DNA from: Winogradskyella pelagia
GTDB lineage: Bacteria > Bacteroidota > Bacteroidia > Flavobacteriales > Flavobacteriaceae
NCBI RefSeq assembly: GCF_017581965.1
Contig: NZ_JAGEVF010000008.1
Location: 62,001-126,000 of the forward strand
Reading direction: 5' to 3'
DNA length: 64,000 nucleotides
Shown: positions 1 to 64,000 of the stretch, piece after piece
How positions within the stretch are numbered: the first letter of the stretch is position 1
How the letters are laid out: every line of letters starts with the position of its first letter
The notes under the pieces: generated by a model
What the model was told of the DNA's origin: nothing
The model's input: only the letters and a program-made list of their open reading frames with translations
Database searches by the model: none
Program-made: the position numbers and the translations under genes

Positions 1-299
1 CTATTTTCGGCAAACATAGGATATATAGCAACATCACCACAGTTATGGAAACTGACCCAATTATTAGGAAACACGGAGTCTGGTGTATCCATAAGCTTAT
101 CATCACTTTCTACAATAACATTAACACCTACCGTCCTAAGTTTATCAACAAACGTGTCAAATTCTTCTTGTGCTTTAGTATTAATTTCAGCGTTTTTTAT
201 GGCAATATCTTCTTGAAAATAGTTGTTGACTGCTGTCTGTTCATTCATCCTAAAATTAATAGGCCTTATCATTAAAATAGTATTTGTGGTCTGTCTCAT
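1..299 (-). CDS. ctlX: Citrulline hydrolase / arginine-deiminase-like protein (CtlX type), N-terminal part
   Basis: Partial gene running off the left edge; only about 99 N-terminal residues are visible, starting MRQTTNTILMIRPINF at the ATG complementary to 297-299. The MIRP opening, the N-E-Q-T-A-V-N-N segment and the conserved D-S-V-F-P-N-N-W-V-S-F-H block match the CtlX branch of the guanidine-modifying (amidinotransferase) superfamily, which hydrolyses citrulline or related guanidino/ureido amino acids in the cytoplasm. The catalytic Cys and His would lie in the missing C-terminal part, so activity cannot be judged. A second, different amidinotransferase-family gene lies at 15518-16429 on the same strand. 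The family call is firm; the exact substrate is inferred from similarity. Confidence 0.8.
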   Translation of the reverse strand, partial: MRQTTNTILMIRPINFRMNEQTAVNNYFQEDIAIKNAEINTKAQEEFDTFVDKLRTVGVNVIVESDDKLMDTPDSVFPNNWVSFHNCGDVAIYPMFAEN

Positions 300-387
300 G
301 GAGTGTTTTCAAAAAGTGATGTAAAATTAGACTTTTTATGCTTTGCTATCACAAACAGATAAAGAATTATCGTCCAAAATCAGTAAG

Positions 388-418
388 TTTGAGGCGTTAA
401 TAATTATATATAGTTTTA
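388..418 (+). promoter_or_regulatory. Bacteroidetes-type promoter of the M14 peptidase gene
   Basis: TTTG at 388-391, a 19-base spacer, then TAGTTTTA at 411-418, close to the Bacteroidetes consensus TTTG-N19-TAnnTTTG. The box ends only five bases before the ATG at 424, so the transcript would be leaderless or nearly so. A second TAAGTTTG at 384-391 overlaps it and could be an alternative -7 box. Confidence 0.5.
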
Positions 419-423
419 TATAG

Positions 424-2169
424 ATGAAAAAAATCCTACCCTTTATATTATTACTTGTAGCTTGTAATACAAAATCCAAAAAAGAAAGTCTAGATAGTGA
501 AGATTATTTAACTGTCTTCGAAAAAAGTAATGGAACCCAAACTGCTACTTACTTTGAAACTATTGCATTTTATGAGTTACTAGAGCAACACTTTTCTGAA
601 ATCTCAATTCAAACTCTTGGAAAAACGGACGCTGGTTATCCTTTGCATCTTATAAGCTACAATTCAAAGGGTACGGGAGATGATTTCCAAGAATTACGAA
701 AGGAAAATAGAATTCTTTTAATTAACAATGGCATTCACCCAGGGGAATCTGATGGTATCGATGCCACAATGCAATTATTTAGAGACTTGGCTTTTGGTGA
801 AACTGGCCCACCAGAAAATACTATAATATGCACAATTCCTATATATAATGTGGGCGGTAGCCTTAACAGAAACTCTACTACAAGAACTAATCAAAACGGA
901 CCAGAGGAATACGGATTTAGAGGAAACGCACGCAATTACGATTTAAATAGGGACTTTATTAAATCCGACACAAAAAACGCCAAATCCTTTGCCCAGATAT
1001 TTCATCTCGTTCAACCAGACGTTTTTATAGATAACCATGTTAGCAATGGAGCAGATTATCAATATACGCTAACTCATCTTTTTACTCAACATAATAAACT
1101 TGGCGGTGAATTAGGCTCCTATTTACATAACACGGTGATGCCAAAATTAGAATCTAAACTCAATACCAAATCATGGGACATTACGCCTTATGTCAATGTT
1201 TTTAACAAAAGACCAGAAATTGGATTCTCACAGTTTTTTGATTCACCAAGATACTCTACTGGCTATACCACTTTATTCAATACGTTAGGCATGATGGTTG
1301 AAACCCATATGTTAAAACCTTATGATAAAAGAGTGAAAGGCACCTATGAACTTATGAGAAGTATGATAGAGATTATTGAGGAAAACGGAGTCGACATCCG
1401 AGAGGCACGATTACAAAACGAAAAAACCTGGCAAGTTGGTGACCCTTATCCAATTCAGTGGGAGTTAGATACTACCAAATCATCAAAACTTTTATTTAAA
1501 GGCTATGAAGGTGAAATATCCACAAGTACCTTAACAGGTGGTGAGCGTCTTCGTTTTAACAGAACCAAACCCTTTATAAAAGAAGTTAATTACCAAAATT
1601 TTTTTAAATCAAAGCAAGAAGTCACTATTCCCGAAGCATATATCATACCTAGAGGTTGGCATAATATACTTGAACTGCTTCAGTTGAATGATGTAAAAAT
1701 GGAAACCGTTCAAAGGGATACTACTTTAAGGGTAGAAGCTTATAAAATCGAAGATTACAACACAAGAAGAAATGCTTATGAAGGGCATTATCTCCACTAT
1801 GGAACATCCGTTAAATCAAAAGAAATAGAATTAATGTTCAAAAAAGGAGATATAATCGTTCCCACAAACCAAGCTGCCATGAGATATTTAGTTGAAACAT
1901 TAGAACCAGCGGCTACAGACTCATTTTTTAATTGGAATTTCTTTGATACTATTCTACAACAAAAAGAAGGATTCTCTCCCTACGTCTGGGAGGAAAAAGC
2001 ACAAACACTTTTAAAAAGTAATCCACGATTGCAAATAGAATTTAATGTAAAGAAATCTTACGATAAGGATTTTGCAACTAACTGGTATGCGCAATTAGAT
2101 TGGCTACATAAAAAAAGTGCGAACTATGAAAGGAGCCACCTTCAATATCCTGTTTTTAGATTAAATTAA
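424..2169 (+). CDS. M14 family zinc carboxypeptidase, lipoprotein
   Basis: A 581-residue exported metallopeptidase. The N-terminus is a lipoprotein signal with lipobox L-V-A-C, Cys14 being the likely lipidation site, so the enzyme should be membrane-anchored in the periplasm or at the surface. M14 hallmarks are present: the zinc motif HPGE (His105, Glu108), the substrate-binding stretch around Arg170 with NYDLNRDF, the third zinc ligand His205 in IDNHVSNG, and the likely catalytic Glu293 in MMVETHM. M14 enzymes cut C-terminal residues from peptides. The C-terminal half (from about residue 330) has no obvious enzymatic motif and may be a beta-sandwich accessory domain. It is monocistronic, facing the convergent Nudix gene 29 bases downstream. 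The peptide substrate is unknown. Confidence 0.85.
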   Translation: MKKILPFILLLVACNTKSKKESLDSEDYLTVFEKSNGTQTATYFETIAFYELLEQHFSEISIQTLGKTDAGYPLHLISYNSKGTGDDFQELRKENRILLINNGIHPGESDGIDATMQLFRDLAFGETGPPENTIICTIPIYNVGGSLNRNSTTRTNQNGPEEYGFRGNARNYDLNRDFIKSDTKNAKSFAQIFHLVQPDVFIDNHVSNGADYQYTLTHLFTQHNKLGGELGSYLHNTVMPKLESKLNTKSWDITPYVNVFNKRPEIGFSQFFDSPRYSTGYTTLFNTLGMMVETHMLKPYDKRVKGTYELMRSMIEIIEENGVDIREARLQNEKTWQVGDPYPIQWELDTTKSSKLLFKGYEGEISTSTLTGGERLRFNRTKPFIKEVNYQNFFKSKQEVTIPEAYIIPRGWHNILELLQLNDVKMETVQRDTTLRVEAYKIEDYNTRRNAYEGHYLHYGTSVKSKEIELMFKKGDIIVPTNQAAMRYLVETLEPAATDSFFNWNFFDTILQQKEGFSPYVWEEKAQTLLKSNPRLQIEFNVKKSYDKDFATNWYAQLDWLHKKSANYERSHLQYPVFRLN

Positions 2170-2198
2170 AAAAGTAATCTAAGATTACCCATAATCAA

Positions 2199-2780
2199 CT
2201 ATACAAGTATTTTTATATTAGCATAACTATTTTCTAAAGCTTTTTCAGCATCGTCCTTGTCTAGCCATTTAACCTTGGTTATACCTTCATTCTCTTGAGG
2301 AAAAAGCTCACCTTTAAAACTGGTTTTCATTTCAAACCAATACGTCACTTTTATTTTGTGTGTACCATTTCTTTTAAATATATGATACGTTGTAGGTAAC
2401 TCTTTAGTAACTGAGAGACCATTTACTCCAGTTTCTTCCTCAACTTCGCGCATGGCAGTTTCTTCGATCGACTCGTTTTTTTCAGTCTTACCTTTGGGTA
2501 AATCCCATTTATCGTTTCTGTAAATAAAAAGAACCTCACCTGCACTATTAAACACTTTTCCTCCCCCAGCATATACTACTGGCAACAACTTTAAAAAGTG
2601 TTTCAACAAGGTATTTGGATTATGATGAATTAAATGTACCTCTTTAAGAGAAGTAGTGTTAAGTAGCTTTATAACCTTACCAATATTAACCGTCTTTAAG
2701 AGAAAAGACCTAAAATTAGTTTCTTTTTTTATTTCAGTAGTTAAGATAATTGGTTTGCTACCGACGAAAATGGTATACAT
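2199..2780 (-). CDS. Nudix hydrolase
   Basis: A 193-residue cytoplasmic protein with a complete Nudix box at residues 97-119 (G-x5-E-x7-REVEEETGV), which binds Mg2+ and cleaves nucleoside diphosphates linked to another moiety. The first 65 residues lie outside the Nudix fold and form a small N-terminal extension typical of the flavobacterial form of this protein. It is transcribed divergently from pyrE with 113 bases between the start codons. Substrate specificity cannot be read from the sequence; ADP-ribose, NADH or a (d)NTP damage product are all possible. Confidence 0.85.
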   Translation of the reverse strand: MYTIFVGSKPIILTTEIKKETNFRSFLLKTVNIGKVIKLLNTTSLKEVHLIHHNPNTLLKHFLKLLPVVYAGGGKVFNSAGEVLFIYRNDKWDLPKGKTEKNESIEETAMREVEEETGVNGLSVTKELPTTYHIFKRNGTHKIKVTYWFEMKTSFKGELFPQENEGITKVKWLDKDDAEKALENSYANIKILV

Positions 2781-2881
2781 ATAAGTCTATATTACCGATT
2801 TAATAGTTGAATTCAATTAATTTGAACCTCAATATGGTCAAAAATAATTTAAATTGAAGAGATTCTACATATAAAATTAAT

Positions 2882-2889
2882 TAGTTTTG
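2882..2889 (+). promoter_or_regulatory. Promoter -7 box of pyrE (likely leaderless mRNA)
   Basis: TAGTTTTG matches the Bacteroidetes -7 element TAnnTTTG exactly and ends four bases before the pyrE ATG, which places the transcription start at about the A of the start codon. No good -33 TTTG is seen at 19-21 bases; the nearest TTG (2854-2856) is 25 bases upstream. Confidence 0.5.
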
Positions 2890-2893
2890 CACT

Positions 2894-3538
2894 ATGATTT
2901 ACACAAAGGAAGTTGCGAAGAAAACAGCCGAAGTTTTACTTCAAATCAATGCCATAAAATTGCAGCCAGAAGAGCCTTTCACATGGGCTTCTGGCTGGAA
3001 ATCACCTATTTATTGCGATAATAGAATTATATTATCCTACCCATTAATAAGAAATTTTATTAGAGAGAATCTTGCTAAGATAATTGAACAGCATTACGGG
3101 AAGCCAGATGTAATTGCTGGAGTGGCGACTGGTGCCATTGGTATAGGTGCACTTGTCGCTGAATATCTTAATCTACCTTTTATTTATGTGAGGCCCGAGG
3201 CAAAGAAACATGGTCGACAAAACCAAATTGAAGGTTATCTAAAAGAAGGCCAAAATGTAGTTGTTGTCGAGGATCTAATAAGTACAGGTAAAAGTAGTTT
3301 AAACGCTGTAAAAGCTCTTAAATTGGCAAATGCCAATGTAAAAGGGATGGTTGCTATTTTTTCGTACGGGTTTCCTATTGCTACAGATAATTTTAAAGCC
3401 TCTGAAATTGAAATATTAACACTTAGTGATTATAGCAATCTATTAGAACAGGCCCTGGACACTAATTATATCTCAGAAAATCAACAAGACATACTGACAC
3501 AATGGAATGCCAACCCTTCTGGATGGAACATTAATTGA
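2894..3538 (+). CDS. pyrE: Orotate phosphoribosyltransferase
   Basis: A 214-residue enzyme of de novo pyrimidine synthesis that transfers the phosphoribosyl group of PRPP to orotate to give OMP. The PRPP-binding motif is intact at residues 122-134 (VVVVEDLISTGKS), and the flexible-loop region R-P-E-A-K-K-H-G-R at 100-108 carries the catalytic Lys/Arg residues. Length matches the family. It is first in a short run with the SRPBCC gene (28-base gap after start correction). Confidence 0.95.
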   Translation: MIYTKEVAKKTAEVLLQINAIKLQPEEPFTWASGWKSPIYCDNRIILSYPLIRNFIRENLAKIIEQHYGKPDVIAGVATGAIGIGALVAEYLNLPFIYVRPEAKKHGRQNQIEGYLKEGQNVVVVEDLISTGKSSLNAVKALKLANANVKGMVAIFSYGFPIATDNFKASEIEILTLSDYSNLLEQALDTNYISENQQDILTQWNANPSGWNIN

Positions 3539-3566
3539 TGAAGTTGAAAAGGTAAACCACACTAAC

Positions 3567-3962
3567 ATGAATTTAGAATCTCCAAAAGTAGTTATAGACA
3601 AAACAGCTTCAGAAACCTTTGAATTTCTTTCTGACGTTAAGAACTTTGAAGCCCTAATGCCAGAGAATATCAATAAGTTTGAAATTATTGAGGCCAACAA
3701 ATTTCTGTTCGCATTAAAAGGAATGCCTGAAATTGTTTTAAAGAAGAGGGAGAGCATTCCCAATGAGAAAATTGTTTTGGGATCAGGCGGTGGCAAACTC
3801 GATTTTTCTTTAACTGCTAACATCACCAGTTTAGAAGAAAATAAAAGCGAAGTTAATTTATTATTTGATGGTGAATTCAACGCTATGATGGCAATGATGA
3901 TTAAGGGTCCTATATCTAAATTTATTGAAACCCTTGTTCATAATATGAAGACTGCCATTTAA
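3567..3962 (+). CDS. SRPBCC-fold (START-like) protein
   Basis: A 131-residue cytoplasmic protein of the SRPBCC/polyketide-cyclase-like fold, which forms a hydrophobic ligand cavity. I chose the ATG at 3567 (MNLESPKV) because it places the first beta strand and the A-x-E-x-F-x-F-L-S-D-V-x-N-F-E helix at the normal family distance; the frame is open back to 3507, but that would overlap pyrE by 32 bases. It ends by overlapping the convergent birA by four bases. Its position between pyrE and birA recurs in flavobacteria (general knowledge), but no ligand is known to me. Confidence 0.75.
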   Translation: MNLESPKVVIDKTASETFEFLSDVKNFEALMPENINKFEIIEANKFLFALKGMPEIVLKKRESIPNEKIVLGSGGGKLDFSLTANITSLEENKSEVNLLFDGEFNAMMAMMIKGPISKFIETLVHNMKTAI

Positions 3963-4690
3963 TATAACAATGTTATTTCTTTAAAATCAAACGTTTTAAT
4001 GTCTTGGTCCTCTAGCCAGACTTTGAGACGCCCACTAGGTGTTACACCTCTTATAATTCCAGAAAATACTTTTTCCCCAGCAATTTTAAAAGTGGAAGGC
4101 TTGTCTAGCCTAAATAATAGAGACTCGTATTCTTCAGTAATCTCCTCGATGGTTTTGGACTTTGCGTTCTCAAATTGAATTTTTATAGAAGTAACTATTT
4201 CCGCTAGTAATTCTTCCTTTTCATGCAACTTACCAGTAAGTAAATGCATGGAGGTTGCACTTGGCAAATTGTGAAAGAAACGTTGATTTACGTTAAGTCC
4301 TATTCCAATAACAGAACCCACTAATTGGTTGTTTTTAATAATATTCTCTATAAGAATACCACAAATCTTCAATTCTTCTGACAAAATGTCGTTTGGCCAT
4401 TTTATTGCCAATCTGGGCAATTGAAATTTCTTTAAAGACTTAAAAATACCTAGAGACACCAACATGGATATTACAAAGCGATCATCAATATCAAATTCAG
4501 TATTTCTCTTAAACATACTGAATGTTAGGTTTTTGCCTTCCTCAGATTGCCAATGTGCACCCATTTGACCTCGCCCTTGAGTTTGAAATTCGCTCCATAC
4601 CACTGTATAATCCTTAGGTATAGATACGCTAGCGGTTCTCCTTAGATAAGAATTGGTTGAGTCAATGGCATCAAGTTTGATTATAAACAT
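3959..4690 (-). CDS. birA: Biotin--[acetyl-CoA-carboxylase] ligase
   Basis: A 243-residue BirA that activates biotin with ATP and attaches it to the biotin carboxyl carrier protein. The biotin-binding loop is GRGQMGAHW at residues 39-47, and the K-W-P-N-D-I motif follows at about residue 97. There is no N-terminal helix-turn-helix, so this is the monofunctional (class I) enzyme, not a biotin repressor. A short C-terminal SH3-like domain (about 195-243) completes the fold. It is convergent with the SRPBCC gene and divergent from rsfS. Confidence 0.92.
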   Translation of the reverse strand: MFIIKLDAIDSTNSYLRRTASVSIPKDYTVVWSEFQTQGRGQMGAHWQSEEGKNLTFSMFKRNTEFDIDDRFVISMLVSLGIFKSLKKFQLPRLAIKWPNDILSEELKICGILIENIIKNNQLVGSVIGIGLNVNQRFFHNLPSATSMHLLTGKLHEKEELLAEIVTSIKIQFENAKSKTIEEITEEYESLLFRLDKPSTFKIAGEKVFSGIIRGVTPSGRLKVWLEDQDIKTFDFKEITLLY

Positions 4691-4756
4691 TAAGTGAAGT
4701 ACTTTTTTTTATGCATTTCTTATGAATTACAAGGCATACATGAACTAAAAAAATAA

Positions 4757-4764
4757 TAACTTTG
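4757..4764 (+). promoter_or_regulatory. Promoter -7 box upstream of rsfS-ftsH
   Basis: TAACTTTG is an exact TAnnTTTG match, 20 bases before the rsfS ATG. No clear -33 TTTG is visible. It would serve rsfS and ftsH, which are 14 bases apart. Confidence 0.45.
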
Positions 4765-4784
4765 CGTAAATTTAAATTAATTTA

Positions 4785-5156
4785 ATGACGATAGAAAAAA
4801 AGAATGCAGACCAACTCATAACAACAATTGTTGCCGGCATTGAAGAGGTTAAAGGAAAAGAAATTTCAATTTTAGATTTAAGGGAAATAGAAAATACAGT
4901 TTGCGATTACTTCATTATCTGCGAAGGGACTTCTAACACACAAGTTAACGCTATAGTAAGTTCAATTCAAAAACAAGTTAGCAAAACATTAAAAGATAAG
5001 CCATGGCATGTAGAAGGTACGGATAATGCCGAATGGATTTTGATGGATTATATTAACGTTGTTGTTCATGTATTCCAAAAGCAAACAAGAGATTATTACG
5101 ATATAGAAAGTTTATGGGGTGATGCAAAAATGACCCAAATTGAAACAAGTTATTAA
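4785..5156 (+). CDS. rsfS: Ribosomal silencing factor RsfS
   Basis: A 123-residue RsfS/Iojap protein, which binds ribosomal protein uL14 and blocks subunit joining under nutrient stress. The conserved features are I-x-D-L-R, the D-Y-F-I-I-C-E-G-T-S-N-T-Q block, the D-K-P-W-H-V-E-G segment and W-I-L-M-D-Y-I-N-V-V-V-H-V-F. The ORF starts at the only reasonable ATG and is followed 14 bases later by ftsH, an arrangement common in Bacteroidetes. Confidence 0.93.
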   Translation: MTIEKKNADQLITTIVAGIEEVKGKEISILDLREIENTVCDYFIICEGTSNTQVNAIVSSIQKQVSKTLKDKPWHVEGTDNAEWILMDYINVVVHVFQKQTRDYYDIESLWGDAKMTQIETSY

Positions 5157-5170
5157 AGAAGAGGCTATAA

Positions 5171-7138
5171 ATGGCAAAAGACAATAAAAATTTAAATAAA
5201 AAACCGAAGGTGAATCCATATTGGATATATGGTGTCATCATTGCGGTATTTCTCTCAATTCAATTATTTTCTGGTGGGTTTAGTGGATCTACAGGTAAAC
5301 AGACAACTCCAGCTCAGTTTTTAGAATATCTAAAGAAGGGTGATGTAGAAAAGGTAGAAATAGTTAACAAACGTGAGGCAAGGGTATTCATAACTAATGA
5401 GGCCCAAGAACAGGAAGTTCATAAAAATTCTAAACCCAAATCAATGTTTCCTACTGTTTCAGCAGTACCGAACTATAAATTTGAGTTTGGAGATTTGCAG
5501 AATTTTGAAAAGGAAATAAATGACATTATTAGGACCAACAATCTTAATACGATAATAACCTATGAAACCGAACACAACGTTTGGGGTGATTTTCTATTAA
5601 CGTTGTTACCTTTTATTCTTATTATAGGCGTTTGGATATTTATCATGCGGCGCATGTCTTCAGGTGGCGGTGGCGGTGCCGGAGGCCAAATTTTCAATAT
5701 TGGGAAGTCTAAGGCAAAGCTGTTTGATGAAAAAACAGATACAAAAACATCCTTTAAAGATGTTGCTGGTCTGGAAGGTGCCAAGGAAGAGGTTCAAGAA
5801 ATAGTAGACTTTTTAAAATATCCTGAAAAATACACTTCCTTAGGTGGTAAAATTCCTAAAGGAGCACTTTTAGTAGGCCCTCCAGGGACCGGAAAAACTC
5901 TATTAGCCAAGGCAGTAGCTGGTGAGGCTAAAGTTCCATTTTTCTCGCTTTCTGGCTCTGATTTTGTGGAAATGTTTGTTGGGGTTGGAGCATCACGGGT
6001 AAGAGACTTATTTAAACAAGCCAAAGAAAAGTCTCCATCAATTATTTTTATAGACGAGATTGACGCAATAGGTCGCGCTCGAGGAAAAAATAATTTCTCA
6101 GGTTCCAACGACGAACGGGAGAACACCCTAAACCAGTTATTAACAGAAATGGATGGGTTTGGTACAAACACCAATGTTATTGTCCTGGCTGCAACCAACA
6201 GGGCAGATGTCTTAGATAGTGCATTAATGCGTGCAGGCCGATTCGACAGACAAATTTATGTGGATTTGCCAGATGTTAGAGAACGTAAGGAAATCTTTGA
6301 AGTCCATTTAAGACCTTTAAAAAAAGAGGAGTCCTTAGATATTGATTTTCTAGCGAAACAAACTCCTGGCTTCTCAGGGGCAGACATTGCTAATGTGTGT
6401 AATGAGGCAGCTCTCATTGCCGCAAGGAAAGGCAAGAAAGCTGTTAATAAACAAGATTTCTTAGACGCTGTTGATAGAATAATAGGTGGTCTTGAAAAGA
6501 AAAATAAAATAATAACGCCCGATGAAAAAAGAGCAGTGGCTTTCCACGAAGCAGGACACGCCACGGTTAGTTGGATGCTTGAGCATGCAGCACCACTGGT
6601 TAAAGTAACCATAGTTCCGCGAGGACGGTCCCTAGGAGCTGCCTGGTATTTACCAGAAGAGCGACTTATTGTTAGACCTGAACAAATGTTAGATGAAATG
6701 TGCGCTGCACTTGGTGGTAGAGCTGCCGAACAAGTTATTTTTGGTAAAATATCTACCGGAGCTCTAAGTGATTTAGAAAAAGTAACCAAACAAGCCAGAG
6801 CAATGGTTACTATCTATGGATTGAGCGATAAGATAGGTAACCTCACGTATTACGATTCTTCAGGGCAATCAGAATATGGCTTTACTAAACCTTATAGTGA
6901 GCAAACTGCAGAACTTATTGATAAAGAAATATCAAACATTATTGAGGAGCAATACCAACGTGCCGTTAAACTGCTAGACGAAAACAAAGATAAATTAACA
7001 CAACTCGCAGAGGTACTTTTAGATAAAGAGGTTATATTCAAGGATAACTTAGAAAAAATATTTGGAAGTCGACCTTATGGCCCTAAGGAGGAAGAACTCA
7101 CTAGTCAGCCTGCAACGGAAATTGAAGAAGAAGAATAA
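5171..7138 (+). CDS. ftsH: ATP-dependent zinc metalloprotease FtsH
   Basis: A 655-residue inner-membrane AAA+ protease that degrades misfolded membrane proteins and short-lived regulators. Order of parts: TM1 at about residues 18-34, a periplasmic region, TM2 at about 140-160, a Gly-rich linker, Walker A GPPGTGKT (236-243), pore loop F-V-G (269-271), Walker B IIFIDE (291-296), the second region of homology ending R-A-G-R-F-D-R, and the zinc site HEAGH (459-463). The acidic C-terminal tail E-I-E-E-E-E is typical of flavobacterial copies. A terminator hairpin follows. Confidence 0.97.
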   Translation: MAKDNKNLNKKPKVNPYWIYGVIIAVFLSIQLFSGGFSGSTGKQTTPAQFLEYLKKGDVEKVEIVNKREARVFITNEAQEQEVHKNSKPKSMFPTVSAVPNYKFEFGDLQNFEKEINDIIRTNNLNTIITYETEHNVWGDFLLTLLPFILIIGVWIFIMRRMSSGGGGGAGGQIFNIGKSKAKLFDEKTDTKTSFKDVAGLEGAKEEVQEIVDFLKYPEKYTSLGGKIPKGALLVGPPGTGKTLLAKAVAGEAKVPFFSLSGSDFVEMFVGVGASRVRDLFKQAKEKSPSIIFIDEIDAIGRARGKNNFSGSNDERENTLNQLLTEMDGFGTNTNVIVLAATNRADVLDSALMRAGRFDRQIYVDLPDVRERKEIFEVHLRPLKKEESLDIDFLAKQTPGFSGADIANVCNEAALIAARKGKKAVNKQDFLDAVDRIIGGLEKKNKIITPDEKRAVAFHEAGHATVSWMLEHAAPLVKVTIVPRGRSLGAAWYLPEERLIVRPEQMLDEMCAALGGRAAEQVIFGKISTGALSDLEKVTKQARAMVTIYGLSDKIGNLTYYDSSGQSEYGFTKPYSEQTAELIDKEISNIIEEQYQRAVKLLDENKDKLTQLAEVLLDKEVIFKDNLEKIFGSRPYGPKEEELTSQPATEIEEEE

Positions 7139-7163
7139 GCCGAGATAACCAGCGCTTCATATA

Positions 7164-7205
7164 AAAAACTTAAATTGACATTTAGTTAGTTTAAGTTTTT
7201 TTATA
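7164..7205 (+). terminator. Rho-independent terminator after ftsH
   Basis: An 11-bp perfect stem, AAAAACTTAAA at 7164-7174 paired with TTTAAGTTTTT at 7190-7200, with a 15-base loop and a run of T residues. It ends the rsfS-ftsH unit. The right arm runs straight into a TATATTTG box (7202-7209) that may be the promoter of the next gene. Confidence 0.7.
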
Positions 7206-7209
7206 TTTG
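7202..7209 (+). promoter_or_regulatory. Promoter -7 box for the LUD-cdsA-psd-ACBP operon
   Basis: TATATTTG fits TAnnTTTG exactly, 39 bases before the ATG at 7249, and directly abuts the ftsH terminator. No convincing -33 element at the usual distance. Confidence 0.4.
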
Positions 7210-7248
7210 ATAAATGCACGAAATATCTGTATTAATAGCAACTTTTGA

Positions 7249-7857
7249 ATGAGCCTTTTTCGCAAACTTTTCGGTCTAAAATCTAAAAAAACTGAAGAGA
7301 ATATACCAGACCAAGAACGTGGGAAGTATATGCCCGAGGTGAAGCTTCCTGCCGATGAGCGCTTTACTATAAATTTTAAAGCCAATGGCGGTAAATTTTT
7401 GTATTGCGAAAATATGATAGAAGTTAAGGAAAGTTTTAATGCGATATTAAAAGAGAATAATTGGCAAGATGACAAGGTATTTCTTATAGATGAAAGGCTG
7501 AATCAATTATTCAAAGATTTTAATCTCAAAAGTACTAAAAATGCAGATGAGAGTTCTTATTTCTTGTCAACTTGCGAATATCTAATATCAGATGACGGCT
7601 CTTTATTAATATCCTCTAATCAAATTGCAGAAAAGAAACTTAAGGAGTTACCGCATCATTTTATTATCTATGCCACAACAAGCCAATTTGTTGAAAATAT
7701 TGGGGAAGGTCTAAAAGGTATTAAAAACAAAAGTAAATCTTCCATACCAACCAATATTACTACCATTAAGCATTTTAAGGCCGCTGATGATAAGGATTTC
7801 CTCACCTATGGCAGCAGCGCTAAAGACTTGTACCTGCTTCTACTTGAAGATTTGTAA
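7249..7857 (+). CDS. LUD-domain protein (lactate-utilization LutC/YkgG-like)
   Basis: A 202-residue cytoplasmic protein of the LUD (YkgG/LutC) family. Members in Firmicutes belong to L-lactate oxidation complexes, but this lone copy has no LutA or LutB partner nearby. It instead heads a run with cdsA, psd and an acyl-CoA-binding protein, overlapping cdsA by one base, and this position recurs in flavobacteria. Visible features are a basic N-terminus (MSLFRKLFGLKSKK), the S-T-C-E-Y-L-I-S-D-D-G-S-L-L-I-S-S core and the P-T-N-I-T-T-I-K-H-F segment near the C-terminus. A link to phospholipid synthesis is inferred from context only. Confidence 0.75.
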   Translation: MSLFRKLFGLKSKKTEENIPDQERGKYMPEVKLPADERFTINFKANGGKFLYCENMIEVKESFNAILKENNWQDDKVFLIDERLNQLFKDFNLKSTKNADESSYFLSTCEYLISDDGSLLISSNQIAEKKLKELPHHFIIYATTSQFVENIGEGLKGIKNKSKSSIPTNITTIKHFKAADDKDFLTYGSSAKDLYLLLLEDL

Positions 7858-8666
7858 TGAAAGAACTTTACACAAGAGCTATTTCTGGTTTTATATATGC
7901 CTTATTATTAATTGGTGCATTATATTTTCAAACTGGATTGGTCATTGTCCTAGCTGTTTTTGGTATTATTAGCCTGGCGGAATTCAGTAAATTAATCCAT
8001 CTCAAATCACTTTTTCAGTACTTAATTTTTATCATACTTTATTCTTGTTTTAGCTATTTTTGTCTGAGTAATACAGTTACGACAGGTAGTGAAGAAGCAA
8101 TTCAAATTCTTTTAGTGATTACTATTTTTGTTAACCTTATTTTGATTAAGGATTTATTCACTACTAAAAAAATCCCGCTATTTGAGTCAAAACGCTACAT
8201 AACTACTACGTTTTATCTTTCTAGTGGTTTTGTGTTTATGATGCAGATAGCTAACTATGACAATACATTTACACCTCTATTATTACTAGGTGCATTTATT
8301 CTTGTCTGGGTTAATGATAGTGCCGCTTACATTATCGGTAAAAATTTTGGACGCCAAAAACTTTTTCCGAGCATATCACCAAAGAAAACAGTTGAAGGTT
8401 TTCTCGGAGGCCTTTTTTTCGCTTGTGTTTCTAGTTACTTCATTACTTTATATACAGCATCTCTAAGTTTTAATCACTGGCTAATATTAGCCATAATCGT
8501 AAGTGTAATCGGAACCTTTGGCGACCTAATAGAATCTAAATTTAAGCGGCAAGCTGGTGTAAAAGATAGTGGTGTTATTATGCCAGGACATGGTGGATTA
8601 TTGGATCGCTTGGATAGCCTTATATTTGCTGCACCTTTTATATATTTATTTTTAAGAATTGCGTAG
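7857..8666 (+). CDS. cdsA: Phosphatidate cytidylyltransferase
   Basis: A 269-residue polytopic membrane enzyme making CDP-diacylglycerol from CTP and phosphatidate, the branch point of phospholipid synthesis. The C-terminal CDP-alcohol signature is clear: F-G-D-L-I-E-S-K-F-K-R, then K-D-S-G, then P-G-H-G-G-L-L-D-R-L-D-S. About seven hydrophobic segments precede it. Its start overlaps the preceding stop by one base, and psd follows two bases after its stop, so translation is likely coupled. Confidence 0.94.
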   Translation: MKELYTRAISGFIYALLLIGALYFQTGLVIVLAVFGIISLAEFSKLIHLKSLFQYLIFIILYSCFSYFCLSNTVTTGSEEAIQILLVITIFVNLILIKDLFTTKKIPLFESKRYITTTFYLSSGFVFMMQIANYDNTFTPLLLLGAFILVWVNDSAAYIIGKNFGRQKLFPSISPKKTVEGFLGGLFFACVSSYFITLYTASLSFNHWLILAIIVSVIGTFGDLIESKFKRQAGVKDSGVIMPGHGGLLDRLDSLIFAAPFIYLFLRIA

Positions 8667-8668
8667 TT

Positions 8669-9322
8669 ATGTTTCATAAAGAAGGACACAAAATCATTTT
8701 TATAACACTTGTCTTTGTCGTAGGGTCATTTTTTTTAATTGATGAGTTTATAACTGATGAGTGGTTTAGAAAGGGCTTAATGATTATAATTCTTGTTTTC
8801 TTCATTCTAATTTTACAGTTTTTTAGAAATCCGAAACGTAATACTCATATAAATGAAAACAACGTTTTATCTCCAGTAGATGGCAAAGTTGTAGTGATTG
8901 AGGAGGTTGAAGAAAGTGAATTCTTTAAAGATAAGCGTATTCAGGTTTCCGTTTTTATGTCGCCCCTTAATGTTCACGTAACAAGACACCCTGTGAGTGG
9001 ATCAGTTTCTTATAGTAAATACCACCCAGGAAAATATTTGGTGGCTTGGCACCCTAAAGCAAGTGAGGAAAATGAGCGGACAACCGTTGTCGTAGAAAAT
9101 AATAGTACCGGTCCTATTCTTTACAGACAAATTGCAGGAGCCTTGGCCAGGCGAATTGTTAACTATGCAAAAATTAACACTGCTGTAAAGCAAGGTTCTG
9201 ATTCAGGTTTTATTAAATTTGGCTCACGTGTTGACGTATTTTTGCCCTTAAATTCCGAAATTAAGGTCACCCTTAATCAAAAGGTAAGAGGTGGAGAAAC
9301 AATTATAGCAGAGATGTCATGA
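8669..9322 (+). CDS. psd: Phosphatidylserine decarboxylase proenzyme (short form)
   Basis: A 217-residue membrane-associated enzyme converting phosphatidylserine to phosphatidylethanolamine, the main flavobacterial phospholipid. Two hydrophobic segments (about 9-25 and 36-52) anchor it. The core S-P-V-D-G-K-V-V (68-75) and H-V-T-R-H-P (103-108) precede the self-cleavage site Gly185-Ser186 in F-I-K-F-G-S-R-V-D-V; cleavage turns Ser186 into the pyruvoyl cofactor. This is the short FGS-type PSD, about 100 residues shorter than the E. coli enzyme. Its stop overlaps the next ATG by four bases. Confidence 0.93.
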   Translation: MFHKEGHKIIFITLVFVVGSFFLIDEFITDEWFRKGLMIIILVFFILILQFFRNPKRNTHINENNVLSPVDGKVVVIEEVEESEFFKDKRIQVSVFMSPLNVHVTRHPVSGSVSYSKYHPGKYLVAWHPKASEENERTTVVVENNSTGPILYRQIAGALARRIVNYAKINTAVKQGSDSGFIKFGSRVDVFLPLNSEIKVTLNQKVRGGETIIAEMS

Positions 9323-9585
9323 CTTCCGAAGAACTCGAAAAATTATTTCAAGAAGCCGTTAAGAGAGTAAACGACCATACGGAACCATTTCCTGCAGATT
9401 TTTTGTTACGCCTTTATGCCTACTATAAAAAAGCTACCAATGATTACGGACGTCCTAATAGTAAAAAGCCTATTATAAATGCCTTTAAGACCAATGCTTT
9501 GTTTCAAGTTCAGGACATCAGTGAAGATGAAGCAAAAAAGGAATATATAGCGCTGGTAAAAAACTATTTTCTCTATAGAAAATAA
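9319..9585 (+). CDS. Acyl-CoA-binding protein
   Basis: An 88-residue soluble protein of the ACBP family, a four-helix bundle carrying long-chain acyl-CoA. The diagnostic L-R-L-Y-A-Y-Y-K-K-A-T-x-x-D-Y-G motif (residues 30-43) is present, along with the family's C-terminal E-A-K-K-E-Y-I segment. ACBP is mainly eukaryotic but is found in Bacteroidetes. The four-base overlap with psd suggests a lipid-synthesis role, delivering acyl-CoA. Last gene of the operon. Confidence 0.88.
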   Translation: MTSEELEKLFQEAVKRVNDHTEPFPADFLLRLYAYYKKATNDYGRPNSKKPIINAFKTNALFQVQDISEDEAKKEYIALVKNYFLYRK

Positions 9586-9635
9586 CCTAGTTTTTACCTA
9601 AACAAAGTAAGAATCTAAACTAAGGCTATTTAGAT

Positions 9636-10319
9636 TTAATCAATTGCCTTAGGCAAATGAATCCCGTTTCTTAAAATTAAAACCCCCATAATTAGAGCCC
9701 AAACCACTTTAATATGGAATAATGGTTTATAAATTTCAAAATTATCTGGGATGGCTAAAATAATGCCCATTGCGGCCAAACCAAAAAGCAAGGTAAAAAC
9801 CCCTAATAATTTATTGACCATATGCCATTTTAAAAATGCGAATCCCAAAAGTACAAATCCTACTCCCGAAAAAATTCTTCCAAACCTAATAAAGCAAGTT
9901 ACATATTGATTAGTGTATAATATATCTCGCATAAAAGTGTCAATTTCTGCAGCAGATTTTCCAGCTGTTTCACCAACACCCCAAGCGCCAAAATTATAAA
10001 AATATGCATTCGCTATGGCCAAGGTAAAGGTTCCTATTATTATCATGCCTGCACCAGGCAAAATCAGTACCCTAAAAGGTCGTCTTGCTGCTACAGATAC
10101 AAGTGCAAATAAAGCAATACCAAGAGTTACCCAACCAAATATATGAATACGATACATCCATATCCAGGTCCAAACATTTTCGCCTATTGCTTCAAAATCT
10201 GAAGCTTTTATGTATTCTCCTATATGATGCGGAGACAATGCCCAACCCAACCACAATAAAAGTGAAGCCAATAGAAAAGACCACCCAACTACCTTAGTTT
10301 CAAAATCTTTATGAATCAT
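9636..10319 (-). CDS. Six-TM integral membrane protein of unknown function
   Basis: A 227-residue protein I do not recognise. Six hydrophobic helices are visible (about 11-28, 57-78, 84-106, 147-164, 169-191 and 203-217). Notable polar residues are a W-x-W-M-Y-R-I-H-I segment (52-60), His31-His32 after TM1 and a C-F-I-R-F-G-R stretch before TM4. There is no signal peptide or cofactor motif. It is divergent from the membrane protein at 10444 across a 124-base gap that holds a perfect ATGTAAC-N4-GTTACAT palindrome, so it may belong to the same regulon. A role as a small-molecule or respiratory membrane protein is possible but unsupported. Confidence 0.6.
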   Translation of the reverse strand: MIHKDFETKVVGWSFLLASLLLWLGWALSPHHIGEYIKASDFEAIGENVWTWIWMYRIHIFGWVTLGIALFALVSVAARRPFRVLILPGAGMIIIGTFTLAIANAYFYNFGAWGVGETAGKSAAEIDTFMRDILYTNQYVTCFIRFGRIFSGVGFVLLGFAFLKWHMVNKLLGVFTLLFGLAAMGIILAIPDNFEIYKPLFHIKVVWALIMGVLILRNGIHLPKAID

Positions 10320-10372
10320 AACCTTATTAATTTTCGATAATTCTTCAAGCTATTGCTTTAATTTATCTGTTT

Positions 10373-10390
10373 ATGTAACTTTTGTTACAT
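10373..10390. promoter_or_regulatory. Palindromic operator, site 1 (CRP/FNR-like)
   Basis: ATGTAACTTTTGTTACAT is a perfect inverted repeat with 7-bp arms and a 4-base spacer. It has the geometry of CRP/FNR-superfamily sites. The centre is 62.5 bases before the TTG start at 10444. A -7-like TATTTTTA lies at 10412-10419, which would put the site near -42, the usual activator position. The same palindrome recurs at 11947-11966. Confidence 0.7.
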
Positions 10391-10443
10391 TACAGGAAAA
10401 GAATGATCAATTATTTTTAGAGATATTTAAGAATTAGACGGGA

Positions 10444-11460
10444 TTGCAGTACAATAATAAATTAATAATCAATAGACTGACAGCATTGTGGGCTCTCAAC
10501 GAATGTGGCATAGGCGGTTTTATGCACGCCTTTAGCTCACCATTTACGGGTATTATTGTTGGCGGTGTTTCCATATTGCTCATAACCCTTATTGCTTCTT
10601 ACGCTAAAAATTTACGCTCAACACTAATTAAAGCCTTAATTATTGTATTACTGGTGAAGCTCAGTGTAAGCCCTCATTCACCTCTACCTGCATATTTAGC
10701 CGTTTCTTTTCAAGGAATTTTAGGAATAATCTTATTTAGTTTATTACCTGTGAACAGGGTAACAATAGTTTTACTAGGAGTTCTTACCTATTTAGAATCT
10801 GCTCTTCAAAAAGTTATTGTTTTAACCATAATATATGGTCAATCCCTTTGGAACGCTATTGATAGCTACGGCGCATGGATTAGCACTAAATTCAATTCCT
10901 TGGCTCTTAATATATCTTCCAAACATTTAATATTGGTTTATTTAATATTTTATGGCGTCTCGGGTTTTCTTGCGGGGTTGCTCATTCTAAGAGTTTATAA
11001 GGCTGTCCACTCTATAAAACTGCCCAATAATTTTAACCCACCAGTTTTAGATATAGCAACGGACCCTAAGACAAAACATCCTAAGAAGAAAAGGAAGTTA
11101 ATCTTGTTTTGGTGTATTACTGTAGTAGTAATTTTACTTCCTTTAATATTCTTTAATAGTAATAATAATAATAATGGATGGAAAACAGGTTTATATGTTG
11201 TCGCCAGAAGTTTAATAATTATAGGCACCTGGTATATTATACTTGGCCCATTGACTCTTAAATTACTTAATAAATTTTTACAGAAAAGACGCTCACAATA
11301 CCAGACAGAATTGCAACAGACACTTTTGTTATTACCACATTTAAAATCAATAGTAAATTATGTTTGGAAAGAGAGCAAATCCTTAAAAGGCCTAAATCGA
11401 GTCCAGTATTTTATTTCAAGAAGTATTGTATACAGCTTTCACTTTAAAACTTCAAAATAA
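10444..11460 (+). CDS. Polytopic membrane protein paired with a THEP1-like NTPase
   Basis: A 338-residue inner-membrane protein of unknown function. Seven hydrophobic segments can be drawn (about 34-54, 60-75, 83-101, 105-123, 162-184, 219-238 and 252-272), with a basic cytoplasmic loop (K-H-P-K-K-K-R-K, about 211-218) and a charged C-terminal tail. Apparently conserved parts are W-A-L-N-E-C-G-I-G-G-F-M-H-A-F at the N-terminus and S-P-H-S-P-L-P-A-Y-L-A-V (76-87). The TTG start is preferred because the next ATG (residue 27) would remove this N-terminal block. The stop TAA directly abuts the TTG of the NTPase gene, so the two probably work together. Transport of an anion or cofactor precursor is a guess from context. 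An in-frame run of five AAT codons encodes an Asn tract near residue 240. Confidence 0.65.
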   Translation: MQYNNKLIINRLTALWALNECGIGGFMHAFSSPFTGIIVGGVSILLITLIASYAKNLRSTLIKALIIVLLVKLSVSPHSPLPAYLAVSFQGILGIILFSLLPVNRVTIVLLGVLTYLESALQKVIVLTIIYGQSLWNAIDSYGAWISTKFNSLALNISSKHLILVYLIFYGVSGFLAGLLILRVYKAVHSIKLPNNFNPPVLDIATDPKTKHPKKKRKLILFWCITVVVILLPLIFFNSNNNNNGWKTGLYVVARSLIIIGTWYIILGPLTLKLLNKFLQKRRSQYQTELQQTLLLLPHLKSIVNYVWKESKSLKGLNRVQYFISRSIVYSFHFKTSK

Positions 11461-11946
11461 TTGATACACTTATTAGTAGGGCAAATAGAAACGGGAAAGA
11501 GTACTGCGCTCATAAATTGGATTAAGGGAAAAACAAATGTTTACGGCATATTGAGCCCTGTTGATGATAACAAGAAGAGGGGGTTTTTTAACATTGAAAC
11601 CAAAGAAAAGTTTGCCATGCAAGCAGACTCGGAAGAAGAAAACGTTATTTCTATTGGCCGGTACCATTTCTACAAATCAGCTTTTAAAATGGCCAATTCA
11701 ATTATAATCCAAAATGTCAAAACCAAAAGTGCAGGATACATTATTATAGATGAATTAGGAAAATTAGAATTAAAATCTCAAGGACTTCATGCATCAGCAC
11801 TGACGGCAATTGAAAAAACTAGAAATAATAAAAAACTGCACACTATTCTTGTTGTTCGAGACTATTTATTAGAAAATATAAAAAACCACTACAAGATTAC
11901 AAACGGTAACGTATTAACCATATCCAGTCTGTCTTCCTTAGGTTAA
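11461..11946 (+). CDS. THEP1-like P-loop nucleoside triphosphatase
   Basis: A 161-residue cytoplasmic NTPase. The P-loop GQIETGKST lies at residues 7-15 and the Walker B motif I-I-I-D-E-L-G-K-L-E-L at about 98-108; the DE(I/L)GK(M/L)EL form is the signature of the THEP1/DUF265 family of NTPases. The TTG start follows the upstream stop with no spacer, and an ATG start would lie beyond the P-loop, so TTG is needed. In vitro, THEP1 proteins hydrolyse NTPs slowly and their biological role is unknown. Fusion-like coupling with the membrane protein suggests it energises or regulates that protein. It is followed by the second palindrome and the sulfite oxidase gene. Confidence 0.75.
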   Translation: MIHLLVGQIETGKSTALINWIKGKTNVYGILSPVDDNKKRGFFNIETKEKFAMQADSEEENVISIGRYHFYKSAFKMANSIIIQNVKTKSAGYIIIDELGKLELKSQGLHASALTAIEKTRNNKKLHTILVVRDYLLENIKNHYKITNGNVLTISSLSSLG

Positions 11947-11966
11947 TATGTAACATTAGTTACATA
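11947..11966. promoter_or_regulatory. Palindromic operator, site 2 (CRP/FNR-like)
   Basis: TATGTAACATTAGTTACATA is a perfect inverted repeat with 8-bp arms and a 4-base spacer, starting directly after the NTPase stop codon and centred 71.5 bases before the TTG of the sulfite oxidase gene. It shares ATGTAAC-N4-GTTACAT with the site at 10373-10390. An internal promoter for the sulfite genes controlled by the same factor is the simplest reading. Confidence 0.75.
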
Positions 11967-12027
11967 AGAATTGAGTAAAAATGATTAATTTATAAAGTTA
12001 ATGTGTTAGTGTTAAATTTATAGTATT

Positions 12028-13248
12028 TTGAAGAGAAGAGATTTTGTTAAGAAAGCGACATTAAGTTCTTTTGCTGCTTTAATTGGCGCCGAAATTGTTT
12101 TTGGCTCTAAAATGTATGACGGATACACGCCAATTGCTTTGCAAGATCCGGATCCATTCAAACTTTTTAACAAACATAAAGACATGGTTGTTCTTAATGA
12201 TAAGCCATGGAATATCGAAGCTCAAGCACATTTATTGGACGACAAAATTACCCCTAATTCCAGTATGTTCGTTAGAAATAATGGACTAATTCCAGAAAAT
12301 ATTGATATTAAGAGCTGGACACTTACTATTGATGGAGAGTCTGTAAAAAAAACAAAAACCTATACTTTACAGGAACTTAAAGCAAACTTTAAACAATATA
12401 CTTATCAATTAACCATAGAGTGCGGTGGTAATGGCAGAGCTGAATTTGACCCACCCGCTAAAGGTAACCAATGGACGGTTGGTGCTGTTCATTGTGCCTC
12501 ATGGACTGGTGTTAGACTAAGAGACATCCTTGAAGATACAGGAATTAAAAATGATGCGGTTTACATTGGCTTTCATGCTGCCGACCAACACCTTAGCAGA
12601 GACCCTAAAAAGGAGGCAATTTCAAGAGGTTGTCCCGTGGCTAAAGCTGTTCAAGACGAAACCTTATTAGCATTTCAAATGAATGGTAAAGATATTCCTC
12701 TTGTGCATGGTTATCCTTTAAGGTTAGTTGCTGGCGGATGGCCGGCATCCGTATCTGGAAAGTGGGTAAATCGGATTAGTATTCGCAATAAAATACATGA
12801 TGGTGCAAAAATGAATGGTACTGCCTACAGAGTCCCTTGTGAACCCGTTGAGCCAGGTGCAAAAGTAAAGGATGAAGATATGTGCATCATAGAATCTATG
12901 CCTGTAAAATCATTGATTACTTATCCAAAATCTGGTGCTATGATTAACAAAGGAAAAAAACTGAATATTAGAGGTCATGCTTGGGCCGGAGAATTAGAAG
13001 TAATAAAAGTAGAATACTCAATAGACTTTGGTGCAACATGGCAAGGCTGCACTCTTGAATCACCAGTTAATAGATTAGCTTGGCAACATTTTTCAGCATC
13101 AGTTGATTTTCCAAAAAAAGGATATTATGAAGTTTGGGCAAAGGCCACCGACTCTCTCGGCGTGTCACAACCTATGATTTTACCTGGGTGGAATCCAAAA
13201 GGCTATTTAAACAACGCCTGTCATAGAATTGCTGTTAAGGTTAAATAA
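12028..13248 (+). CDS. Sulfite oxidase-family molybdopterin oxidoreductase (SorA/SoxC-like), Tat-exported
   Basis: A 406-residue periplasmic molybdoenzyme. It begins with a twin-arginine signal (K-R-R-D-F-V-K-K followed by a hydrophobic stretch), which fixes the TTG start at 12028. The molybdopterin domain carries the Mo-ligating Cys132 in T-I-E-C-G-G-N-G-R, and the conserved block V-H-G-Y-P-L-R-L-V-x-x-G-W-P (227-239). The C-terminal part (about 285-406) is the Ig-like Mo-co dimerisation domain. Enzymes of this family oxidise sulfite to sulfate and pass electrons to cytochrome c. The stop overlaps the ATG of a cytochrome c gene by one base (TAATG), as in SorAB systems. Sulfite is the likely but unproven substrate. 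Confidence 0.88.
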   Translation: MKRRDFVKKATLSSFAALIGAEIVFGSKMYDGYTPIALQDPDPFKLFNKHKDMVVLNDKPWNIEAQAHLLDDKITPNSSMFVRNNGLIPENIDIKSWTLTIDGESVKKTKTYTLQELKANFKQYTYQLTIECGGNGRAEFDPPAKGNQWTVGAVHCASWTGVRLRDILEDTGIKNDAVYIGFHAADQHLSRDPKKEAISRGCPVAKAVQDETLLAFQMNGKDIPLVHGYPLRLVAGGWPASVSGKWVNRISIRNKIHDGAKMNGTAYRVPCEPVEPGAKVKDEDMCIIESMPVKSLITYPKSGAMINKGKKLNIRGHAWAGELEVIKVEYSIDFGATWQGCTLESPVNRLAWQHFSASVDFPKKGYYEVWAKATDSLGVSQPMILPGWNPKGYLNNACHRIAVKVK

Positions 13249-13721
13249 TGAAAAAAGACAATACATTCAGTGCACAAATTAAGACCATCTACAAGATGTT
13301 AATGGCATTATTCTCATTGTTTGTTGTTGCCGGTGGTGGACTAGTTTATTATGCAAATAATCCAACAGCCTTCAATTTTAATTCTGAAAATAAAACTGTT
13401 TCTACTGTCCCTTTAGAGGTTGATGAAGATTTAATCGTTGATGGCATTCATATTAGAACCGGCTTAGTTGATGACCAAGGTTTAATGGTTGTTGTTAATA
13501 ATTGTACAAATTGCCACTCAGCCAAATTAGTAACACAAAACAGAATGAATGCTGAGCGCTGGAATTCCACAATAAAATGGATGCAAGAGACTCAGAACTT
13601 GTGGGACTTAGGAAAAAACCAAGAAATTATAGTCAATTATTTAGTAAAAAATTATCCGCCTAAAGCGAAAGGTAGGCGGATGGCATTGTCTGGCATAGAG
13701 TGGTATGAGTTGGAAGATTAA
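13248..13721 (+). CDS. Membrane-anchored mono-haem cytochrome c (SorB-like)
   Basis: A 157-residue protein with one N-terminal membrane segment (about 16-35) and a periplasmic domain holding a single haem c motif C-T-N-C-H (Cys86, Cys89, His90). Met100 or Met112 could be the distal ligand. Translational overlap with the sulfite oxidase gene indicates that it is the electron acceptor of that enzyme, delivering electrons to the terminal oxidase. The last 17 bases overlap the start of the rhodanese gene. The SorB assignment rests on gene order plus the haem motif, not on close recognition of the sequence. Confidence 0.8.
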   Translation: MKKDNTFSAQIKTIYKMLMALFSLFVVAGGGLVYYANNPTAFNFNSENKTVSTVPLEVDEDLIVDGIHIRTGLVDDQGLMVVVNNCTNCHSAKLVTQNRMNAERWNSTIKWMQETQNLWDLGKNQEIIVNYLVKNYPPKAKGRRMALSGIEWYELED

Positions 13722-14616
13722 AATAGCCGTATTGACCATTTTGTTTTGGTCTTGTAAAGAACATCGTGCATCGGATACATTAGCATCTTATGGTGATTAT
13801 GTCATAGAAGCAAATGAACTAATGGCTTTAATAGAGCATCCCAATATTAAAATATTAGACTTTAGAAAAAATAACCTTTATAATAAAGGACATATAGCTA
13901 AGGCAATTAATATTTCGAGAGATGATATTGAAGACGGATCGTATCCCTATTCTGGCGTAATGGCTAGAAAAAGTCAAATTGAAGAGTTGTTTAGTAAACT
14001 AGGTATAAACTCCGATGATACTGTTATAGTTTATGATGATAGCGGAATGTGTGAAGCCTCAAGATTATGGTGGATATTGCAGAATTATAATTTTAAAAAT
14101 ATAAAACTACTTAATGGTGGATTTTTATCGTGGGTAGATATAAATGGAGAAACCTCCACTGAAAATCCAGTTATAAAACCTACAAATTTTAAATTTCCAG
14201 CCAATTCATTAATGAATTATTATATTTCAAAGGAAGAACTGTTAGAAGTCCAAAAGAGTAATGTGATAATAATAGATACAAGAACGCTAGATGAGTACTC
14301 AGGCAAACATCAAAAACATGGCGCATCAAAAGCTGGGAGGATTCCAAATAGTATTCACGTGGATTGGGCTGATAATATTTATTTTAACGGTGATAAAAGA
14401 CTGAAACCAATTGAAGAAATTAGAAAAAATTACGATAAATTAGATTTAAAAAATACAGACTTTATAATCTTATATTGCCACAGTGGTGTTCGCTCAGCAC
14501 ATACTACTTTTGTATTGACACAATTATTAGGATTTAAAAATGTAAAAAATTATGATGGATCTTGGGTAGAGTGGAGTTATCATAATGATTTACCTGTTGA
14601 TATTGACATGCTTTAA
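13705..14616 (+). CDS. Tandem rhodanese sulfurtransferase, lipoprotein
   Basis: A 303-residue two-domain rhodanese (thiosulfate/3-mercaptopyruvate sulfurtransferase type). The short N-terminus has a lipobox-like L-F-W-S-C with Cys17, so it is probably a periplasmic lipoprotein beside the sulfite oxidase. The C-terminal domain has the active-site loop C-H-S-G-V-R-S (Cys258). The N-terminal domain has V-Y-D-D-S-G at the equivalent place, with no catalytic Cys, as is usual for the inactive domain in this family. Transfer of sulfane sulfur to sulfite or cyanide, or release of sulfite from thiosulfate, would fit the neighbours. The start overlaps the cytochrome gene by 17 bases. Confidence 0.85.
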   Translation: MSWKIKIAVLTILFWSCKEHRASDTLASYGDYVIEANELMALIEHPNIKILDFRKNNLYNKGHIAKAINISRDDIEDGSYPYSGVMARKSQIEELFSKLGINSDDTVIVYDDSGMCEASRLWWILQNYNFKNIKLLNGGFLSWVDINGETSTENPVIKPTNFKFPANSLMNYYISKEELLEVQKSNVIIIDTRTLDEYSGKHQKHGASKAGRIPNSIHVDWADNIYFNGDKRLKPIEEIRKNYDKLDLKNTDFIILYCHSGVRSAHTTFVLTQLLGFKNVKNYDGSWVEWSYHNDLPVDIDML

Positions 14617-14627
14617 AAAAAAGAGAA

Positions 14628-15503
14628 ATGGAAAATTATTTAGACGCATTTGTAAAAGCCTTTGAAGGCACGCTATCTTGGACCTGGAAATCAATTCTTT
14701 TTGAAGTTCCATGGTACACAAATTATTTTTGGGGACTTATTGTTATTTCTTTAGTCGTATGGCTCTTAGAAATCTTTTTTCCATGGCGAAAAGATCAGGC
14801 TATATTTAGAAAAGATTTCTGGCTAGACGCATTTTATATGTTCTTTAATTTTTTCATTTTCTCCATTGTTATCAGTGGCGTATATCAAATTATAGGTCTT
14901 CTGCTTTCAGAAATAAATATTACTGCTAAAAGTTTAGCTATAATTGATATGTCTAACTGGGCACCAGGCATACAATTATTCGTGTTTTTTATTATCCTAG
15001 ACTTTGTTCAGTGGTTTACACATGTACTTCTTCACAGGTACCGCATACTTTGGAATTTCCATAAAGTCCATCATAGTGTGAAAGAAATGGGCTTTGCGGC
15101 ACATTTAAGGTACCATTGGATGGAAAATATTTTATACAAGCCCTTAAAAACTTTTGGTGTAATGCTCATTGGTGGATTTGAACCAGAGCAAGCATTTATT
15201 GTACACTTTATCGCAATTGCAATCGGGCATTTAAACCACGCTAACATTAAAATTACTTGGGGACCACTTAAGTACATTCTAAATAACCCTGTTATGCATT
15301 TGTACCACCATGCATATCATTTACCTAAGGGTAAACATGGCGTCAATTACGGTATTAGTTTAAGTCTATGGGATTATATATTTAAGACTAATTATATCCC
15401 TGAAGATAGCGGGACAATTGAAATTGGTTTTAAAGGTGACGATAAATTTCCTCAAGACTTCATAGGTCAAAACACCTATGGTTTCGGAAAAAGTAAAAAC
15501 TAA
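14628..15503 (+). CDS. Sterol desaturase / fatty acid hydroxylase family membrane protein
   Basis: A 291-residue integral membrane di-iron protein with at least four hydrophobic segments. The family histidine clusters are complete: H-V-L-L-H (132-136), F-H-K-V-H-H (144-149), H-L-N-H (201-204) and H-L-Y-H-H-A-Y-H (224-231). Such enzymes hydroxylate or desaturate lipids using O2. It lies 11 bases after the rhodanese gene, so it is probably in the same transcript, although a link between lipid hydroxylation and sulfite oxidation is not obvious. It is convergent with the amidinotransferase gene, 14 bases away. The lipid substrate is unknown. Confidence 0.85.
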   Translation: MENYLDAFVKAFEGTLSWTWKSILFEVPWYTNYFWGLIVISLVVWLLEIFFPWRKDQAIFRKDFWLDAFYMFFNFFIFSIVISGVYQIIGLLLSEINITAKSLAIIDMSNWAPGIQLFVFFIILDFVQWFTHVLLHRYRILWNFHKVHHSVKEMGFAAHLRYHWMENILYKPLKTFGVMLIGGFEPEQAFIVHFIAIAIGHLNHANIKITWGPLKYILNNPVMHLYHHAYHLPKGKHGVNYGISLSLWDYIFKTNYIPEDSGTIEIGFKGDDKFPQDFIGQNTYGFGKSKN

Positions 15504-15517
15504 CTTTAAATCGGATT

Positions 15518-16429
15518 TTAGTCTCTTATAAGTGGCATTGTAGAACAGCGTAGTAGACCTTCTTGCTTTGCAATCTCTGTATATGGAACCTCTTCTACAG
15601 TAAATCCATTTTGTCTAAGCCAATTATTTAACCTTGTAAAATTACGCTCTGAAATCACCACATCTTCTGAAATAGAGAAGATATTACTAAACATATTATA
15701 CATTTCGTCTTTGGTAATTTCAAAGATATTTTCCTCTCCAAAAAAATCAACGAGCCATTGGTACTCTTCTTCAACCAAAAACCCGTTCTTATGAAGAATT
15801 GCCTTGTCTTTTCCTACAGGTTGAAAACAGCAATCTAAGTGTAGTGCATTTTCTCTTGGATCTGTATTTGACTTTCGCAGCTCAAAAGATTTTACTTTCT
15901 TGTTTGGAAATAATGCTTTAATAGCCTCTACAGCCTCCTTGTTTGTTCGAGCTGTTATGAAATCGGCATAATCATCACCTGAGTAAGTTCCAATAAAAAT
16001 ATAGTCATTCCAGGGCATTACATCACCACCTTCAACATGGCAATCATCAGGCAGAATAATTCTATTTTTTTTGTCTACAGTAATCCAAACATATTCCGTA
16101 GCCTCCACTTCCCTCTTTCTATCTGGTAAAATATTGGCTATTATAATTTTATCTTCAATGACAAATGAAATATCTCTTGCAAATATTTGATTATAGTTCT
16201 CTAATACCTGAGGACGGTAAACAGTTACATCGTACTTCTTCAGAACATCCGCAACAGCTTCCATCTCCTTAATCATATCTTCCTCCTTAGGATAAGTACC
16301 TGCCAAAACGTGTTCTAAACTTTTTGGATCATAGCACTCTTCAGGTTTTGGAGTTGGCCCATTACTTTCTGCCGTACCTAGTATAACCGCTCTCAATCGA
16401 GAGGTTTCATTCTGGATATTTAATTTCAT
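15518..16429 (-). CDS. Dimethylargininase / arginine deiminase-like amidinotransferase-family hydrolase
   Basis: A 303-residue cytoplasmic enzyme of the guanidine-modifying superfamily. The catalytic set is visible: R-D in F-A-R-D-I-S-F (Asp86), the H-V-E-G-G-D motif (131-136), His197 in A-L-H-L-D and the nucleophile Cys295 near the C-terminus in L-R-C-S-T-M-P. Members hydrolyse arginine, methylated arginines or citrulline, or act as amidinotransferases; the active-site Cys and His favour hydrolysis. It lies downstream of gltA on the same strand, separated from it by a terminator, and has its own start at MKLNIQNETS. The precise substrate is not assignable. Confidence 0.82.
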   Translation of the reverse strand: MKLNIQNETSRLRAVILGTAESNGPTPKPEECYDPKSLEHVLAGTYPKEEDMIKEMEAVADVLKKYDVTVYRPQVLENYNQIFARDISFVIEDKIIIANILPDRKREVEATEYVWITVDKKNRIILPDDCHVEGGDVMPWNDYIFIGTYSGDDYADFITARTNKEAVEAIKALFPNKKVKSFELRKSNTDPRENALHLDCCFQPVGKDKAILHKNGFLVEEEYQWLVDFFGEENIFEITKDEMYNMFSNIFSISEDVVISERNFTRLNNWLRQNGFTVEEVPYTEIAKQEGLLRCSTMPLIRD

Positions 16430-16442
16430 AAGGTATTACACT

Positions 16443-16474
16443 AAAAAAGCTTCATATAATCTATGAAGCTTTTC
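16443..16474 (-). terminator. Rho-independent terminator after gltA
   Basis: A 12-bp perfect stem (16445-16456 with 16462-16473) with a 5-base loop and a T-run on the minus strand, directly downstream of gltA and before the amidinotransferase start. Confidence 0.8.
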
Positions 16475-16493
16475 AACTTAATTTATTTTTTAA

Positions 16494-17780
16494 TTACCGC
16501 TTTTCTATAGGACTAAATGGTCGGTAGTTTTCACCAATATATAATTGTCGTGGACGACCAATAGGCTCTTTTCTTAAACGCATCTCTCTCCATTGCGCAA
16601 TCCAACCTGGTAATCGTCCTAGGGCAAACATTACGGTGAACATTTCAACCGGAATTCCCATGGCTCTATAAATAATTCCTGAATAGAAATCTACATTAGG
16701 ATAAAGTTTTCTGTCAACAAAATATTGATCTTCTAAAGCTTCTTTTTCTAAGCCTTTAGCAATGTCCAAGATTGGATCTTCTACTCCTAAATCTCCTAAC
16801 ACTTCATCTGCTGCTTTTTTTATAATTCTTGCTCTAGGATCAAAATTCTTATATACTCTATGACCAAAGCCCATTAATCTAAATGGATCCTCTTTATCTT
16901 TGGCCTTAGCCATATATTTTTTTGTATCACCACCATCTTCTTTAATAGCTTCTAACATTTCTAAAACGGCTTGGTTAGCACCACCATGAAGTGGACCCCA
17001 AAGCGCCGAAATACCAGATGCCAATGACACAAACAATCCTGCATGAGATGAACCTGTTATTCTCACTGTTGATGTAGAACAGTTTTGCTCGTGATCAGCG
17101 TGTAAAATAAGCAGTTTATCTAATGCGTCTATAAGTATTGGATTTTGCTCATACTCTCTATTAGGGTTTTTAAACATCATCCTAAGGACATTCTCTACAT
17201 AACCCAAATTATCATCACCATATTCCAGTGGTAGGCCATGCTTTTTTCTCATTGCCCAAGACACCAAAACTGGGAATTTACCCATTATTCTAACTATAGA
17301 ATTATACATGTCTTCCTCAGATTCTACATCAACAGAAGATGGATTAAATGCAGTTAGTGCTGCTGTTAAAGAAGATAAAACTCCCATTGGATGAGCAGAT
17401 TTTGGAAAAGCATCTAAAATCTTTTTTACATCGTCATCAACAACCGAGTTTTCCTTAATATCTGAATGGAATTTATCTAATTCTTCTTGGCTAGGTAACT
17501 CTCCAAAAATAAGTAAATAGGCCACCTCTAAGAAATCTGCCTTATCCGCTAATTCTTCAATTGAATAACCTCTATATCTCAGAATACCCTTTTCACCATC
17601 CAAAAATGTAATTGCACTTTCACAACTTCCCGTATTCTTATATCCAGGGTCTATTGTAATAACTCCTCCTGTAGCACTTCTAAGGGTTTTTATATCTATT
17701 GCAACTTCATTTTCAGTTCCCTTAACGATAGGAAACTCATATTTTTCACCATTAATTTCGAGCGTAGCTTTTTCTGACAT
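16494..17780 (-). CDS. gltA: Citrate synthase
   Basis: A 428-residue type II (hexameric, Gram-negative type) citrate synthase condensing acetyl-CoA with oxaloacetate at entry to the TCA cycle. The active-site elements are G-P-L-H-G-G-A-N-Q (substrate His), G-F-G-H-R-V-Y-K (catalytic His) and V-D-F-Y-S-G-I (catalytic Asp). The N-terminal small beta domain characteristic of type II enzymes is present. It is flanked by terminators on both sides and a TAAATTTG box, so it is likely monocistronic. Confidence 0.97.
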   Translation of the reverse strand: MSEKATLEINGEKYEFPIVKGTENEVAIDIKTLRSATGGVITIDPGYKNTGSCESAITFLDGEKGILRYRGYSIEELADKADFLEVAYLLIFGELPSQEELDKFHSDIKENSVVDDDVKKILDAFPKSAHPMGVLSSLTAALTAFNPSSVDVESEEDMYNSIVRIMGKFPVLVSWAMRKKHGLPLEYGDDNLGYVENVLRMMFKNPNREYEQNPILIDALDKLLILHADHEQNCSTSTVRITGSSHAGLFVSLASGISALWGPLHGGANQAVLEMLEAIKEDGGDTKKYMAKAKDKEDPFRLMGFGHRVYKNFDPRARIIKKAADEVLGDLGVEDPILDIAKGLEKEALEDQYFVDRKLYPNVDFYSGIIYRAMGIPVEMFTVMFALGRLPGWIAQWREMRLRKEPIGRPRQLYIGENYRPFSPIEKR

Positions 17781-17811
17781 ATTGTTGTTATTGTTTTTAT
17801 TAGAAGGATTA

Positions 17812-17819
17812 CAAATTTA
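17812..17819 (-). promoter_or_regulatory. Promoter -7 box of gltA
   Basis: On the minus strand this reads TAAATTTG, an exact TAnnTTTG match, 31 bases before the gltA ATG. No good -33 match at 19-21 bases. Confidence 0.45.
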
Positions 17820-17879
17820 AGAAATATCAAACGATTTCGGAACTAGAATTAAAATGGATTTAACATAGTTCAAGGCATA

Positions 17880-17908
17880 AAAAAACCCTTCACAAGTGAA
17901 GGGTTTTA
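17880..17908 (-). terminator. Rho-independent terminator after eno
   Basis: A GC-containing 12-bp inverted repeat (AAAACCCTTCAC at 17882-17893, GTGAAGGGTTTT at 17896-17907) immediately followed by T residues on the minus strand, 22 bases after the eno stop. Confidence 0.85.
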
Positions 17909-17930
17909 AATCATCAAGATATTTGTATTA

Positions 17931-19289
<1,359 letters not shown>

Positions 19290-19330
19290 TCATAATTACG
19301 ATTAATATTTACTACAATGTTTTCGTAACT

Positions 19331-19370
19331 AAAAAAACGCAATGTTATATTCTAATCATTGCGTTTTCTT
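19331..19370 (-). terminator. Rho-independent terminator after carA
   Basis: An 11-bp stem (AAAACGCAATG at 19334-19344 with CATTGCGTTTT at 19357-19367), 12-base loop, then a T-run on the minus strand, directly next to the carA stop. Confidence 0.8.
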
Positions 19371-19372
19371 TA

Positions 19373-20476
19373 TTAATTTTTTGATAGATTTTCAATAAAT
19401 TCATCAAATAGATATACCGAATCATTTGGCCCTGGGCTCGCTTCTGGATGGTATTGAACAGAGAAACAATTCTTGTTTTTTAATCGAATACCAGCTACCG
19501 TATCATCATTGAGATGTAAATGCGTTATTTCCACATCTGGATGTGTTTCTGTTTCTTTTCTATTAATTGCAAAACCATGGTTTTGAGAGGTTATTTCACC
19601 TTTTCCTGTTATTAGATTCTTTACAGGATGATTTATTCCTCGATGTCCATTGTGCATTTTATAAGTAGAGATTCCATTTGCAAGAGCAATAACTTGATGA
19701 CCCAAGCATATTCCGAATAGTGGTTTATTTCGTTTTATAATTTCTTTTGCAACCTCTTGTGCCTCAGCTAAGGGTTCTGGATCACCTGGTCCGTTTGATA
19801 AAAAATAACCATCTGGATTAAAAGCCTCTAATTCGGAGAACTTAGAATTATAAGGAAATACTTTTATATAGGCATCACGCTTTGCTAAATTTCTTAGAAT
19901 GTTTTTCTTTATTCCAATATCTAAGGCTGCTATGCGATATTTGGCATTTTCATCACCCACAAAATAAGGTTCTTTTGTAGATACTTTGGATGCTAACTCG
20001 AGACCTTCCATTGATGGTACCTCAGCTAATTCTGCTTTCAATTCCTCCAAGCGCTCGACCTCTGTTGAAATTACAGCGTTCATTGCCCCTTTTTCTCTAA
20101 TATAACTCACCAACGCCCTTGTATCAACATCTGCTATAGCTAGCGTATCATGCTTTTCGAAAAAATCTTCTAAGGACATATCTGCTGATGGCCTAGAATA
20201 TTCAAAGCTGAAATTTTTACAAATTAGTCCAGCTATCTTAATTGTATCGGATTCAACCTCATCTTCTTTGGTACCGTAATTACCAATATGTGCATTGGTT
20301 GTAACCATAAGCTGTCCAAAATAGGAAGGATCGGTAAATATTTCTTGATATCCAGTGGTTCCAGTATTGAAGCAAACTTCACCAAAAGCAGTGCCCTCTT
20401 TTCCTATGGATTTACCATAGAAAATTGTTCCGTCTGCTAATAGAATAAGGGCTTTTTTACGTTGTTTATATTTCAT
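19373..20476 (-). CDS. carA: Carbamoyl-phosphate synthase small (glutaminase) subunit
   Basis: A 367-residue class I glutamine amidotransferase that releases ammonia for the CarB subunit, supplying carbamoyl phosphate to pyrimidine and arginine synthesis. The N-terminal CPSase small-chain domain (to about 150) is followed by the amidotransferase domain with nucleophile Cys257 in G-I-C-L-G-H-Q and the His343/Glu345 pair in V-Q-Y-H-P-E-A. carB is not in the window. It lies downstream of rplQ across a strong terminator and probably has its own promoter. Confidence 0.96.
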   Translation of the reverse strand: MKYKQRKKALILLADGTIFYGKSIGKEGTAFGEVCFNTGTTGYQEIFTDPSYFGQLMVTTNAHIGNYGTKEDEVESDTIKIAGLICKNFSFEYSRPSADMSLEDFFEKHDTLAIADVDTRALVSYIREKGAMNAVISTEVERLEELKAELAEVPSMEGLELASKVSTKEPYFVGDENAKYRIAALDIGIKKNILRNLAKRDAYIKVFPYNSKFSELEAFNPDGYFLSNGPGDPEPLAEAQEVAKEIIKRNKPLFGICLGHQVIALANGISTYKMHNGHRGINHPVKNLITGKGEITSQNHGFAINRKETETHPDVEITHLHLNDDTVAGIRLKNKNCFSVQYHPEASPGPNDSVYLFDEFIENLSKN

Positions 20477-20526
20477 TCTTTCTATTTTGAAGAACCTAAA
20501 AGCAAGGTTTTGAGTTTACAAAATTC

Positions 20527-20562
20527 AAAAAAAAAGGATAAACGAAAAACGTTTATCCTTTA
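20527..20562 (-). terminator. Rho-independent terminator at the end of the ribosomal superoperon
   Basis: A 12-bp stem (AAAGGATAAACG at 20533-20544 with CGTTTATCCTTT at 20550-20561), 5-base loop, then a long T-run on the minus strand. It follows rplQ and ends the str-S10-spc-alpha transcript. Confidence 0.85.
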
Positions 20563-20584
20563 TATTTATAAATGCTTATTAACA

Positions 20585-21064
20585 TTATTCTTCTTCATTT
20601 GAAGCTTTAGTTTCTACTGCTGGCGGAACTGCTGTTGCAGCCTTCTTACCACCTCTTCTACTACGTCTTGTAGTTTTCTTTGCAGGTTTACCAGCATTGT
20701 ACAATTCGTTATAATCAACAAGTTCAATCATTGCCATATCAGCATTATCACCTAGTCTGTTTCCTAGCTTTATGATACGAGTATAACCACCTGGTCTATC
20801 GCCAACTTTAGCAGCAACATCTCTAAATAATTCAGCTACAGCTTCCTTTTGTCTTAATCTAGACATCACAATTCTTCTATTGTGAGTTGTATCTGTTTTA
20901 GACTTTGTTATCAATGGCTCAACAAACTGCTTAAGAGCTTTTGCCTTTGCTGTTGTTGTGTTAATACGTTTGTGCTCAATTAATGAACATGCCATATTTG
21001 CCAACATTGATTTTCTGTGGGCTGTTTTTCTTCCTAAATGGTTGAATTTTTTTCCGTGTCTCAT
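20585..21064 (-). CDS. rplQ: 50S ribosomal protein L17
   Basis: A 159-residue bL17, identified by the diagnostic N-terminus [17 protein letters not shown] and the [14 protein letters not shown] core. It is about 30 residues longer than E. coli L17; the extra C-terminus is Lys/Arg/Ala-rich and ends acidic (N-E-E-E), as in many Bacteroidetes. Last gene of the alpha operon, downstream of rpoA. Confidence 0.96.
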
Positions 21065-21178
21065 GACTTTTGTTTTATCATCTTGCTACCAAACTCTTTT
21101 TTTGAGGAGCAAAATATGATTTATTAATAGTTATACTAATTTCAAGGTGTTTTCTGCATCTGCAGTAGTAGCTAGTAA

Positions 21179-22171
21179 TTAGTCTTTATCTAATTTATAT
21201 TTGCTTAAATCCATTCCGAAATTAAGACCTTTTACATTTACTAGTTCTTCTAGCTCAGTTAAAGATTTTTTACCAAAGTTTCTGAATTTCATTAAATCAT
21301 TCTTGTTAAAAGACACTAAGTCTCCTAAAGTATCTACTTCTGCCGCCTTTAAACAATTTAGTGCTCTCACAGATAAGTCCATATCCACTAATTTCGTCTT
21401 AAGCAACTGTCTCATATGAAGTGACTCCTCGTCGTAAGTCTCAGTCTGCGCTATTTCGTCAGCCTCTAGAGTAATTCGCTCATCTGAGAATAACATAAAG
21501 TGGTGTATTAAAATCTTAGCCGCTTCCGTTAATGCATCTTTAGGGTGAATTGAACCGTCGGTTATGATTTCGAAAACGAGTTTTTCATAATCCGTTTTCT
21601 GCTCTACACGGAAGTTCTCAATACTATATTTTACATTTTTTATAGGTGTATAAATAGAGTCTGTAAAAATAGTTCCTATCGGAGCTGAAGATTTCTTGTT
21701 TTCTTCTGCTGGTACATAGCCTCTTCCTTTCTCAATGGTTAATTCCATATTGATATTAACCTTTGGATCCAAATTACAAATAACCAAATCTGTATTTAAA
21801 ACCTGAAATCCAGAGATGAATTTTTGAAAATCACCAGCTGTAATTTGCTCTTGACCTGATATTGAAATTGTCACTGTTTCGTTATCAATTTCATCTATTT
21901 GACGCTTAAAGTTAACTTGCTTTAAGTTCAGTATCATTTCAGTAACATCCTCAACAACACCTGGGATTGTAGAAAACTCGTGGTCTACTCCTTCTATTCT
22001 AACAGATGTGATAGCAAAGCCTTCTAAAGAAGACAATAATACACGACGTAAAGCGTTACCTACGGTTAAGCCGTATCCTGGTTCTAAAGGTCTGAATTCA
22101 AACTTACCTTCAAAATCAGTAGAATCAATCATGATTACTTTGTCGGGCTTCTGAAAATTTAATATTGCCAT
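21179..22171 (-). CDS. rpoA: RNA polymerase alpha subunit
   Basis: A 330-residue alpha subunit. The N-terminal dimerisation domain (1 to about 230) has the [20 protein letters not shown] block. The C-terminal domain (about 255-320) has the helix-hairpin-helix segment [16 protein letters not shown] and [11 protein letters not shown]. It lies between rpsD and rplQ, the standard alpha-operon order. Confidence 0.98.
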
Positions 22172-22265
22172 ATTTTCTTCGTTTTAATTGTTATTTAGTT
22201 GCGCGGTTTAAAGGTTTGAAGAGCACCAATAAACCCTTTGGCTAAATACCAATATGATTAATTTA

Positions 22266-22871
22266 TTATTTAGAGTAAAGTTCAACGATAAATTGCTCGT
22301 TGATTTGTTCTGGAATTTGAATTCTCGCAGGGACAGAAACATATGTTCCTTCCATGGTATCATTATTCCAAGTTATCCATTCGTAAACTTGACTAGAATT
22401 AGTCAAAGAGTTCTGAATAGCTTCGAGTGATTTAGATTTTTCTCTAACACCAACTACGTCGCCAGCTTTTAGTTGATAAGAAGGAATATTTACTTTTTGA
22501 CCATTAACTGTAATGTGTCTGTGAGAAACTAATTGTCTAGCGGCGCTTCTTGATGGCGCTACACCCATTCTGTAAACTACGTTATCTAAACGAGACTCAC
22601 ATTGTTGCAATAGTACCTCTCCTGTGATACCTTGAGCAGCCGTTGCTTTCTTAAACATGTTTCTGAATTGCTTTTCTAATATACCATAAGTATATTTTGC
22701 TTTTTGCTTCTCCATTAACTGGATGGCATATTCAGATTTTTTTCCTCTTCTACGGTTATTACCGTGCTGTCCTGGAGGGTAATTTCTTTTTTCGAAGGCT
22801 TTATCATCTCCGAAGATTGGTTGCCCGAATTTACGAGCGATTTTAGTTTTTGGACCAGTATATCTTGCCAT
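22266..22871 (-). CDS. rpsD: 30S ribosomal protein S4
   Basis: A 201-residue uS4, one of the primary 16S rRNA binders. It starts [16 protein letters not shown] and has the S4 RNA-binding domain [16 protein letters not shown]. The zinc cluster of some S4 proteins is absent. A 164-base gap separates it from rpsK upstream, with a promoter-like box. Confidence 0.97.
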
Positions 22872-22968
22872 TTTTGAATTGTTTTGGAAGCATTCTAGAA
22901 TTAAGGTCTAAATCTTATCCTTCTAAAATGATTTAATCTTCCGTTGATACTTGTTTGATTAAAGTTTG

Positions 22969-22976
22969 CAAATTTA
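22969..22976 (-). promoter_or_regulatory. Possible internal promoter -7 box before rpsD-rpoA-rplQ
   Basis: Minus-strand TAAATTTG (exact TAnnTTTG) in the 164-base gap between rpsK and rpsD, about 98 bases before the rpsD start. No clear -33 element. It may give rpoA extra transcription independent of the upstream operon. Confidence 0.35.
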
Positions 22977-23035
22977 CGCATTAAATTTGTTTCGGTCTTT
23001 TATTTAGACAGATATTTTAATACGCAAAAAGTGTA

Positions 23036-23419
23036 TTATACTCTCCTTCTTTTAGGAGGGCGGCACCCATTATGTGGTAGTGGTGTTACATCGATGATTT
23101 CTGACACCTCGATACCAGAATTATGGATTGATCTTATTGCAGATTCTCTTCCATTACCTGGACCCTTAACGTAAACCTTTACTTTTTTAAGCCCGGCTTC
23201 CTTAGCTACACCAGCGGCATCTTCAGCTGCAAGCTGTGCTGCGTAAGGTGTATTTTTCTTTGAGCCTCTGAAGCCCATTTTACCTGCTGAAGACCAAGAA
23301 ATAACATCTCCTTTTTTATTTGTTAAAGAAACAATGATATTATTGAAAGATGCTGTGATATGAGCCTCTCCAATAGCATCTACTATTACTTTACGTTTTT
23401 TTGTACTTGACTTTGCCAT
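23036..23419 (-). CDS. rpsK: 30S ribosomal protein S11
   Basis: A 127-residue uS11 recognised by the [17 protein letters not shown] core and the basic C-terminus [13 protein letters not shown]. It forms part of the platform of the small subunit. One copy of an 89-bp repeat fills the gap to rpsM upstream. Confidence 0.97.
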
Positions 23420-23423
23420 ATGT

Positions 23424-23512
23424 TTTAGTTTCTAGTTGTTAGCTTTTAGTTGTTAGAATCCTAAACCTTTCGATTTCGAACAGATTCATCTAACTTCTAA
23501 TTACTAATGACT
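23424..23512. repeat. 89-bp intergenic repeat, copy A (rpsM-rpsK gap)
   Basis: Matches 23905-23993 at 86 of 89 positions with no gaps. Internally it contains a short direct repeat (TAGTTGTTAG twice, 14 bases apart). On the transcribed minus strand GTTAGATGAATC can pair imperfectly with GATTCTAAC about 22 bases later, so a hairpin is possible. It fills nearly the whole intergenic space. Confidence 0.85.
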
Positions 23513-23525
23513 ACTGTCTTAATTA

Positions 23526-23900
23526 TTATTTAGTTACTTTCTTTTTGTTAGCAACTGTTTTTCTTCTACCTTTTCTAGTTCTAGAGTTATTTTTAGTTCT
23601 TTGCCCTCTTAGCGGAAGTCCAGCTCTGTGACGGATTCCTCTATAACAACCGATATCCATTAAACGCTTAATGTTTATCTGAGTCTCAGAACGTAATTCT
23701 CCCTCAATCTTGAAAGACCCTACGGCCTCACGAATAGCTCCGATTTGGTCGTCTGACCAATCTTGTACTTTTATGCTCTCTTCAACTTTAGCAGTTGCTA
23801 AAATTTCTTTTGCTCTACTTTTACCGATGCCGTAGATATAAGTTAAAGCGATAACACCTCTTTTTTGTTTTGGTATGTCTACACCTGCAATTCTTGCCAT
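23526..23900 (-). CDS. rpsM: 30S ribosomal protein S13
   Basis: A 124-residue uS13 with the N-terminal [10 protein letters not shown], the helix-turn segment [16 protein letters not shown][11 protein letters not shown] and a basic tail reaching the tRNAs and the A-site finger. It is bracketed by two copies of an 89-bp repeat. Confidence 0.97.
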
Positions 23901-23904
23901 ATAA

Positions 23905-23993
23905 TTTAGTTTTTAGCTGTTAGCTTTTAGTTGTTAGAATCCTAAACCTTTCGATTTCGAACAGATTCATCTAACTACTAATTACTAATGACT
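23905..23993. repeat. 89-bp intergenic repeat, copy B (rpmJ-rpsM gap)
   Basis: Second copy of the repeat at 23424-23512, same orientation and length, differing at three positions. It occupies the gap between rpsM and rpmJ. The pair flanks rpsM exactly, from next to one ORF to near the other. Confidence 0.85.
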
Positions 23994-23999
23994 TTTCTT

Positions 24000-24116
24000 T
24001 TATCCTTGTCTTTGTTTAAATCGTGGATTCTTTTTGTTTATTACGTAAAGCCTTCCTTTTCTTCGTACTAATTTACAATCAGCACTTCGTTTTTTAACTG
24101 ATGCTCTTACTTTCAT
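24000..24116 (-). CDS. rpmJ: 50S ribosomal protein L36
   Basis: A 38-residue bL36, too short for routine ORF lists. The sequence runs [10 protein letters not shown], then [28 protein letters not shown]. Only one Cys (residue 14) remains of the four-ligand zinc ribbon, so this is a zinc-independent form. Located between infA and rpsM, its standard place. Confidence 0.95.
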
Positions 24117-24142
24117 CTGTTTTTGTTTTTAAGGATACCGTA

Positions 24143-24358
24143 TTAGTATCTGTATGTTATGCGAGCCTTAGTTAAATCGTAAGGACTCATCTCTAATTTT
24201 ACCTTATCTCCTGGCAATAATTTAATGTAATGCATACGCATTTTACCAGAAATATGTGCCGTCACAATGTGACCATTTTCTAATTCTACACGAAACATTG
24301 CATTAGATAATGCTTCTATGATTGTTCCGTCTTGCTCTATTGCTGCTTGTTTTGCCAT
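24143..24358 (-). CDS. infA: Translation initiation factor IF-1
   Basis: A 71-residue OB-fold protein that occupies the A site during initiation. Family blocks: [17 protein letters not shown], the [11 protein letters not shown] segment, and [15 protein letters not shown]. It lies 12 bases after secY. Confidence 0.97.
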
Positions 24359-24370
24359 ACTATCGTTTAA

Positions 24371-25726
24371 TTATGCGACTGCTTTTCTATTTTTACCAGT
24401 TTTCATTAAACCATCATAATGCTTATTTAACAAATACGAATTGATTTGTTGCATTGTATCTATAGCTACACCTACCATAATTAATAAAGATGTACCTCCG
24501 AAGAACAAGGCCCAACCTTGCTGCACTTTCATTAGATTAACTATAAAAGCCGGAAATACTGCTATCAATGCCAAGAAGATAGAACCTGGAAGGGTAATTT
24601 GTGACATTATCTTATCCAAGTATTCAGCCGTTTCTGTTCCTGGTCTAATTCCAGGAATAAAACCACCGCTTCGTTTTAAATCATCCGCCATTTTATTGGT
24701 TGGTACCGTAATAGCTGTGTAGAAATACGTGAATATGATTATCAATAATCCAAACACCACATTATACCACAAACCAAAAATATCGTTGAACTGAGCTTGT
24801 AACCACTGACCAATTTCTGAACCCTCAGACAATGAACGACCAACTAAACTTGGAACAAACATGATGGCTTGGGCAAATATAATTGGCATTACTCCCGATG
24901 CGTTTAATTTCAAGGGTAAAAATTGGCGTGATCCAAATACGTTTTTCTCATAACCACCAGATGCAGTTCTTCTAGCATACTGAACAGCGATTTTACGCAC
25001 AGCCATTACTAAGAAAACTGATGCTAGAATGATTAAGAACCAAATTACTAGCTCAATAAGAATCATCATAAAACCACCATTACCTTCGGTTCTTGACAAT
25101 GCATTTTGCATAAATGATTGTGGTAACGTCGCAATAATACCAACCATAATTAACAGTGAAATACCATTCCCTATACCCTTATCAGTTATTTTCTCTCCTA
25201 ACCACATGGCAAAAACACAACCTGTAACTAGAATAATAACAGAAGAAAAGTAGAAAATGTTATCACTAAATCCAGGAACCAATAATGCACTCATTGAAGG
25301 CGCTCCTGACAAACCTGGTATACTAGCTAAATAACCTGGTGCTTGAACCAAACAAATACCAATTGTTAACCAACGTGTAATTTGCGTTATCTTCTTCTGC
25401 CCGCTTGCTCCTTCTTTTTGAAGTTTCTGCAAATAAGGAATTGCTATTCCCATTAACTGAACAACAATCGAGGCTGATATATAAGGCATAATACCCAATG
25501 CAAATACGGACGCATTTGCAAAGGCTCCACCTGTAAAGGCATTCAATAAACCTAATATTCCACTATCTGTTCCGGCTTGTAAACCACCTAGAGCATCTAT
25601 ATTGATACCTGGCAATACTACCTGAGCACCAAAGCGATACACTAATAATAAACCTAAGGTTAGAATTATCCTATCCTTAAGTTCTGTGATTTTCCAAACG
25701 TTTTTTAATGTTTCAATTATCTTCAT
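24371..25726 (-). CDS. secY: Preprotein translocase subunit SecY
   Basis: A 451-residue channel subunit of the Sec translocon with about ten transmembrane helices. Recognisable parts are the N-terminal R-F-G-A-Q-V-V-L-P-G-I-N region, the plug-proximal F-A-L-G-I-M-P-Y-I-S-A-S-I segment and the cytoplasmic P-G-I-R-P-G-T-E-T loop. It is encoded with rplO and infA as in most bacteria. Confidence 0.97.
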   Translation of the reverse strand: MKIIETLKNVWKITELKDRIILTLGLLLVYRFGAQVVLPGINIDALGGLQAGTDSGILGLLNAFTGGAFANASVFALGIMPYISASIVVQLMGIAIPYLQKLQKEGASGQKKITQITRWLTIGICLVQAPGYLASIPGLSGAPSMSALLVPGFSDNIFYFSSVIILVTGCVFAMWLGEKITDKGIGNGISLLIMVGIIATLPQSFMQNALSRTEGNGGFMMILIELVIWFLIILASVFLVMAVRKIAVQYARRTASGGYEKNVFGSRQFLPLKLNASGVMPIIFAQAIMFVPSLVGRSLSEGSEIGQWLQAQFNDIFGLWYNVVFGLLIIIFTYFYTAITVPTNKMADDLKRSGGFIPGIRPGTETAEYLDKIMSQITLPGSIFLALIAVFPAFIVNLMKVQQGWALFFGGTSLLIMVGVAIDTMQQINSYLLNKHYDGLMKTGKNRKAVA

Positions 25727-25736
25727 CCGTGAAATC

Positions 25737-26189
25737 TTATAAAGTTACGGCTTCACCACCAGCAGCCTCTATAGCGGCTTTTGCTGTCGCAGTAAATTTA
25801 TGAGCAGTTACAGTTAATTTAGCTTTTAATTCGCCTCTACCCAAAATCTTCACTAGATCATTCTTTCCAGCTTTTCCAAGGGCAACGAGAGTATCAAAAT
25901 CTACTGTACCTTTTATTTTCTTTTCATCTACTAACTCTTGTAGGGTATCAAGATTAACACCTTGGTACTCTACACGGTTAATATTTTTAAATCCAAATTT
26001 AGGAACTCGTCTTTGTAAGGGCATTTGACCACCTTCGAATCCCAATTTCTTAGAATAACCAGAACGTGATTTTGCGCCTTTATGTCCCCTTGTCGCAGTT
26101 CCTCCTTTACCAGAACCTTGACCACGGCCAACTCGCTTTCCTTGACTTTTAACTGAACCTTCTGCAGGTTTTAAATTACTTAAATCCAT
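25737..26189 (-). CDS. rplO: 50S ribosomal protein L15
   Basis: A 150-residue uL15. Identified by the N-terminal M-D-L-S-N-L-K-P-A-E-G-S and the Gly-rich G-R-G-Q-G-S-G-K-G-G-T-A-T-R-G-H-K-G motif that threads into 23S rRNA. Located between rpmD and secY. Confidence 0.96.
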   Translation of the reverse strand: MDLSNLKPAEGSVKSQGKRVGRGQGSGKGGTATRGHKGAKSRSGYSKKLGFEGGQMPLQRRVPKFGFKNINRVEYQGVNLDTLQELVDEKKIKGTVDFDTLVALGKAGKNDLVKILGRGELKAKLTVTAHKFTATAKAAIEAAGGEAVTL

Positions 26190-26207
26190 CTTTTAGGCTA
26201 ATATTTT

Positions 26208-26387
26208 TTAAGCTTCCTCCACAGAAACTAAATGTTCTACTTTTTTAACCATACCAAGGATATTTGGTGTGGCATTATGCTCTACAACCTGACCGATTTT
26301 TTTCAAACCTAAAGCTTTTAAAATAAGCTTCTGATTTTTAGTACGGTTAATTGCACTTTTTACTTTCTTTACTTTAATCTTTGCCAT
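26208..26387 (-). CDS. rpmD: 50S ribosomal protein L30
   Basis: A 59-residue uL30, short enough to be missed by ORF lists. It begins MAKIKVKKVKSAINRTKNQ and contains the family core L-I-L-K-A-L-G-L-K-K-I-G-Q-V-V-E-H-N-A-T-P-N-I-L-G-M. Sits between rpsE and rplO in the standard spc-operon order. Confidence 0.95.
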   Translation of the reverse strand: MAKIKVKKVKSAINRTKNQKLILKALGLKKIGQVVEHNATPNILGMVKKVEHLVSVEEA

Positions 26388-26403
26388 CGTATCCTATAGA
26401 TTA

Positions 26404-26928
26404 TTATCCGTTAAAAACTTTTTCTAGTGAAATACCTCTTTCCTTGGCAACAGTTCTAGCATCTCTTAATTGTAATAAAGCATCAAATGTTGCCTTTACA
26501 ACGTTGTGAGGATTAGAAGAACCTTGTGATTTTGACAAAACATCATGAACACCTACGGCCTCTAATACGGTTCTAACAGCTCCTCCAGCAATAACTCCTG
26601 TACCAGGAGCTGCAGGAATGATATTAACTCTTGCACCACCGTATTTACCTTTTTGCTCGTGTGGTAAGGTACCCTTTATAATTGGAATTCTTACAAGATT
26701 TTTCTTAGCGTCTTCAACTGCCTTCGCAATCGCTGTGGCTACATCCTTAGATTTTCCTAATCCATGACCAACAACACCTGCTTCATCTCCAACCACTACA
26801 ATTGCTGAGAAACCAAAAGCTCTACCACCTTTGGTAACCTTGGTTACACGTTGCACGCCAACTAAACGGTCTTTTAACTCAAGTCCGCCTGGCTTTACTA
26901 ATTCTGCGTTTTTATATTTTTGATACAT
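26404..26928 (-). CDS. rpsE: 30S ribosomal protein S5
   Basis: A 174-residue uS5 with the double-stranded-RNA-binding domain ([19 protein letters not shown]) and the C-terminal domain [11 protein letters not shown]. It contributes to decoding accuracy. Seven bases from rplR. Confidence 0.97.
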
Positions 26929-26934
26929 ATTGTC

Positions 26935-27291
26935 TTAAAATTTTAGTCCGGCTTCTCTCGCGCCATCCGCTAATGATTTAACCCTTCCATGATATAAGTA
27001 TCCACCTCTATCAAATGAAATGGAATCAACACCAGCCTTAACGGCCTTTTCACCTATCGCTTTTCCAACTAAGGATGCAATCTCGGTTTTATTACCTGCT
27101 GCTTTAGCGATTTCTTTGTCTCTTGATGAAGCTGCAGCTATAGTCTTGCCAGTTACATCATCTACGATTTGTGCGTAGATTTCTTTATTACTTCTAAAAA
27201 CAGATAATCTAGGTCTAGATTCAGTACCAGATACTACCTTTCGTATTCTGTTTTTGATTCGTTGTCTTCTTTCGTTCTTTGTTAGTGCCAT
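26935..27291 (-). CDS. rplR: 50S ribosomal protein L18
   Basis: A 118-residue uL18 that binds 5S rRNA. Family marks are [20 protein letters not shown] and the C-terminal [16 protein letters not shown]. Confidence 0.96.
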
Positions 27292-27301
27292 AACTTAACT
27301 A

Positions 27302-27844
27302 TTAAGCTGATTTACCTGCTTTTCTTCTTATCTCCTCACCAACAAACTTAATTCCTTTTCCTTTGTATGGCTCAGGCTTTCTAAATCCGCGAATCTTCGC
27401 TGCTACCTGACCTACAAGTTGTTTGTCATGAGATGTTAATTTTACTATTGGATTTTTACCTTTTTCAGAAATGGTTTCCACCTTAACTTCTGGAGCTATA
27501 TCTAAAACAATATTGTGAGAAAATCCTATAGCTAAATCTAACTTGTTTCCTTGATTAGATGCTCTGTAACCAACACCGACCAATTCTAACTCTTTGGTCC
27601 AGCCTTTGGAAACACCTTCTATCATATTTGCAATCAGCGCCCTGTAAAGACCATGCTTTGCTCTGTGGTCTTTTTTGTCAGATGGACGTTCTAAACTGAT
27701 TACACCGTCTTCTATTTTAATATCTATTTCTGAGTATTCCTGAGTTAACTCACCAAGCTTTCCTTTAGCCGTGATTACATTATCGTTAACTTCTACAGTT
27801 ACGCCTTCAGGAATTGTTATTGGGTTATTACCTATTCTTGACAT
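27302..27844 (-). CDS. rplF: 50S ribosomal protein L6
   Basis: A 180-residue uL6 located near the factor-binding site. Typical features are M-S-R-I-G-N-N-P-I-T-I-P and the C-terminal R-x-P-E-P-Y-K-G-K-G-I. Ten bases from rplR. Confidence 0.96.
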   Translation of the reverse strand: MSRIGNNPITIPEGVTVEVNDNVITAKGKLGELTQEYSEIDIKIEDGVISLERPSDKKDHRAKHGLYRALIANMIEGVSKGWTKELELVGVGYRASNQGNKLDLAIGFSHNIVLDIAPEVKVETISEKGKNPIVKLTSHDKQLVGQVAAKIRGFRKPEPYKGKGIKFVGEEIRRKAGKSA

Positions 27845-27856
27845 AATTTCCTGTTT

Positions 27857-28255
27857 TTAGTAGACGTAACATAATACCTCGCCACCAACATTTTCTCTCT
27901 GCGCTTGTTTACCTGTCATCACTCCATGAGAGGTTGAAACAATAGCAATACCCAATCCATTAAGGATTCTAGGCATTTCGTTGGAGCCAGCATACTTACG
28001 TAGACCTGGTTTACTAATTCTTTGAATTTTTTTAATGACTGACTCTTTAGTGTCTTTGTTGTATTTCAAGGCTATTTTAATTGTTCCCTGAGCCGTTGAG
28101 TCGTCAAACTTATAACTTAAAATATAGCCCTGTTCGAACAAAATTTTAGTTATCTCTTTTTTTAGGTTAGAAGCTGGTATTTCAACCACTCTGTGGTTAG
28201 CATTAACCGCGTTTCTAACTCGCGTTAAATAATCCGCTATTGGATCTGTGTACAT
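27857..28255 (-). CDS. rpsH: 30S ribosomal protein S8
   Basis: A 132-residue uS8, a primary 16S rRNA binder; in E. coli it also represses the spc operon. It begins M-Y-T-D-P-I-A-D-Y-L-T-R-V-R-N-A and carries G-I-A-I-V-S-T-S-H-G-V-M-T. A 108-base gap to rpsN holds an imperfect AT-rich palindrome near 28316-28341; whether S8 binds there cannot be told. Confidence 0.96.
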   Translation of the reverse strand: MYTDPIADYLTRVRNAVNANHRVVEIPASNLKKEITKILFEQGYILSYKFDDSTAQGTIKIALKYNKDTKESVIKKIQRISKPGLRKYAGSNEMPRILNGLGIAIVSTSHGVMTGKQAQRENVGGEVLCYVY

Positions 28256-28363
28256 AGTTTTTAGTTTTAGGAAGTGGTTTTCGCTACTTTTCTTACGAAC
28301 CTAAATCCCGATTATACAATAATTATATTGATAATTGTACAGAAGCTTATTCGCTTCGTAATT

Positions 28364-28633
28364 TTACCAACTTGCCTTCTTAACTCCTGGAATCAAGCCT
28401 TTGTTAGCCATTTCTCTAAACATTACACGTGAAATACCAAATTGTCTCATATAACCTTTTGGTCTTCCGGTAAGTTTACATCTATTGTGCATGCGAATTG
28501 GAGAGGCATTTTTTGGCAGCTTTTGTAATGCTTCGTAATCACCTGCTTCTTTCAAAGCTTTGCGCTTTTCTGCATATTTAGCAACCATTTTTGCACGCTT
28601 CACCTCGCGGGCTTTCATTGATTCTTTAGCCAT
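28364..28633 (-). CDS. rpsN: 30S ribosomal protein S14 (zinc-independent form)
   Basis: An 89-residue uS14. The C-x2-C...C-x2-C zinc ribbon of the short form is absent; only one Cys remains in [10 protein letters not shown], so this is the longer zinc-independent type. C-terminal segment [11 protein letters not shown] is diagnostic. Confidence 0.96.
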
Positions 28634-28635
28634 AT

Positions 28636-29187
28636 TTAATTCTTTTTAAATGGTAAACCTAACTCTGATAGTAACGACTTAGCTTCTTTATCTGTTTCAG
28701 CTGAGGTTACGAACGTTATATCCATTCCGGAGATTTTATTAATCTTATCGATATCTATCTCAGGGAATATAATTTGCTCGGTTACACCTAAATTATAATT
28801 TCCTCTACCATCAAAACCGGTAGCTCTTATTCCGTTAAAATCTCTAACACGTGGTAACGCTGTGGTTACTAAACGATCTAAAAATTCATACATTCTTTCA
28901 CCTCGTAAAGTTACTTTAGCACCAATTGGCATTCCTTTACGTAATTTAAAGGATGCAACATCTTTTTTAGAGATCGTGGCTATCGCCCTTTGTCCAGATA
29001 TTTTTGTAAGTTCATCAACAGCATGGTCAATTAGCTTCTTATCTGCAACTGCAGCACCAACACCTTTAGATATCACAATCTTTTGGAGTTTTGGCACCTG
29101 CATTACATTCTCATATCCAAATTCTTCTGTAAGAGCAGGAATTACTTTGTCCTTGTACTCTTTTTTTAATCTTGCAACGTAAGCCAT
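28636..29187 (-). CDS. rplE: 50S ribosomal protein L5
   Basis: A 183-residue uL5, which binds 5S rRNA and contacts P-site tRNA. Family blocks include [10 protein letters not shown][19 protein letters not shown] and [16 protein letters not shown]. Two bases from rpsN. Confidence 0.96.
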
Positions 29188-29189
29188 AA

Positions 29190-29501
29190 TTAAATTACTT
29201 CATTGGATTTTTTAGAAAACCTTACTTTATTATCACCTTCCATTCTGTATCCAACTCTTGTTGGCTCTCCTTTACCTGTCACTAAAGACAGATTGGAAAT
29301 ATGAATAGCGGCTTCTTTTTCTACAATACCACCTTGAGGGTTTTGTGCACTTGGTTTAGTATGCTTCTTAACCATGTTTGCGCCTTCAACGATAGCCTTG
29401 TTTTTATCCTTTAATACCACGAGCACCTTTCCTTCTGATCCTTTATGATCTCCAGCGATGACTTGTACGGTATCTCCTGATTTTATTTTAAGCTTTGTCA
29501 T
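29190..29501 (-). CDS. rplX: 50S ribosomal protein L24
   Basis: A 103-residue uL24 with the KOW motif [10 protein letters not shown]. The ATG at 29501 ([10 protein letters not shown]) is chosen; the frame opens to a TTG at 29513 directly against the rplN stop, but the four extra residues are not seen in the family. It initiates 50S assembly. Confidence 0.94.
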
Positions 29502-29513
29502 TTTAATTATCAA

Positions 29514-29882
29514 TTATAGCACTTCAGGTGCCAATGATACTATTTTCATAAATTGTTTATCGCGAAGCTCTCTTGCAACAGGACCAAACACACGAGTACC
29601 TCTCATCTCACCTTGTGGGTTTAAAAGTACACAAGCGTTATCATCAAATCTGATGTAAGAACCGTCCGGTCGTCTTACCTCTTTAGCTGTGCGCACAACA
29701 ACAGCGGTTGAAACCGCTCCTTTTTTAATGCTTCCGTTTGGAGTAGCGTCTTTAACAGAAACCACTATTTTGTCTCCTAAAGATGCATATCGCTTTTTGG
29801 TTCCACCAAGTACTCGGATTGTTAATACCTCCTTAGCACCAGTGTTATCAGCTACTTTTAATCTTGATTCTTGTTGTACCAT
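29514..29882 (-). CDS. rplN: 50S ribosomal protein L14
   Basis: A 122-residue uL14 beginning [18 protein letters not shown], with G-x-K-x-R-x-A-x-x-G-D and the C-terminal [16 protein letters not shown]. It is the docking site of RsfS, whose gene is at 4785. Confidence 0.97.
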
Positions 29883-29884
29883 AA

Positions 29885-30142
29885 TTACTTCGCTCTTTCA
29901 ATTATTTCTACTAATCTCCAACACTTAGATTTACTCAAAGGCCTAGTTTCCATAATCTTTACAGTATCTCCTTCGTTGCAGTCGTTTTTCTCATCGTGTG
30001 CGACATACTTCTTTGTCTTTAACACGAATTTTCCATACATAGGATGTTTTACTTTTTTAACTTCAGAAACCACAATTGATTTCTCCATTTTGTTACTAGT
30101 AACAACTCCTATACGTTCTTTTCTTAAATTTCTTTTTTCCAT
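29885..30142 (-). CDS. rpsQ: 30S ribosomal protein S17
   Basis: An 85-residue uS17 with [19 protein letters not shown] and [16 protein letters not shown]. Two bases from rplN. Confidence 0.96.
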
Positions 30143-30159
30143 CTTTCAGCAGAATACAA

Positions 30160-30351
30160 TTATTGTCCTTCTCTATTAGTTAATTCTGTTGCCAATCTAG
30201 CTACAGTACGTCTAATTGCACGTAACTGAATTGGGTTTTCTAAAGGAGAAATTGCATGAGCCATTTTTAGGTCTGCATAACTCTTTTTAGTCTCACTAAG
30301 TCTTTCTTGTAACTCAGCTGTTGAAAGCTGTTTAATTTCTGATTGCTTCAT
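30160..30351 (-). CDS. rpmC: 50S ribosomal protein L29
   Basis: A 63-residue uL29, two antiparallel helices near the exit tunnel. Family features: I-K-Q-L-S-T-A-E-L-Q-E-R-L and L-R-A-I-R-R-T-V-A-R-L-A-T-E-L. Located between rplP and rpsQ. Confidence 0.95.
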   Translation of the reverse strand: MKQSEIKQLSTAELQERLSETKKSYADLKMAHAISPLENPIQLRAIRRTVARLATELTNREGQ

Positions 30352-30362
30352 AATTTTTACTA

Positions 30363-30782
30363 TTATGCTTCGTAATCTCGAGCAATGATAAACTTAGTTT
30401 TTACAGGAAGTTTTTGTGCTGCTAATCGAAGTGCTTCTTGAGCTACTTCTAATGGCACACCACTCACTTCAAATAATATACGTCCTGGTTTTACAACAGC
30501 TGCCCAATATTCTACAGCACCTTTACCTTTACCCATACGTACTTCAAGAGGCTTTTTAGTGATTGGTTTGTCTGGAAATATTTTAATCCACAATGAACCT
30601 TCCCTCTTCATGTAACGAGTAGCGGCAATACGCGCTGCTTCTATTTGACGAGACGTTATAAATTTAGAGTCTAATGACTTAATCCCAAAGGTACCATTTG
30701 ATAACAAATGACCTCTTCCGGAGTTACCCTTCATACGACCTTTTTGCTGCTTACGAAATTTTGTTCTTTTAGGCTGTAACAT
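30363..30782 (-). CDS. rplP: 50S ribosomal protein L16
   Basis: A 139-residue uL16 with [23 protein letters not shown] and the V-K-P-G-R-I-L-F-E segment. It helps form the A site. The R-M-G-K-G-K-G loop contains the Arg targeted by YcfD-type hydroxylases in other bacteria. Confidence 0.96.
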
Positions 30783-30802
30783 TTTTTCTTTTCTTTAAAA
30801 AA

Positions 30803-31516
30803 TTACTTTCTACGACGTTGGTTTTTGTTTCCACCACGTCCACCTTTTCCTTTTTGCTTCGAAAGACCAACTAATGGAGAAAGTTCTCTTTTTCCATAAA
30901 CTTCACCTTTCATAATCCACACTTTCACACCCAATCTACCGTAAGTAGTATGTGCTTCTACAAGAGCATAATCAATATCTGCTCTAAATGTAGATAAAGG
31001 AATACGGCCTTCTTTGTAGTGCTCAGAGCGCGCCATTTCAGCACCATTTAATCGACCACTAATCTGAACTTTGATTCCTTCAGCATTCATGCGCATAGCT
31101 GCGGCAATTGCCATTTTAATTGCACGTCTGTATGAAATTCGGCTTTCAATCTGACGAGCAATACTTGCTGCTACTAAATGAGCATCCAGCTCAGGTCTCT
31201 TAATTTCAAAGATGTTCAATTGAACCTCTTTGCCAGTAATCTTTTTAAGCTCTTCCTTTAACTTGTCTACCTCTTGGCCACCTTTACCAATTATGATACC
31301 AGGTCTTGCCGTTGTGATAGTAACGGTTACAAGTTTAAGAGTACGCTCAATGATTACTCTACTCACACTAGCTTTAGATAAACGAGCGTGAACATACTTT
31401 CTAATCTTGTCGTCTTCAGCAAGCTTATCTCCATAATCATTGCCACCATACCAGTTGGACTCCCATCCTCTGATAATACCTAAACGATTTCCGATTGGAT
31501 TTGTCTTTTGTCCCAT
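30803..31516 (-). CDS. rpsC: 30S ribosomal protein S3
   Basis: A 237-residue uS3 with an N-terminal KH domain (I-I-G-K-G-G-Q-E-V) and the C-terminal domain [10 protein letters not shown]. It is part of the mRNA entry helicase. The C-terminus ends in a Lys/Arg/Gly-rich tail. Confidence 0.97.
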
Positions 31517-31525
31517 ATCTCTATC

Positions 31526-31933
31526 TTAGCTTTGTGTTTTATTTATTGCGTCTATAACCACTGTTACGTGATTTGACCTTTTTCTGATTCTATGAGCTCT
31601 ACCTTGTGGAGCTGGACGTAAACGCTTGAGCATTGTTCCACCATCCACTCTGATTTCTTTGATGAACAAACCGGCTTCTTCAATATTAGCATCTTCATTT
31701 TTGGATTGCCAATTTGCAATACCCGATAATACTAATTTTTCTAAGCGACGAGCTGCTTCTTTTTGGCTATATCTAAGAATCACTAGTGCTTTTTCTGCCT
31801 TTTCACCTCTAATTAAATCCGCAACTAAGCGCATCTTTCTTGGGGATGTAGGACAGTTATTGAGCTTTGCAAAAGCAATCTGCTTTTTCTCAGCCTTAAT
31901 AGCTTCAGCCATTTGTTTTTTGCGACTTCCCAT
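31526..31933 (-). CDS. rplV: 50S ribosomal protein L22
   Basis: A 135-residue uL22. Its extended loop (A-G[16 protein letters not shown]) and C-terminal [13 protein letters not shown] line the nascent-chain tunnel. Nine bases from rpsC. Confidence 0.96.
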
Positions 31934-31938
31934 GATTC

Positions 31939-32217
31939 TTATTTTTTACCTTTATTCTTAGCACCTGCATGACCTCTAAAAGATCTTGTCGGTGAAAATT
32001 CTCCTAACTTATGACCTACCATGTTTTCAGTTACATAAACAGGAACAAACTGACGACCGTTATGAACCGCGATAGTCTGCCCTACAAAGTCTGGAGATAT
32101 CATTGATGCTCGAGACCATGTTTTAATAACTGTTTTTTTGTTGGCTGCTACATTCTCAGCAACTTTTTTCTCTAACTTATAATGGATATAAGGTCCTTTC
32201 TTTAATGAACGTGCCAT
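31939..32217 (-). CDS. rpsS: 30S ribosomal protein S19
   Basis: A 92-residue uS19: [12 protein letters not shown] at the N-terminus, then [14 protein letters not shown] and [11 protein letters not shown]. It sits in the head of the 30S subunit next to S13. Confidence 0.97.
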
Positions 32218-32227
32218 ACTATCTTAA

Positions 32228-33055
32228 TTATTTCTTTCTACGTTCTACAATATACTTGTTACTCGCTTTGGTCCTAGAACGTGTTCTGTAACCTTTTGCA
32301 GGTATACCATTTCTAGATCTTGGATGACCACCAGATGATTTACCTTCTCCACCACCCATTGGATGATCAACAGGGTTCATTACAACTGGTCTTGTTCGTG
32401 GACGTCTTCCCAACCATCTAGTTCTACCTGCTTTACCAGATACAATTAACTGATGATCAGAATTAGATACAACACCGATTGTTGCCATACAAGTTGCCAA
32501 TATCAAACGTGTTTCACCAGATGGCAACTTCACGGTTGCAAACTTACCGTCTCTTGCCATTAATTGTGCAAATGCACCAGCACTTCGAGCCATAACGGCT
32601 CCTTGACCTGGATGCAATTCTATACACGAAATAATTGTACCTAAAGGTATTTCGCTTAGAGGCATAGCATTTCCAATTTCTGGTGCCACACCTGTTTTAC
32701 CTGACACTACATTTTGGCCTACTTTAAGACCGTTCTGGGCAATCATATAGCGCTTTTCACCATCTTGATAATTAAGAAGTGCGATAAACGCTGTTCTGTT
32801 TGGATCGTACTCTATAGACTTAACTTCAGCAGGAATTCCAGCTTTGTTTCGTTTAAAGTCTATTAGTCGATACTTTCTCTTATGACCACCACCTATATAG
32901 CGCATAGTCATTTTTCCTTGACTGTTTCTACCACCAGATCTTTTATTCGGAACAAGCAAGCTTTTTTCCGGCTTATCAGTAGTAATGGCGTCAAATCCAT
33001 TGACTACTCTAAATCGCTGAGCTGATGTGATTGGTTTTAATTTTCTAACTGACAT
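32228..33055 (-). CDS. rplB: 50S ribosomal protein L2
   Basis: A 275-residue uL2, essential for subunit association and peptidyl transfer. Family blocks include [19 protein letters not shown] and the C-terminal [18 protein letters not shown] with the His implicated at the peptidyl-transferase centre. Confidence 0.98.
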
Positions 33056-33065
33056 TTGTGTCTAA

Positions 33066-33356
33066 TTACATGTTAGCATATAAATCTATTGTCTCACCTT
33101 CCGCCAGCTGTACAATAGCTTTTTTAATAGCTTTTGTTTTACCATGCTGAATACCTGTTTTTGTAAAACGGGTTCTTCTATCTGGACGGACATTCATTGT
33201 ACGAACCTTTTCAACAGAAACACCATAGGCAGCCTCAACTGCTTTTTTAATTTCTATCTTGTTCGCCTTTGTATTCACTTCAAATGCGTAAGCATTTAAC
33301 AACTCACTCATCATGGTTGCCTTTTCAGTGATTATAGGTTTTATTAAGATACTCAT
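33066..33356 (-). CDS. rplW: 50S ribosomal protein L23
   Basis: A 96-residue uL23 at the tunnel exit, the docking site for trigger factor and SRP. Family marks are I-I-T-E-K-A-T and V-E-K-V-R-T-M-N-V-R-P. Eight bases from rplD. Confidence 0.95.
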   Translation of the reverse strand: MSILIKPIITEKATMMSELLNAYAFEVNTKANKIEIKKAVEAAYGVSVEKVRTMNVRPDRRTRFTKTGIQHGKTKAIKKAIVQLAEGETIDLYANM

Positions 33357-33363
33357 CGCTGTT

Positions 33364-33993
33364 CTATTTACTTAAATTCGTTTCAATTCCTTCTAATGCA
33401 CCTTCTAAAAGAATCACCTTATTGGCGTTCAATATCTTATAAGTGCTTAATTCTGATGATGTTATAACATCAGAGCCTCTGAAATTGCGCGACGACAAAT
33501 ATACGTTATTATTTGAGTCACCCAATACAAACAAAGATTTTTTGTTTTCTATCTCTAAGGCTTTCAATACGTCTACAAAATCTTTAGTCTTTGGGGCATC
33601 AAAATTAAAGTCTTCTAGAACTACTATTGACTTATCAGTTGCTTTGATACTCAGTGCTGATTTACGTGCTAAACGCTTCACATTTTTGTTAAGCTTAAAG
33701 CCGTAGTTTCTCGGTCTTGGACCGAACATGCGGCCTCCACCTTTAAATACACCAGACTTAATAGAACCTGCACGAGCTGTACCAGTTCCTTTTTGTTTTT
33801 TGATTTTACGTGTACTACCAGTAATCTCAGCACGCTCTTTTGCTTTGTGCGTACCTTGTCTCTGGTTAGCCAAATACTGCTTTACATCTAAATATACTGC
33901 ATGATTATTAGGCTCAATCGCAAACACTTCTTTAGAAAGCTCAGCTTTTCTACCAGTGTCTTTTCCATTTATATCTAAAACTGCTACTTTCAT
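33364..33993 (-). CDS. rplD: 50S ribosomal protein L4
   Basis: A 209-residue uL4 with the tunnel loop [11 protein letters not shown] and F-G-P-R-P-R-N-Y. In E. coli L4 represses the S10 operon; whether it does so here is unknown. Its start overlaps the rplC stop by one base. Confidence 0.96.
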
Positions 33994-34610
33994 TACTTCT
34001 CAATAATTACATAAGAGTTCTTATGACCAGGGACACATCCCTTTACAACCAGTAAATTCTTTTCTGGAACTACTTTGTAAACTCTTAAATTTTGAACTTT
34101 AACTGTTTCGCCTCCCATTCTTCCGGCCATCTTCATACCCTTGAAAACTCTCGCAGGATAAGAAGCCGCACCAATAGAACCAGGAGCTCTTAAACGGTTG
34201 TGCTGACCATGCGTTGCTTGACCTACACCACCGAATCCGTGACGTTTTACCACACCTTGAAACCCTTTACCTTTTGAAGTACCTGCAATATCCACAAATT
34301 CTCCTTCTATAAATTGCTCTACAGTGATGGCATCACCTAACTTGTACTCCTCACCAAAACCTTTGAATTCAACGACTTTGCGTTTTACAGAAGTACCCGC
34401 TTTCTTAGCATGCCCGTGAGCCGCCTTAGTTGCGCTTTTTTCTGTCGCGTCATCGAAACCTAATTGAAGTGCATTATAACCATCCACTTCTTCAGTTCTG
34501 ACTTGGGTAACGATACATGGACCAGCTTCGATTACTGTACATGGAATGTTCTTTCCATTTTCATCAAAGATGCTGGTCATACCGATTTTTTTTCCAATTA
34601 ACCCAGACAT
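33993..34610 (-). CDS. rplC: 50S ribosomal protein L3
   Basis: A 205-residue uL3: [12 protein letters not shown] at the start, then [14 protein letters not shown] and H-G-S-x-R class loop residues (here [11 protein letters not shown]). A 141-base gap separates it from rpsJ upstream, by far the widest within the S10 cluster, and holds a hairpin and a small ORF. Confidence 0.97.
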
Positions 34611-34626
34611 ATTATTTATTTATTTA

Positions 34627-34752
34627 TTATTTACGTTTTGTTTTAAAAAATTCAGGGCCAAAAATACGTTTCAGCCCTGAATTGTATTTTTTCCGCTTTT
34701 CCTTCGCTCGCAGCTCCGGACATGTCTTTGAGCATTTCGCCCAGTTTATCAT
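34627..34752 (-). CDS. Possible 41-residue small basic protein (rpsJ-rplC gap)
   Basis: A 41-codon ORF whose ATG overlaps the rpsJ stop as TAATG and whose TAA lies 17 bases before rplC. It encodes [18 protein letters not shown] followed by a Lys/Arg-rich stretch, net strongly basic, with two Cys. I recognise no family. The overlap is a classic translational-coupling arrangement, but the sequence also contains a strong inverted repeat, is richer in G+C than its neighbours, and no homolog can be checked here. It could equally be chance. Confidence 0.25.
   Translation of the reverse strand: MINWAKCSKTCPELRAKEKRKKYNSGLKRIFGPEFFKTKRK
34645..34687. terminator. Terminator-like hairpin between rpsJ and rplC
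   Basis: A perfect 10-bp stem, AATTCAGGGC (34649-34658) with GCCCTGAATT (34674-34683), 15-base loop. On the minus strand it is followed by TTTTTTAAAACA, and on the plus strand by GTATTTTTT, so it could end transcription in either direction. In the operon direction it may act as a partial terminator or attenuator. Confidence 0.6.
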
Positions 34753-35057
34753 TACACCTTAATCTCTACTTCAACTCCACTTGGTAATTCAAGCTTCATT
34801 AATGCATCAATTGTTTTTGAAGAAGAAGAGTAAATGTCTAATAATCTCTTATAAGAGCTTAATTGAAATTGTTCTCTAGACTTCTTGTTAACGTGCGGTG
34901 AACGTAGCACAGTGAAAATCTTTTTGTGAGTTGGTAATGGAATTGGACCAGTTACAACAGCACCTGTGCTTTTTACAGTTTTTACAATCTTATCAGCAGA
35001 CTTGTCAACTAAATTATGATCGTAAGACTTTAATTTTATTCTAATTTTCTGACTCAT
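34752..35057 (-). CDS. rpsJ: 30S ribosomal protein S10
   Basis: A 101-residue uS10, also the NusE antitermination factor. Family marks: [14 protein letters not shown]-x-K and [15 protein letters not shown]. Twelve bases after fusA. Confidence 0.97.
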
Positions 35058-35069
35058 TTTCTTTTAGTT

Positions 35070-37199
35070 TTAAGCTTCTACGCCTTTTGCTGCTTTGATT
35101 ACTTCTTCCGATATATTTGATGGTGTCTCTGCATAGTGAGCAAATTCCATAGTTGACGTTGCTCTACCTGAAGACAATGTTCTTAATGAAGTTACATAAC
35201 CAAACATTTCAGATAACGGCACTTCTGCTTTAATAACTTTAGAACCTGCTCTATCACTCATGTTGTTTACTTGACCACGACGACGGTTTAAGTCACCTAC
35301 AATGTCACCCATATATTCCTCTGGTGTCAACACCTCTAATTTCATAATCGGCTCCATGATTACAGCTTTTGCAGCTTTTGCCGCAGCTTTAAATCCTAGT
35401 TTAGCAGCCAATTCAAATGATAACTGATCAGAATCTACATCATGGTAAGACCCATCTGTTAATGTCACTTTCATAGCATCTACTTCGTACCCTGCTAATG
35501 GACCGTTAACCATCGCCATTTTGAATCCTTTCTCAACAGAAGGGATAAATTCTTTTGGTACGTTACCACCTTTAATACTGGATACAAATTCGAGACCTTG
35601 CTTACCTTCCTCAGCTGGCTCTAGTGTAAATACAATATCTGCGAATTTACCACGACCACCAGATTGCTTTTTGTAAACTTCTCTGTGTTGTGCAAGTCTT
35701 GTTATCGCTTCTTTGTATTCTACTTGAGGCTGACCTTGATTAACTTCTACCTTAAACTCACGCTTAAGACGATCAACGATAATATCTAAGTGAAGCTCTC
35801 CCATACCAGAAATTATAGTTTGGCCTGAAGCCTCGTCTGTTCTTACTGTAAATGTAGGATCTTCCTCAGCTAATTTACCAAGTGCCATACCTAACTTATC
35901 TACATCTGCTTTAGTTTTCGGCTCAACGGCAATACCAATTACTGGATCTGGGAAATCCATAGATTCTAAAACTATAGGGCTTTTCTCTTCAGATAAAGTA
36001 TCACCTGTCTTTATATCCTTAAAACCAACAGCAGCTCCGATATCGCCAGCCTCAATAAAACTGATAGCATTTTGCTTATTTGAGTGCATTTGGTAGATAC
36101 GAGATATACGTTCTTTTTTACCAGACCTGTTATTTAGTACGTAAGAACCCGCGTCCAAACGCCCTGAATAAGCACGGAAAAATGCAAGTCTCCCTACGAA
36201 AGGGTCAGTAGCAATTTTAAATGCTAAGGCTGAAAATGGTTCTTTTACATCAGGCTTACGTGCTATTTCATTTCCGCTATCTGGATCTGTACCAACAATA
36301 GCTTCTTTATCAACTGGTGAAGGCAAATAACGACATACAGCGTCTAATAAGAACTGAACACCTTTATTTTTAAAAGCTGATCCGCATATCATAGGGATAA
36401 TAGACATGTCCATAACGGCAGCACGAAGCGCAGCATGCACTTCATCTTCCGTAATTGAATCCTCATCCTCCATGTACTTTTCTAAAAGATTCTCATCGTA
36501 ACTCGCAACTTCTTCAATTAATTTCCCTCTTAAAACAGATGCTTCTGCCTTTAACTCTTCAGGAATATCAATAACATCAAAAGTTGCCCCTTGAGTTTCA
36601 TCGTGCCAGACAATAGCTCTATTCTTTACTAAGTCTACAATACCTCTAAAGTCTGCCTCGTCACCAATATTCATTACAATTGGTACGGCATTAGAGCCTA
36701 GCATATCTTTAACCTGCTGACAAACTGCCATAAAGTTTGAACCTTGACGGTCCATTTTATTTACAAAACCGATTCTTGGAACTTTATAGTTATCAGCTAA
36801 TCTCCAGTTAGTTTCTGATTGTGGCTCTACACCATCTACAGCACTGAACAAAAACACTAATCCATCTAATACACGTAATGAACGATTTACCTCTACGGTA
36901 AAATCAACGTGACCCGGAGTGTCAATGATATTAAAGTGGTATCCTTTAGTCTCTGGAGTTGGTTGCGCATTTTCTAGTGGAAATTGCCATGTACAGGTAG
37001 TAGCAGCAGAAGTAATTGTAATACCTCTTTCCTGCTCTTGCTCCATCCAGTCCATAGTTGCAGCACCATCATGCACCTCTCCAATTTTATGAGATACACC
37101 TGTATAATAAAGAATACGCTCAGTAGTCGTGGTTTTACCAGCATCGATATGAGCGGCAATACCTATGTTTCTTGTATATTTTAAATCTCTTTGTGCCAT
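35070..37199 (-). CDS. fusA: Elongation factor G
   Basis: A 709-residue translocation GTPase. GTP-binding motifs: A-H-I-D-A-G-K-T (16-23), D-T-P-G-H (93-97) and N-K-M-D (147-150), with the switch R-G-I-T-I-T (58-63). Domains II-V follow, including the domain IV loop [10 protein letters not shown]. It lies between rpsG and rpsJ, the Bacteroidetes order in which tuf is located elsewhere. Confidence 0.98.
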
Positions 37200-37204
37200 T
37201 CTAA

Positions 37205-37681
37205 TTAAAATCTAAAGTGTGAGAATGCTTTATTGGCTTCTGCCATCTTGTGCGTATCAACTCTTTTCTTTACTGCTGCTCCTTCTTCTTTTGCAGCAGC
37301 TAAGACCTCAGCAGCTAATTTCTGAGACATTGATTTTTCGTTGCGCTTACGCGCGTAACTAATTAACCATTTCATCGCAGTAGAAACTTTTCTATCTGGA
37401 CGAATCTGCATTGGAATCTGGAATGTTGCTCCACCAACGCGACGACTTCTCACCTCAACGTGAGGCATAACGTTAGAAAGTGCGTCTTTCCACACCTCTA
37501 ATGCTGTTTTTTCGTCATTATTCTTTTTCTCTTCTACGATATCAATGGCATCGTAGAATACTTTAAACGCCACAGACTTCTTACCGTCCCACATCATCAT
37601 ATTCACAAAACGTGTCACCAACTGGTCGTTAAACCTCGGGTCTGGTAAAAGCGGTCTTTTTTTCGCTTGTCTTTTTCTCAT
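37205..37681 (-). CDS. rpsG: 30S ribosomal protein S7
   Basis: A 158-residue uS7, primary binder of the 16S 3' major domain. It has [32 protein letters not shown] and the C-terminal A-F-S-H-F-R-F. Five bases before fusA. Confidence 0.97.
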
Positions 37682-37703
37682 GTCTTCTTCTTACAGTTTT
37701 AAA

Positions 37704-38078
37704 TTACTTCTTAGGGCGTTTTGCACCATACTTAGATCTTCGTTGTGTTCTTCCGGCTACACCTGCTGTATCCAAAGCACCACGAACGATGTGATATCTA
37801 ACACCTGGCAAATCTTTTACCCTTCCACCTCTAACCAATACTATCGAGTGCTCCTGTAGGTTGTGACCCTCTCCACCAATGTATGCATTAACCTCGTTAC
37901 CGTTTGTTAAACGAACCCTTGCCACCTTACGCATTGCTGAGTTAGGTTTTTTAGGTGTCGTTGTATAAACACGAGTACATACACCACGTCTCTGAGGACA
38001 CGAATCTAAAGCAGCCGATTTACTCTTCTTGGTTATTTTGGCTCTTCCTTTTCGTACTAATTGTGAAATTGTTGGCAT
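37704..38078 (-). CDS. rpsL: 30S ribosomal protein S12
   Basis: A 124-residue uS12. Both streptomycin-related loops carry the wild-type lysines (T-P-K-K-P-N-S-A and [11 protein letters not shown]), and the Asp of K-D-L-P-G-V, the target of RimO methylthiolation, is present. First gene of the superoperon. Confidence 0.97.
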
Positions 38079-38103
38079 ATATTTTTGCTAAAAATTTTAA
38101 TTA

Positions 38104-38119
38104 ACCCTCACTTTTGAGG
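38104..38119 (-). promoter_or_regulatory. GC-rich hairpin at the 5' end of the rpsL transcript
   Basis: CCCTCA-N4-TGAGGG, a 6-bp stem with a tetraloop, located a few bases after the predicted transcription start and 26 bases before the rpsL ATG. It may stabilise the mRNA 5' end or serve as a regulatory leader structure. Confidence 0.5.
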
Positions 38120-38123
38120 GCTG

Positions 38124-38154
38124 CAAAGGTAGAAATATATATTTATAATTCAAA
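38124..38154 (-). promoter_or_regulatory. Promoter of the ribosomal superoperon
   Basis: On the minus strand TTTG (complement of 38151-38154), exactly 19 bases, then TACCTTTG (complement of 38124-38131). This is a full match to the Bacteroidetes consensus TTTG-N19-TAnnTTTG and the best promoter in the window. Predicted start near 38118-38119, leader about 40 bases. Confidence 0.8.
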
Positions 38155-38223
38155 TACTTGATAATTTATTTTCCAAAGAAATAATTCAATTCGTTTCTTA
38201 ACTATATATATGTTGGTATTTTT

Positions 38224-38231
38224 TACGTTTG
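38224..38231 (+). promoter_or_regulatory. Promoter -7 box of the outer-membrane protein gene
   Basis: TACGTTTG, an exact TAnnTTTG match, 36 bases before the GTG start at 38268. No -33 TTTG at the usual distance. Confidence 0.4.
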
Positions 38232-38267
38232 CAATACTAATAATACCATTTAGAATTAATTACTATT

Positions 38268-39947
38268 GTGTTAAGAACACTTACCCTTATTTTATTTATA
38301 GGTCTAGCAAATCTTTGCTCTTCACAAAATATTTGGCTGAATGTAACCGCAGAAGATGAAACTAAAACGAAATTAATTGACTCAATTGGGTATAAGGAAC
38401 AATTTGATTCCTACTCTGAATTAGAATCTGAAATTAATGCTACAGTTAAAAGGCTTTGGCGAAAAGGTTTTATAGATACCTACATCAATAGCATCTTAAA
38501 ACAAAATGACACTCTATTTGAAGCTAAGCTAACACTAGGAATGAAGCGAGGTCGCATAAGAATTAAATACGACTCTACCTTTAATACCAAACTTTTAAAA
38601 CTTGTTACCGTTGAGCCTAACCAAGATTTTTTTGATTTGAATTTAGAAGATGTAGAAACTATATTAAATGAACTCAATTCTAAAATTGCGGAACAAGGTG
38701 ATCCGTTTTCTTCACTTCAACTTATCAATATTAGAAAAGAAAATGAAACCTATATCTCCGCCGATCTTAAAATTATATCCAACCAAAAGAGACGTATTGA
38801 CAACATCGTTATTAAAGGTTACGAGAAATTCCCCAAGTCTTACATTAAGCATTTTTTTAAGCTTAAATCCAATCAGCAGTTTAATCTTAATGAAATCAAG
38901 GAGAAAATTGAACTTCTAGAGGATTTGAGGTTTGCAGAGAAAATCAAGGATCCTGAAGTATTGTTCACTACAGATTCAACAACCTTATATTTATATATAG
39001 AGAAGAACAGAACGAATAATTTTGATGGTTTTCTAGGTTTTGGAACTAATGAAGAAACAAACAAACTAGACTTTGATGGATACTTAGACCTAAGGCTTAT
39101 CAACAATCTCAACTACGGTGAAACCTTAAACTTGTTCTACAAAAGTGATGAAATAGATCAGCAAACGTTTAGAGTAGATCTTGATCTTCCTTACATCTTT
39201 AGCTCTCCAGTTGGAATTGAGGCTGGACTTAATATTTTTAGAAAGGACACCACATTTGTAAATGCCAACCAGTATGCCAAAGTAAATTATCTCATAGACT
39301 CTCAACAAAAGATTGGTGCTGGTATAAGTTTTACCAATTCTAGTAATTTATTAGAAAACAATACAAACGAATTAAATGACTATACCTCAAATTTTTTTAC
39401 TGTAAGTTACAGCTTTATCAAACCTCAATTTTACGACCCATTATTTCCAATTAATTTTTTAGCCGATATTAATATTGGCACTGGAAAAAGGGAGAATAAT
39501 GTAGAAAGTCTATCTCAAAATATGGCACGCTTAGATACTTATAAGATTTTTAATCTTAATGAGAGAAATAGTGTGTTCTTGAGGTTAAATGGTGCTTTTC
39601 TTATCTCGGATAATTATTTTGACAATGAGCTCTTTAGGTTTGGCGGGATTAATTCTATTCGAGGTTTCGAAGAAAACAGTTTAGTAGCCAATCTTTATAG
39701 TGTAATAAATACCGAATATAGATACCGCCTCAGTTCTTCTGTTTATATTCATAGCGTATTTGATGCGGCTTACTTTGAAAACCAGCTTACCCAAGCCAAA
39801 GAAAAACTTTTTGGGTTTGGCTTTGGATTTGGACTTTTAACTAATGCAGGCTTATTTAGACTGAACTACTCAAGTGGAAAGAGCGAAAACAGGCCATTCA
39901 GATTATCAGACTCCAAGGTACATATAAGTCTAACAGCAACTTTTTAA
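38268..39947 (+). CDS. BamA/TamA-like outer membrane beta-barrel protein
   Basis: A 559-residue exported protein. A signal peptide (L-T-L-I-L-F-I-G-L-A-N-L-C-S-S) follows a GTG start. The N-terminal half has POTRA-like alpha/beta units, the clearest being I-D-N-I-V-I-K-G-Y-E-K-F-P-K-S-Y-I (about residues 182-198). The C-terminal half (about 250-559) alternates in the manner of a barrel, includes F-R-F-G-G-I-N-S-I-R-G-F (the R-G-F loop of Omp85 proteins) and ends in Phe. Omp85 proteins insert or move proteins across the outer membrane; the short size and single copy suggest a specialised member, not the main BamA. Its partner is not evident. Confidence 0.75.
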   Translation: MLRTLTLILFIGLANLCSSQNIWLNVTAEDETKTKLIDSIGYKEQFDSYSELESEINATVKRLWRKGFIDTYINSILKQNDTLFEAKLTLGMKRGRIRIKYDSTFNTKLLKLVTVEPNQDFFDLNLEDVETILNELNSKIAEQGDPFSSLQLINIRKENETYISADLKIISNQKRRIDNIVIKGYEKFPKSYIKHFFKLKSNQQFNLNEIKEKIELLEDLRFAEKIKDPEVLFTTDSTTLYLYIEKNRTNNFDGFLGFGTNEETNKLDFDGYLDLRLINNLNYGETLNLFYKSDEIDQQTFRVDLDLPYIFSSPVGIEAGLNIFRKDTTFVNANQYAKVNYLIDSQQKIGAGISFTNSSNLLENNTNELNDYTSNFFTVSYSFIKPQFYDPLFPINFLADINIGTGKRENNVESLSQNMARLDTYKIFNLNERNSVFLRLNGAFLISDNYFDNELFRFGGINSIRGFEENSLVANLYSVINTEYRYRLSSSVYIHSVFDAAYFENQLTQAKEKLFGFGFGFGLLTNAGLFRLNYSSGKSENRPFRLSDSKVHISLTATF

Positions 39948-40114
39948 CATAATTTGGCTTTTATTTATAATAATATTCTGTTTTCAAGCTAGGGCATTTC
40001 TTAAATTTACCGTGCTAGAAAAATAAATATATAATCGGTTGAAATGTTCCAACTACCAAGGAGATTGAACAACTGCATTTAGATTTCAATTCAACTAAAC
40101 CAATATTTAGCCTT

Positions 40115-41755
40115 ATGTCTTTTCAGAAATATTTAGTTTCATTAGCTGCACTGCTTATTGTCACGTCTTTACAGTCACAAAATACAGTAGGCGTGATTAG
40201 TCACAATACAGCGGATACATTTAACGCGCTAACTCTTTTTACATCTCAAACAGAAACTTATTTAATAAATAATTGTGGCGAGGTTATTAATCAATGGACT
40301 AGCAACTACCCTCCTGGTAATGCAGTATATTTATTGGAAGATGGCACATTACTAAGAGCCGGGAAGATTGGAAATACAGATATCGTTTTTGGTGGAACAG
40401 GTGGTATTGTAGAAAAATTTGATTGGGAAGGAAATTTAATTTGGAGCTACGAAGTTTCCTCTGAAATTAGAGTTCAGCATCATGATGTATTTCCCATGCC
40501 CAACGGTAACGTCTTAATCTTAGTGGCGACAGTAATGTCTAATGCTGAAGCGATACAAGCTGGTAGAAATCCGGCTTTATTAACTGAATCTGTTCTTTAC
40601 AATGAACAAATTATTGAGGTTGAACCTGTAGGTCTTAATGGCGGCAATGTTGTCTGGGAATGGAATATCAAAGATCATCTTATTCAAGATTTTGACAGCT
40701 CGAAAGACAATTTTGGCAATGTTGCAGAAAACCCGCAGTTATTGGATATTAATTTTTTAAGCGGCCGAAGCGGATTAGCCAATTGGCTTCACATAAATTC
40801 TATTCAGTACAATGAAAATTTAAACCAAATAATATTAAGCTCAAGAAATCTCAATGAACTTTACATCATAGATCATTCTACCTCCACGACTGAAGCTTCT
40901 GGTAACTCTGGTGGTATTTACGGGCAAGGTGGAGATTTTCTTTATCGGTGGGGAAATCCTCAGTCTTATCGCCGTGGTTCTGAAAGTGACCAACTTTTAT
41001 TTGGTCAGCATTATCCGCATTTTATTCCTCAAGGCTTACCCAACGAAGGGCAGATTATTTTATTTAACAATGGATTGAATCGGTCGCCGAGTTTTTCTGA
41101 AGTTTTTATTTTAGAACCACCCAGTACTAGCCCAGGTTTTTATGTGCAGCCAGCGAATACTGCTTTTGAGCCTGCTGTTAGTGATTATATTTTTACAAAG
41201 CCCATTCCTACAGATTTGTTTTCGAGAATTCTATCTAGCGCTCAAATGCTACCCAATGGAAACATCCTTATATGCGATGGCGATTCAGGCTATTTTATAG
41301 AAATTGATGAAAATGAAAATATAGTTTGGAGCTACATCAATCCGACAGGTTCAGCAGGCATAATGTCCCAAGGTGATAATCCTGAGGACACTCCAAATGT
41401 TACTTTTAGAGCGATAAAATACGGGCTAGATTACCCTGCTTTTAATGGAAGAGATTTAACACCAGGTGCTCCCATAGAGTTAAATTCTGACCTCAACGTA
41501 GCATGTAATCCGCTAAATACACCAGAATTTGCATTGAATCAACTATCTATCTTTCCTAATCCAGTAAACGACGTGTTAACGATAAGGTCTGAAAATAATA
41601 TTGATTTTATTAAAATCTACAACAATCTTGGTATGTTGGTTATGGAGTCTAACTACATGGAACAGCTACCAGTTTCTAATTTAAAAAACGGTTTGTATTT
41701 TTTAGAATTATCATCTGGCTCTGAAAAAGTTACAAAAAAAATAGTGAAGAACTAA
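40115..41755 (+). CDS. Arylsulfotransferase-like beta-propeller protein with T9SS C-terminal domain
   Basis: A 546-residue secreted protein. A signal peptide (about residues 1-21, ending S-L-Q-S-Q) leads into a repeated propeller with the motif H-H-D-V-F-P-M-P-N-G-N-V-L-I-L and a second Q-M-L-P-N-G-N-I-L-I-C-D-G, characteristic of the arylsulfate sulfotransferase (ASST) family. The last 75 residues (from I-F-P-N-P-V-N-D, with L-x-N-G-L-Y-F-L-E-L near the end) form a type A sorting domain for type IX secretion, so the protein should be exported and attached to the surface. The true enzymatic reaction is unproven; many such propellers are not sulfotransferases. Confidence 0.8.
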   Translation: MSFQKYLVSLAALLIVTSLQSQNTVGVISHNTADTFNALTLFTSQTETYLINNCGEVINQWTSNYPPGNAVYLLEDGTLLRAGKIGNTDIVFGGTGGIVEKFDWEGNLIWSYEVSSEIRVQHHDVFPMPNGNVLILVATVMSNAEAIQAGRNPALLTESVLYNEQIIEVEPVGLNGGNVVWEWNIKDHLIQDFDSSKDNFGNVAENPQLLDINFLSGRSGLANWLHINSIQYNENLNQIILSSRNLNELYIIDHSTSTTEASGNSGGIYGQGGDFLYRWGNPQSYRRGSESDQLLFGQHYPHFIPQGLPNEGQIILFNNGLNRSPSFSEVFILEPPSTSPGFYVQPANTAFEPAVSDYIFTKPIPTDLFSRILSSAQMLPNGNILICDGDSGYFIEIDENENIVWSYINPTGSAGIMSQGDNPEDTPNVTFRAIKYGLDYPAFNGRDLTPGAPIELNSDLNVACNPLNTPEFALNQLSIFPNPVNDVLTIRSENNIDFIKIYNNLGMLVMESNYMEQLPVSNLKNGLYFLELSSGSEKVTKKIVKN

Positions 41756-41814
41756 GCGCTAATTTAATTCGTGAAATGCTGCAATAGACGTAATGGTTTT
41801 AATATTTTTACCCT

Positions 41815-42552
41815 ATGGAAAAAGAAACCACTATTTACGGAATTAGATCTATTATTGAGGCAATCAGTTCTGAAAAAACAATAGATAAAGTATTTATTCA
41901 GAAGGGATTGAGAGGTGAACTCTTCCAAGAACTAGAAAAACTTCTCAGGCAAGAAGGAATTAACAACTCTTATGTTCCGATAGAAAAACTGAACAGACTT
42001 GCTCGTGGTCGGAACCACCAAGGTGCTGTAGCTCATATTTCACCAGTGGAATTTCATAGTTTAGATGATATTGTCTTAGATTCTTTTGAACAGGGCAAGC
42101 CACCATTATTTTTAATTCTCGACCAATTAAGTGATGTTAGAAATTTTGGTGCCATAGTTCGCACGGCTGAGTGCACGGGTGTATCTGCTATCATTATTCA
42201 AAAAAAAGGTGGTGCACCTATTAATGGCGACACCATTAAAACTAGTGCAGGAGCTATTTTTAAAATGCCTATTTGTAAAGTGGACCATATCAAAGACGCT
42301 GTTTTTTACATGCAGTCTTCAGGAATTAAAGTAATTGCAGCGACAGAGAAGGCAGAGCGTCTAATTTTTGACATTTCGTTTAATGAACCATGCGCCATTA
42401 TTATGGGTTCTGAGGGCAAAGGTATCAACCCTTCTGTTCTTAAACTAGTAGACGAACAGGCCAAGTTACCTATATTGGGCGATATTGCATCTCTAAACGT
42501 CTCTGTGGCTTGTGGTGCTTTTCTATATGAAGCGACCAGACAGCGTATTTAA
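41815..42552 (+). CDS. rlmB: 23S rRNA (guanosine-2'-O)-methyltransferase RlmB
   Basis: A 245-residue SpoU/TrmH-family methyltransferase for 2'-O-methylation of 23S rRNA G2251. An N-terminal substrate-binding domain (to about 85) precedes the knotted SPOUT domain with motifs N-F-G-A-I-V-R-T-A-E, I-I-M-G-S-E-G-K-G-I and L-N-V-S-V-A-C-G-A-F-L-Y-E. Its 3' end overlaps the convergent rhomboid gene by four bases. Confidence 0.9.
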   Translation: MEKETTIYGIRSIIEAISSEKTIDKVFIQKGLRGELFQELEKLLRQEGINNSYVPIEKLNRLARGRNHQGAVAHISPVEFHSLDDIVLDSFEQGKPPLFLILDQLSDVRNFGAIVRTAECTGVSAIIIQKKGGAPINGDTIKTSAGAIFKMPICKVDHIKDAVFYMQSSGIKVIAATEKAERLIFDISFNEPCAIIMGSEGKGINPSVLKLVDEQAKLPILGDIASLNVSVACGAFLYEATRQRI

Positions 42553-43295
42553 TCCTTTTTTTCTTTGAAAATATAATTAACCTTGGATTCATTTATACTA
42601 TCGGTTTCCGCGTTTAAATTTTCGTCTTCAACAATATTATTTTCAATGAAATTTCCATTTTCATCAAAATGTTTCATAAATGGATCGTCATCTTCATTGT
42701 AATCTGGCACCTCCCACTTATAGCGTTCAGGTTTTGCTACTTTTTTTCTAAATAGAATAGCGAATAACAACCCCGTTATTAAGCCGCTTAAATGACCTTC
42801 CCAACTCATTCCATCTTTTATAGGAAACACATACCATATCATGCTTCCATAAAGAAAAATAACAATTAGTGATAATGCAATTAATCGGTAGTGCTTGGCA
42901 AAGATGCCTTTAAAGAAAACAAAACTGACCAAAACATAAACCAAACCACTAGCTCCTATATGGTTTCCCTTATCCGCTATTAGCCACGTTAATAAACCAG
43001 ACATTAGAATACCAAATAGTATTACTTTCCATGCAATTTTATTATAGAAATAAAATAGAGCTAAGCTTAGTACTAACAAGGGTACGGAGTTGTTATACAA
43101 ATGCTCAATATCACCATGTAAAAATGGACTTGTAAAAACCCCTAACAAACCCTCTATTTTTTGGGGTCTTATACCCATGTACTTTATACCGTGGTCTATT
43201 CTCACCTGATACCAAAATACTAACCAAACAGCAAATAGCAGTATTAATGGATATACAACAACGCTAGGAGAAAACTTAAATTGGGTGTGTGACAT
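42549..43295 (-). CDS. Rhomboid family intramembrane serine protease
   Basis: A 248-residue inner-membrane protease with about six transmembrane helices. The catalytic dyad is Ser117 in G-A-S-G and His168 in W-E-G-H-L-S-G, and the oxyanion-region H-L-Y-N-N motif is at 65-69. After the last helix a C-terminal acidic cytoplasmic tail (about 190-248) follows, without a known domain. Substrates are not predictable. It is divergent from rarA. Confidence 0.9.
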   Translation of the reverse strand: MSHTQFKFSPSVVVYPLILLFAVWLVFWYQVRIDHGIKYMGIRPQKIEGLLGVFTSPFLHGDIEHLYNNSVPLLVLSLALFYFYNKIAWKVILFGILMSGLLTWLIADKGNHIGASGLVYVLVSFVFFKGIFAKHYRLIALSLIVIFLYGSMIWYVFPIKDGMSWEGHLSGLITGLLFAILFRKKVAKPERYKWEVPDYNEDDDPFMKHFDENGNFIENNIVEDENLNAETDSINESKVNYIFKEKKD

Positions 43296-43393
43296 TTCGC
43301 TATTGTATGATCAAAATTGTAACCAAAATACAAAACCATGTAAAATTGTCATATGCTTTAATCAATTTATAAAAGATTATAATTGTCATTTTG

Positions 43394-43401
43394 TAATTTT
43401 G
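43394..43401 (+). promoter_or_regulatory. Promoter -7 box of rarA (likely leaderless mRNA)
   Basis: TAATTTTG, an exact TAnnTTTG match, ending four bases before the rarA ATG, so the transcript probably starts at the start codon. Confidence 0.5.
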
Positions 43402-43405
43402 ACTC

Positions 43406-44683
43406 ATGAGCACACCCTTAGCAGAACGATTAAGACCAAATACTTTAGAGGACTATTTAAGTCAACAACATATTGTTGGAAACAATGGTATGCTCACACA
43501 ACAAATTAAAAGCGGTGTTATACCTTCAATGATTTTTTGGGGACCTCCAGGAATTGGTAAGACGACACTAGCTAATGTCATAGCTAACGAGACTGAGCGC
43601 CCTTTTTACAAACTAAGTGCCATAAATTCTGGAGTTAAAGATATCAGGGACGTCATTGAAAAAGCTAAAAAAAGTGGAGGTCTCTTCACTTCTAAAAATC
43701 CTATTTTATTTATAGATGAAATTCATCGCTTTAGCAAATCGCAACAAGACTCACTATTAGAAGCTGTAGAAAAAGGATGGGTAACATTAATAGGTGCCAC
43801 CACTGAAAATCCAAGTTTCGAGGTAATCTCAGCCCTGTTATCCAGATGCCAGGTCTATACCCTTAAACCTTTTAAGAGATTAGACTTAGAACTCTTATTG
43901 CAACGCGCGATACAAAAAGACAGTATTTTATCTAAACTCAATATTGAACTTAAAGAAACGGAAGCTTTGCTGCATCTTTCTGGAGGTGACGCACGGAAAC
44001 TTTTAAATTTATTCGAACTTATAATTAATTCTATTAATCAGGAAGACATAAGTATTACCAATGATTTGGTAATGAAAAAAGTCCAAAATAAAAGTGTGAG
44101 ATATGATAAAACAGGTGAGCAACACTATGATATCATCTCTGCATTTATAAAATCTATTAGAGGTAGTGACCCAAATGCAGCTGTTTATTATTTGGCCCGT
44201 ATGATTGAAGGCGGCGAAGACGTAAAATTTATTGCGCGTCGGTTATTAATCTTAGCCAGCGAAGATATCGGAAATGCCAATCCCACTGCACTGGTATTGG
44301 CAAACACAACATTTCAAGCGGTCTCCATTATTGGCAACCCAGAGTCACGAATAATTCTAAGTCAATGTGCTACGTACCTCGCCAGCTCTGCTAAAAGTAA
44401 CGCCTCTTACAATGCTATTAATAAGGCACAGCAATTAGTTAAGGAAACGGGAGACCTTGAAGTTCCTTTGGCCATAAGAAATGCACCTTCTAAATTGATG
44501 AAAGAATTAGGCTATGGTGACGATTATAAATACGCTCATAACTACGAAAATAATTTTGTGGAGCAGGAATTTATGCCAGATGAAATTAGTAATACCAGAT
44601 TATACGATCCTGGAAATAATTCAAGGGAAAAAGCCCAACGTGACTTTTTAAGACAACGTTGGAAAGAAAAATATGGCTATTAA
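43406..44683 (+). CDS. rarA: Replication-associated recombination protein RarA (MgsA)
   Basis: A 425-residue AAA+ ATPase of the RarA/WRNIP1 family acting at stalled replication forks. Walker A is G-P-P-G-I-G-K-T (46-53), Walker B with L-F-I-D-E-I-H-R-F at about 101-109, and sensor 1 in G-A-T-T-E-N-P. The C-terminal tetramerisation region includes A-S-E-D-I-G-N-A-N-P-x-A. Its last bases overlap the convergent gene at 44680. Confidence 0.94.
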   Translation: MSTPLAERLRPNTLEDYLSQQHIVGNNGMLTQQIKSGVIPSMIFWGPPGIGKTTLANVIANETERPFYKLSAINSGVKDIRDVIEKAKKSGGLFTSKNPILFIDEIHRFSKSQQDSLLEAVEKGWVTLIGATTENPSFEVISALLSRCQVYTLKPFKRLDLELLLQRAIQKDSILSKLNIELKETEALLHLSGGDARKLLNLFELIINSINQEDISITNDLVMKKVQNKSVRYDKTGEQHYDIISAFIKSIRGSDPNAAVYYLARMIEGGEDVKFIARRLLILASEDIGNANPTALVLANTTFQAVSIIGNPESRIILSQCATYLASSAKSNASYNAINKAQQLVKETGDLEVPLAIRNAPSKLMKELGYGDDYKYAHNYENNFVEQEFMPDEISNTRLYDPGNNSREKAQRDFLRQRWKEKYGY

Positions 44684-45486
44684 AATCTAATACTTATGGG
44701 TTTCTGTACTATACTAGTACCATCGTTTTCCGAGTACATAAAATTTCCATCGGCATTTTTATAGATAATGGCAGATTTATCCTTAACGATAAAAATATCC
44801 CTCGACGAGGTGGCTAACAAGACCATGGTAACCTCTCCTTTGTCATTTAGTACTTCATAACCTAAAGTTATAGGCTTTAACTTTAAAAAAGAAGATTTTT
44901 CATTTTTGCCTTTTACTTCATTTGTAGTTTCCTCAATTCTAATTTCTGGACTTGCCTTTGAATCTGTTGCCTTAAAGGTTTCTGAGACATCTGCGGCAAT
45001 AGCAGAGACAGCGACATTATCTTCAACTTTCAATTCTTCTTTTGCTTTTGGTGAGTAGGTATAATTTAAATCTCTAATAGATTCAAAAGCTTCTCTAATG
45101 CCCTCTTCGTAAGCTTCCTTGTATTTCTTTTTCTTTGACTCCCCAATTTTGGAAAGCATGACGATTTCGCCATAACAGTCTTTAAGACTTATTTGAACCC
45201 TAGTTTTTAAAAACCCTCCTTTTACATCTTCAACATTAGCATATAGTGCTAAGCAGCGGTCTTTGAATAAGTCTTTTGGAAGCTCCTGCTCATCAAAATA
45301 CACCTCAAAACCCTCTTCTTTAAAAAGATATTTGGTAAGTGTATTAATCCGCCATGTATCCTTGCCTTTTGAAAAATCAAATTGAATAGGTACGATAATA
45401 TATTTGTAATTATTTATGCTCTTCTTCTGGGCAAAAGCAAAAACGAACATTAAACAAAACAGTATTACTAAGTGTATTTTCTTCAT
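44680..45486 (-). CDS. Secreted protein of unknown function
   Basis: A 268-residue protein with a clear signal peptide (M-K-K-I-H-L-V-I-L-F-C-L-M-F-V-F-A-F-A, cleavage near residue 19). The mature part starts with a Y-I-I-V-P-I-Q-F-D-F segment and has a central Lys/Glu-rich region (about 120-200) and a short C-terminal beta-rich module with K-N-A-D-G-N-F-M-Y-S. I do not recognise a family. It is tightly linked (one-base overlap) to the YjjG-type phosphatase. A periplasmic or surface role is inferred from the signal peptide only. Confidence 0.6.
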   Translation of the reverse strand: MKKIHLVILFCLMFVFAFAQKKSINNYKYIIVPIQFDFSKGKDTWRINTLTKYLFKEEGFEVYFDEQELPKDLFKDRCLALYANVEDVKGGFLKTRVQISLKDCYGEIVMLSKIGESKKKKYKEAYEEGIREAFESIRDLNYTYSPKAKEELKVEDNVAVSAIAADVSETFKATDSKASPEIRIEETTNEVKGKNEKSSFLKLKPITLGYEVLNDKGEVTMVLLATSSRDIFIVKDKSAIIYKNADGNFMYSENDGTSIVQKPISIRF

Positions 45487-46172
45487 TAGAGATAGTTTTT
45501 TAATTCTATTAACTGATTAATTTTTTTAACATTAGCACTAGAATAATGATTATGGCTACAAAATAGGATTCCTTCTATACCAACCTTATTAGCGCCTTCA
45601 ATATCTGCCTCTAGGCTATCGCCTATCATAATACTTTCTTCTGCCTCAGCTTTGGCCTGATGTAGGGCAAAGTTAAATATCTTTGGATTAGGCTTTTTTA
45701 CGCCAACCATTTCAGAATTTGTTACAGTATTAAAGTATTGCCTAATTTCGGCGTTTTGTAATTTACGTTCTTGCGCTTCTTCAAAACCATTGGTTATGAT
45801 ATGCAATTCGTATTTATCAAAAAGGTAATTAAGCACTTCACGAGTTCCTTCAAATAGATGATTAAAAGTGGTTAAATAATCTATATAAGACACTGAGAGT
45901 TTGTTAATCATCTCATCTTCCACTTTAACATTTATGGTGTCGAAGGCTTCCCTAAGCCTTCCATATCTCAAATCTGCCTTTGACACACGTTCTTCCCGGT
46001 ATAGTTTCCAATAATTAAGATTAATGGGCTCATAGACTTGTATAAAAGTATTGAGTTCAACGGGTAAACCATGCAAATTGAAAATTCTTTCAAATGTTAA
46101 CCGTGAATTTTTATCGAAATCCCAAAGCGTATGGTCTAAGTCAAAAAATATATGTTTAATTCCGTTTGTCAT
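45486..46172 (-). CDS. YjjG-family HAD phosphatase (noncanonical pyrimidine nucleotidase)
   Basis: A 228-residue HAD hydrolase. The nucleophile motif D-L-D-H-T-L-W (Asp11, Asp13) is the YjjG form, followed by the cap domain, motif II I-I-T-N-G-F, the Lys of V-G-V-K-K-P-N-P-K and the motif III I-G-D-S-L-E-A-D-I. YjjG dephosphorylates abnormal pyrimidine nucleotides for housecleaning. It overlaps both neighbours by one to four bases. Confidence 0.88.
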   Translation of the reverse strand: MTNGIKHIFFDLDHTLWDFDKNSRLTFERIFNLHGLPVELNTFIQVYEPINLNYWKLYREERVSKADLRYGRLREAFDTINVKVEDEMINKLSVSYIDYLTTFNHLFEGTREVLNYLFDKYELHIITNGFEEAQERKLQNAEIRQYFNTVTNSEMVGVKKPNPKIFNFALHQAKAEAEESIMIGDSLEADIEGANKVGIEGILFCSHNHYSSANVKKINQLIELKNYL

Positions 46173-47464
46173 TCAACAGATTCCAATATTGTAGTAAATA
46201 ATGCCTTGAAGCCTTCCCAGCGTTCCATATCGCTAAAAGAATAATTATGAAATATTGGAACAAAAGTACCATTAACTGCTTTAACTTCTTGCATGAGTTT
46301 CAAAAGATGTTCAGATTTATCTAATTGTGATTTGTACTTCAACAAACCAAAATCTAACATATGATAGGGATTGATTTTTAGAGGTGTCTGCACTTCATAA
46401 TCTAAATCATAAAACTGAAATGGCGTACAAGTTCCTGCTCTAAATCCTAATGTGTCCACATAGCCCATTGAGTAGTCATTAAATATATCGAGTTCAATAA
46501 GGTTTCTATAAGAAATGGGTAAATTAAGTTTTGAAAATGAATTTCTAACGGCTTTGAGTTCAGTATTAATTATAGCCTCCATTTTCAGTTTCTCTTTCTT
46601 TAATAAGGCTACATTATCCAATGAAAAGTAAGAAGCCTTAAGTCCCACATCACAGTAGTCTGCAACAGACTTTATTAAAGAAACAAACTCTTTTTTACTA
46701 CTATTAATATTTTTATCATAAGTTGAATAATCCCCAATTAAGAATAATACTAGAAACTTAAAACTGTGTTGTTTTTGTTTTGTGATTATCCATTTAAAGG
46801 TGTCATAAGGATCGCGCTTAAAACCCATTAAGACCGAGTAGCGCTGATACATTTGTTTTAGTCTAAACCTCACAATATCATTTAAAGTACCACCAATTGT
46901 TCTCAATAATCCTTTTTGCCTAAAATAATAGGCCATTGGTACATCAATCACTGGCTTTACTCTATACGCTCTATCAGGGAATTTAAACTGCGGAAATCTC
47001 GTTTTTAATAAAGCTTTAAGCTTGTAGGCCCAAATATCTACAACGGGCTGATTTAAAAATCGGTTCTTGTAGGCTAAACTTTCTTGCGCCGTAAATCTGC
47101 CAAACTCATCTTTAACATGAGGGAGATATTCTTCATACCTACTAAGTAAATAAAAAGATGCTGCAAAAATATCAAAAGGGAGGTCGCTACGTTCTCCAGT
47201 TGAAAAGAAGGCCTTAGTTTCTTCCCAAGGCTGTACCTTTATATCAATATCTGAGAGACCTTGTTCAAACAAAAGGCTGTGACTTCTCACAAACAACTCA
47301 CTCGATAAGGGTTGTTTGGTGTAAGACATTTTTAGGTTGTCGTGCGCTATAAAATCCTCTATTTTAGAGGTAAAACCCACCTCAAGGCCTAAAATCCTTT
47401 TGCATAAGTGCTTAAAGGTAAATCTTAAACGCGGTGTAATTTTGTGGGTGTAGACTAAAAGCAT
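46169..47464 (-). CDS. Polysaccharide deacetylase family protein
   Basis: A 431-residue protein matching the flavobacterial polysaccharide-deacetylase-like family: N-terminal M-L-L-V-Y-T-H-K-I-T-P-R-L, the P-F-D-I-F-A-A-S-F-Y-L-L-S-R-Y-E-E-Y segment (about 102-119), and a C-terminal half with F-R-A-G-T and P-I-F-H-N-Y-S-F-S. The start is set at the ATG at 47464; the frame opens to a TTG four codons earlier, which I discount. A N-terminal signal is absent. The canonical D-D-xxH metal site is not obvious, so enzymatic activity is uncertain. Confidence 0.75.
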   Translation of the reverse strand: MLLVYTHKITPRLRFTFKHLCKRILGLEVGFTSKIEDFIAHDNLKMSYTKQPLSSELFVRSHSLLFEQGLSDIDIKVQPWEETKAFFSTGERSDLPFDIFAASFYLLSRYEEYLPHVKDEFGRFTAQESLAYKNRFLNQPVVDIWAYKLKALLKTRFPQFKFPDRAYRVKPVIDVPMAYYFRQKGLLRTIGGTLNDIVRFRLKQMYQRYSVLMGFKRDPYDTFKWIITKQKQHSFKFLVLFLIGDYSTYDKNINSSKKEFVSLIKSVADYCDVGLKASYFSLDNVALLKKEKLKMEAIINTELKAVRNSFSKLNLPISYRNLIELDIFNDYSMGYVDTLGFRAGTCTPFQFYDLDYEVQTPLKINPYHMLDFGLLKYKSQLDKSEHLLKLMQEVKAVNGTFVPIFHNYSFSDMERWEGFKALFTTILESVE

Positions 47465-47560
47465 AACGAACTTCAAATTCCAAAAACTAAAAATAACAAA
47501 TTCCCAAGTGTTAATTGAGTCATTTAGAGTTTTGATTTTATTATTTGGAAACTAGTATCT

Positions 47561-48259
47561 CTAGAGAATACCGTCATCTGCAAAACTTAAATATGCCTTC
47601 TCGGTAATGATAAGATGGTCTAGAACTTTAATATCTAGACTTATAGCCGCAGTTTTTAATTTTTGGGTAATCGCTTTATCGGCGTTACTGGGTTTCAAGG
47701 TCCCTGAGGGATGGTTATGACAAAGAATTAGTGCGGTTGCACCTACCTCTAGCGCTTTTTTAAGGACCAAACGAACATCTACCAAAGTCCCTGTGATACC
47801 ACCCTTACTTAACTGATTTTTAGCAATTACCTTATTAGAATTATTAAGATACAATATCCAGAATTCTTCATGTGGTAACTCTCCTAGTATTGGGAGCATT
47901 AGGTCATAAACGGATTGACTCGATTCAATTTTATCTACAACTCTAGAATCTGCAAGCCTGCGCCTTCGGCCAAGCTCAAGAGAAGCAGCAATAGTTATGG
48001 CTTTGGCTTCTCCAATACCTTTAAATTCCATTAGCTGTTTAATGGATAGCTTTCCCAGAGCATTGAGATTATTTTCAACACTTGCTAAAATACGCTTGCT
48101 CAAATCTACAGCACTCTCATTCTTGCTTCCAGAACCTATTAAAATGGCAACAAGTTCTGCATCGCTCAAAACGGCCCTTCCCTTATCTCTAAGTTTTTCC
48201 CTGGGTTGATCGTCTTGAGACCAATTTTTAATTGAAAATGAAGTGGGTCTATCTGACAT
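47561..48259 (-). CDS. radC: RadC family JAB-domain protein
   Basis: A 232-residue RadC-like protein. A helix-hairpin-helix region (about 65-90, F-K-G-I-G-E-A-K-A) precedes the JAMM metalloprotease-like domain with C-H-N-H-P-S-G-x4-S-x2-D (His181, His183, Ser185, Asp194). Despite the DNA-repair name, the function of RadC is not established. The -7-like TATATTTA lies four bases before its ATG. Confidence 0.9.
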   Translation of the reverse strand: MSDRPTSFSIKNWSQDDQPREKLRDKGRAVLSDAELVAILIGSGSKNESAVDLSKRILASVENNLNALGKLSIKQLMEFKGIGEAKAITIAASLELGRRRRLADSRVVDKIESSQSVYDLMLPILGELPHEEFWILYLNNSNKVIAKNQLSKGGITGTLVDVRLVLKKALEVGATALILCHNHPSGTLKPSNADKAITQKLKTAAISLDIKVLDHLIITEKAYLSFADDGIL

Positions 48260-48318
48260 GGTCTAAATATAAAAATTGTAAATTTAAAGCACTAATCAAT
48301 TTGGTAAAATCAAATACT

Positions 48319-48762
48319 ATGAAATCATTCTTTGGCGATGGCGTGTATGAAGAAATTTCGTCACGGCTAAATAAGTTAGACAGCAATTCAAAACCAGTAT
48401 GGGGTAAGATGAATTCTGCACAAATGCTTCATCACTGCCAGATGCCCTTAAATATTATTTTAGGAAAAGAAGACTATGGCGTAAAACCAAATTGGTTGAT
48501 TAATCTATTGTTCAAAAAATCCATGTATAGTGACAAACCATGGCGCAAAAATTTGCCAACAGCGCCTGGATTTAAAATTACTGAAGATAAAGACTTTGAG
48601 ACCGAATTAAATGAAATCAAGAACTTACTGAAAGAGTTAAATTCAATTCGCGACCGCAAAAAATGGAAACCGCATCCAGCTTTTGGAAAATTATCAAAAG
48701 ACCAATGGGGTAAAATGCAATACAAACATTTAGACCACCACTTAAAGCAATTTGGCGTCTAA
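48319..48762 (+). CDS. DUF1569 family protein
   Basis: A 147-residue DinB-like four-helix protein: W-G-K-M-N-S-A-Q-M-L-H-H-C-Q near the N-terminus and L-D-H-H-L-K-Q-F at the end. These His positions form a probable metal site. I use the ATG at 48319 (MKSFFGDGVYEEI); the frame opens to 48232 but the first 29 residues overlap the radC promoter region. Its stop is adjacent to the PaiB gene start. Confidence 0.75.
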   Translation: MKSFFGDGVYEEISSRLNKLDSNSKPVWGKMNSAQMLHHCQMPLNIILGKEDYGVKPNWLINLLFKKSMYSDKPWRKNLPTAPGFKITEDKDFETELNEIKNLLKELNSIRDRKKWKPHPAFGKLSKDQWGKMQYKHLDHHLKQFGV

Positions 48763-49355
48763 TGAATTATCCACCAAAACATCATCAAGACGATAACGTA
48801 TTACATCTAATTGATGTCATTAAAACCTATCCATTAGCTACTTTAATTTCTGTAAACCAAAATAAACCATTCATTACGCACTTACCGCTAGTCTATGAAA
48901 ACGGTAAACTTATTGGCCATATTGACATCTATAATCCGCAAGCGCCGCTTCTAAAAGATAATAGAGAGGTTTCCATTATTTTTTCTGGACCAGAATGTTA
49001 TATTTCTCCCAGTATATATAAAACCACGCAGCTTCCAACTTGGAACTACATAAAAGTACATATCCAAGGTACAGTTAAAGCCATTGAGAGTAAGTTAGCC
49101 CTAAAACAGTCGCTAATAACCATGACGGAATTTTTAGAAGCGCCGGACCATAAATATACACTAGAACCAGATAACCCAAGATTGGACAGAAACCTAAATT
49201 ACATTGAAATGTTTGAGATTACTATTACTAAATGGGAAGGAAAATTCAAGCTGTCACAAGACAAAAAACCCAGTGACACCAAAGCTGCAAGAGAAGAATT
49301 AATTAGAACTAATCAAGAGAGTATTCGAAATTTTTTAGATAAAGTATTTCAATAA
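48762..49355 (+). CDS. FMN-binding protein, PaiB-like
   Basis: A 197-residue protein of the PaiB family (FMN-binding split barrel): T-L-I-S-V-N-Q-N-K-P-F-I-T-H-L-P-L, G-H-I-D-I-Y-N-P-Q and the S-P-S-I-Y-K-T-T-Q-L-P-T-W-N-Y segment that binds flavin phosphate. In Bacillus PaiB is a negative regulator of sporulation and proteases; here the cellular role is unknown. One-base overlap with the DUF1569 stop. Confidence 0.85.
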   Translation: MNYPPKHHQDDNVLHLIDVIKTYPLATLISVNQNKPFITHLPLVYENGKLIGHIDIYNPQAPLLKDNREVSIIFSGPECYISPSIYKTTQLPTWNYIKVHIQGTVKAIESKLALKQSLITMTEFLEAPDHKYTLEPDNPRLDRNLNYIEMFEITITKWEGKFKLSQDKKPSDTKAAREELIRTNQESIRNFLDKVFQ

Positions 49356-49410
49356 ATCAGGCCTTAAATTTTGACCAAGAATAAGACATTAATTTAAAAC
49401 CAATAACTCT

Positions 49411-50301
49411 ATGAAAAGCATTAAAAAAGAAGATATAGACCAAGAAGTTTTTGACCTTTATGATGACTATGCCCATAATAAATTAAATAGAAGACAGTTT
49501 GTTGAAAAACTATCTCTTTATGCTGTTGGAGGTTTAACGCTCCCTTCACTATTAAGCTTCATATCTCCAAATTATTTAGATACCCTATTGGTGAAGCCAG
49601 ATGATCCAACTTTAGATTCTGACTACATCATTTATGATTCTCCAAAAGGAGGTGGTGAAATAAAAGGACTTTTATCCAAACCAAAAAAACTTAACAAAAA
49701 ACTACCAGGCATTGTTGTTGTGCACGAAAATAGAGGTCTAAATCCATATATAGAAGATGTAGGAAGGCGTGCTGCAAAAGAAGGTTTTGTTTCATTGGCA
49801 CCTGATGCTCTTACACCTTTAGGGGGCTATCCAGGAAATGATGATGATGGTAGAGCCATGCAAAAAAAACGTGATAGAAATAAAATGCTAGAGGACTTTA
49901 TTGCCGCTTACAACTATTTAAAAACCCATAAAAACTGTAATGGCAGCGTTGGCGTGGTTGGTTTCTGTTTTGGAGGTTGGATTTCTAATATGATGGCTGT
50001 TAGACTACCAGATTTAGATGCTGCTGTTCCGTATTATGGACGACAACCAGAAGCCGAAGATGCTGTTAAAATACAAGCTCCATTACTTCTACAATATGGA
50101 GAGTTAGATAAACGCGTTAATGCAGGCTGGCCAGACTTTGAAAAAGTATTAAAAGAAAATGAGATAGAATATGAGGCCTACATTTATCCAGGAGTAAATC
50201 ATGGATTTCACAATAACACAACTCCTAGATACGATAAGGAAGCGGCAAATTTATCTTGGGAACGTACTATTTCGTTTTTTAGAAAGCACTTAAAAGCCTA
50301 A
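49411..50301 (+). CDS. Dienelactone hydrolase family protein, Tat-exported
   Basis: A 296-residue alpha/beta hydrolase. The N-terminus (about 1-55) carries a twin-arginine-like signal N-R-R-Q-F-V-E-K followed by a hydrophobic stretch, so it is probably exported. The catalytic triad is Cys186 in V-G-F-C-F-G-G, an Asp in G-E-L-D-K-R and the C-terminal His in N-H-G-F-H. Enzymes of this family open lactone rings. Positioned ahead of an MFS transporter gene, with 25 bases between. Confidence 0.85.
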
Positions 50302-50326
50302 ACAGCCTGTTGTTAGGCTTACATAA

Positions 50327-51493
50327 ATGAACAGAAAGGGCATAATTCTCACCATCATAGTATTAGCACAATTTTGCTGTACATCATTATGGTTTGCCAG
50401 CAATGGTGTTATGTCAGACCTTTTACTGAACTTTAATCTAGATGCTAATGCACTTGGCTATTTAACCTCAGCCGTACAATTTGGCTTTATTTTGGGGACT
50501 CTCAGCTTTGCTATTCTAACTATTGCAGACCGTTTTGCTCCTTCAAAAGTATTTGTTATCTGTGCTTTACTTGGCGCACTATTTAATACCTTATTAATAA
50601 GGCCAAACAACAACCTTTTGTTATTAATCCTATTTCGATTTCTAACTGGGTTTTGTCTCGCAGGGATTTATCCAGTAGGAATGAAAATTGCCTCCGATTA
50701 TTTTGATAAGGGACTTGGGATATCGTTATCTTTTTTGGTTGGAGCTTTAGTTCTTGGAACTGCATTTCCTCATATATTGAGTGAAATATTACCTCAGGCG
50801 AATTGGGAACACGTTATTACTGCAACATCAATAATTGCTGTTTTTGGAGGTTTTTCAATGGTTATCTTAGTTCCGAATGGTCCCTATAGAATAGCAGCAA
50901 AACGATTTGACACTAATGCTTTTTCTAAGGTTTTTAATAACCGACCCTTTCGCGCAGCTGCTTTGGGATATTTTGGACATATGTGGGAGCTTTACGCATT
51001 TTGGACGTTTGTACCTCTAATGTTGGAGTTTTATAACGCAATCCATACCAATTCTAATTTAGTTGTTTCTTTATGGTCTTTTCTAATTATTGGTATAGGG
51101 GGACTTGCTTGCGTCATTGGTGGTTATATTTCAAGGAAAATAGGCGCAAAACAAACGGCTTTTATTTTTCTATTGCTCTCCTGTATTTGTTGTTTGCTTT
51201 CACCATTAATCTTCAGCATTTCAAATCCTATTCTTTTTTTACTGTTTCTATTATTTTGGGGCTGTGTTGTCATCGCGGACTCACCTCTTTTTTCAACCCT
51301 AGTGGCTCAAAATGCAGAAAAAAAATCTAAAGGCACAGCGCTTACCATTGTTAATTGTATTGGCTTTTCAATAACCATAGTTAGTATAATGATTATCAAT
51401 AGTTTGATTGGTAACTGGAACACTCAGTTTTTGTTTATAATCTTGGCAGTTGGACCCGTTTTAGGCTTAATAGGATTAAGACATAACACCTAA
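50327..51493 (+). CDS. MFS transporter
   Basis: A 388-residue transporter with about twelve hydrophobic helices. After helix 2 there is a I-A-D-R-F-A-P-S loop in the position of the MFS motif A, and after helix 4 F-R-F-L-T-G-F-C-L-A-G-I-Y-P-V-G. It is probably cotranscribed with the preceding hydrolase gene, hinting at uptake or export of a related compound. The substrate is unknown. Confidence 0.85.
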   Translation: MNRKGIILTIIVLAQFCCTSLWFASNGVMSDLLLNFNLDANALGYLTSAVQFGFILGTLSFAILTIADRFAPSKVFVICALLGALFNTLLIRPNNNLLLLILFRFLTGFCLAGIYPVGMKIASDYFDKGLGISLSFLVGALVLGTAFPHILSEILPQANWEHVITATSIIAVFGGFSMVILVPNGPYRIAAKRFDTNAFSKVFNNRPFRAAALGYFGHMWELYAFWTFVPLMLEFYNAIHTNSNLVVSLWSFLIIGIGGLACVIGGYISRKIGAKQTAFIFLLLSCICCLLSPLIFSISNPILFLLFLLFWGCVVIADSPLFSTLVAQNAEKKSKGTALTIVNCIGFSITIVSIMIINSLIGNWNTQFLFIILAVGPVLGLIGLRHNT

Positions 51494-51529
51494 TAAAAAA
51501 GGTATTTAAATTTTAGGCACTTTTAAAAA

Positions 51530-52882
51530 TTAGAACAATTTTGTAACCTCATTAAAATCCAAACCTCCATAATTACCAGAGCTCATTAACAATAACGCCG
51601 TATTTTCAAAGTCTTGAGAAAATAGAAAATCCTTAAATTCTTCTGGATTGGTATAAATAATTAAATCGTCTCGTTGAAATGCTTCCGCTATTTGCTGCTC
51701 ACTTACTTCTTTAAGTTTTTTAATCTCAACGGCATGGGGGGAATAAAACACAACAGCTGTATCCGCCTCATCCAATGAGCCTTTATATTCTTTCAAAAAT
51801 TCGGCATTTAAACTACTGTAGGTATGTAGTTCTAGACAGGCTACCAATTCTCTATTTTTATATTGTTCTTTAACAGCTCTTGTAGTAGCATCAACTTTAC
51901 TTGGTGAATGTGCAAAATCTTTAAATGCGACACTCGTACCATTTTCTGCAATTTTCTCCAATCGCTTGCTCGCTCCTTTAAAGGTAGATATAGCCTCATA
52001 GAAATCGTCTTCATCGATTCCCATATGTTGGCATATCCACTTTGCACCAGATAGATTATTTAAATTATGCTTACCAAAAATCTCAACAGGCATTGGACCA
52101 TCAGGAGTTTCTAACAATGTTTGTCCGTCCTCTACCGTATAGTCGGGAGTGTTATACGGAATCTTTCTAATTTGATTTTCAGAGGCTTCAACAACTCGTT
52201 TGACTTCAAGATCTTCTTCGTTGTAATTAATACTTCCTCCCCTTACAATAGAATCGATAAAAATGCCGAATTGCTTCAGGTAATTTTCATAGGTAGGAAA
52301 TACATTGATATGATCCCATGCTATTCCACTTAGTAAGGCAATATTGGGTTTGTATAAATGGAATTTTGGACGTCTATCTATGGGCGAGCTTAGATATTCA
52401 TCGCCTTCTAAAACTATAAAATCATTGTCTTCGGTCAGCTTTACCATAACATCAAAACCCTCTAATTGGGCACCAACCATAAAGTCTACATCTCTATCAT
52501 GATAATGCATCACATGGAGAATCATTGATGTAATTGTTGTTTTGCCATGACTTCCTCCAATGACAACTCTGGTTTTATTCCTTGATTGCTCAAATAAAAA
52601 TTCTGGATAACTGTAAATTTTAATACCTAATTCTTGAGCCTTTAGTAACTCAGGGTTATCAGCTTTAGCGTGCATTCCTAAAACAACAGCATCTAATTGC
52701 GTTGTGATTTTTTCTGGAAACCACCCAAAGGTTTCTGGTAGTAAACCTTGTGCTTCTAATCTAGATTTTGAGGGTTCAAAAATAGTATCGTCACTCCCTG
52801 TAACTCGATAACCTTTATGATGAAGTGCTAAAGCCAAGTTGTGCATGGCAGCTCCTCCAATTGCAATAAAATGTACATTCAT
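51530..52882 (-). CDS. mpl: UDP-N-acetylmuramate:L-alanyl-gamma-D-glutamyl-meso-diaminopimelate ligase
   Basis: A 450-residue Mur-ligase enzyme that recycles the cell-wall tripeptide by attaching it to UDP-MurNAc. N-terminal H-F-I-A-I-G-G-A-A-M-H-N, the ATP-binding G-G-S-H-G-K-T-T (109-116), H-N-L-N-N in the central region and a C-terminal F-S-P-H-A-V region are present. The M-H (rather than GMS) in the N-terminal loop favours Mpl over MurC. A near-consensus GATATTTG lies four bases before the ATG. Confidence 0.9.
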   Translation of the reverse strand: MNVHFIAIGGAAMHNLALALHHKGYRVTGSDDTIFEPSKSRLEAQGLLPETFGWFPEKITTQLDAVVLGMHAKADNPELLKAQELGIKIYSYPEFLFEQSRNKTRVVIGGSHGKTTITSMILHVMHYHDRDVDFMVGAQLEGFDVMVKLTEDNDFIVLEGDEYLSSPIDRRPKFHLYKPNIALLSGIAWDHINVFPTYENYLKQFGIFIDSIVRGGSINYNEEDLEVKRVVEASENQIRKIPYNTPDYTVEDGQTLLETPDGPMPVEIFGKHNLNNLSGAKWICQHMGIDEDDFYEAISTFKGASKRLEKIAENGTSVAFKDFAHSPSKVDATTRAVKEQYKNRELVACLELHTYSSLNAEFLKEYKGSLDEADTAVVFYSPHAVEIKKLKEVSEQQIAEAFQRDDLIIYTNPEEFKDFLFSQDFENTALLLMSSGNYGGLDFNEVTKLF

Positions 52883-52958
52883 ATAGCAAATATCAAGTTA
52901 GATCTATCAAATTCCAAATGAATGAATTATAAGTTTTCACCAATTGATGCAAAAGGGT

Positions 52959-54362
52959 CTATAAATCTGGATTTATTGCTAAGCTATTAAATAGTTTAGC
53001 CTTGGTTTTGAAGAATTTGTTTTCAATATCAATACCTTTCAACCGGCTCTCAATGAGTTTCGCTTCACGAGAATTCACTAAAAATAAAGAACTCTCGCCC
53101 AGTCTAAACTTTCGCTCCTCTGCTTTTAATAGCTCGGCAGAATCATCTATAATTTGTAATGTGATTTCGTTCTGATCTACATAAGAATCTAACTCTTGCT
53201 TTAAGGCTTCAATCTTATTCGTTAAATTAATTCGCGTTGAATTTATCTCAAATTCTGTATCCTGAAGTTTTAGTTTTGCCAATTTCAAATCTCCGCGCTC
53301 TTTTCTGAGAAACAGAGGGAAACTAATATTAACGCCACCTTTATATTCTGCAGTATTAAAAGATCTAGCAACATCAGGCACTTCGGTTAAAAAATTATAC
53401 TCTACGTCAAAACGCGGCAACAAACGATTAGCACTCAACCGCCTATCTACATCAAGGCTTTGAAGTTTAAAATCTAAAGATACCATCTTAGGATGCTCTT
53501 CGATAATGACCTCTTCTTCCCTTAATTGGTTGACATTAAATACGGCATCAACTATAGGCTCTGTATTTACATCTGGAATAACATCAGGCTGTAACTCAAC
53601 TGGGATGTTATTCTCTAGCCATAAAAATGTTGATAGCGCCAGAGTGGCATTAATCAGCTTCACTTTGGCCTGTTCTAAGCTTAAGCGTCTATTATTAAGT
53701 GCTATGCGTGCTTCAACGATTTCAATTCGTGCATTTTGCCCTACTTCTTCTCCGCGCTCTATACCTCTTAACCGAAACTGCGCATTGACTAAAAAGTTCT
53801 CAAATAACTTAAATTCGTTGTAGACCTTTAACCACTCAAAATAAACCAAAGAAGCTTCAAAAAGGATATTGTTTACAAAAATATCTCTGTCTGCCCTAGC
53901 CTGCTCTCTAAAAAGGCGTGCTTGTTTTAATGAAGCCATGCGGTCATTAATTAATAAATCACGACCTATAGGCACGGAAAAACCAGCACTATATAGACCA
54001 TCATCTGGCACAAAAGCCTCTGGATTTAGAAAATCTCCACTATTCTCTTCAAAAGCAGCCTTTAATTCTATACCAAACCAGGTTGGTATCTTAAATGTTC
54101 CGTTAAGTTGATCCCAGTACTCAGTCCCTTTGAACTTCTTTCTATCGTAATCTACTTCAATCTTTGGATCAAACGCACCTCGAGATTTCATGAGCTTAGC
54201 CTGACTTTCGTCAATGACCAACTCTGCTTGCTTCACAATGGGATGGAATTTTTTTACATAACCCAAATACTCATCAAATCGCAGCACATTATCTAAGCTG
54301 TCCAATTGTGCATAAGATGAAAAACTTAAGGTTAAAAGAACTATTGATAATAGACCTTTCAT
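52959..54362 (-). CDS. TolC-family outer membrane channel
   Basis: A 467-residue protein with a signal peptide (M-K-G-L-L-S-I-V-L-L-T-L-S-F-S-S-Y-A) and long helices with two coiled-coil halves, typical of TolC/outer-membrane efflux proteins. The start is set at the ATG complementary to 54360-54362, which follows the HlyD stop by one base; an earlier open frame is rejected because it overlaps hlyD. It should form the outer-membrane duct for the adjacent ABC/HlyD pair. Confidence 0.88.
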   Translation of the reverse strand: MKGLLSIVLLTLSFSSYAQLDSLDNVLRFDEYLGYVKKFHPIVKQAELVIDESQAKLMKSRGAFDPKIEVDYDRKKFKGTEYWDQLNGTFKIPTWFGIELKAAFEENSGDFLNPEAFVPDDGLYSAGFSVPIGRDLLINDRMASLKQARLFREQARADRDIFVNNILFEASLVYFEWLKVYNEFKLFENFLVNAQFRLRGIERGEEVGQNARIEIVEARIALNNRRLSLEQAKVKLINATLALSTFLWLENNIPVELQPDVIPDVNTEPIVDAVFNVNQLREEEVIIEEHPKMVSLDFKLQSLDVDRRLSANRLLPRFDVEYNFLTEVPDVARSFNTAEYKGGVNISFPLFLRKERGDLKLAKLKLQDTEFEINSTRINLTNKIEALKQELDSYVDQNEITLQIIDDSAELLKAEERKFRLGESSLFLVNSREAKLIESRLKGIDIENKFFKTKAKLFNSLAINPDL

Positions 54363-54363
54363 G

Positions 54364-55713
54364 TTACTTTTTTTTAGATTTTTCAGCATCTATTGGCTGA
54401 TAATAATTAGGCGGGAATCCATTAAGCTGTCGCCACAATTCGAACCAAATAGGGACATCCTCTAATAAAGCCATAGTAAAGGCGCCTGACCCTGCTCTAA
54501 TATCTTCTGGCCATGGATGATCTTCTGGATCTGGTTTAAGTAGTATTCTAAACTTACCATTATCGCTAATAAAACGTTCTACGGCAACCACTTCTCCACC
54601 ATAAGTACCGTAAGATACATTAGGCCATCCGCTAAAAATAATTGCAGGCCAACCGTCAAATTGAATACGCACTTTTTCACCCTTGTGTATCAATGGTAAA
54701 TCTATGGGCTCCACATAAGTTTCTACTGCAAGGTCAATATCTGCAGGAATAATACCAACCAATTCTTCACCTTCTTTAAATGTTTGTCCAATACCACCAC
54801 GATGAGCAGTATTTATGTATCCATCATAAGGTGAAGTAATGTAGAGTAAACCTCTACGAATAGAATAATTTGATACATCGTTTTCTAATTTTTGCACTTC
54901 TGCCTCCGAACTGAATTGACTGGACTGTGCTGAAAACTTCTCGCTTTGTGCTTTAGATATTTTCTCTGCATACTCATTTCTAATTCTATTCATTTCTATC
55001 CTTGCATTTATAACACCCTGCCTACTTCCTAATAATTTAGCTTCCTGGCTAACAAGCTTACCTTGGGTTTCCTGTAATTTAATCTTAGCATCTTCTACAT
55101 CTTTTCTGGCCGTGTAACCGTCAGAAAATAAAGTATCTGCCCGATTGTACTTTATTTGTGCTATCCCATAATTTGTTTTAGCGACCTCTAAATCAATGCT
55201 GTCTGCTTTGACCTTAAGTCTAGACTGTTCTAATTTATTCTCAGCTTGTTCTAATTTTAAGCCACGCTCTTGTTGCATAGCAATAATTCGTGATTCTTGA
55301 GCCTTAACTTTTTCTTGGTAAGATTTAACGGAAAAGGCCTTGGCATTGCGTTGCTGCTGAGTTAACTCAACCAAGTTAGGGTTAAAATACTCGCTTTTGA
55401 TTTCAGCAATACGCATTATGGTATCTCCTTTTTTAACAAACTGACCTTCTTGTACATACCAATCTTGGATACTACCCGGAATTGGTGACTGTATCGTCTG
55501 CGGTCTCTGGTTTGGAGTTAATGATGTTACTTGACCTCTACCAGAAATATTTTGGGTCCAAGGCAAAAACAATATAATTAGCCCTGCAATTGCAAAACCT
55601 GTTAGAAAACGTTTTGATTGTTTATAATAATCCTTAAAAAACACATGCTTAGCCGACTTGTAACTAGTTAAATCAACTTTAGTATTTATAGGGTTTCTAG
55701 ATATATTTAACAT
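54364..55713 (-). CDS. HlyD-family periplasmic adaptor
   Basis: A 449-residue membrane fusion protein: one N-terminal helix (about 36-51), a barrel-sandwich segment with G-R-G-Q-V-T-S and S-P-I-P-G-S-I-Q-D-W-Y-V-Q-E-G, a long alpha-hairpin (about 110-270) and a C-terminal beta domain. It bridges the ABC protein and the TolC channel. Both neighbours are within 12 bases. Confidence 0.9.
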   Translation of the reverse strand: MLNISRNPINTKVDLTSYKSAKHVFFKDYYKQSKRFLTGFAIAGLIILFLPWTQNISGRGQVTSLTPNQRPQTIQSPIPGSIQDWYVQEGQFVKKGDTIMRIAEIKSEYFNPNLVELTQQQRNAKAFSVKSYQEKVKAQESRIIAMQQERGLKLEQAENKLEQSRLKVKADSIDLEVAKTNYGIAQIKYNRADTLFSDGYTARKDVEDAKIKLQETQGKLVSQEAKLLGSRQGVINARIEMNRIRNEYAEKISKAQSEKFSAQSSQFSSEAEVQKLENDVSNYSIRRGLLYITSPYDGYINTAHRGGIGQTFKEGEELVGIIPADIDLAVETYVEPIDLPLIHKGEKVRIQFDGWPAIIFSGWPNVSYGTYGGEVVAVERFISDNGKFRILLKPDPEDHPWPEDIRAGSGAFTMALLEDVPIWFELWRQLNGFPPNYYQPIDAEKSKKK

Positions 55714-55724
55714 GGTTTAGTGCT

Positions 55725-57386
55725 TTAAATGATTTCTCCCTGTTTTAGGGTAATAACCTGCGAACAACTTTCTGCCCATTGTGCATTGAAACTCACAACA
55801 ACAAGAGACCAAGGATGCTTTTTATCAGTAAGGTACTGTATAATTCTTTTGGCTTCACTTGTTTCAAAATGCTCTAAAGGCTCTTCTAAGATCATTAATT
55901 TGGGTTGTTTCAATATAGCTCTTGCCAAAATGAGCTTTTTAGCAACTGTAAAGGATATTTGCCTACCTTCTGGGTAAATAACGGTATCTACGCCAAGCTC
56001 TGTTTCTTTGAGATAAGATGTTAAACCAACATTTTCTAAAACCTCCATGATATCATCGGTGGTAATCGACTTATCTCCTAAAGTTAGATTCTCTCTTAAA
56101 GTTCCCTCGAATGGAGTTTCATCGGCCAAAGACATACCTAGCTGGGACCTGTAGCTATTAAGTTTTAGATTACCCAAAGCTTGCTCATTGAGAAAAATAC
56201 GTCCAGAAGTTGGGTTTAATAATCCGGCTATAATTCTTAGTAAACTAGACTTACCCGAACCACTCTCACCTTGAATTAGTATGCGACTTTTAGCATCGAT
56301 ATGTAAAGAAATATTATGTAAAATATGAATACTTCGCCCAGGAACTTCATAAGATATTTTTTCTAGTTCAATCGCAAAGTCCTTATCCATATTAATGACT
56401 TCTCCTGTTTGAGTTTCGATTTCTTTATCGACTACTTGCCCCATTTTTTCGAGAGAGGTTAAGACATCGTAGAAAGATTCTAATCCCAGAATCAACTTTT
56501 CTACCGAAGTGATAACCAATAAAATAATAATTTCGGCAGCTACAAACTGTCCAATATTCATCTCCTGATTTAGTACCAATAATCCTCCTATTATTAAAAG
56601 TCCAGCAGTAACTATGACTTTAAAGCCTATCATTTGAATGAATTGCAAAATCAAAATTTTAAAGTGGCTTTCTCTCGCTATTAAGTACTTATCCGTTAAT
56701 TTATCATTTTTATCAAGTGCTAAAGATGTTGTGCCCGATAACTTAAAACTCATTATAGAACGCGCCACTTCTTGAATCCAATGCGCTACAACATATTTTT
56801 TCTTGGACTCCATCAAACTGGTTTTCATACCGCGTTGTATGGTATATTTAAATACGATATAAATCAACACGATTAACAGTATACCAAAGGCTATAAAAAA
56901 CGGATGGTAAAACGATAAAAGGATTAATGCAAAAACAATCTGTAATGCTGCTGTAGGTACGTCCAACAATAGCTTTGCTAATCCTTTTTGTACGGTTAAA
57001 ACGTCAAAAAACCGATTGGCCAACTCTGGCGGATAGTAATTGTAGAGTTCCTTCATTTTTATTTTTGGAAATCTATACGTGAATTCAAATGACGCACGCA
57101 TGAAGAGCCGCTGTTGAACGGTCTCTATAATTCGCATTTGCATAAGCTGTAGCACACCAACAAAAGCTACACCTATTGTTACTAGAACAACCAATACAAT
57201 CCAAGAGGTGCTTACCTGGGCTCCCTGAATTAAATTTATAATTGCCTGAATACCTAATGGAAGCGTTAAACTTATAAGCCCTGAAAAAACAGCGTAATAA
57301 ATAACTTGCAACAAATCCTTTTTTTCTAGTCTTAGCAAGCCCACAAAGCGCTGCCAAGGTGTTAACATCGGTTTTTTATTATTCAT
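55725..57386 (-). CDS. ABC transporter permease/ATPase with degenerate nucleotide-binding domain
   Basis: A 553-residue half-transporter: six-helix membrane domain to about 330, then a nucleotide-binding domain. Walker A is intact (G-E-S-G-S-G-K-S, 373-380). The Q-loop Gln is replaced (A-D-E at about 421-423), the signature LSGGQ position reads I-S-F-T-V (477-481), the Walker B Asp is Glu (L-M-I-L-E-E-P, Glu501-Glu502) and the switch His is replaced by Phe or Asn (V-S-F-N, about 531-534). No N-terminal peptidase domain is present. It is encoded with HlyD and TolC partners under a TetR gene. Whether it hydrolyses ATP well is doubtful. Confidence 0.85.
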   Translation of the reverse strand: MNNKKPMLTPWQRFVGLLRLEKKDLLQVIYYAVFSGLISLTLPLGIQAIINLIQGAQVSTSWIVLVVLVTIGVAFVGVLQLMQMRIIETVQQRLFMRASFEFTYRFPKIKMKELYNYYPPELANRFFDVLTVQKGLAKLLLDVPTAALQIVFALILLSFYHPFFIAFGILLIVLIYIVFKYTIQRGMKTSLMESKKKYVVAHWIQEVARSIMSFKLSGTTSLALDKNDKLTDKYLIARESHFKILILQFIQMIGFKVIVTAGLLIIGGLLVLNQEMNIGQFVAAEIIILLVITSVEKLILGLESFYDVLTSLEKMGQVVDKEIETQTGEVINMDKDFAIELEKISYEVPGRSIHILHNISLHIDAKSRILIQGESGSGKSSLLRIIAGLLNPTSGRIFLNEQALGNLKLNSYRSQLGMSLADETPFEGTLRENLTLGDKSITTDDIMEVLENVGLTSYLKETELGVDTVIYPEGRQISFTVAKKLILARAILKQPKLMILEEPLEHFETSEAKRIIQYLTDKKHPWSLVVVSFNAQWAESCSQVITLKQGEII

Positions 57387-58065
57387 TTGTTGGAGAGTTT
57401 AATAGAGTTAATGTTAGATTTTTAAAAAAATCTGTTGGTGTCACATCCTCGCCACAATCTGTGATTGAAGTAAAATGTTCTTTTAAAAAATGTTGATGTA
57501 AAGCACCTTCTACAATAGTACTTGCCAAACTAGAAGGGTAATTGTAGTTGTCGTCAACTTTAGCTATAATTTCACTCAACCGCTTTATAAGTCTTTTGTA
57601 AACTTCAAAATACCCTTCTTTATTCTCACTATCTACTTCTTTGGTGAGAAAGGACTTGGAATATTCATTAATAATTATGCGGTTAAGAACTACTTCATTA
57701 ATATGTTTAAACGTTTTATCCTCCTTAACGGATTGCGTTAGTACTTCAATTGCTTTAAGTAATTGTTCTTTTGGGTCTGGAATATTATAAGTAGCAAAGA
57801 CCATTTGGTACTCAATCCAAGCCCAATACCATGATGTTAAATATAAAAGTAGTTTATGTTTACTTTCAAAATACCTATAAATTGAACTTTCATTAGATCC
57901 AATTTCCACTCCCAATTTCTTAAAAGTAAAACTGTCAAATCCAATATCCTCAATCAATAAAATACTATGCTCAATAATCCTTTTTCCTAAATCTGAAGAC
58001 TCGGGATCTTTAATAAAAATCTTATCAGGTACTGAAATCTTTAAATTTGATAGTAAATTCAACAT
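57379..58065 (-). CDS. TetR/AcrR-family transcriptional regulator
   Basis: A 228-residue regulator. The N-terminal helix-turn-helix is visible in F-T-F-K-K-L-G-V-E-I-G-S-N-E-S-S-I-Y-R-Y-F (about 46-66 after start correction). The C-terminal ligand-binding domain is all-helical. I place the start at the ATG complementary to 58063-58065 (MLNLLSNLKIS); the frame opens further to a TTG, which I discount. Its 3' end overlaps the ABC gene start by eight bases, so it heads the export operon and probably represses it. Confidence 0.85.
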   Translation of the reverse strand: MLNLLSNLKISVPDKIFIKDPESSDLGKRIIEHSILLIEDIGFDSFTFKKLGVEIGSNESSIYRYFESKHKLLLYLTSWYWAWIEYQMVFATYNIPDPKEQLLKAIEVLTQSVKEDKTFKHINEVVLNRIIINEYSKSFLTKEVDSENKEGYFEVYKRLIKRLSEIIAKVDDNYNYPSSLASTIVEGALHQHFLKEHFTSITDCGEDVTPTDFFKNLTLTLLNSPTNE

Positions 58066-58083
58066 TTCCGAAATATTTGATTG

Positions 58084-58091
58084 CAAACATA
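58084..58091 (-). promoter_or_regulatory. Promoter -7 box of the TetR-ABC-HlyD-TolC operon
   Basis: Minus-strand TATGTTTG, an exact TAnnTTTG match, 18 bases before the TetR ATG. No -33 TTTG at the usual spacing. An operator for the TetR protein would be expected near here, but I see no clear palindrome. Confidence 0.4.
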
Positions 58092-58179
58092 ATAGCATTA
58101 CTATTACTTTAAAAATAATTAACAAATATTTAGTACCTTATAATATGCGGTATCTCAGGAAATACAAATCGGATTAATC

Positions 58180-59133
58180 CTATAAATTTGAAATGAGATT
58201 TTTTTCTATGCGGGCTTGTTTAAAGTCTGACCTAATGGACAAGGCCATATCGATGTATTCCATCGCCTTGGATTTATCTCCTTTGTGTCTATATATTTGG
58301 GCAAGCCTATAATAGGCCCATTCTTTGGGAACACCATCCTTTGCCGAAAAGTTCTCTAAATACGTATTTAGACACTTCTCGCCTTTATCTAATTGAATAT
58401 TGTAATCTGCACACACCTTTCCTATTTGATAGTGCAATGCATTTCTTTGTATTTTTTTTTGTGCCTGTTCAAAATTACCGATAGCTTTTTCTGGCTTTTT
58501 TTGCCGACTGTAAAATCCAGATAATTTATTATAACATGTTATTGACCCTCCTACCTTTATAGCTTGCCTATAGTATTTCTCTGCTAACTCTGGCTCATCA
58601 TCATACTCATAGACATACCCTTTTGCTAAATAACCATCAACAGGAGATATGGCCTGTAATTTATCCGCAAACTTTAGGGCTTTAGAATAGCTTCCCCCTA
58701 CTATCCCTGGCAATGTAACGTAATAATCAACAAGCGCCCAGTGGGCATCGATATGGGTTGAATCTAAAGCCACGGTTTTCAAAAAAGCACGTTTCATATC
58801 ACCAATTAAACCCAAGGCTTTAAACTTACTAACACTCTGTGCCTTCATAGCTAGTGCACCACCAAATTTGTAATTATAATTAGCGCTATTTGGTTGTTCC
58901 TTAACGAGAAACTCATACTTACCAATGGCCTTATCCCATTGTCTTTGATACCCATAAGCATCACCTAATAGTTCTACAGCTCTTAAATCTTTGGGGTTTT
59001 GTTGTAAATATTCTGTTATTTGTTCTTCTGCTATACCATATTGCTTTTTATCCATTAACATCTCAGCATTATCAATAACAGTCTGGGAAAAACTAAATGA
59101 AACAATAAAAAATGGTATTAAATAACGTAGCAT
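58180..59133 (-). CDS. Secreted tetratricopeptide-repeat protein
   Basis: A 317-residue protein with a signal peptide (M-L-R-Y-L-I-P-F-F-I-V-S-F-S-F-S) and at least five TPR units, for example A-E-E-Q-I-T-E-Y-L-Q-Q-N-P-K-D-L-R-A-V (residues 36-54) and the C-terminal K-G-D-K-S-K-A-M-E-Y-I-D-M-A-L. TPRs mediate protein contacts, so this is likely a periplasmic scaffold. It is divergent from the macroglobulin gene and may share its regulation. Confidence 0.85.
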   Translation of the reverse strand: MLRYLIPFFIVSFSFSQTVIDNAEMLMDKKQYGIAEEQITEYLQQNPKDLRAVELLGDAYGYQRQWDKAIGKYEFLVKEQPNSANYNYKFGGALAMKAQSVSKFKALGLIGDMKRAFLKTVALDSTHIDAHWALVDYYVTLPGIVGGSYSKALKFADKLQAISPVDGYLAKGYVYEYDDEPELAEKYYRQAIKVGGSITCYNKLSGFYSRQKKPEKAIGNFEQAQKKIQRNALHYQIGKVCADYNIQLDKGEKCLNTYLENFSAKDGVPKEWAYYRLAQIYRHKGDKSKAMEYIDMALSIRSDFKQARIEKNLISNL

Positions 59134-59150
59134 TGTTATTGGGCTTTAAA

Positions 59151-59158
59151 CAAAAATA
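59151..59158 (-). promoter_or_regulatory. Promoter -7 box of the TPR gene
   Basis: Minus-strand TATTTTTG, an exact TAnnTTTG match, 17 bases before the TPR start codon. Confidence 0.35.
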
Positions 59159-59264
59159 AGCTTTAGCGATTAGTCGTAAAAGTAAATTCAACTAACAATT
59201 TGTTTCACTAACAAAATGTGTAACTTAACTCATTATAACACATTACTGGCGCATTACCTCTGTT

Positions 59265-59292
59265 TTTGGAATAGCTTTTGAAGCTAGATTTG
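59265..59292 (+). promoter_or_regulatory. Promoter of the alpha-2-macroglobulin gene
   Basis: TTTG at 59265-59268, 16-base spacer, TAGATTTG at 59285-59292, 17 bases before the ATG. The -7 is an exact TAnnTTTG match; the spacer is slightly short. Confidence 0.4.
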
Positions 59293-59309
59293 AATGAAAT
59301 ACTAGAATT

Positions 59310-62300
59310 ATGAAAAAAATTAGACTTGTTTTTATACTATTAAGCCTTTCAGCATTATCGAATGCCCAAAATAATTTTGATAAGGAATGGGCAATGGTTA
59401 CCGATTTTGAGCAAAAAGGATTAACAAAAAGTGCCGCAGAACAAGTTGACGTAATCTACAATAAGGCCAAATCTCAAAATATCCACCAGCAAGTGGTAAA
59501 AGCCTTATTATTCAAAAGCAAATATGGCTTAATCCTAGAGGAAAATGCTCAACTAAAAATTGTTGAACAATTTAAATCAGAAATTGAGACCACAACATCT
59601 TTACCAACAAAGCATCTTTTAGAAAACATCCTTGCCACAATGTATTGGCAATACTTTCAACAAAACAGATACAAATTCTACCAACGTTCTCAAACCGCAA
59701 TACAACCAAACGATGACTTCAGAACTTGGGACTTAAAAACACTTTTTAATGAAATCCACAGCTATTACCAGAGGTCATTGCGCAATGGTATTTTACTGCA
59801 ACAAGAACGACTAACCGATTATAAAGCACTACTAGTCGAAGCTAAAAACTCTAAGGACTACAGGCCCACGCTATTTGATTTATTAAGCCATAACGCTCTA
59901 AATTTCTACCAAACGGACGAAAATAGTATAACACAGCCAGCCCAAAAGTTTGTTATAGCGGATGAAGCCTTTTTAAGTCCTAGCAAAAAGTTCATCAATT
60001 TAAACATCGCTTCTGAGGATAGTACATCACTGCAACTAAATGCCTTAAAAATTTATCAAAGCTTGCTTCGGTTTCACAGTAGCAACCCATCGTCCCTAGC
60101 TTTTGTTAATTCAGATATTGAACGTCTTCGCTTTGTATATCAAAATTCCGTCAATTCAAAAAAAACGGAGCTTCTACTTTCAACTTTGAAGGAAAGTGCA
60201 CTAAATATTGAATCTTCAGAACAATCAAGCTTATATAATTTTGAAATCGCCAAAGTTCTTAAAGAGGAAGGAAATAAATTTAATAGTCAAAATCAAAATA
60301 TCTCAAATTACGATAGTACCCGTTGGAAGCTCAAGGAGGCCTATAATTTATGCACCCAAGTAATTAAGGAGTGGCCGAACAGTCCTGGCGCAAAGAAGTG
60401 TGAAGCCCTTAAAGATGAAATTCTATATCCGGAGTTACAACTCCAAGCCGAAACATTCATACCTGTATCCGCAGCATCTAGAGTACTGGTAAACTATAGA
60501 AATCTCAATGAATTTAATCTAAAAATATTTAAGGTAACTAAAAAGCAGCTCAACACCTATAACAGCTTTTATAATACTAAAGACAGAAAAGGCTTTATAG
60601 ATAAGCTTAGGGTTTATAATGATCTTAAGAGTAGTTTAAAAAATGAAGGCGATTTTCAAAATCATAGTACGGAACTTATTATTCCAAGTTTGCCAAATGG
60701 ACTTTACCTCCTTAAAGCAGAAACACCTAAAGGCCGTGATGTTTTCGCCACGGCCCATATTCAGGTGACTGATTTCGCACTCATTGAGAATAGGGAAAGA
60801 CAGGCTAATGTATATCAATTGATTAATAGATCGACTGGCATGCCTATTGCCAATGCTGAGGTACAAATTAAATATTACAATAATTCGAAAACACAACTTA
60901 CCAAGAAGACCACGTCCAACACCTACGGTAAATTTTATTTAGATAAAGACGACAACTATTACCGACGCATTGAAATACAAGCGAATTATGATAAGCAAAC
61001 TGCTTACTTTGGACAATACTCAATGGGCCGTAAGTATAAAAAACTGAAGCAAAACAAATATAGCTACAACACCTTTTTATTTACAGACCGAAGCCTATAC
61101 CGACCAGGTCAAGTTGTATATTTTAAAGGTATTGTAACGGAAACTCTAAATTCAGAGCGAAAAACGAGAGTGTTAGATGGGGAAAATATCACTACAACAC
61201 TTCACAATGTTAACGGTGATAAGCTTGGAGAGATTGCATTAAAAACTAATGATTTTGGGTCAGTACACGGTGAATTTATACTTCCGGTTGGAGGATTAAC
61301 CGGTCAATTTTACATAAAAACACAATCAGATAAAATTGGAAGTGGTTTTACTTACTTTTCTGTAGAAGAATACAAGCGTCCAAAATTTGAAGTAGAATTT
61401 GAACCTATCACTCAAACCTTTAAGATAAATAACAACATAAAGGTTACCGGTAAAGCCATTGCATTTGCAGGAAATAACATTACTAACGCAAAAGTAGCAT
61501 ATCGTGTAAAGCGGCAAGTACAATTCCCTAGCTGGTATTATTGGAGAAATCCCTACTGGAATTCTGCACCACAAGAAATCACCTTTGGTGAAACCAAAAC
61601 CAATGAAAAGGGCGAATTTGAACTTACGTTCAAGGCCATACCAGATTCTAATGCACCAAAAGAAAATTTACCTGTATTTAGATATGAAGTTACTGCAGAC
61701 ATTACTGATATCAATGGAGAAACCCATTCGGCTTCTAGAACGGTAAACGTAGGTTATCATGCCATGACTTTAAACCTCAATGTAAAAAACAAGATTGACA
61801 AAAACAGTCATAAACCAGAGCTAGAAATCATAGCCCAAAACCTTAATGGCGAAAGAATTCCTGCAAACGGACTATTAAGCATCTATAAGCTATCACCACC
61901 AAAAACAGTTTTAAGACCACGCCCTTGGCGCGCTCCAGACTACCAAGTATTGCCAAAGGATGAATTTAAAGCACTTTTCCCTCATGACGCTTACAAAAAC
62001 GAACATCTGATTCAGAATTGGAATAAAGGAAAGAAGGTATTCAGCAGAAACTTTAACACACAAGATGATAATACAATAGTATTAAAACGACTAAAAAAAT
62101 GGCCATCTGGCAAGTATATTATTGAAGTAAAAAGCACTGACAAATTCGGCCAGCAGGTAGAAGAAAAACAATTTATTTCAATTTATGATGATAGCGAAAA
62201 TACACTTGCCGACAATACCTTATTTGAAGCCTATTTAGACAAGGTTAGTTACACTAATCAGGGCATGGCAAAACTTACTTTAGGTACAGCCGCCAAAGAC

Positions 62301-64000
62301 CTAACCATTACTGTTGAAATTGAAAAGAATAACAAAATAATCGCAACACATCGTATAGACCTAAATAACCAAAAGAAGACCTTGGATATTCCTATTCTAA
62401 AATCTGATTTAGGAGGTTTTGTAGTGCATTGTAGTTTTGCTGCATACAATAGCTACAACGTTAAAAGTCTACAGGTTAATGTACCCTATCCCAAAACCGA
62501 ATTGTCTATTGAAACTAAAACGTTTAGAGATAAATTACAACCAGGCTCTGAAGAAACCTGGAGCTTTAGCATAAAAGGTCCTAAATCTGAAAAGGTCACA
62601 GCCGAATTATTAGCTAGTATGTACGACGCTTCATTAGATGAATTCTTGCCACATAGTTGGGACTTTAATCCAATACTAAACTGGGACTACTATAGTCAAA
62701 TCCCTAAACGCTACAACCAAAGCTTTGGTCTCACTGGTTTTAGATTTTACAACAGCTTTGCACGACCAGCATCTTACCAACATCAGAGCTTTGACCATTT
62801 AAATTGGTTTGGGTTCTATTTTGATGGTGACAACCATAGGTATTTAGCTAGACGTATGGATGCTCCAGCAGACGGTGTTGTCGCCGTTCAAGAAGACTCA
62901 GAAACACCAATAGCAGATATTTCGGCATCACTATCAGGACAAATACCAGGTTTAATTATCTCAACAGGCTCTGGACAGTCTAATCTTGATAGTTTGGCAA
63001 TTCTCCGAGGAACTAGTTCCATAGGCGGAAACAAAGAACCGCTGTATGTAATTGATGGAGAAATAGTAACAGAGTCTAATTTTAGACGAATTAAACAGGA
63101 GGATGTTATATCAATCAAAATATTAAAGCCTGATGAGGCTCAAGCTATTTATGGTAAAAAAGGCGCCAATGGTGTTGTTGTTATCACCACAAAAAAAGGT
63201 GAGGAAGATTTACTAAAAATTAAGGTGCGCAAAAACCTCCAAGAAACGGCATTTTTCTTTCCACAGCTACAGACAGATTCTGATGGCAACGTGAGTTTTA
63301 ATTTTACAGCTCCAGAGGCCTTGACCAAATGGAAATTGCAATTACTGGCCCACACAAAAAATTTAAAAAGTACAGTAGGTCAGTATGAAACCATTACCCA
63401 AAAAGAGCTCATGGTCATTCCTAACGCACCGCGATTTTTAAGGGAAGGTGATGAAATCACTATAAGTGCCAAAATCGCCAACCTTACTGATAAATCTCTT
63501 AACGGCATTTCTAGTATACAGTTATCAAACGCTTTAACAGGCACCAATATCACCTCAATTTTAATTTCAGAAATCGGTGAAATAGATACACTTTTTTCTG
63601 TAGATGCTAAAGGAAATACCCAAGTCTCTTGGCATTTAAAAATACCTGATGGTATTGAAGCAATTCAATACAAGGTCATTGCAAAAACAAAAAAATTCAG
63701 TGATGGCGAACAAAATGTATTACCTGTTTTAACTAATCGCATTTTAGTCACAGAGGCTTTACCAATGTGGATCCGGTCGAATCAACAAAAAACTTTCACT
63801 TTAGATAAATTAACTTCAAATACGTCGGTATCACTTAAATATCATAGACTTACCTTAGAATTAACTTCTAATCCAGCTTGGTATGCCATACAGGTCCTAC
63901 CTTACCTTATGGAGTTTCCATACGATTGCAACGAGCAAATCTTTGCACGCTACTATGCTAATGCCTTAGCCAGACATATTGTATCCTCCAACCCAAAAAT
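59310..64000 (+). CDS. Alpha-2-macroglobulin family protein with inserted TonB-plug-like domain, 3'-truncated
   Basis: At least 1563 residues, running off the right edge. It starts at ATG 59310 with a signal peptide (M-K-K-I-R-L-V-F-I-L-L-S-L-S-A-L-S-N-A). It has an N-terminal helical/TPR-like region, several macroglobulin beta-sandwich domains (including the MG2-like Y-R-P-G-Q-V-V-Y-F-K-G), a bait-type region, and near the end the thioester motif C-N-E-Q (Cys1540), the canonical CxEQ. At about residues 1193-1297 a segment reads P-L-Y-V-I-D-G, then I-L-K-P-D-E-A-Q-A-I-Y-G-K-K-G-A-N-G-V-V-V-I-T-T, a SusC/TonB receptor plug. Bacterial macroglobulins trap proteases in the periplasm. Confidence 0.9.
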   Translation, partial: MKKIRLVFILLSLSALSNAQNNFDKEWAMVTDFEQKGLTKSAAEQVDVIYNKAKSQNIHQQVVKALLFKSKYGLILEENAQLKIVEQFKSEIETTTSLPTKHLLENILATMYWQYFQQNRYKFYQRSQTAIQPNDDFRTWDLKTLFNEIHSYYQRSLRNGILLQQERLTDYKALLVEAKNSKDYRPTLFDLLSHNALNFYQTDENSITQPAQKFVIADEAFLSPSKKFINLNIASEDSTSLQLNALKIYQSLLRFHSSNPSSLAFVNSDIERLRFVYQNSVNSKKTELLLSTLKESALNIESSEQSSLYNFEIAKVLKEEGNKFNSQNQNISNYDSTRWKLKEAYNLCTQVIKEWPNSPGAKKCEALKDEILYPELQLQAETFIPVSAASRVLVNYRNLNEFNLKIFKVTKKQLNTYNSFYNTKDRKGFIDKLRVYNDLKSSLKNEGDFQNHSTELIIPSLPNGLYLLKAETPKGRDVFATAHIQVTDFALIENRERQANVYQLINRSTGMPIANAEVQIKYYNNSKTQLTKKTTSNTYGKFYLDKDDNYYRRIEIQANYDKQTAYFGQYSMGRKYKKLKQNKYSYNTFLFTDRSLYRPGQVVYFKGIVTETLNSERKTRVLDGENITTTLHNVNGDKLGEIALKTNDFGSVHGEFILPVGGLTGQFYIKTQSDKIGSGFTYFSVEEYKRPKFEVEFEPITQTFKINNNIKVTGKAIAFAGNNITNAKVAYRVKRQVQFPSWYYWRNPYWNSAPQEITFGETKTNEKGEFELTFKAIPDSNAPKENLPVFRYEVTADITDINGETHSASRTVNVGYHAMTLNLNVKNKIDKNSHKPELEIIAQNLNGERIPANGLLSIYKLSPPKTVLRPRPWRAPDYQVLPKDEFKALFPHDAYKNEHLIQNWNKGKKVFSRNFNTQDDNTIVLKRLKKWPSGKYIIEVKSTDKFGQQVEEKQFISIYDDSENTLADNTLFEAYLDKVSYTNQGMAKLTLGTAAKDLTITVEIEKNNKIIATHRIDLNNQKKTLDIPILKSDLGGFVVHCSFAAYNSYNVKSLQVNVPYPKTELSIETKTFRDKLQPGSEETWSFSIKGPKSEKVTAELLASMYDASLDEFLPHSWDFNPILNWDYYSQIPKRYNQSFGLTGFRFYNSFARPASYQHQSFDHLNWFGFYFDGDNHRYLARRMDAPADGVVAVQEDSETPIADISASLSGQIPGLIISTGSGQSNLDSLAILRGTSSIGGNKEPLYVIDGEIVTESNFRRIKQEDVISIKILKPDEAQAIYGKKGANGVVVITTKKGEEDLLKIKVRKNLQETAFFFPQLQTDSDGNVSFNFTAPEALTKWKLQLLAHTKNLKSTVGQYETITQKELMVIPNAPRFLREGDEITISAKIANLTDKSLNGISSIQLSNALTGTNITSILISEIGEIDTLFSVDAKGNTQVSWHLKIPDGIEAIQYKVIAKTKKFSDGEQNVLPVLTNRILVTEALPMWIRSNQQKTFTLDKLTSNTSVSLKYHRLTLELTSNPAWYAIQVLPYLMEFPYDCNEQIFARYYANALARHIVSSNPK

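Follow-up and report, generated by a model that had tools for sequence, protein, structure and literature searches.

Twin palindromes at a SorA-like sulfite dehydrogenase locus of Winogradskyella pelagia: predicted operators of a CRP/FNR-type sulfur regulon and a probable molybdenum-cofactor module

Introduction

What are two palindromes with the same core doing on either side of a membrane protein/NTPase gene pair, the second of them directly ahead of a sulfite dehydrogenase gene? The arrangement lies in a stretch of 64,000 nucleotides of the Winogradskyella pelagia genome (contig NZ_JAGEVF010000008.1, positions 62,001 to 126,000), referred to here as the window. A preliminary description of this DNA proposed that the palindromes have CRP/FNR-family geometry and that the gene pair and the sulfite genes form one regulon. 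The sulfur-responsive regulators FisR, SqrR/BigR and CstR control sqr/pdo operons and belong to other protein families. Flavobacteria are among the marine thiosulfate oxidisers, and the words "regulator" and "Crp" are absent from the accessible portion of the source that reports this (PMC12345210). In searches of the open-licence literature, no sulfur-oxidation regulator in Flavobacteria came up.

Results

The window was searched for the motif ATGTAAC-N4-GTTACAT, and exact matches were found at 10373-10390 (site 1, ATGTAACTTTTGTTACAT) and at 11948-11965 (ATGTAACATTAGTTACAT). The symmetry of the second match includes one more base pair on each side, giving site 2 at 11947-11966 (TATGTAACATTAGTTACATA). 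Site 1 lies between the membrane gene and a divergent gene on the minus strand, and is predicted to be an operator common to both promoters. Site 2, also a predicted operator, begins right after the NTPase stop codon (11944-11946), ahead of the sulfite-oxidase gene. With up to three mismatches allowed, the window held 10 matches against a shuffle mean of 5.0, only these two being exact, which suggests that the weak matches are mostly due to chance. The preliminary description was thus accurate in reporting two perfect inverted repeats with one core, and in placing the first before the membrane protein and a divergent six-segment gene and the second before the sulfite oxidase. Its statement that the sites bracket the pair stands insofar as the pair lies between them, but they appear to be two separate operators.

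The divergent gene (9636-10319, minus strand) encodes a membrane protein with six hydrophobic segments in the hydropathy profile (6-TM protein), for which a Pfam search up to E 5 gave nothing over cut-off; its homologues in relatives have an operator in common with sorA. On the other side of site 1, memb (10444-11460, plus strand, TTG start assumed) encodes a membrane protein of 338 amino acids that matched no Pfam family over cut-off, a relaxed search included. The NTPase gene (11461-11946, plus strand) follows directly after the memb stop codon, again with an assumed TTG start. Its product scored 46.2 bits against PF03266 (cut-off 23.9) and contains the Walker A sequence GQIETGKS, and was assigned to the P-loop NTPases of the NTPase_1/THEP1 kind. 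Behind site 2, the molybdenum enzyme (12028-13248, plus strand) has both the Oxidored_molyb and Mo-co_dimer domains (PF00174 and PF03404 over cut-off); it reached 240.2 bits against the SorA equivalog model, under the cut-off of 600, and is graded as a SorA-like sulfite dehydrogenase. Three plus-strand genes follow: a SorB-like c-type cytochrome with one CxxCH (13248-13721; 29.1 bits, below the SorB cut-off of 93), a two-domain rhodanese (13705-14616; PF00581 in two stretches) and a fatty-acid-hydroxylase-family membrane protein (14628-15503; PF04116). Homologues of the last sit right behind an operator in some relatives (L049, L073, L337).

Across the W. pelagia genome (3,363,831 bases in 58 contigs), the 16-base core TGTAACN4GTTACA occurred five times, whereas the pattern read backwards occurred once. 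With up to two mismatches there were 222 motif matches against 257 for the backwards-read control, so only near-exact sites are informative. Sites with two or more mismatches were rejected as a class of operators, their genome count lying below the mirror control, and a few were retained only where promoter box and gene fit. Four of the five exact sites lie directly before sulfur-oxidation genes: sorA, two genes similar to sulfide:quinone reductase (SQR) and one similar to persulfide dioxygenase. Site 1 is the remaining one; its immediate targets are the 6-TM gene and the memb/NTPase pair, with no known sulfur enzyme among them.

The three exact sites beyond the window were found at C33:2272, C44:87996 and C44:89970. 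The first precedes a gene similar to type III SQR (663 bits, cut-off 525, in a selenoprotein-subtype model), which is followed by DsrC/TusE (over cut-off) and a DsrE2-like gene (below cut-off). C44:87996 precedes a more distant SQR-like gene, which at 228 bits falls below the cut-off of 525. C44:89970 precedes a metallo-beta-lactamase/rhodanese protein of the presumed persulfide-dioxygenase kind; a TauE gene (over the Pfam cut-off) adjoins it and has a two-mismatch site of its own. The genome also holds 17 one-mismatch sites. Among the 12 inspected, eight were inside open reading frames and four intergenic, and the sole one of these four with TAnnTT at +29 (see below) lies before a presumed peroxiredoxin gene, named by eye. 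The name TolC is likewise an assumption.

Exact sites were present in 82 of 149 family genomes, W. pelagia included, with 166 sites in total against 60 mirror sites. We examined the surroundings of 73 of 75 sites taken from among the matches listed, and 66 of the 73 were intergenic (27/30 and 39/43). A homologue of the sulfur set, which comprises 18 families from the W. pelagia loci and includes the accessory DUF2892, HMA, FA-hydroxylase and 6-TM proteins, began within 300 bp downstream of 43 of the 73 sites (16/30 and 27/43). The mirror-pattern control gave one intergenic site in 30 and none at a sulfur-set gene (0/30). Thirty of the 73 sites had no set gene directly downstream, and seven of these were inside open reading frames. 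Some of the 30 precede what by eye we take to be a FadL-like porin or molybdopterin oxidoreductases (L050 and L308); others show no visible link.

The gene sorA was present in 41 of the 149 genomes. In the 300 bp ahead of the gene, 19 of the 30 best sorA loci had a site with at most two mismatches, exact in nine, and in 18 of the 19 the site started 64-83 bp before the sorA start codon; the exception, G031, has an exact site at -273 and a one-mismatch site nearer sorA. No site within three mismatches was found upstream in 8/30 loci, and one only at three mismatches in 3/30. These 11 site-poor loci include G046 and G128, which have no homologue of the candidate regulator P0001 described below; most of the genomes there do have one.

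These results bear on several points of the preliminary description. Its view that the palindromes are not a chance occurrence held, with five exact cores in the genome against one reversed pattern, and the motif is not spread through the genome without a gene-function pattern. Its proposal of one regulon for the pair and the sulfite genes is supported by the four exact sites in W. pelagia and the 43 of 73 in relatives. The gene associations further support a regulon wider than sulfite, which would include sulfide and persulfide oxidation genes.

The memb/NTPase pair lies between two sites in the window and in three related loci, L160, L161 and L162, the last from the marine isolate Aureitalea sp. 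L0-47 (L141, from G199, apparently represents the genome of L160 again, as its contig position and identical sites indicate). Seven of the eight sites in this layout are exact, and site 1 in L162 carries a single mismatch. In alignments, the arms of site 1 are retained in the three further genomes while the flanks drift, and site 2 forms a conserved island with a variable spacer across all four. In G148 and G109, which lack memb, the 6-TM gene and sorA stand back to back, and the two exact sites are 184 and 195 bp apart. These pair-free loci suggest that the pair was probably inserted between older operators; this is the simplest reading, with insertion the probable direction of change. In the tree, the memb proteins linked to sorA, four in all, group as a single clade (support 100/99).

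We next consider the spacing between palindrome and promoter. The Bacteroidetes -7 consensus is TAnnTTTG. Ninety-nine promoter sides were compared, taken from the intergenic exact sites of the window, its own genome, the relatives and L160-L162 after removal of duplicates. In 48 of the 99, the first base of TAnnTT lay exactly 29 bp from the centre of the palindrome, whereas any other offset between 8 and 83 bp was represented 0-6 times. The commonest bases at 29-36 were T and A, two open positions, T, T and T, then G or A. If TAnnTT at +29 corresponds to the -7 element, the palindrome would be centred near -41, an activator position, and the CRP/FNR-family geometry suggested by the preliminary description fits this arrangement. 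In the window, the -7-like box of the 6-TM gene is TAGCTTGA (10345-10352, minus strand) and that of sorA is TAATTTAT (11986-11993, plus strand); each stands at +29 relative to the centre of its palindrome, site 1 and site 2 respectively. On the sorA side, TAnnTT at +29 is also present in L160, L161 and L162. In the -7-like box of memb, TTATTTTTA (10411-10419, plus strand), the TA falls at +30 as counted from the site 1 centre, a shift of one base from the commonest register; L160-L162 have T-rich counterparts. The strict TAnnTTTG was found behind 1 of 22 sorA sites; the relaxed TAnnTT register emerged from all promoter sides together.

The W. pelagia genome encodes six cNMP-binding proteins. 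One of them, P0001 (C33:330591-331223, equivalent to L039:8592-9224), belongs to the CRP/FNR family, with 41.2 bits for PF00027 (cut-off 27.5), 46.2 for PF13545 (27) and 30.8 for PF00325 (21). Its gene is directly upstream of a presumed YeeE/YedE-like pair and of a second lactamase-rhodanese gene; each unit of this cluster is preceded by a two-mismatch site, with boxes at +29 and +28. P0001-type genes were present in 137 of the 149 genomes at E 1e-20. For 22 of the 75 sites from among the matches listed, a P0001-type gene lay less than 10 kb away (about 0.5 expected), against 0/75 for the gene of another paralog, the L033 type. The 12 genomes without a P0001 homologue held one site in total, being mostly small genomes, which alone lowers such counts. 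No exact site was found less than 1.5 kb from any of the 30 closest P0001 homologues; at four of these loci there was one with a single mismatch.

The recognition helix of P0001-type proteins, S-R-V-V-[IV]-S-R, was invariant in 33 of 33 aligned sequences and aligns with T-R-V-T-V-T-R of NtcA. Positions 180/181 are Arg/Val in P0001, and Val184, the equivalent of E181 in CRP, was found in 33/33. The remaining paralogs, judged by eye, comprise two with Glu at 181, two with Pro at 180 and one without a visible Crp-type helix. The preliminary description proposed looking for a CRP/FNR paralog with a matching helix; P0001 is such a paralog, and most likely the regulator that binds the palindromes. 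Its only cysteines form a C-x5-CC triad: C78 and C84 were conserved in 33/33 sequences and C85 in 32/33, and the C-x5-C is retained at this position in the solved Crp/Fnr protein 3dv8. FNR proper carries an N-terminal Fe-S cysteine cluster. This cluster is absent from P0001, whose cysteines are at 78, 84 and 85 only. In our own interpretation, P0001 probably responds to reactive sulfur species via C78, C84 and C85.

The pair was also followed away from sorA. The memb gene was present in 7 of the 149 family genomes and in 26 of 68 genus genomes. Named genomes yielded 95 memb loci on scanning, of which the best 80 were kept, all from Bacteroidota by title except one Ignavibacteriae bin. A homologue of XdhC, XdhB, MobA, FdhD, IorB or SorA lay within 7 kb in 71 of the 80, and L208 has what by eye we take to be a xanthine-dehydrogenase subunit too. 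Arbitrary 15-kb stretches gave 0/20; they came from six genomes of one genus and, unlike the 80 loci, cover a narrow range of lineages. A single open reading frame matched both NTPase and MobA in 17 of the 80 loci, and the fusion was confirmed by profile in L109. MobA/MobB fusions, which join a guanylyltransferase to a P-loop adaptor (NF011059), likewise combine a P-loop NTPase with MobA; in contrast, the NTPase here falls in PF03266 and has an unnamed membrane protein as its partner. The exact palindrome was found in none of the 77 memb loci without sorA. Together with the molybdenum neighbours, this indicates that the operator is a feature of sulfur genes and the pair one of molybdenum enzymes, and that the two meet at sorA. 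The neighbours of the pair suggest that it probably acts as a molybdenum-cofactor module, which the regulon has recruited.

Genes for molybdate uptake and cofactor synthesis were searched for in the same genomes. ModB scored over cut-off in 0/68 genus genomes, with no match in W. pelagia and weak sub-cut-off hits in 4/68. MoaA at the strict threshold of E 1e-60, below which a divergent MoaA could fall, was found in 12 of 68 genus genomes, W. pelagia not among them. The memb gene occurred in 1 of the 12 MoaA genomes and in 25 of the 56 others (Fisher p 0.017, the related genomes not being independent). Queries with MoaA, MoaC/MoaCB, MoaE and Mog gave weak hits only in about 1.5 Mb of the W. pelagia genome (overlaps counted; less than 45% of it). 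In the other loci examined, outside the MoaA loci L359-L370, MoaA, MoaCB and MoaE gave none at E 1e-8, and moaA/C/E/mog queries in the 80 memb loci returned weak radical-SAM-type hits only.

Discussion

The motif, its conservation, the promoter register and the gene associations are properties of the sequences themselves, and from them we infer the binding protein, the sensed signal, activation and the role of the pair. Our main reading, to which we give a probability of roughly 0.74, is that the palindromes are operators of a CRP/FNR-type sulfur activator, most likely P0001, and that the pair is an inserted molybdenum-cofactor module. P0001 would bind TGTAACN4GTTACA centred near -41 and recruit RNA polymerase to a -7 box of the TAnnTTTG type 29 bp further on. 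The targets switched on would be sulfide:quinone reductases, persulfide-dioxygenase/rhodanese proteins, TauE sulfite export and SorAB, giving a route from sulfide through sulfite to sulfate. Site 1 would drive the 6-TM gene and the memb/NTPase pair, and site 2 sorAB; the pair may serve SorA by the supply, handling or uptake of molybdenum cofactor.

Other identities for the binding protein and for the palindromes were weighed. According to PMC1274295, the CRP/FNR-family protein HcpR2 has the motif GTAACnnnnGTTAC, the same core as here; residues 180/181 are tied to the half-site, and position 181 is mostly Pro, with a few Ser and Gln exceptions that go with other motifs. An HcpR-type sensor of nitrogen oxides, with a heme-dependent response to NO and with the sulfur genes in a wider nitrosative or redox stress regulon, would explain the shared core, but P0001 has Val (V184) in place of Pro, and none of the five exact targets resembles hcp by eye; we regard this reading as improbable. 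Binding by another CRP/FNR paralog, for example the L033 type, seems to us equally improbable. Two of 30 L033-type loci (L282 and L287) have an exact palindrome a short way ahead of that gene, but these palindromes may instead mark L033-type genes as targets, and within 25 kb of the 75 sites from among the matches listed (the L282 and L287 sites lie outside the 75) a listed L033-type gene was found for 0 and a P0001-type gene for 26. The L033-type helix, by eye, also has Glu at the 181 equivalent, which under the rule in PMC1274295 would point to other half-sites. That the palindromes are hairpins (terminators or RNA elements) or chance is very improbable. Site 2 does follow immediately on the NTPase stop codon, and the window's weak matches are close to what chance would give, but no T run stands behind site 2, the arms are retained while the flanks drift, the box is fixed at +29, and four of only five exact sites lie at sulfur genes.

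For the pair, the alternative that it is a molybdate importer of unknown kind, and not a handler or importer of cofactor, is unlikely but deserves some weight. The pair sits with molybdenum enzymes in a genus of which none of 68 genomes gave a ModB score over cut-off. Against this, it travels with the late cofactor genes XdhC, MobA and FdhD while moaA/C/E/mog queries gave weak hits only, and in the 25 of 26 genus memb genomes lacking MoaA at E 1e-60 imported molybdate would be useless without cofactor synthesis. If the absence of MoaA is confirmed, the cofactor must come from outside, and the pair becomes a candidate importer. A narrower form of the cofactor-module reading, to be taken as quite a long shot, is that the pair takes up or salvages molybdopterin or the finished molybdenum cofactor. 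Bacteroidota without cofactor synthesis of their own would then import it and complete it by means of MobA, XdhC or FdhD, and at this locus the importer would have the sulfur-responsive operator in common with the enzyme that needs the cofactor. In favour of this, 25 of 26 memb genomes of the genus gave no MoaA at E 1e-60, a strict threshold that a divergent MoaA could miss, 11 of the 12 MoaA genomes lack memb, and ModB stayed under its cut-off in all 68.

The core of the motif and the CRP/FNR family are already known. The operator resembles that of HcpR2 in its core, GTAACnnnnGTTAC, and the two share CRP/FNR architecture; in PMC1274295, however, HcpR2 controls hcp, whereas the genes here serve sulfide and sulfite oxidation and P0001 has Val, not Pro. 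NtcA, a cyanobacterial CRP-family activator, binds GTAN8TAC near -41.5 according to PMC3898017, and is similar in helix residues, GTA/TAC spacing and position near -41; TGTAACN4GTTACA contains GTAN8TAC. P0001 nevertheless scored only 58 bits against the NtcA equivalog cut-off of 244.95, and it would have other targets and presumably another signal. With FisR, SqrR/BigR and CstR the predicted regulon has in common the control of sulfide and persulfide oxidation genes, here under a CRP/FNR protein.

A sulfur regulon under a C-x5-CC CRP/FNR protein, with a recruited molybdenum module, did not come up in searches of the open-licence literature. The present analysis gives a named protein, an exact operator, a promoter register and a target list for such a regulon. 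It also ties an unstudied membrane protein/NTPase pair to molybdenum enzymes in genomes where searches at the thresholds used found no molybdate permease ModB and no MoaA, the enzyme that begins cofactor synthesis.

Genes adjacent to the operator in the genome and its relatives

The divergent six-transmembrane (6-TM) gene of the window (9636-10319, minus strand) encodes a protein for which no Pfam family was found. The 6-TM gene was again located opposite the SorA-like sulfite dehydrogenase gene, with an intergenic operator common to both, in five fetched loci (L047, L054, L306, L309, and L334), and it stood alone behind the operator in L072. The membrane-protein gene that is paired with the NTPase gene in the window was split in two in a named Winogradskyella genome (L234) and in another member of the genus (G173:C7), and may therefore be decaying or misassembled there. 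L160, a public Winogradskyella bin with the twin-operator layout, and L141, from the same-genus genome G199, agreed in the two features compared, namely operator sites and contig position, so that the genus of the window is probably Winogradskyella in the sense used by that collection.

Exact sites in L050 and L308 were flanked by two genes recognized by eye, one molybdopterin-oxidoreductase-like of the Tat type and the other containing CxxCH motifs for heme binding; the regulon of some relatives perhaps includes the first of these as a second molybdenum enzyme. A conserved outer-membrane protein, resembling FadL-type porins by eye, was encoded directly behind the operator in L302, L307, and L333, where the operator was shared with a sulfide:quinone reductase-like gene, and in L320 and L325, where it preceded the FadL-like gene alone. 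This protein is possibly the route by which a sulfur compound enters the cell. TolC-like genes (named by eye) lay downstream of exact sites in L304 and L328. In the own genome (L024; contig C22, approximately 419-420 kb), a gene judged by eye to be TolC-like and one judged to be peroxiredoxin-like were preceded by three sites (4328, 4521, and 5407) that differed from the motif by 1-2 mismatches; all three had TAnnTT as a box at +29.

In two genomes, an exact palindrome (L282:2244 and L287:2240) was located just upstream of a CRP/FNR-type gene of the L033 type, a paralog of P0001, the likely regulator. These positions suggest that the sulfur regulon is linked to this second regulator or to the divergent neighbour of its gene.
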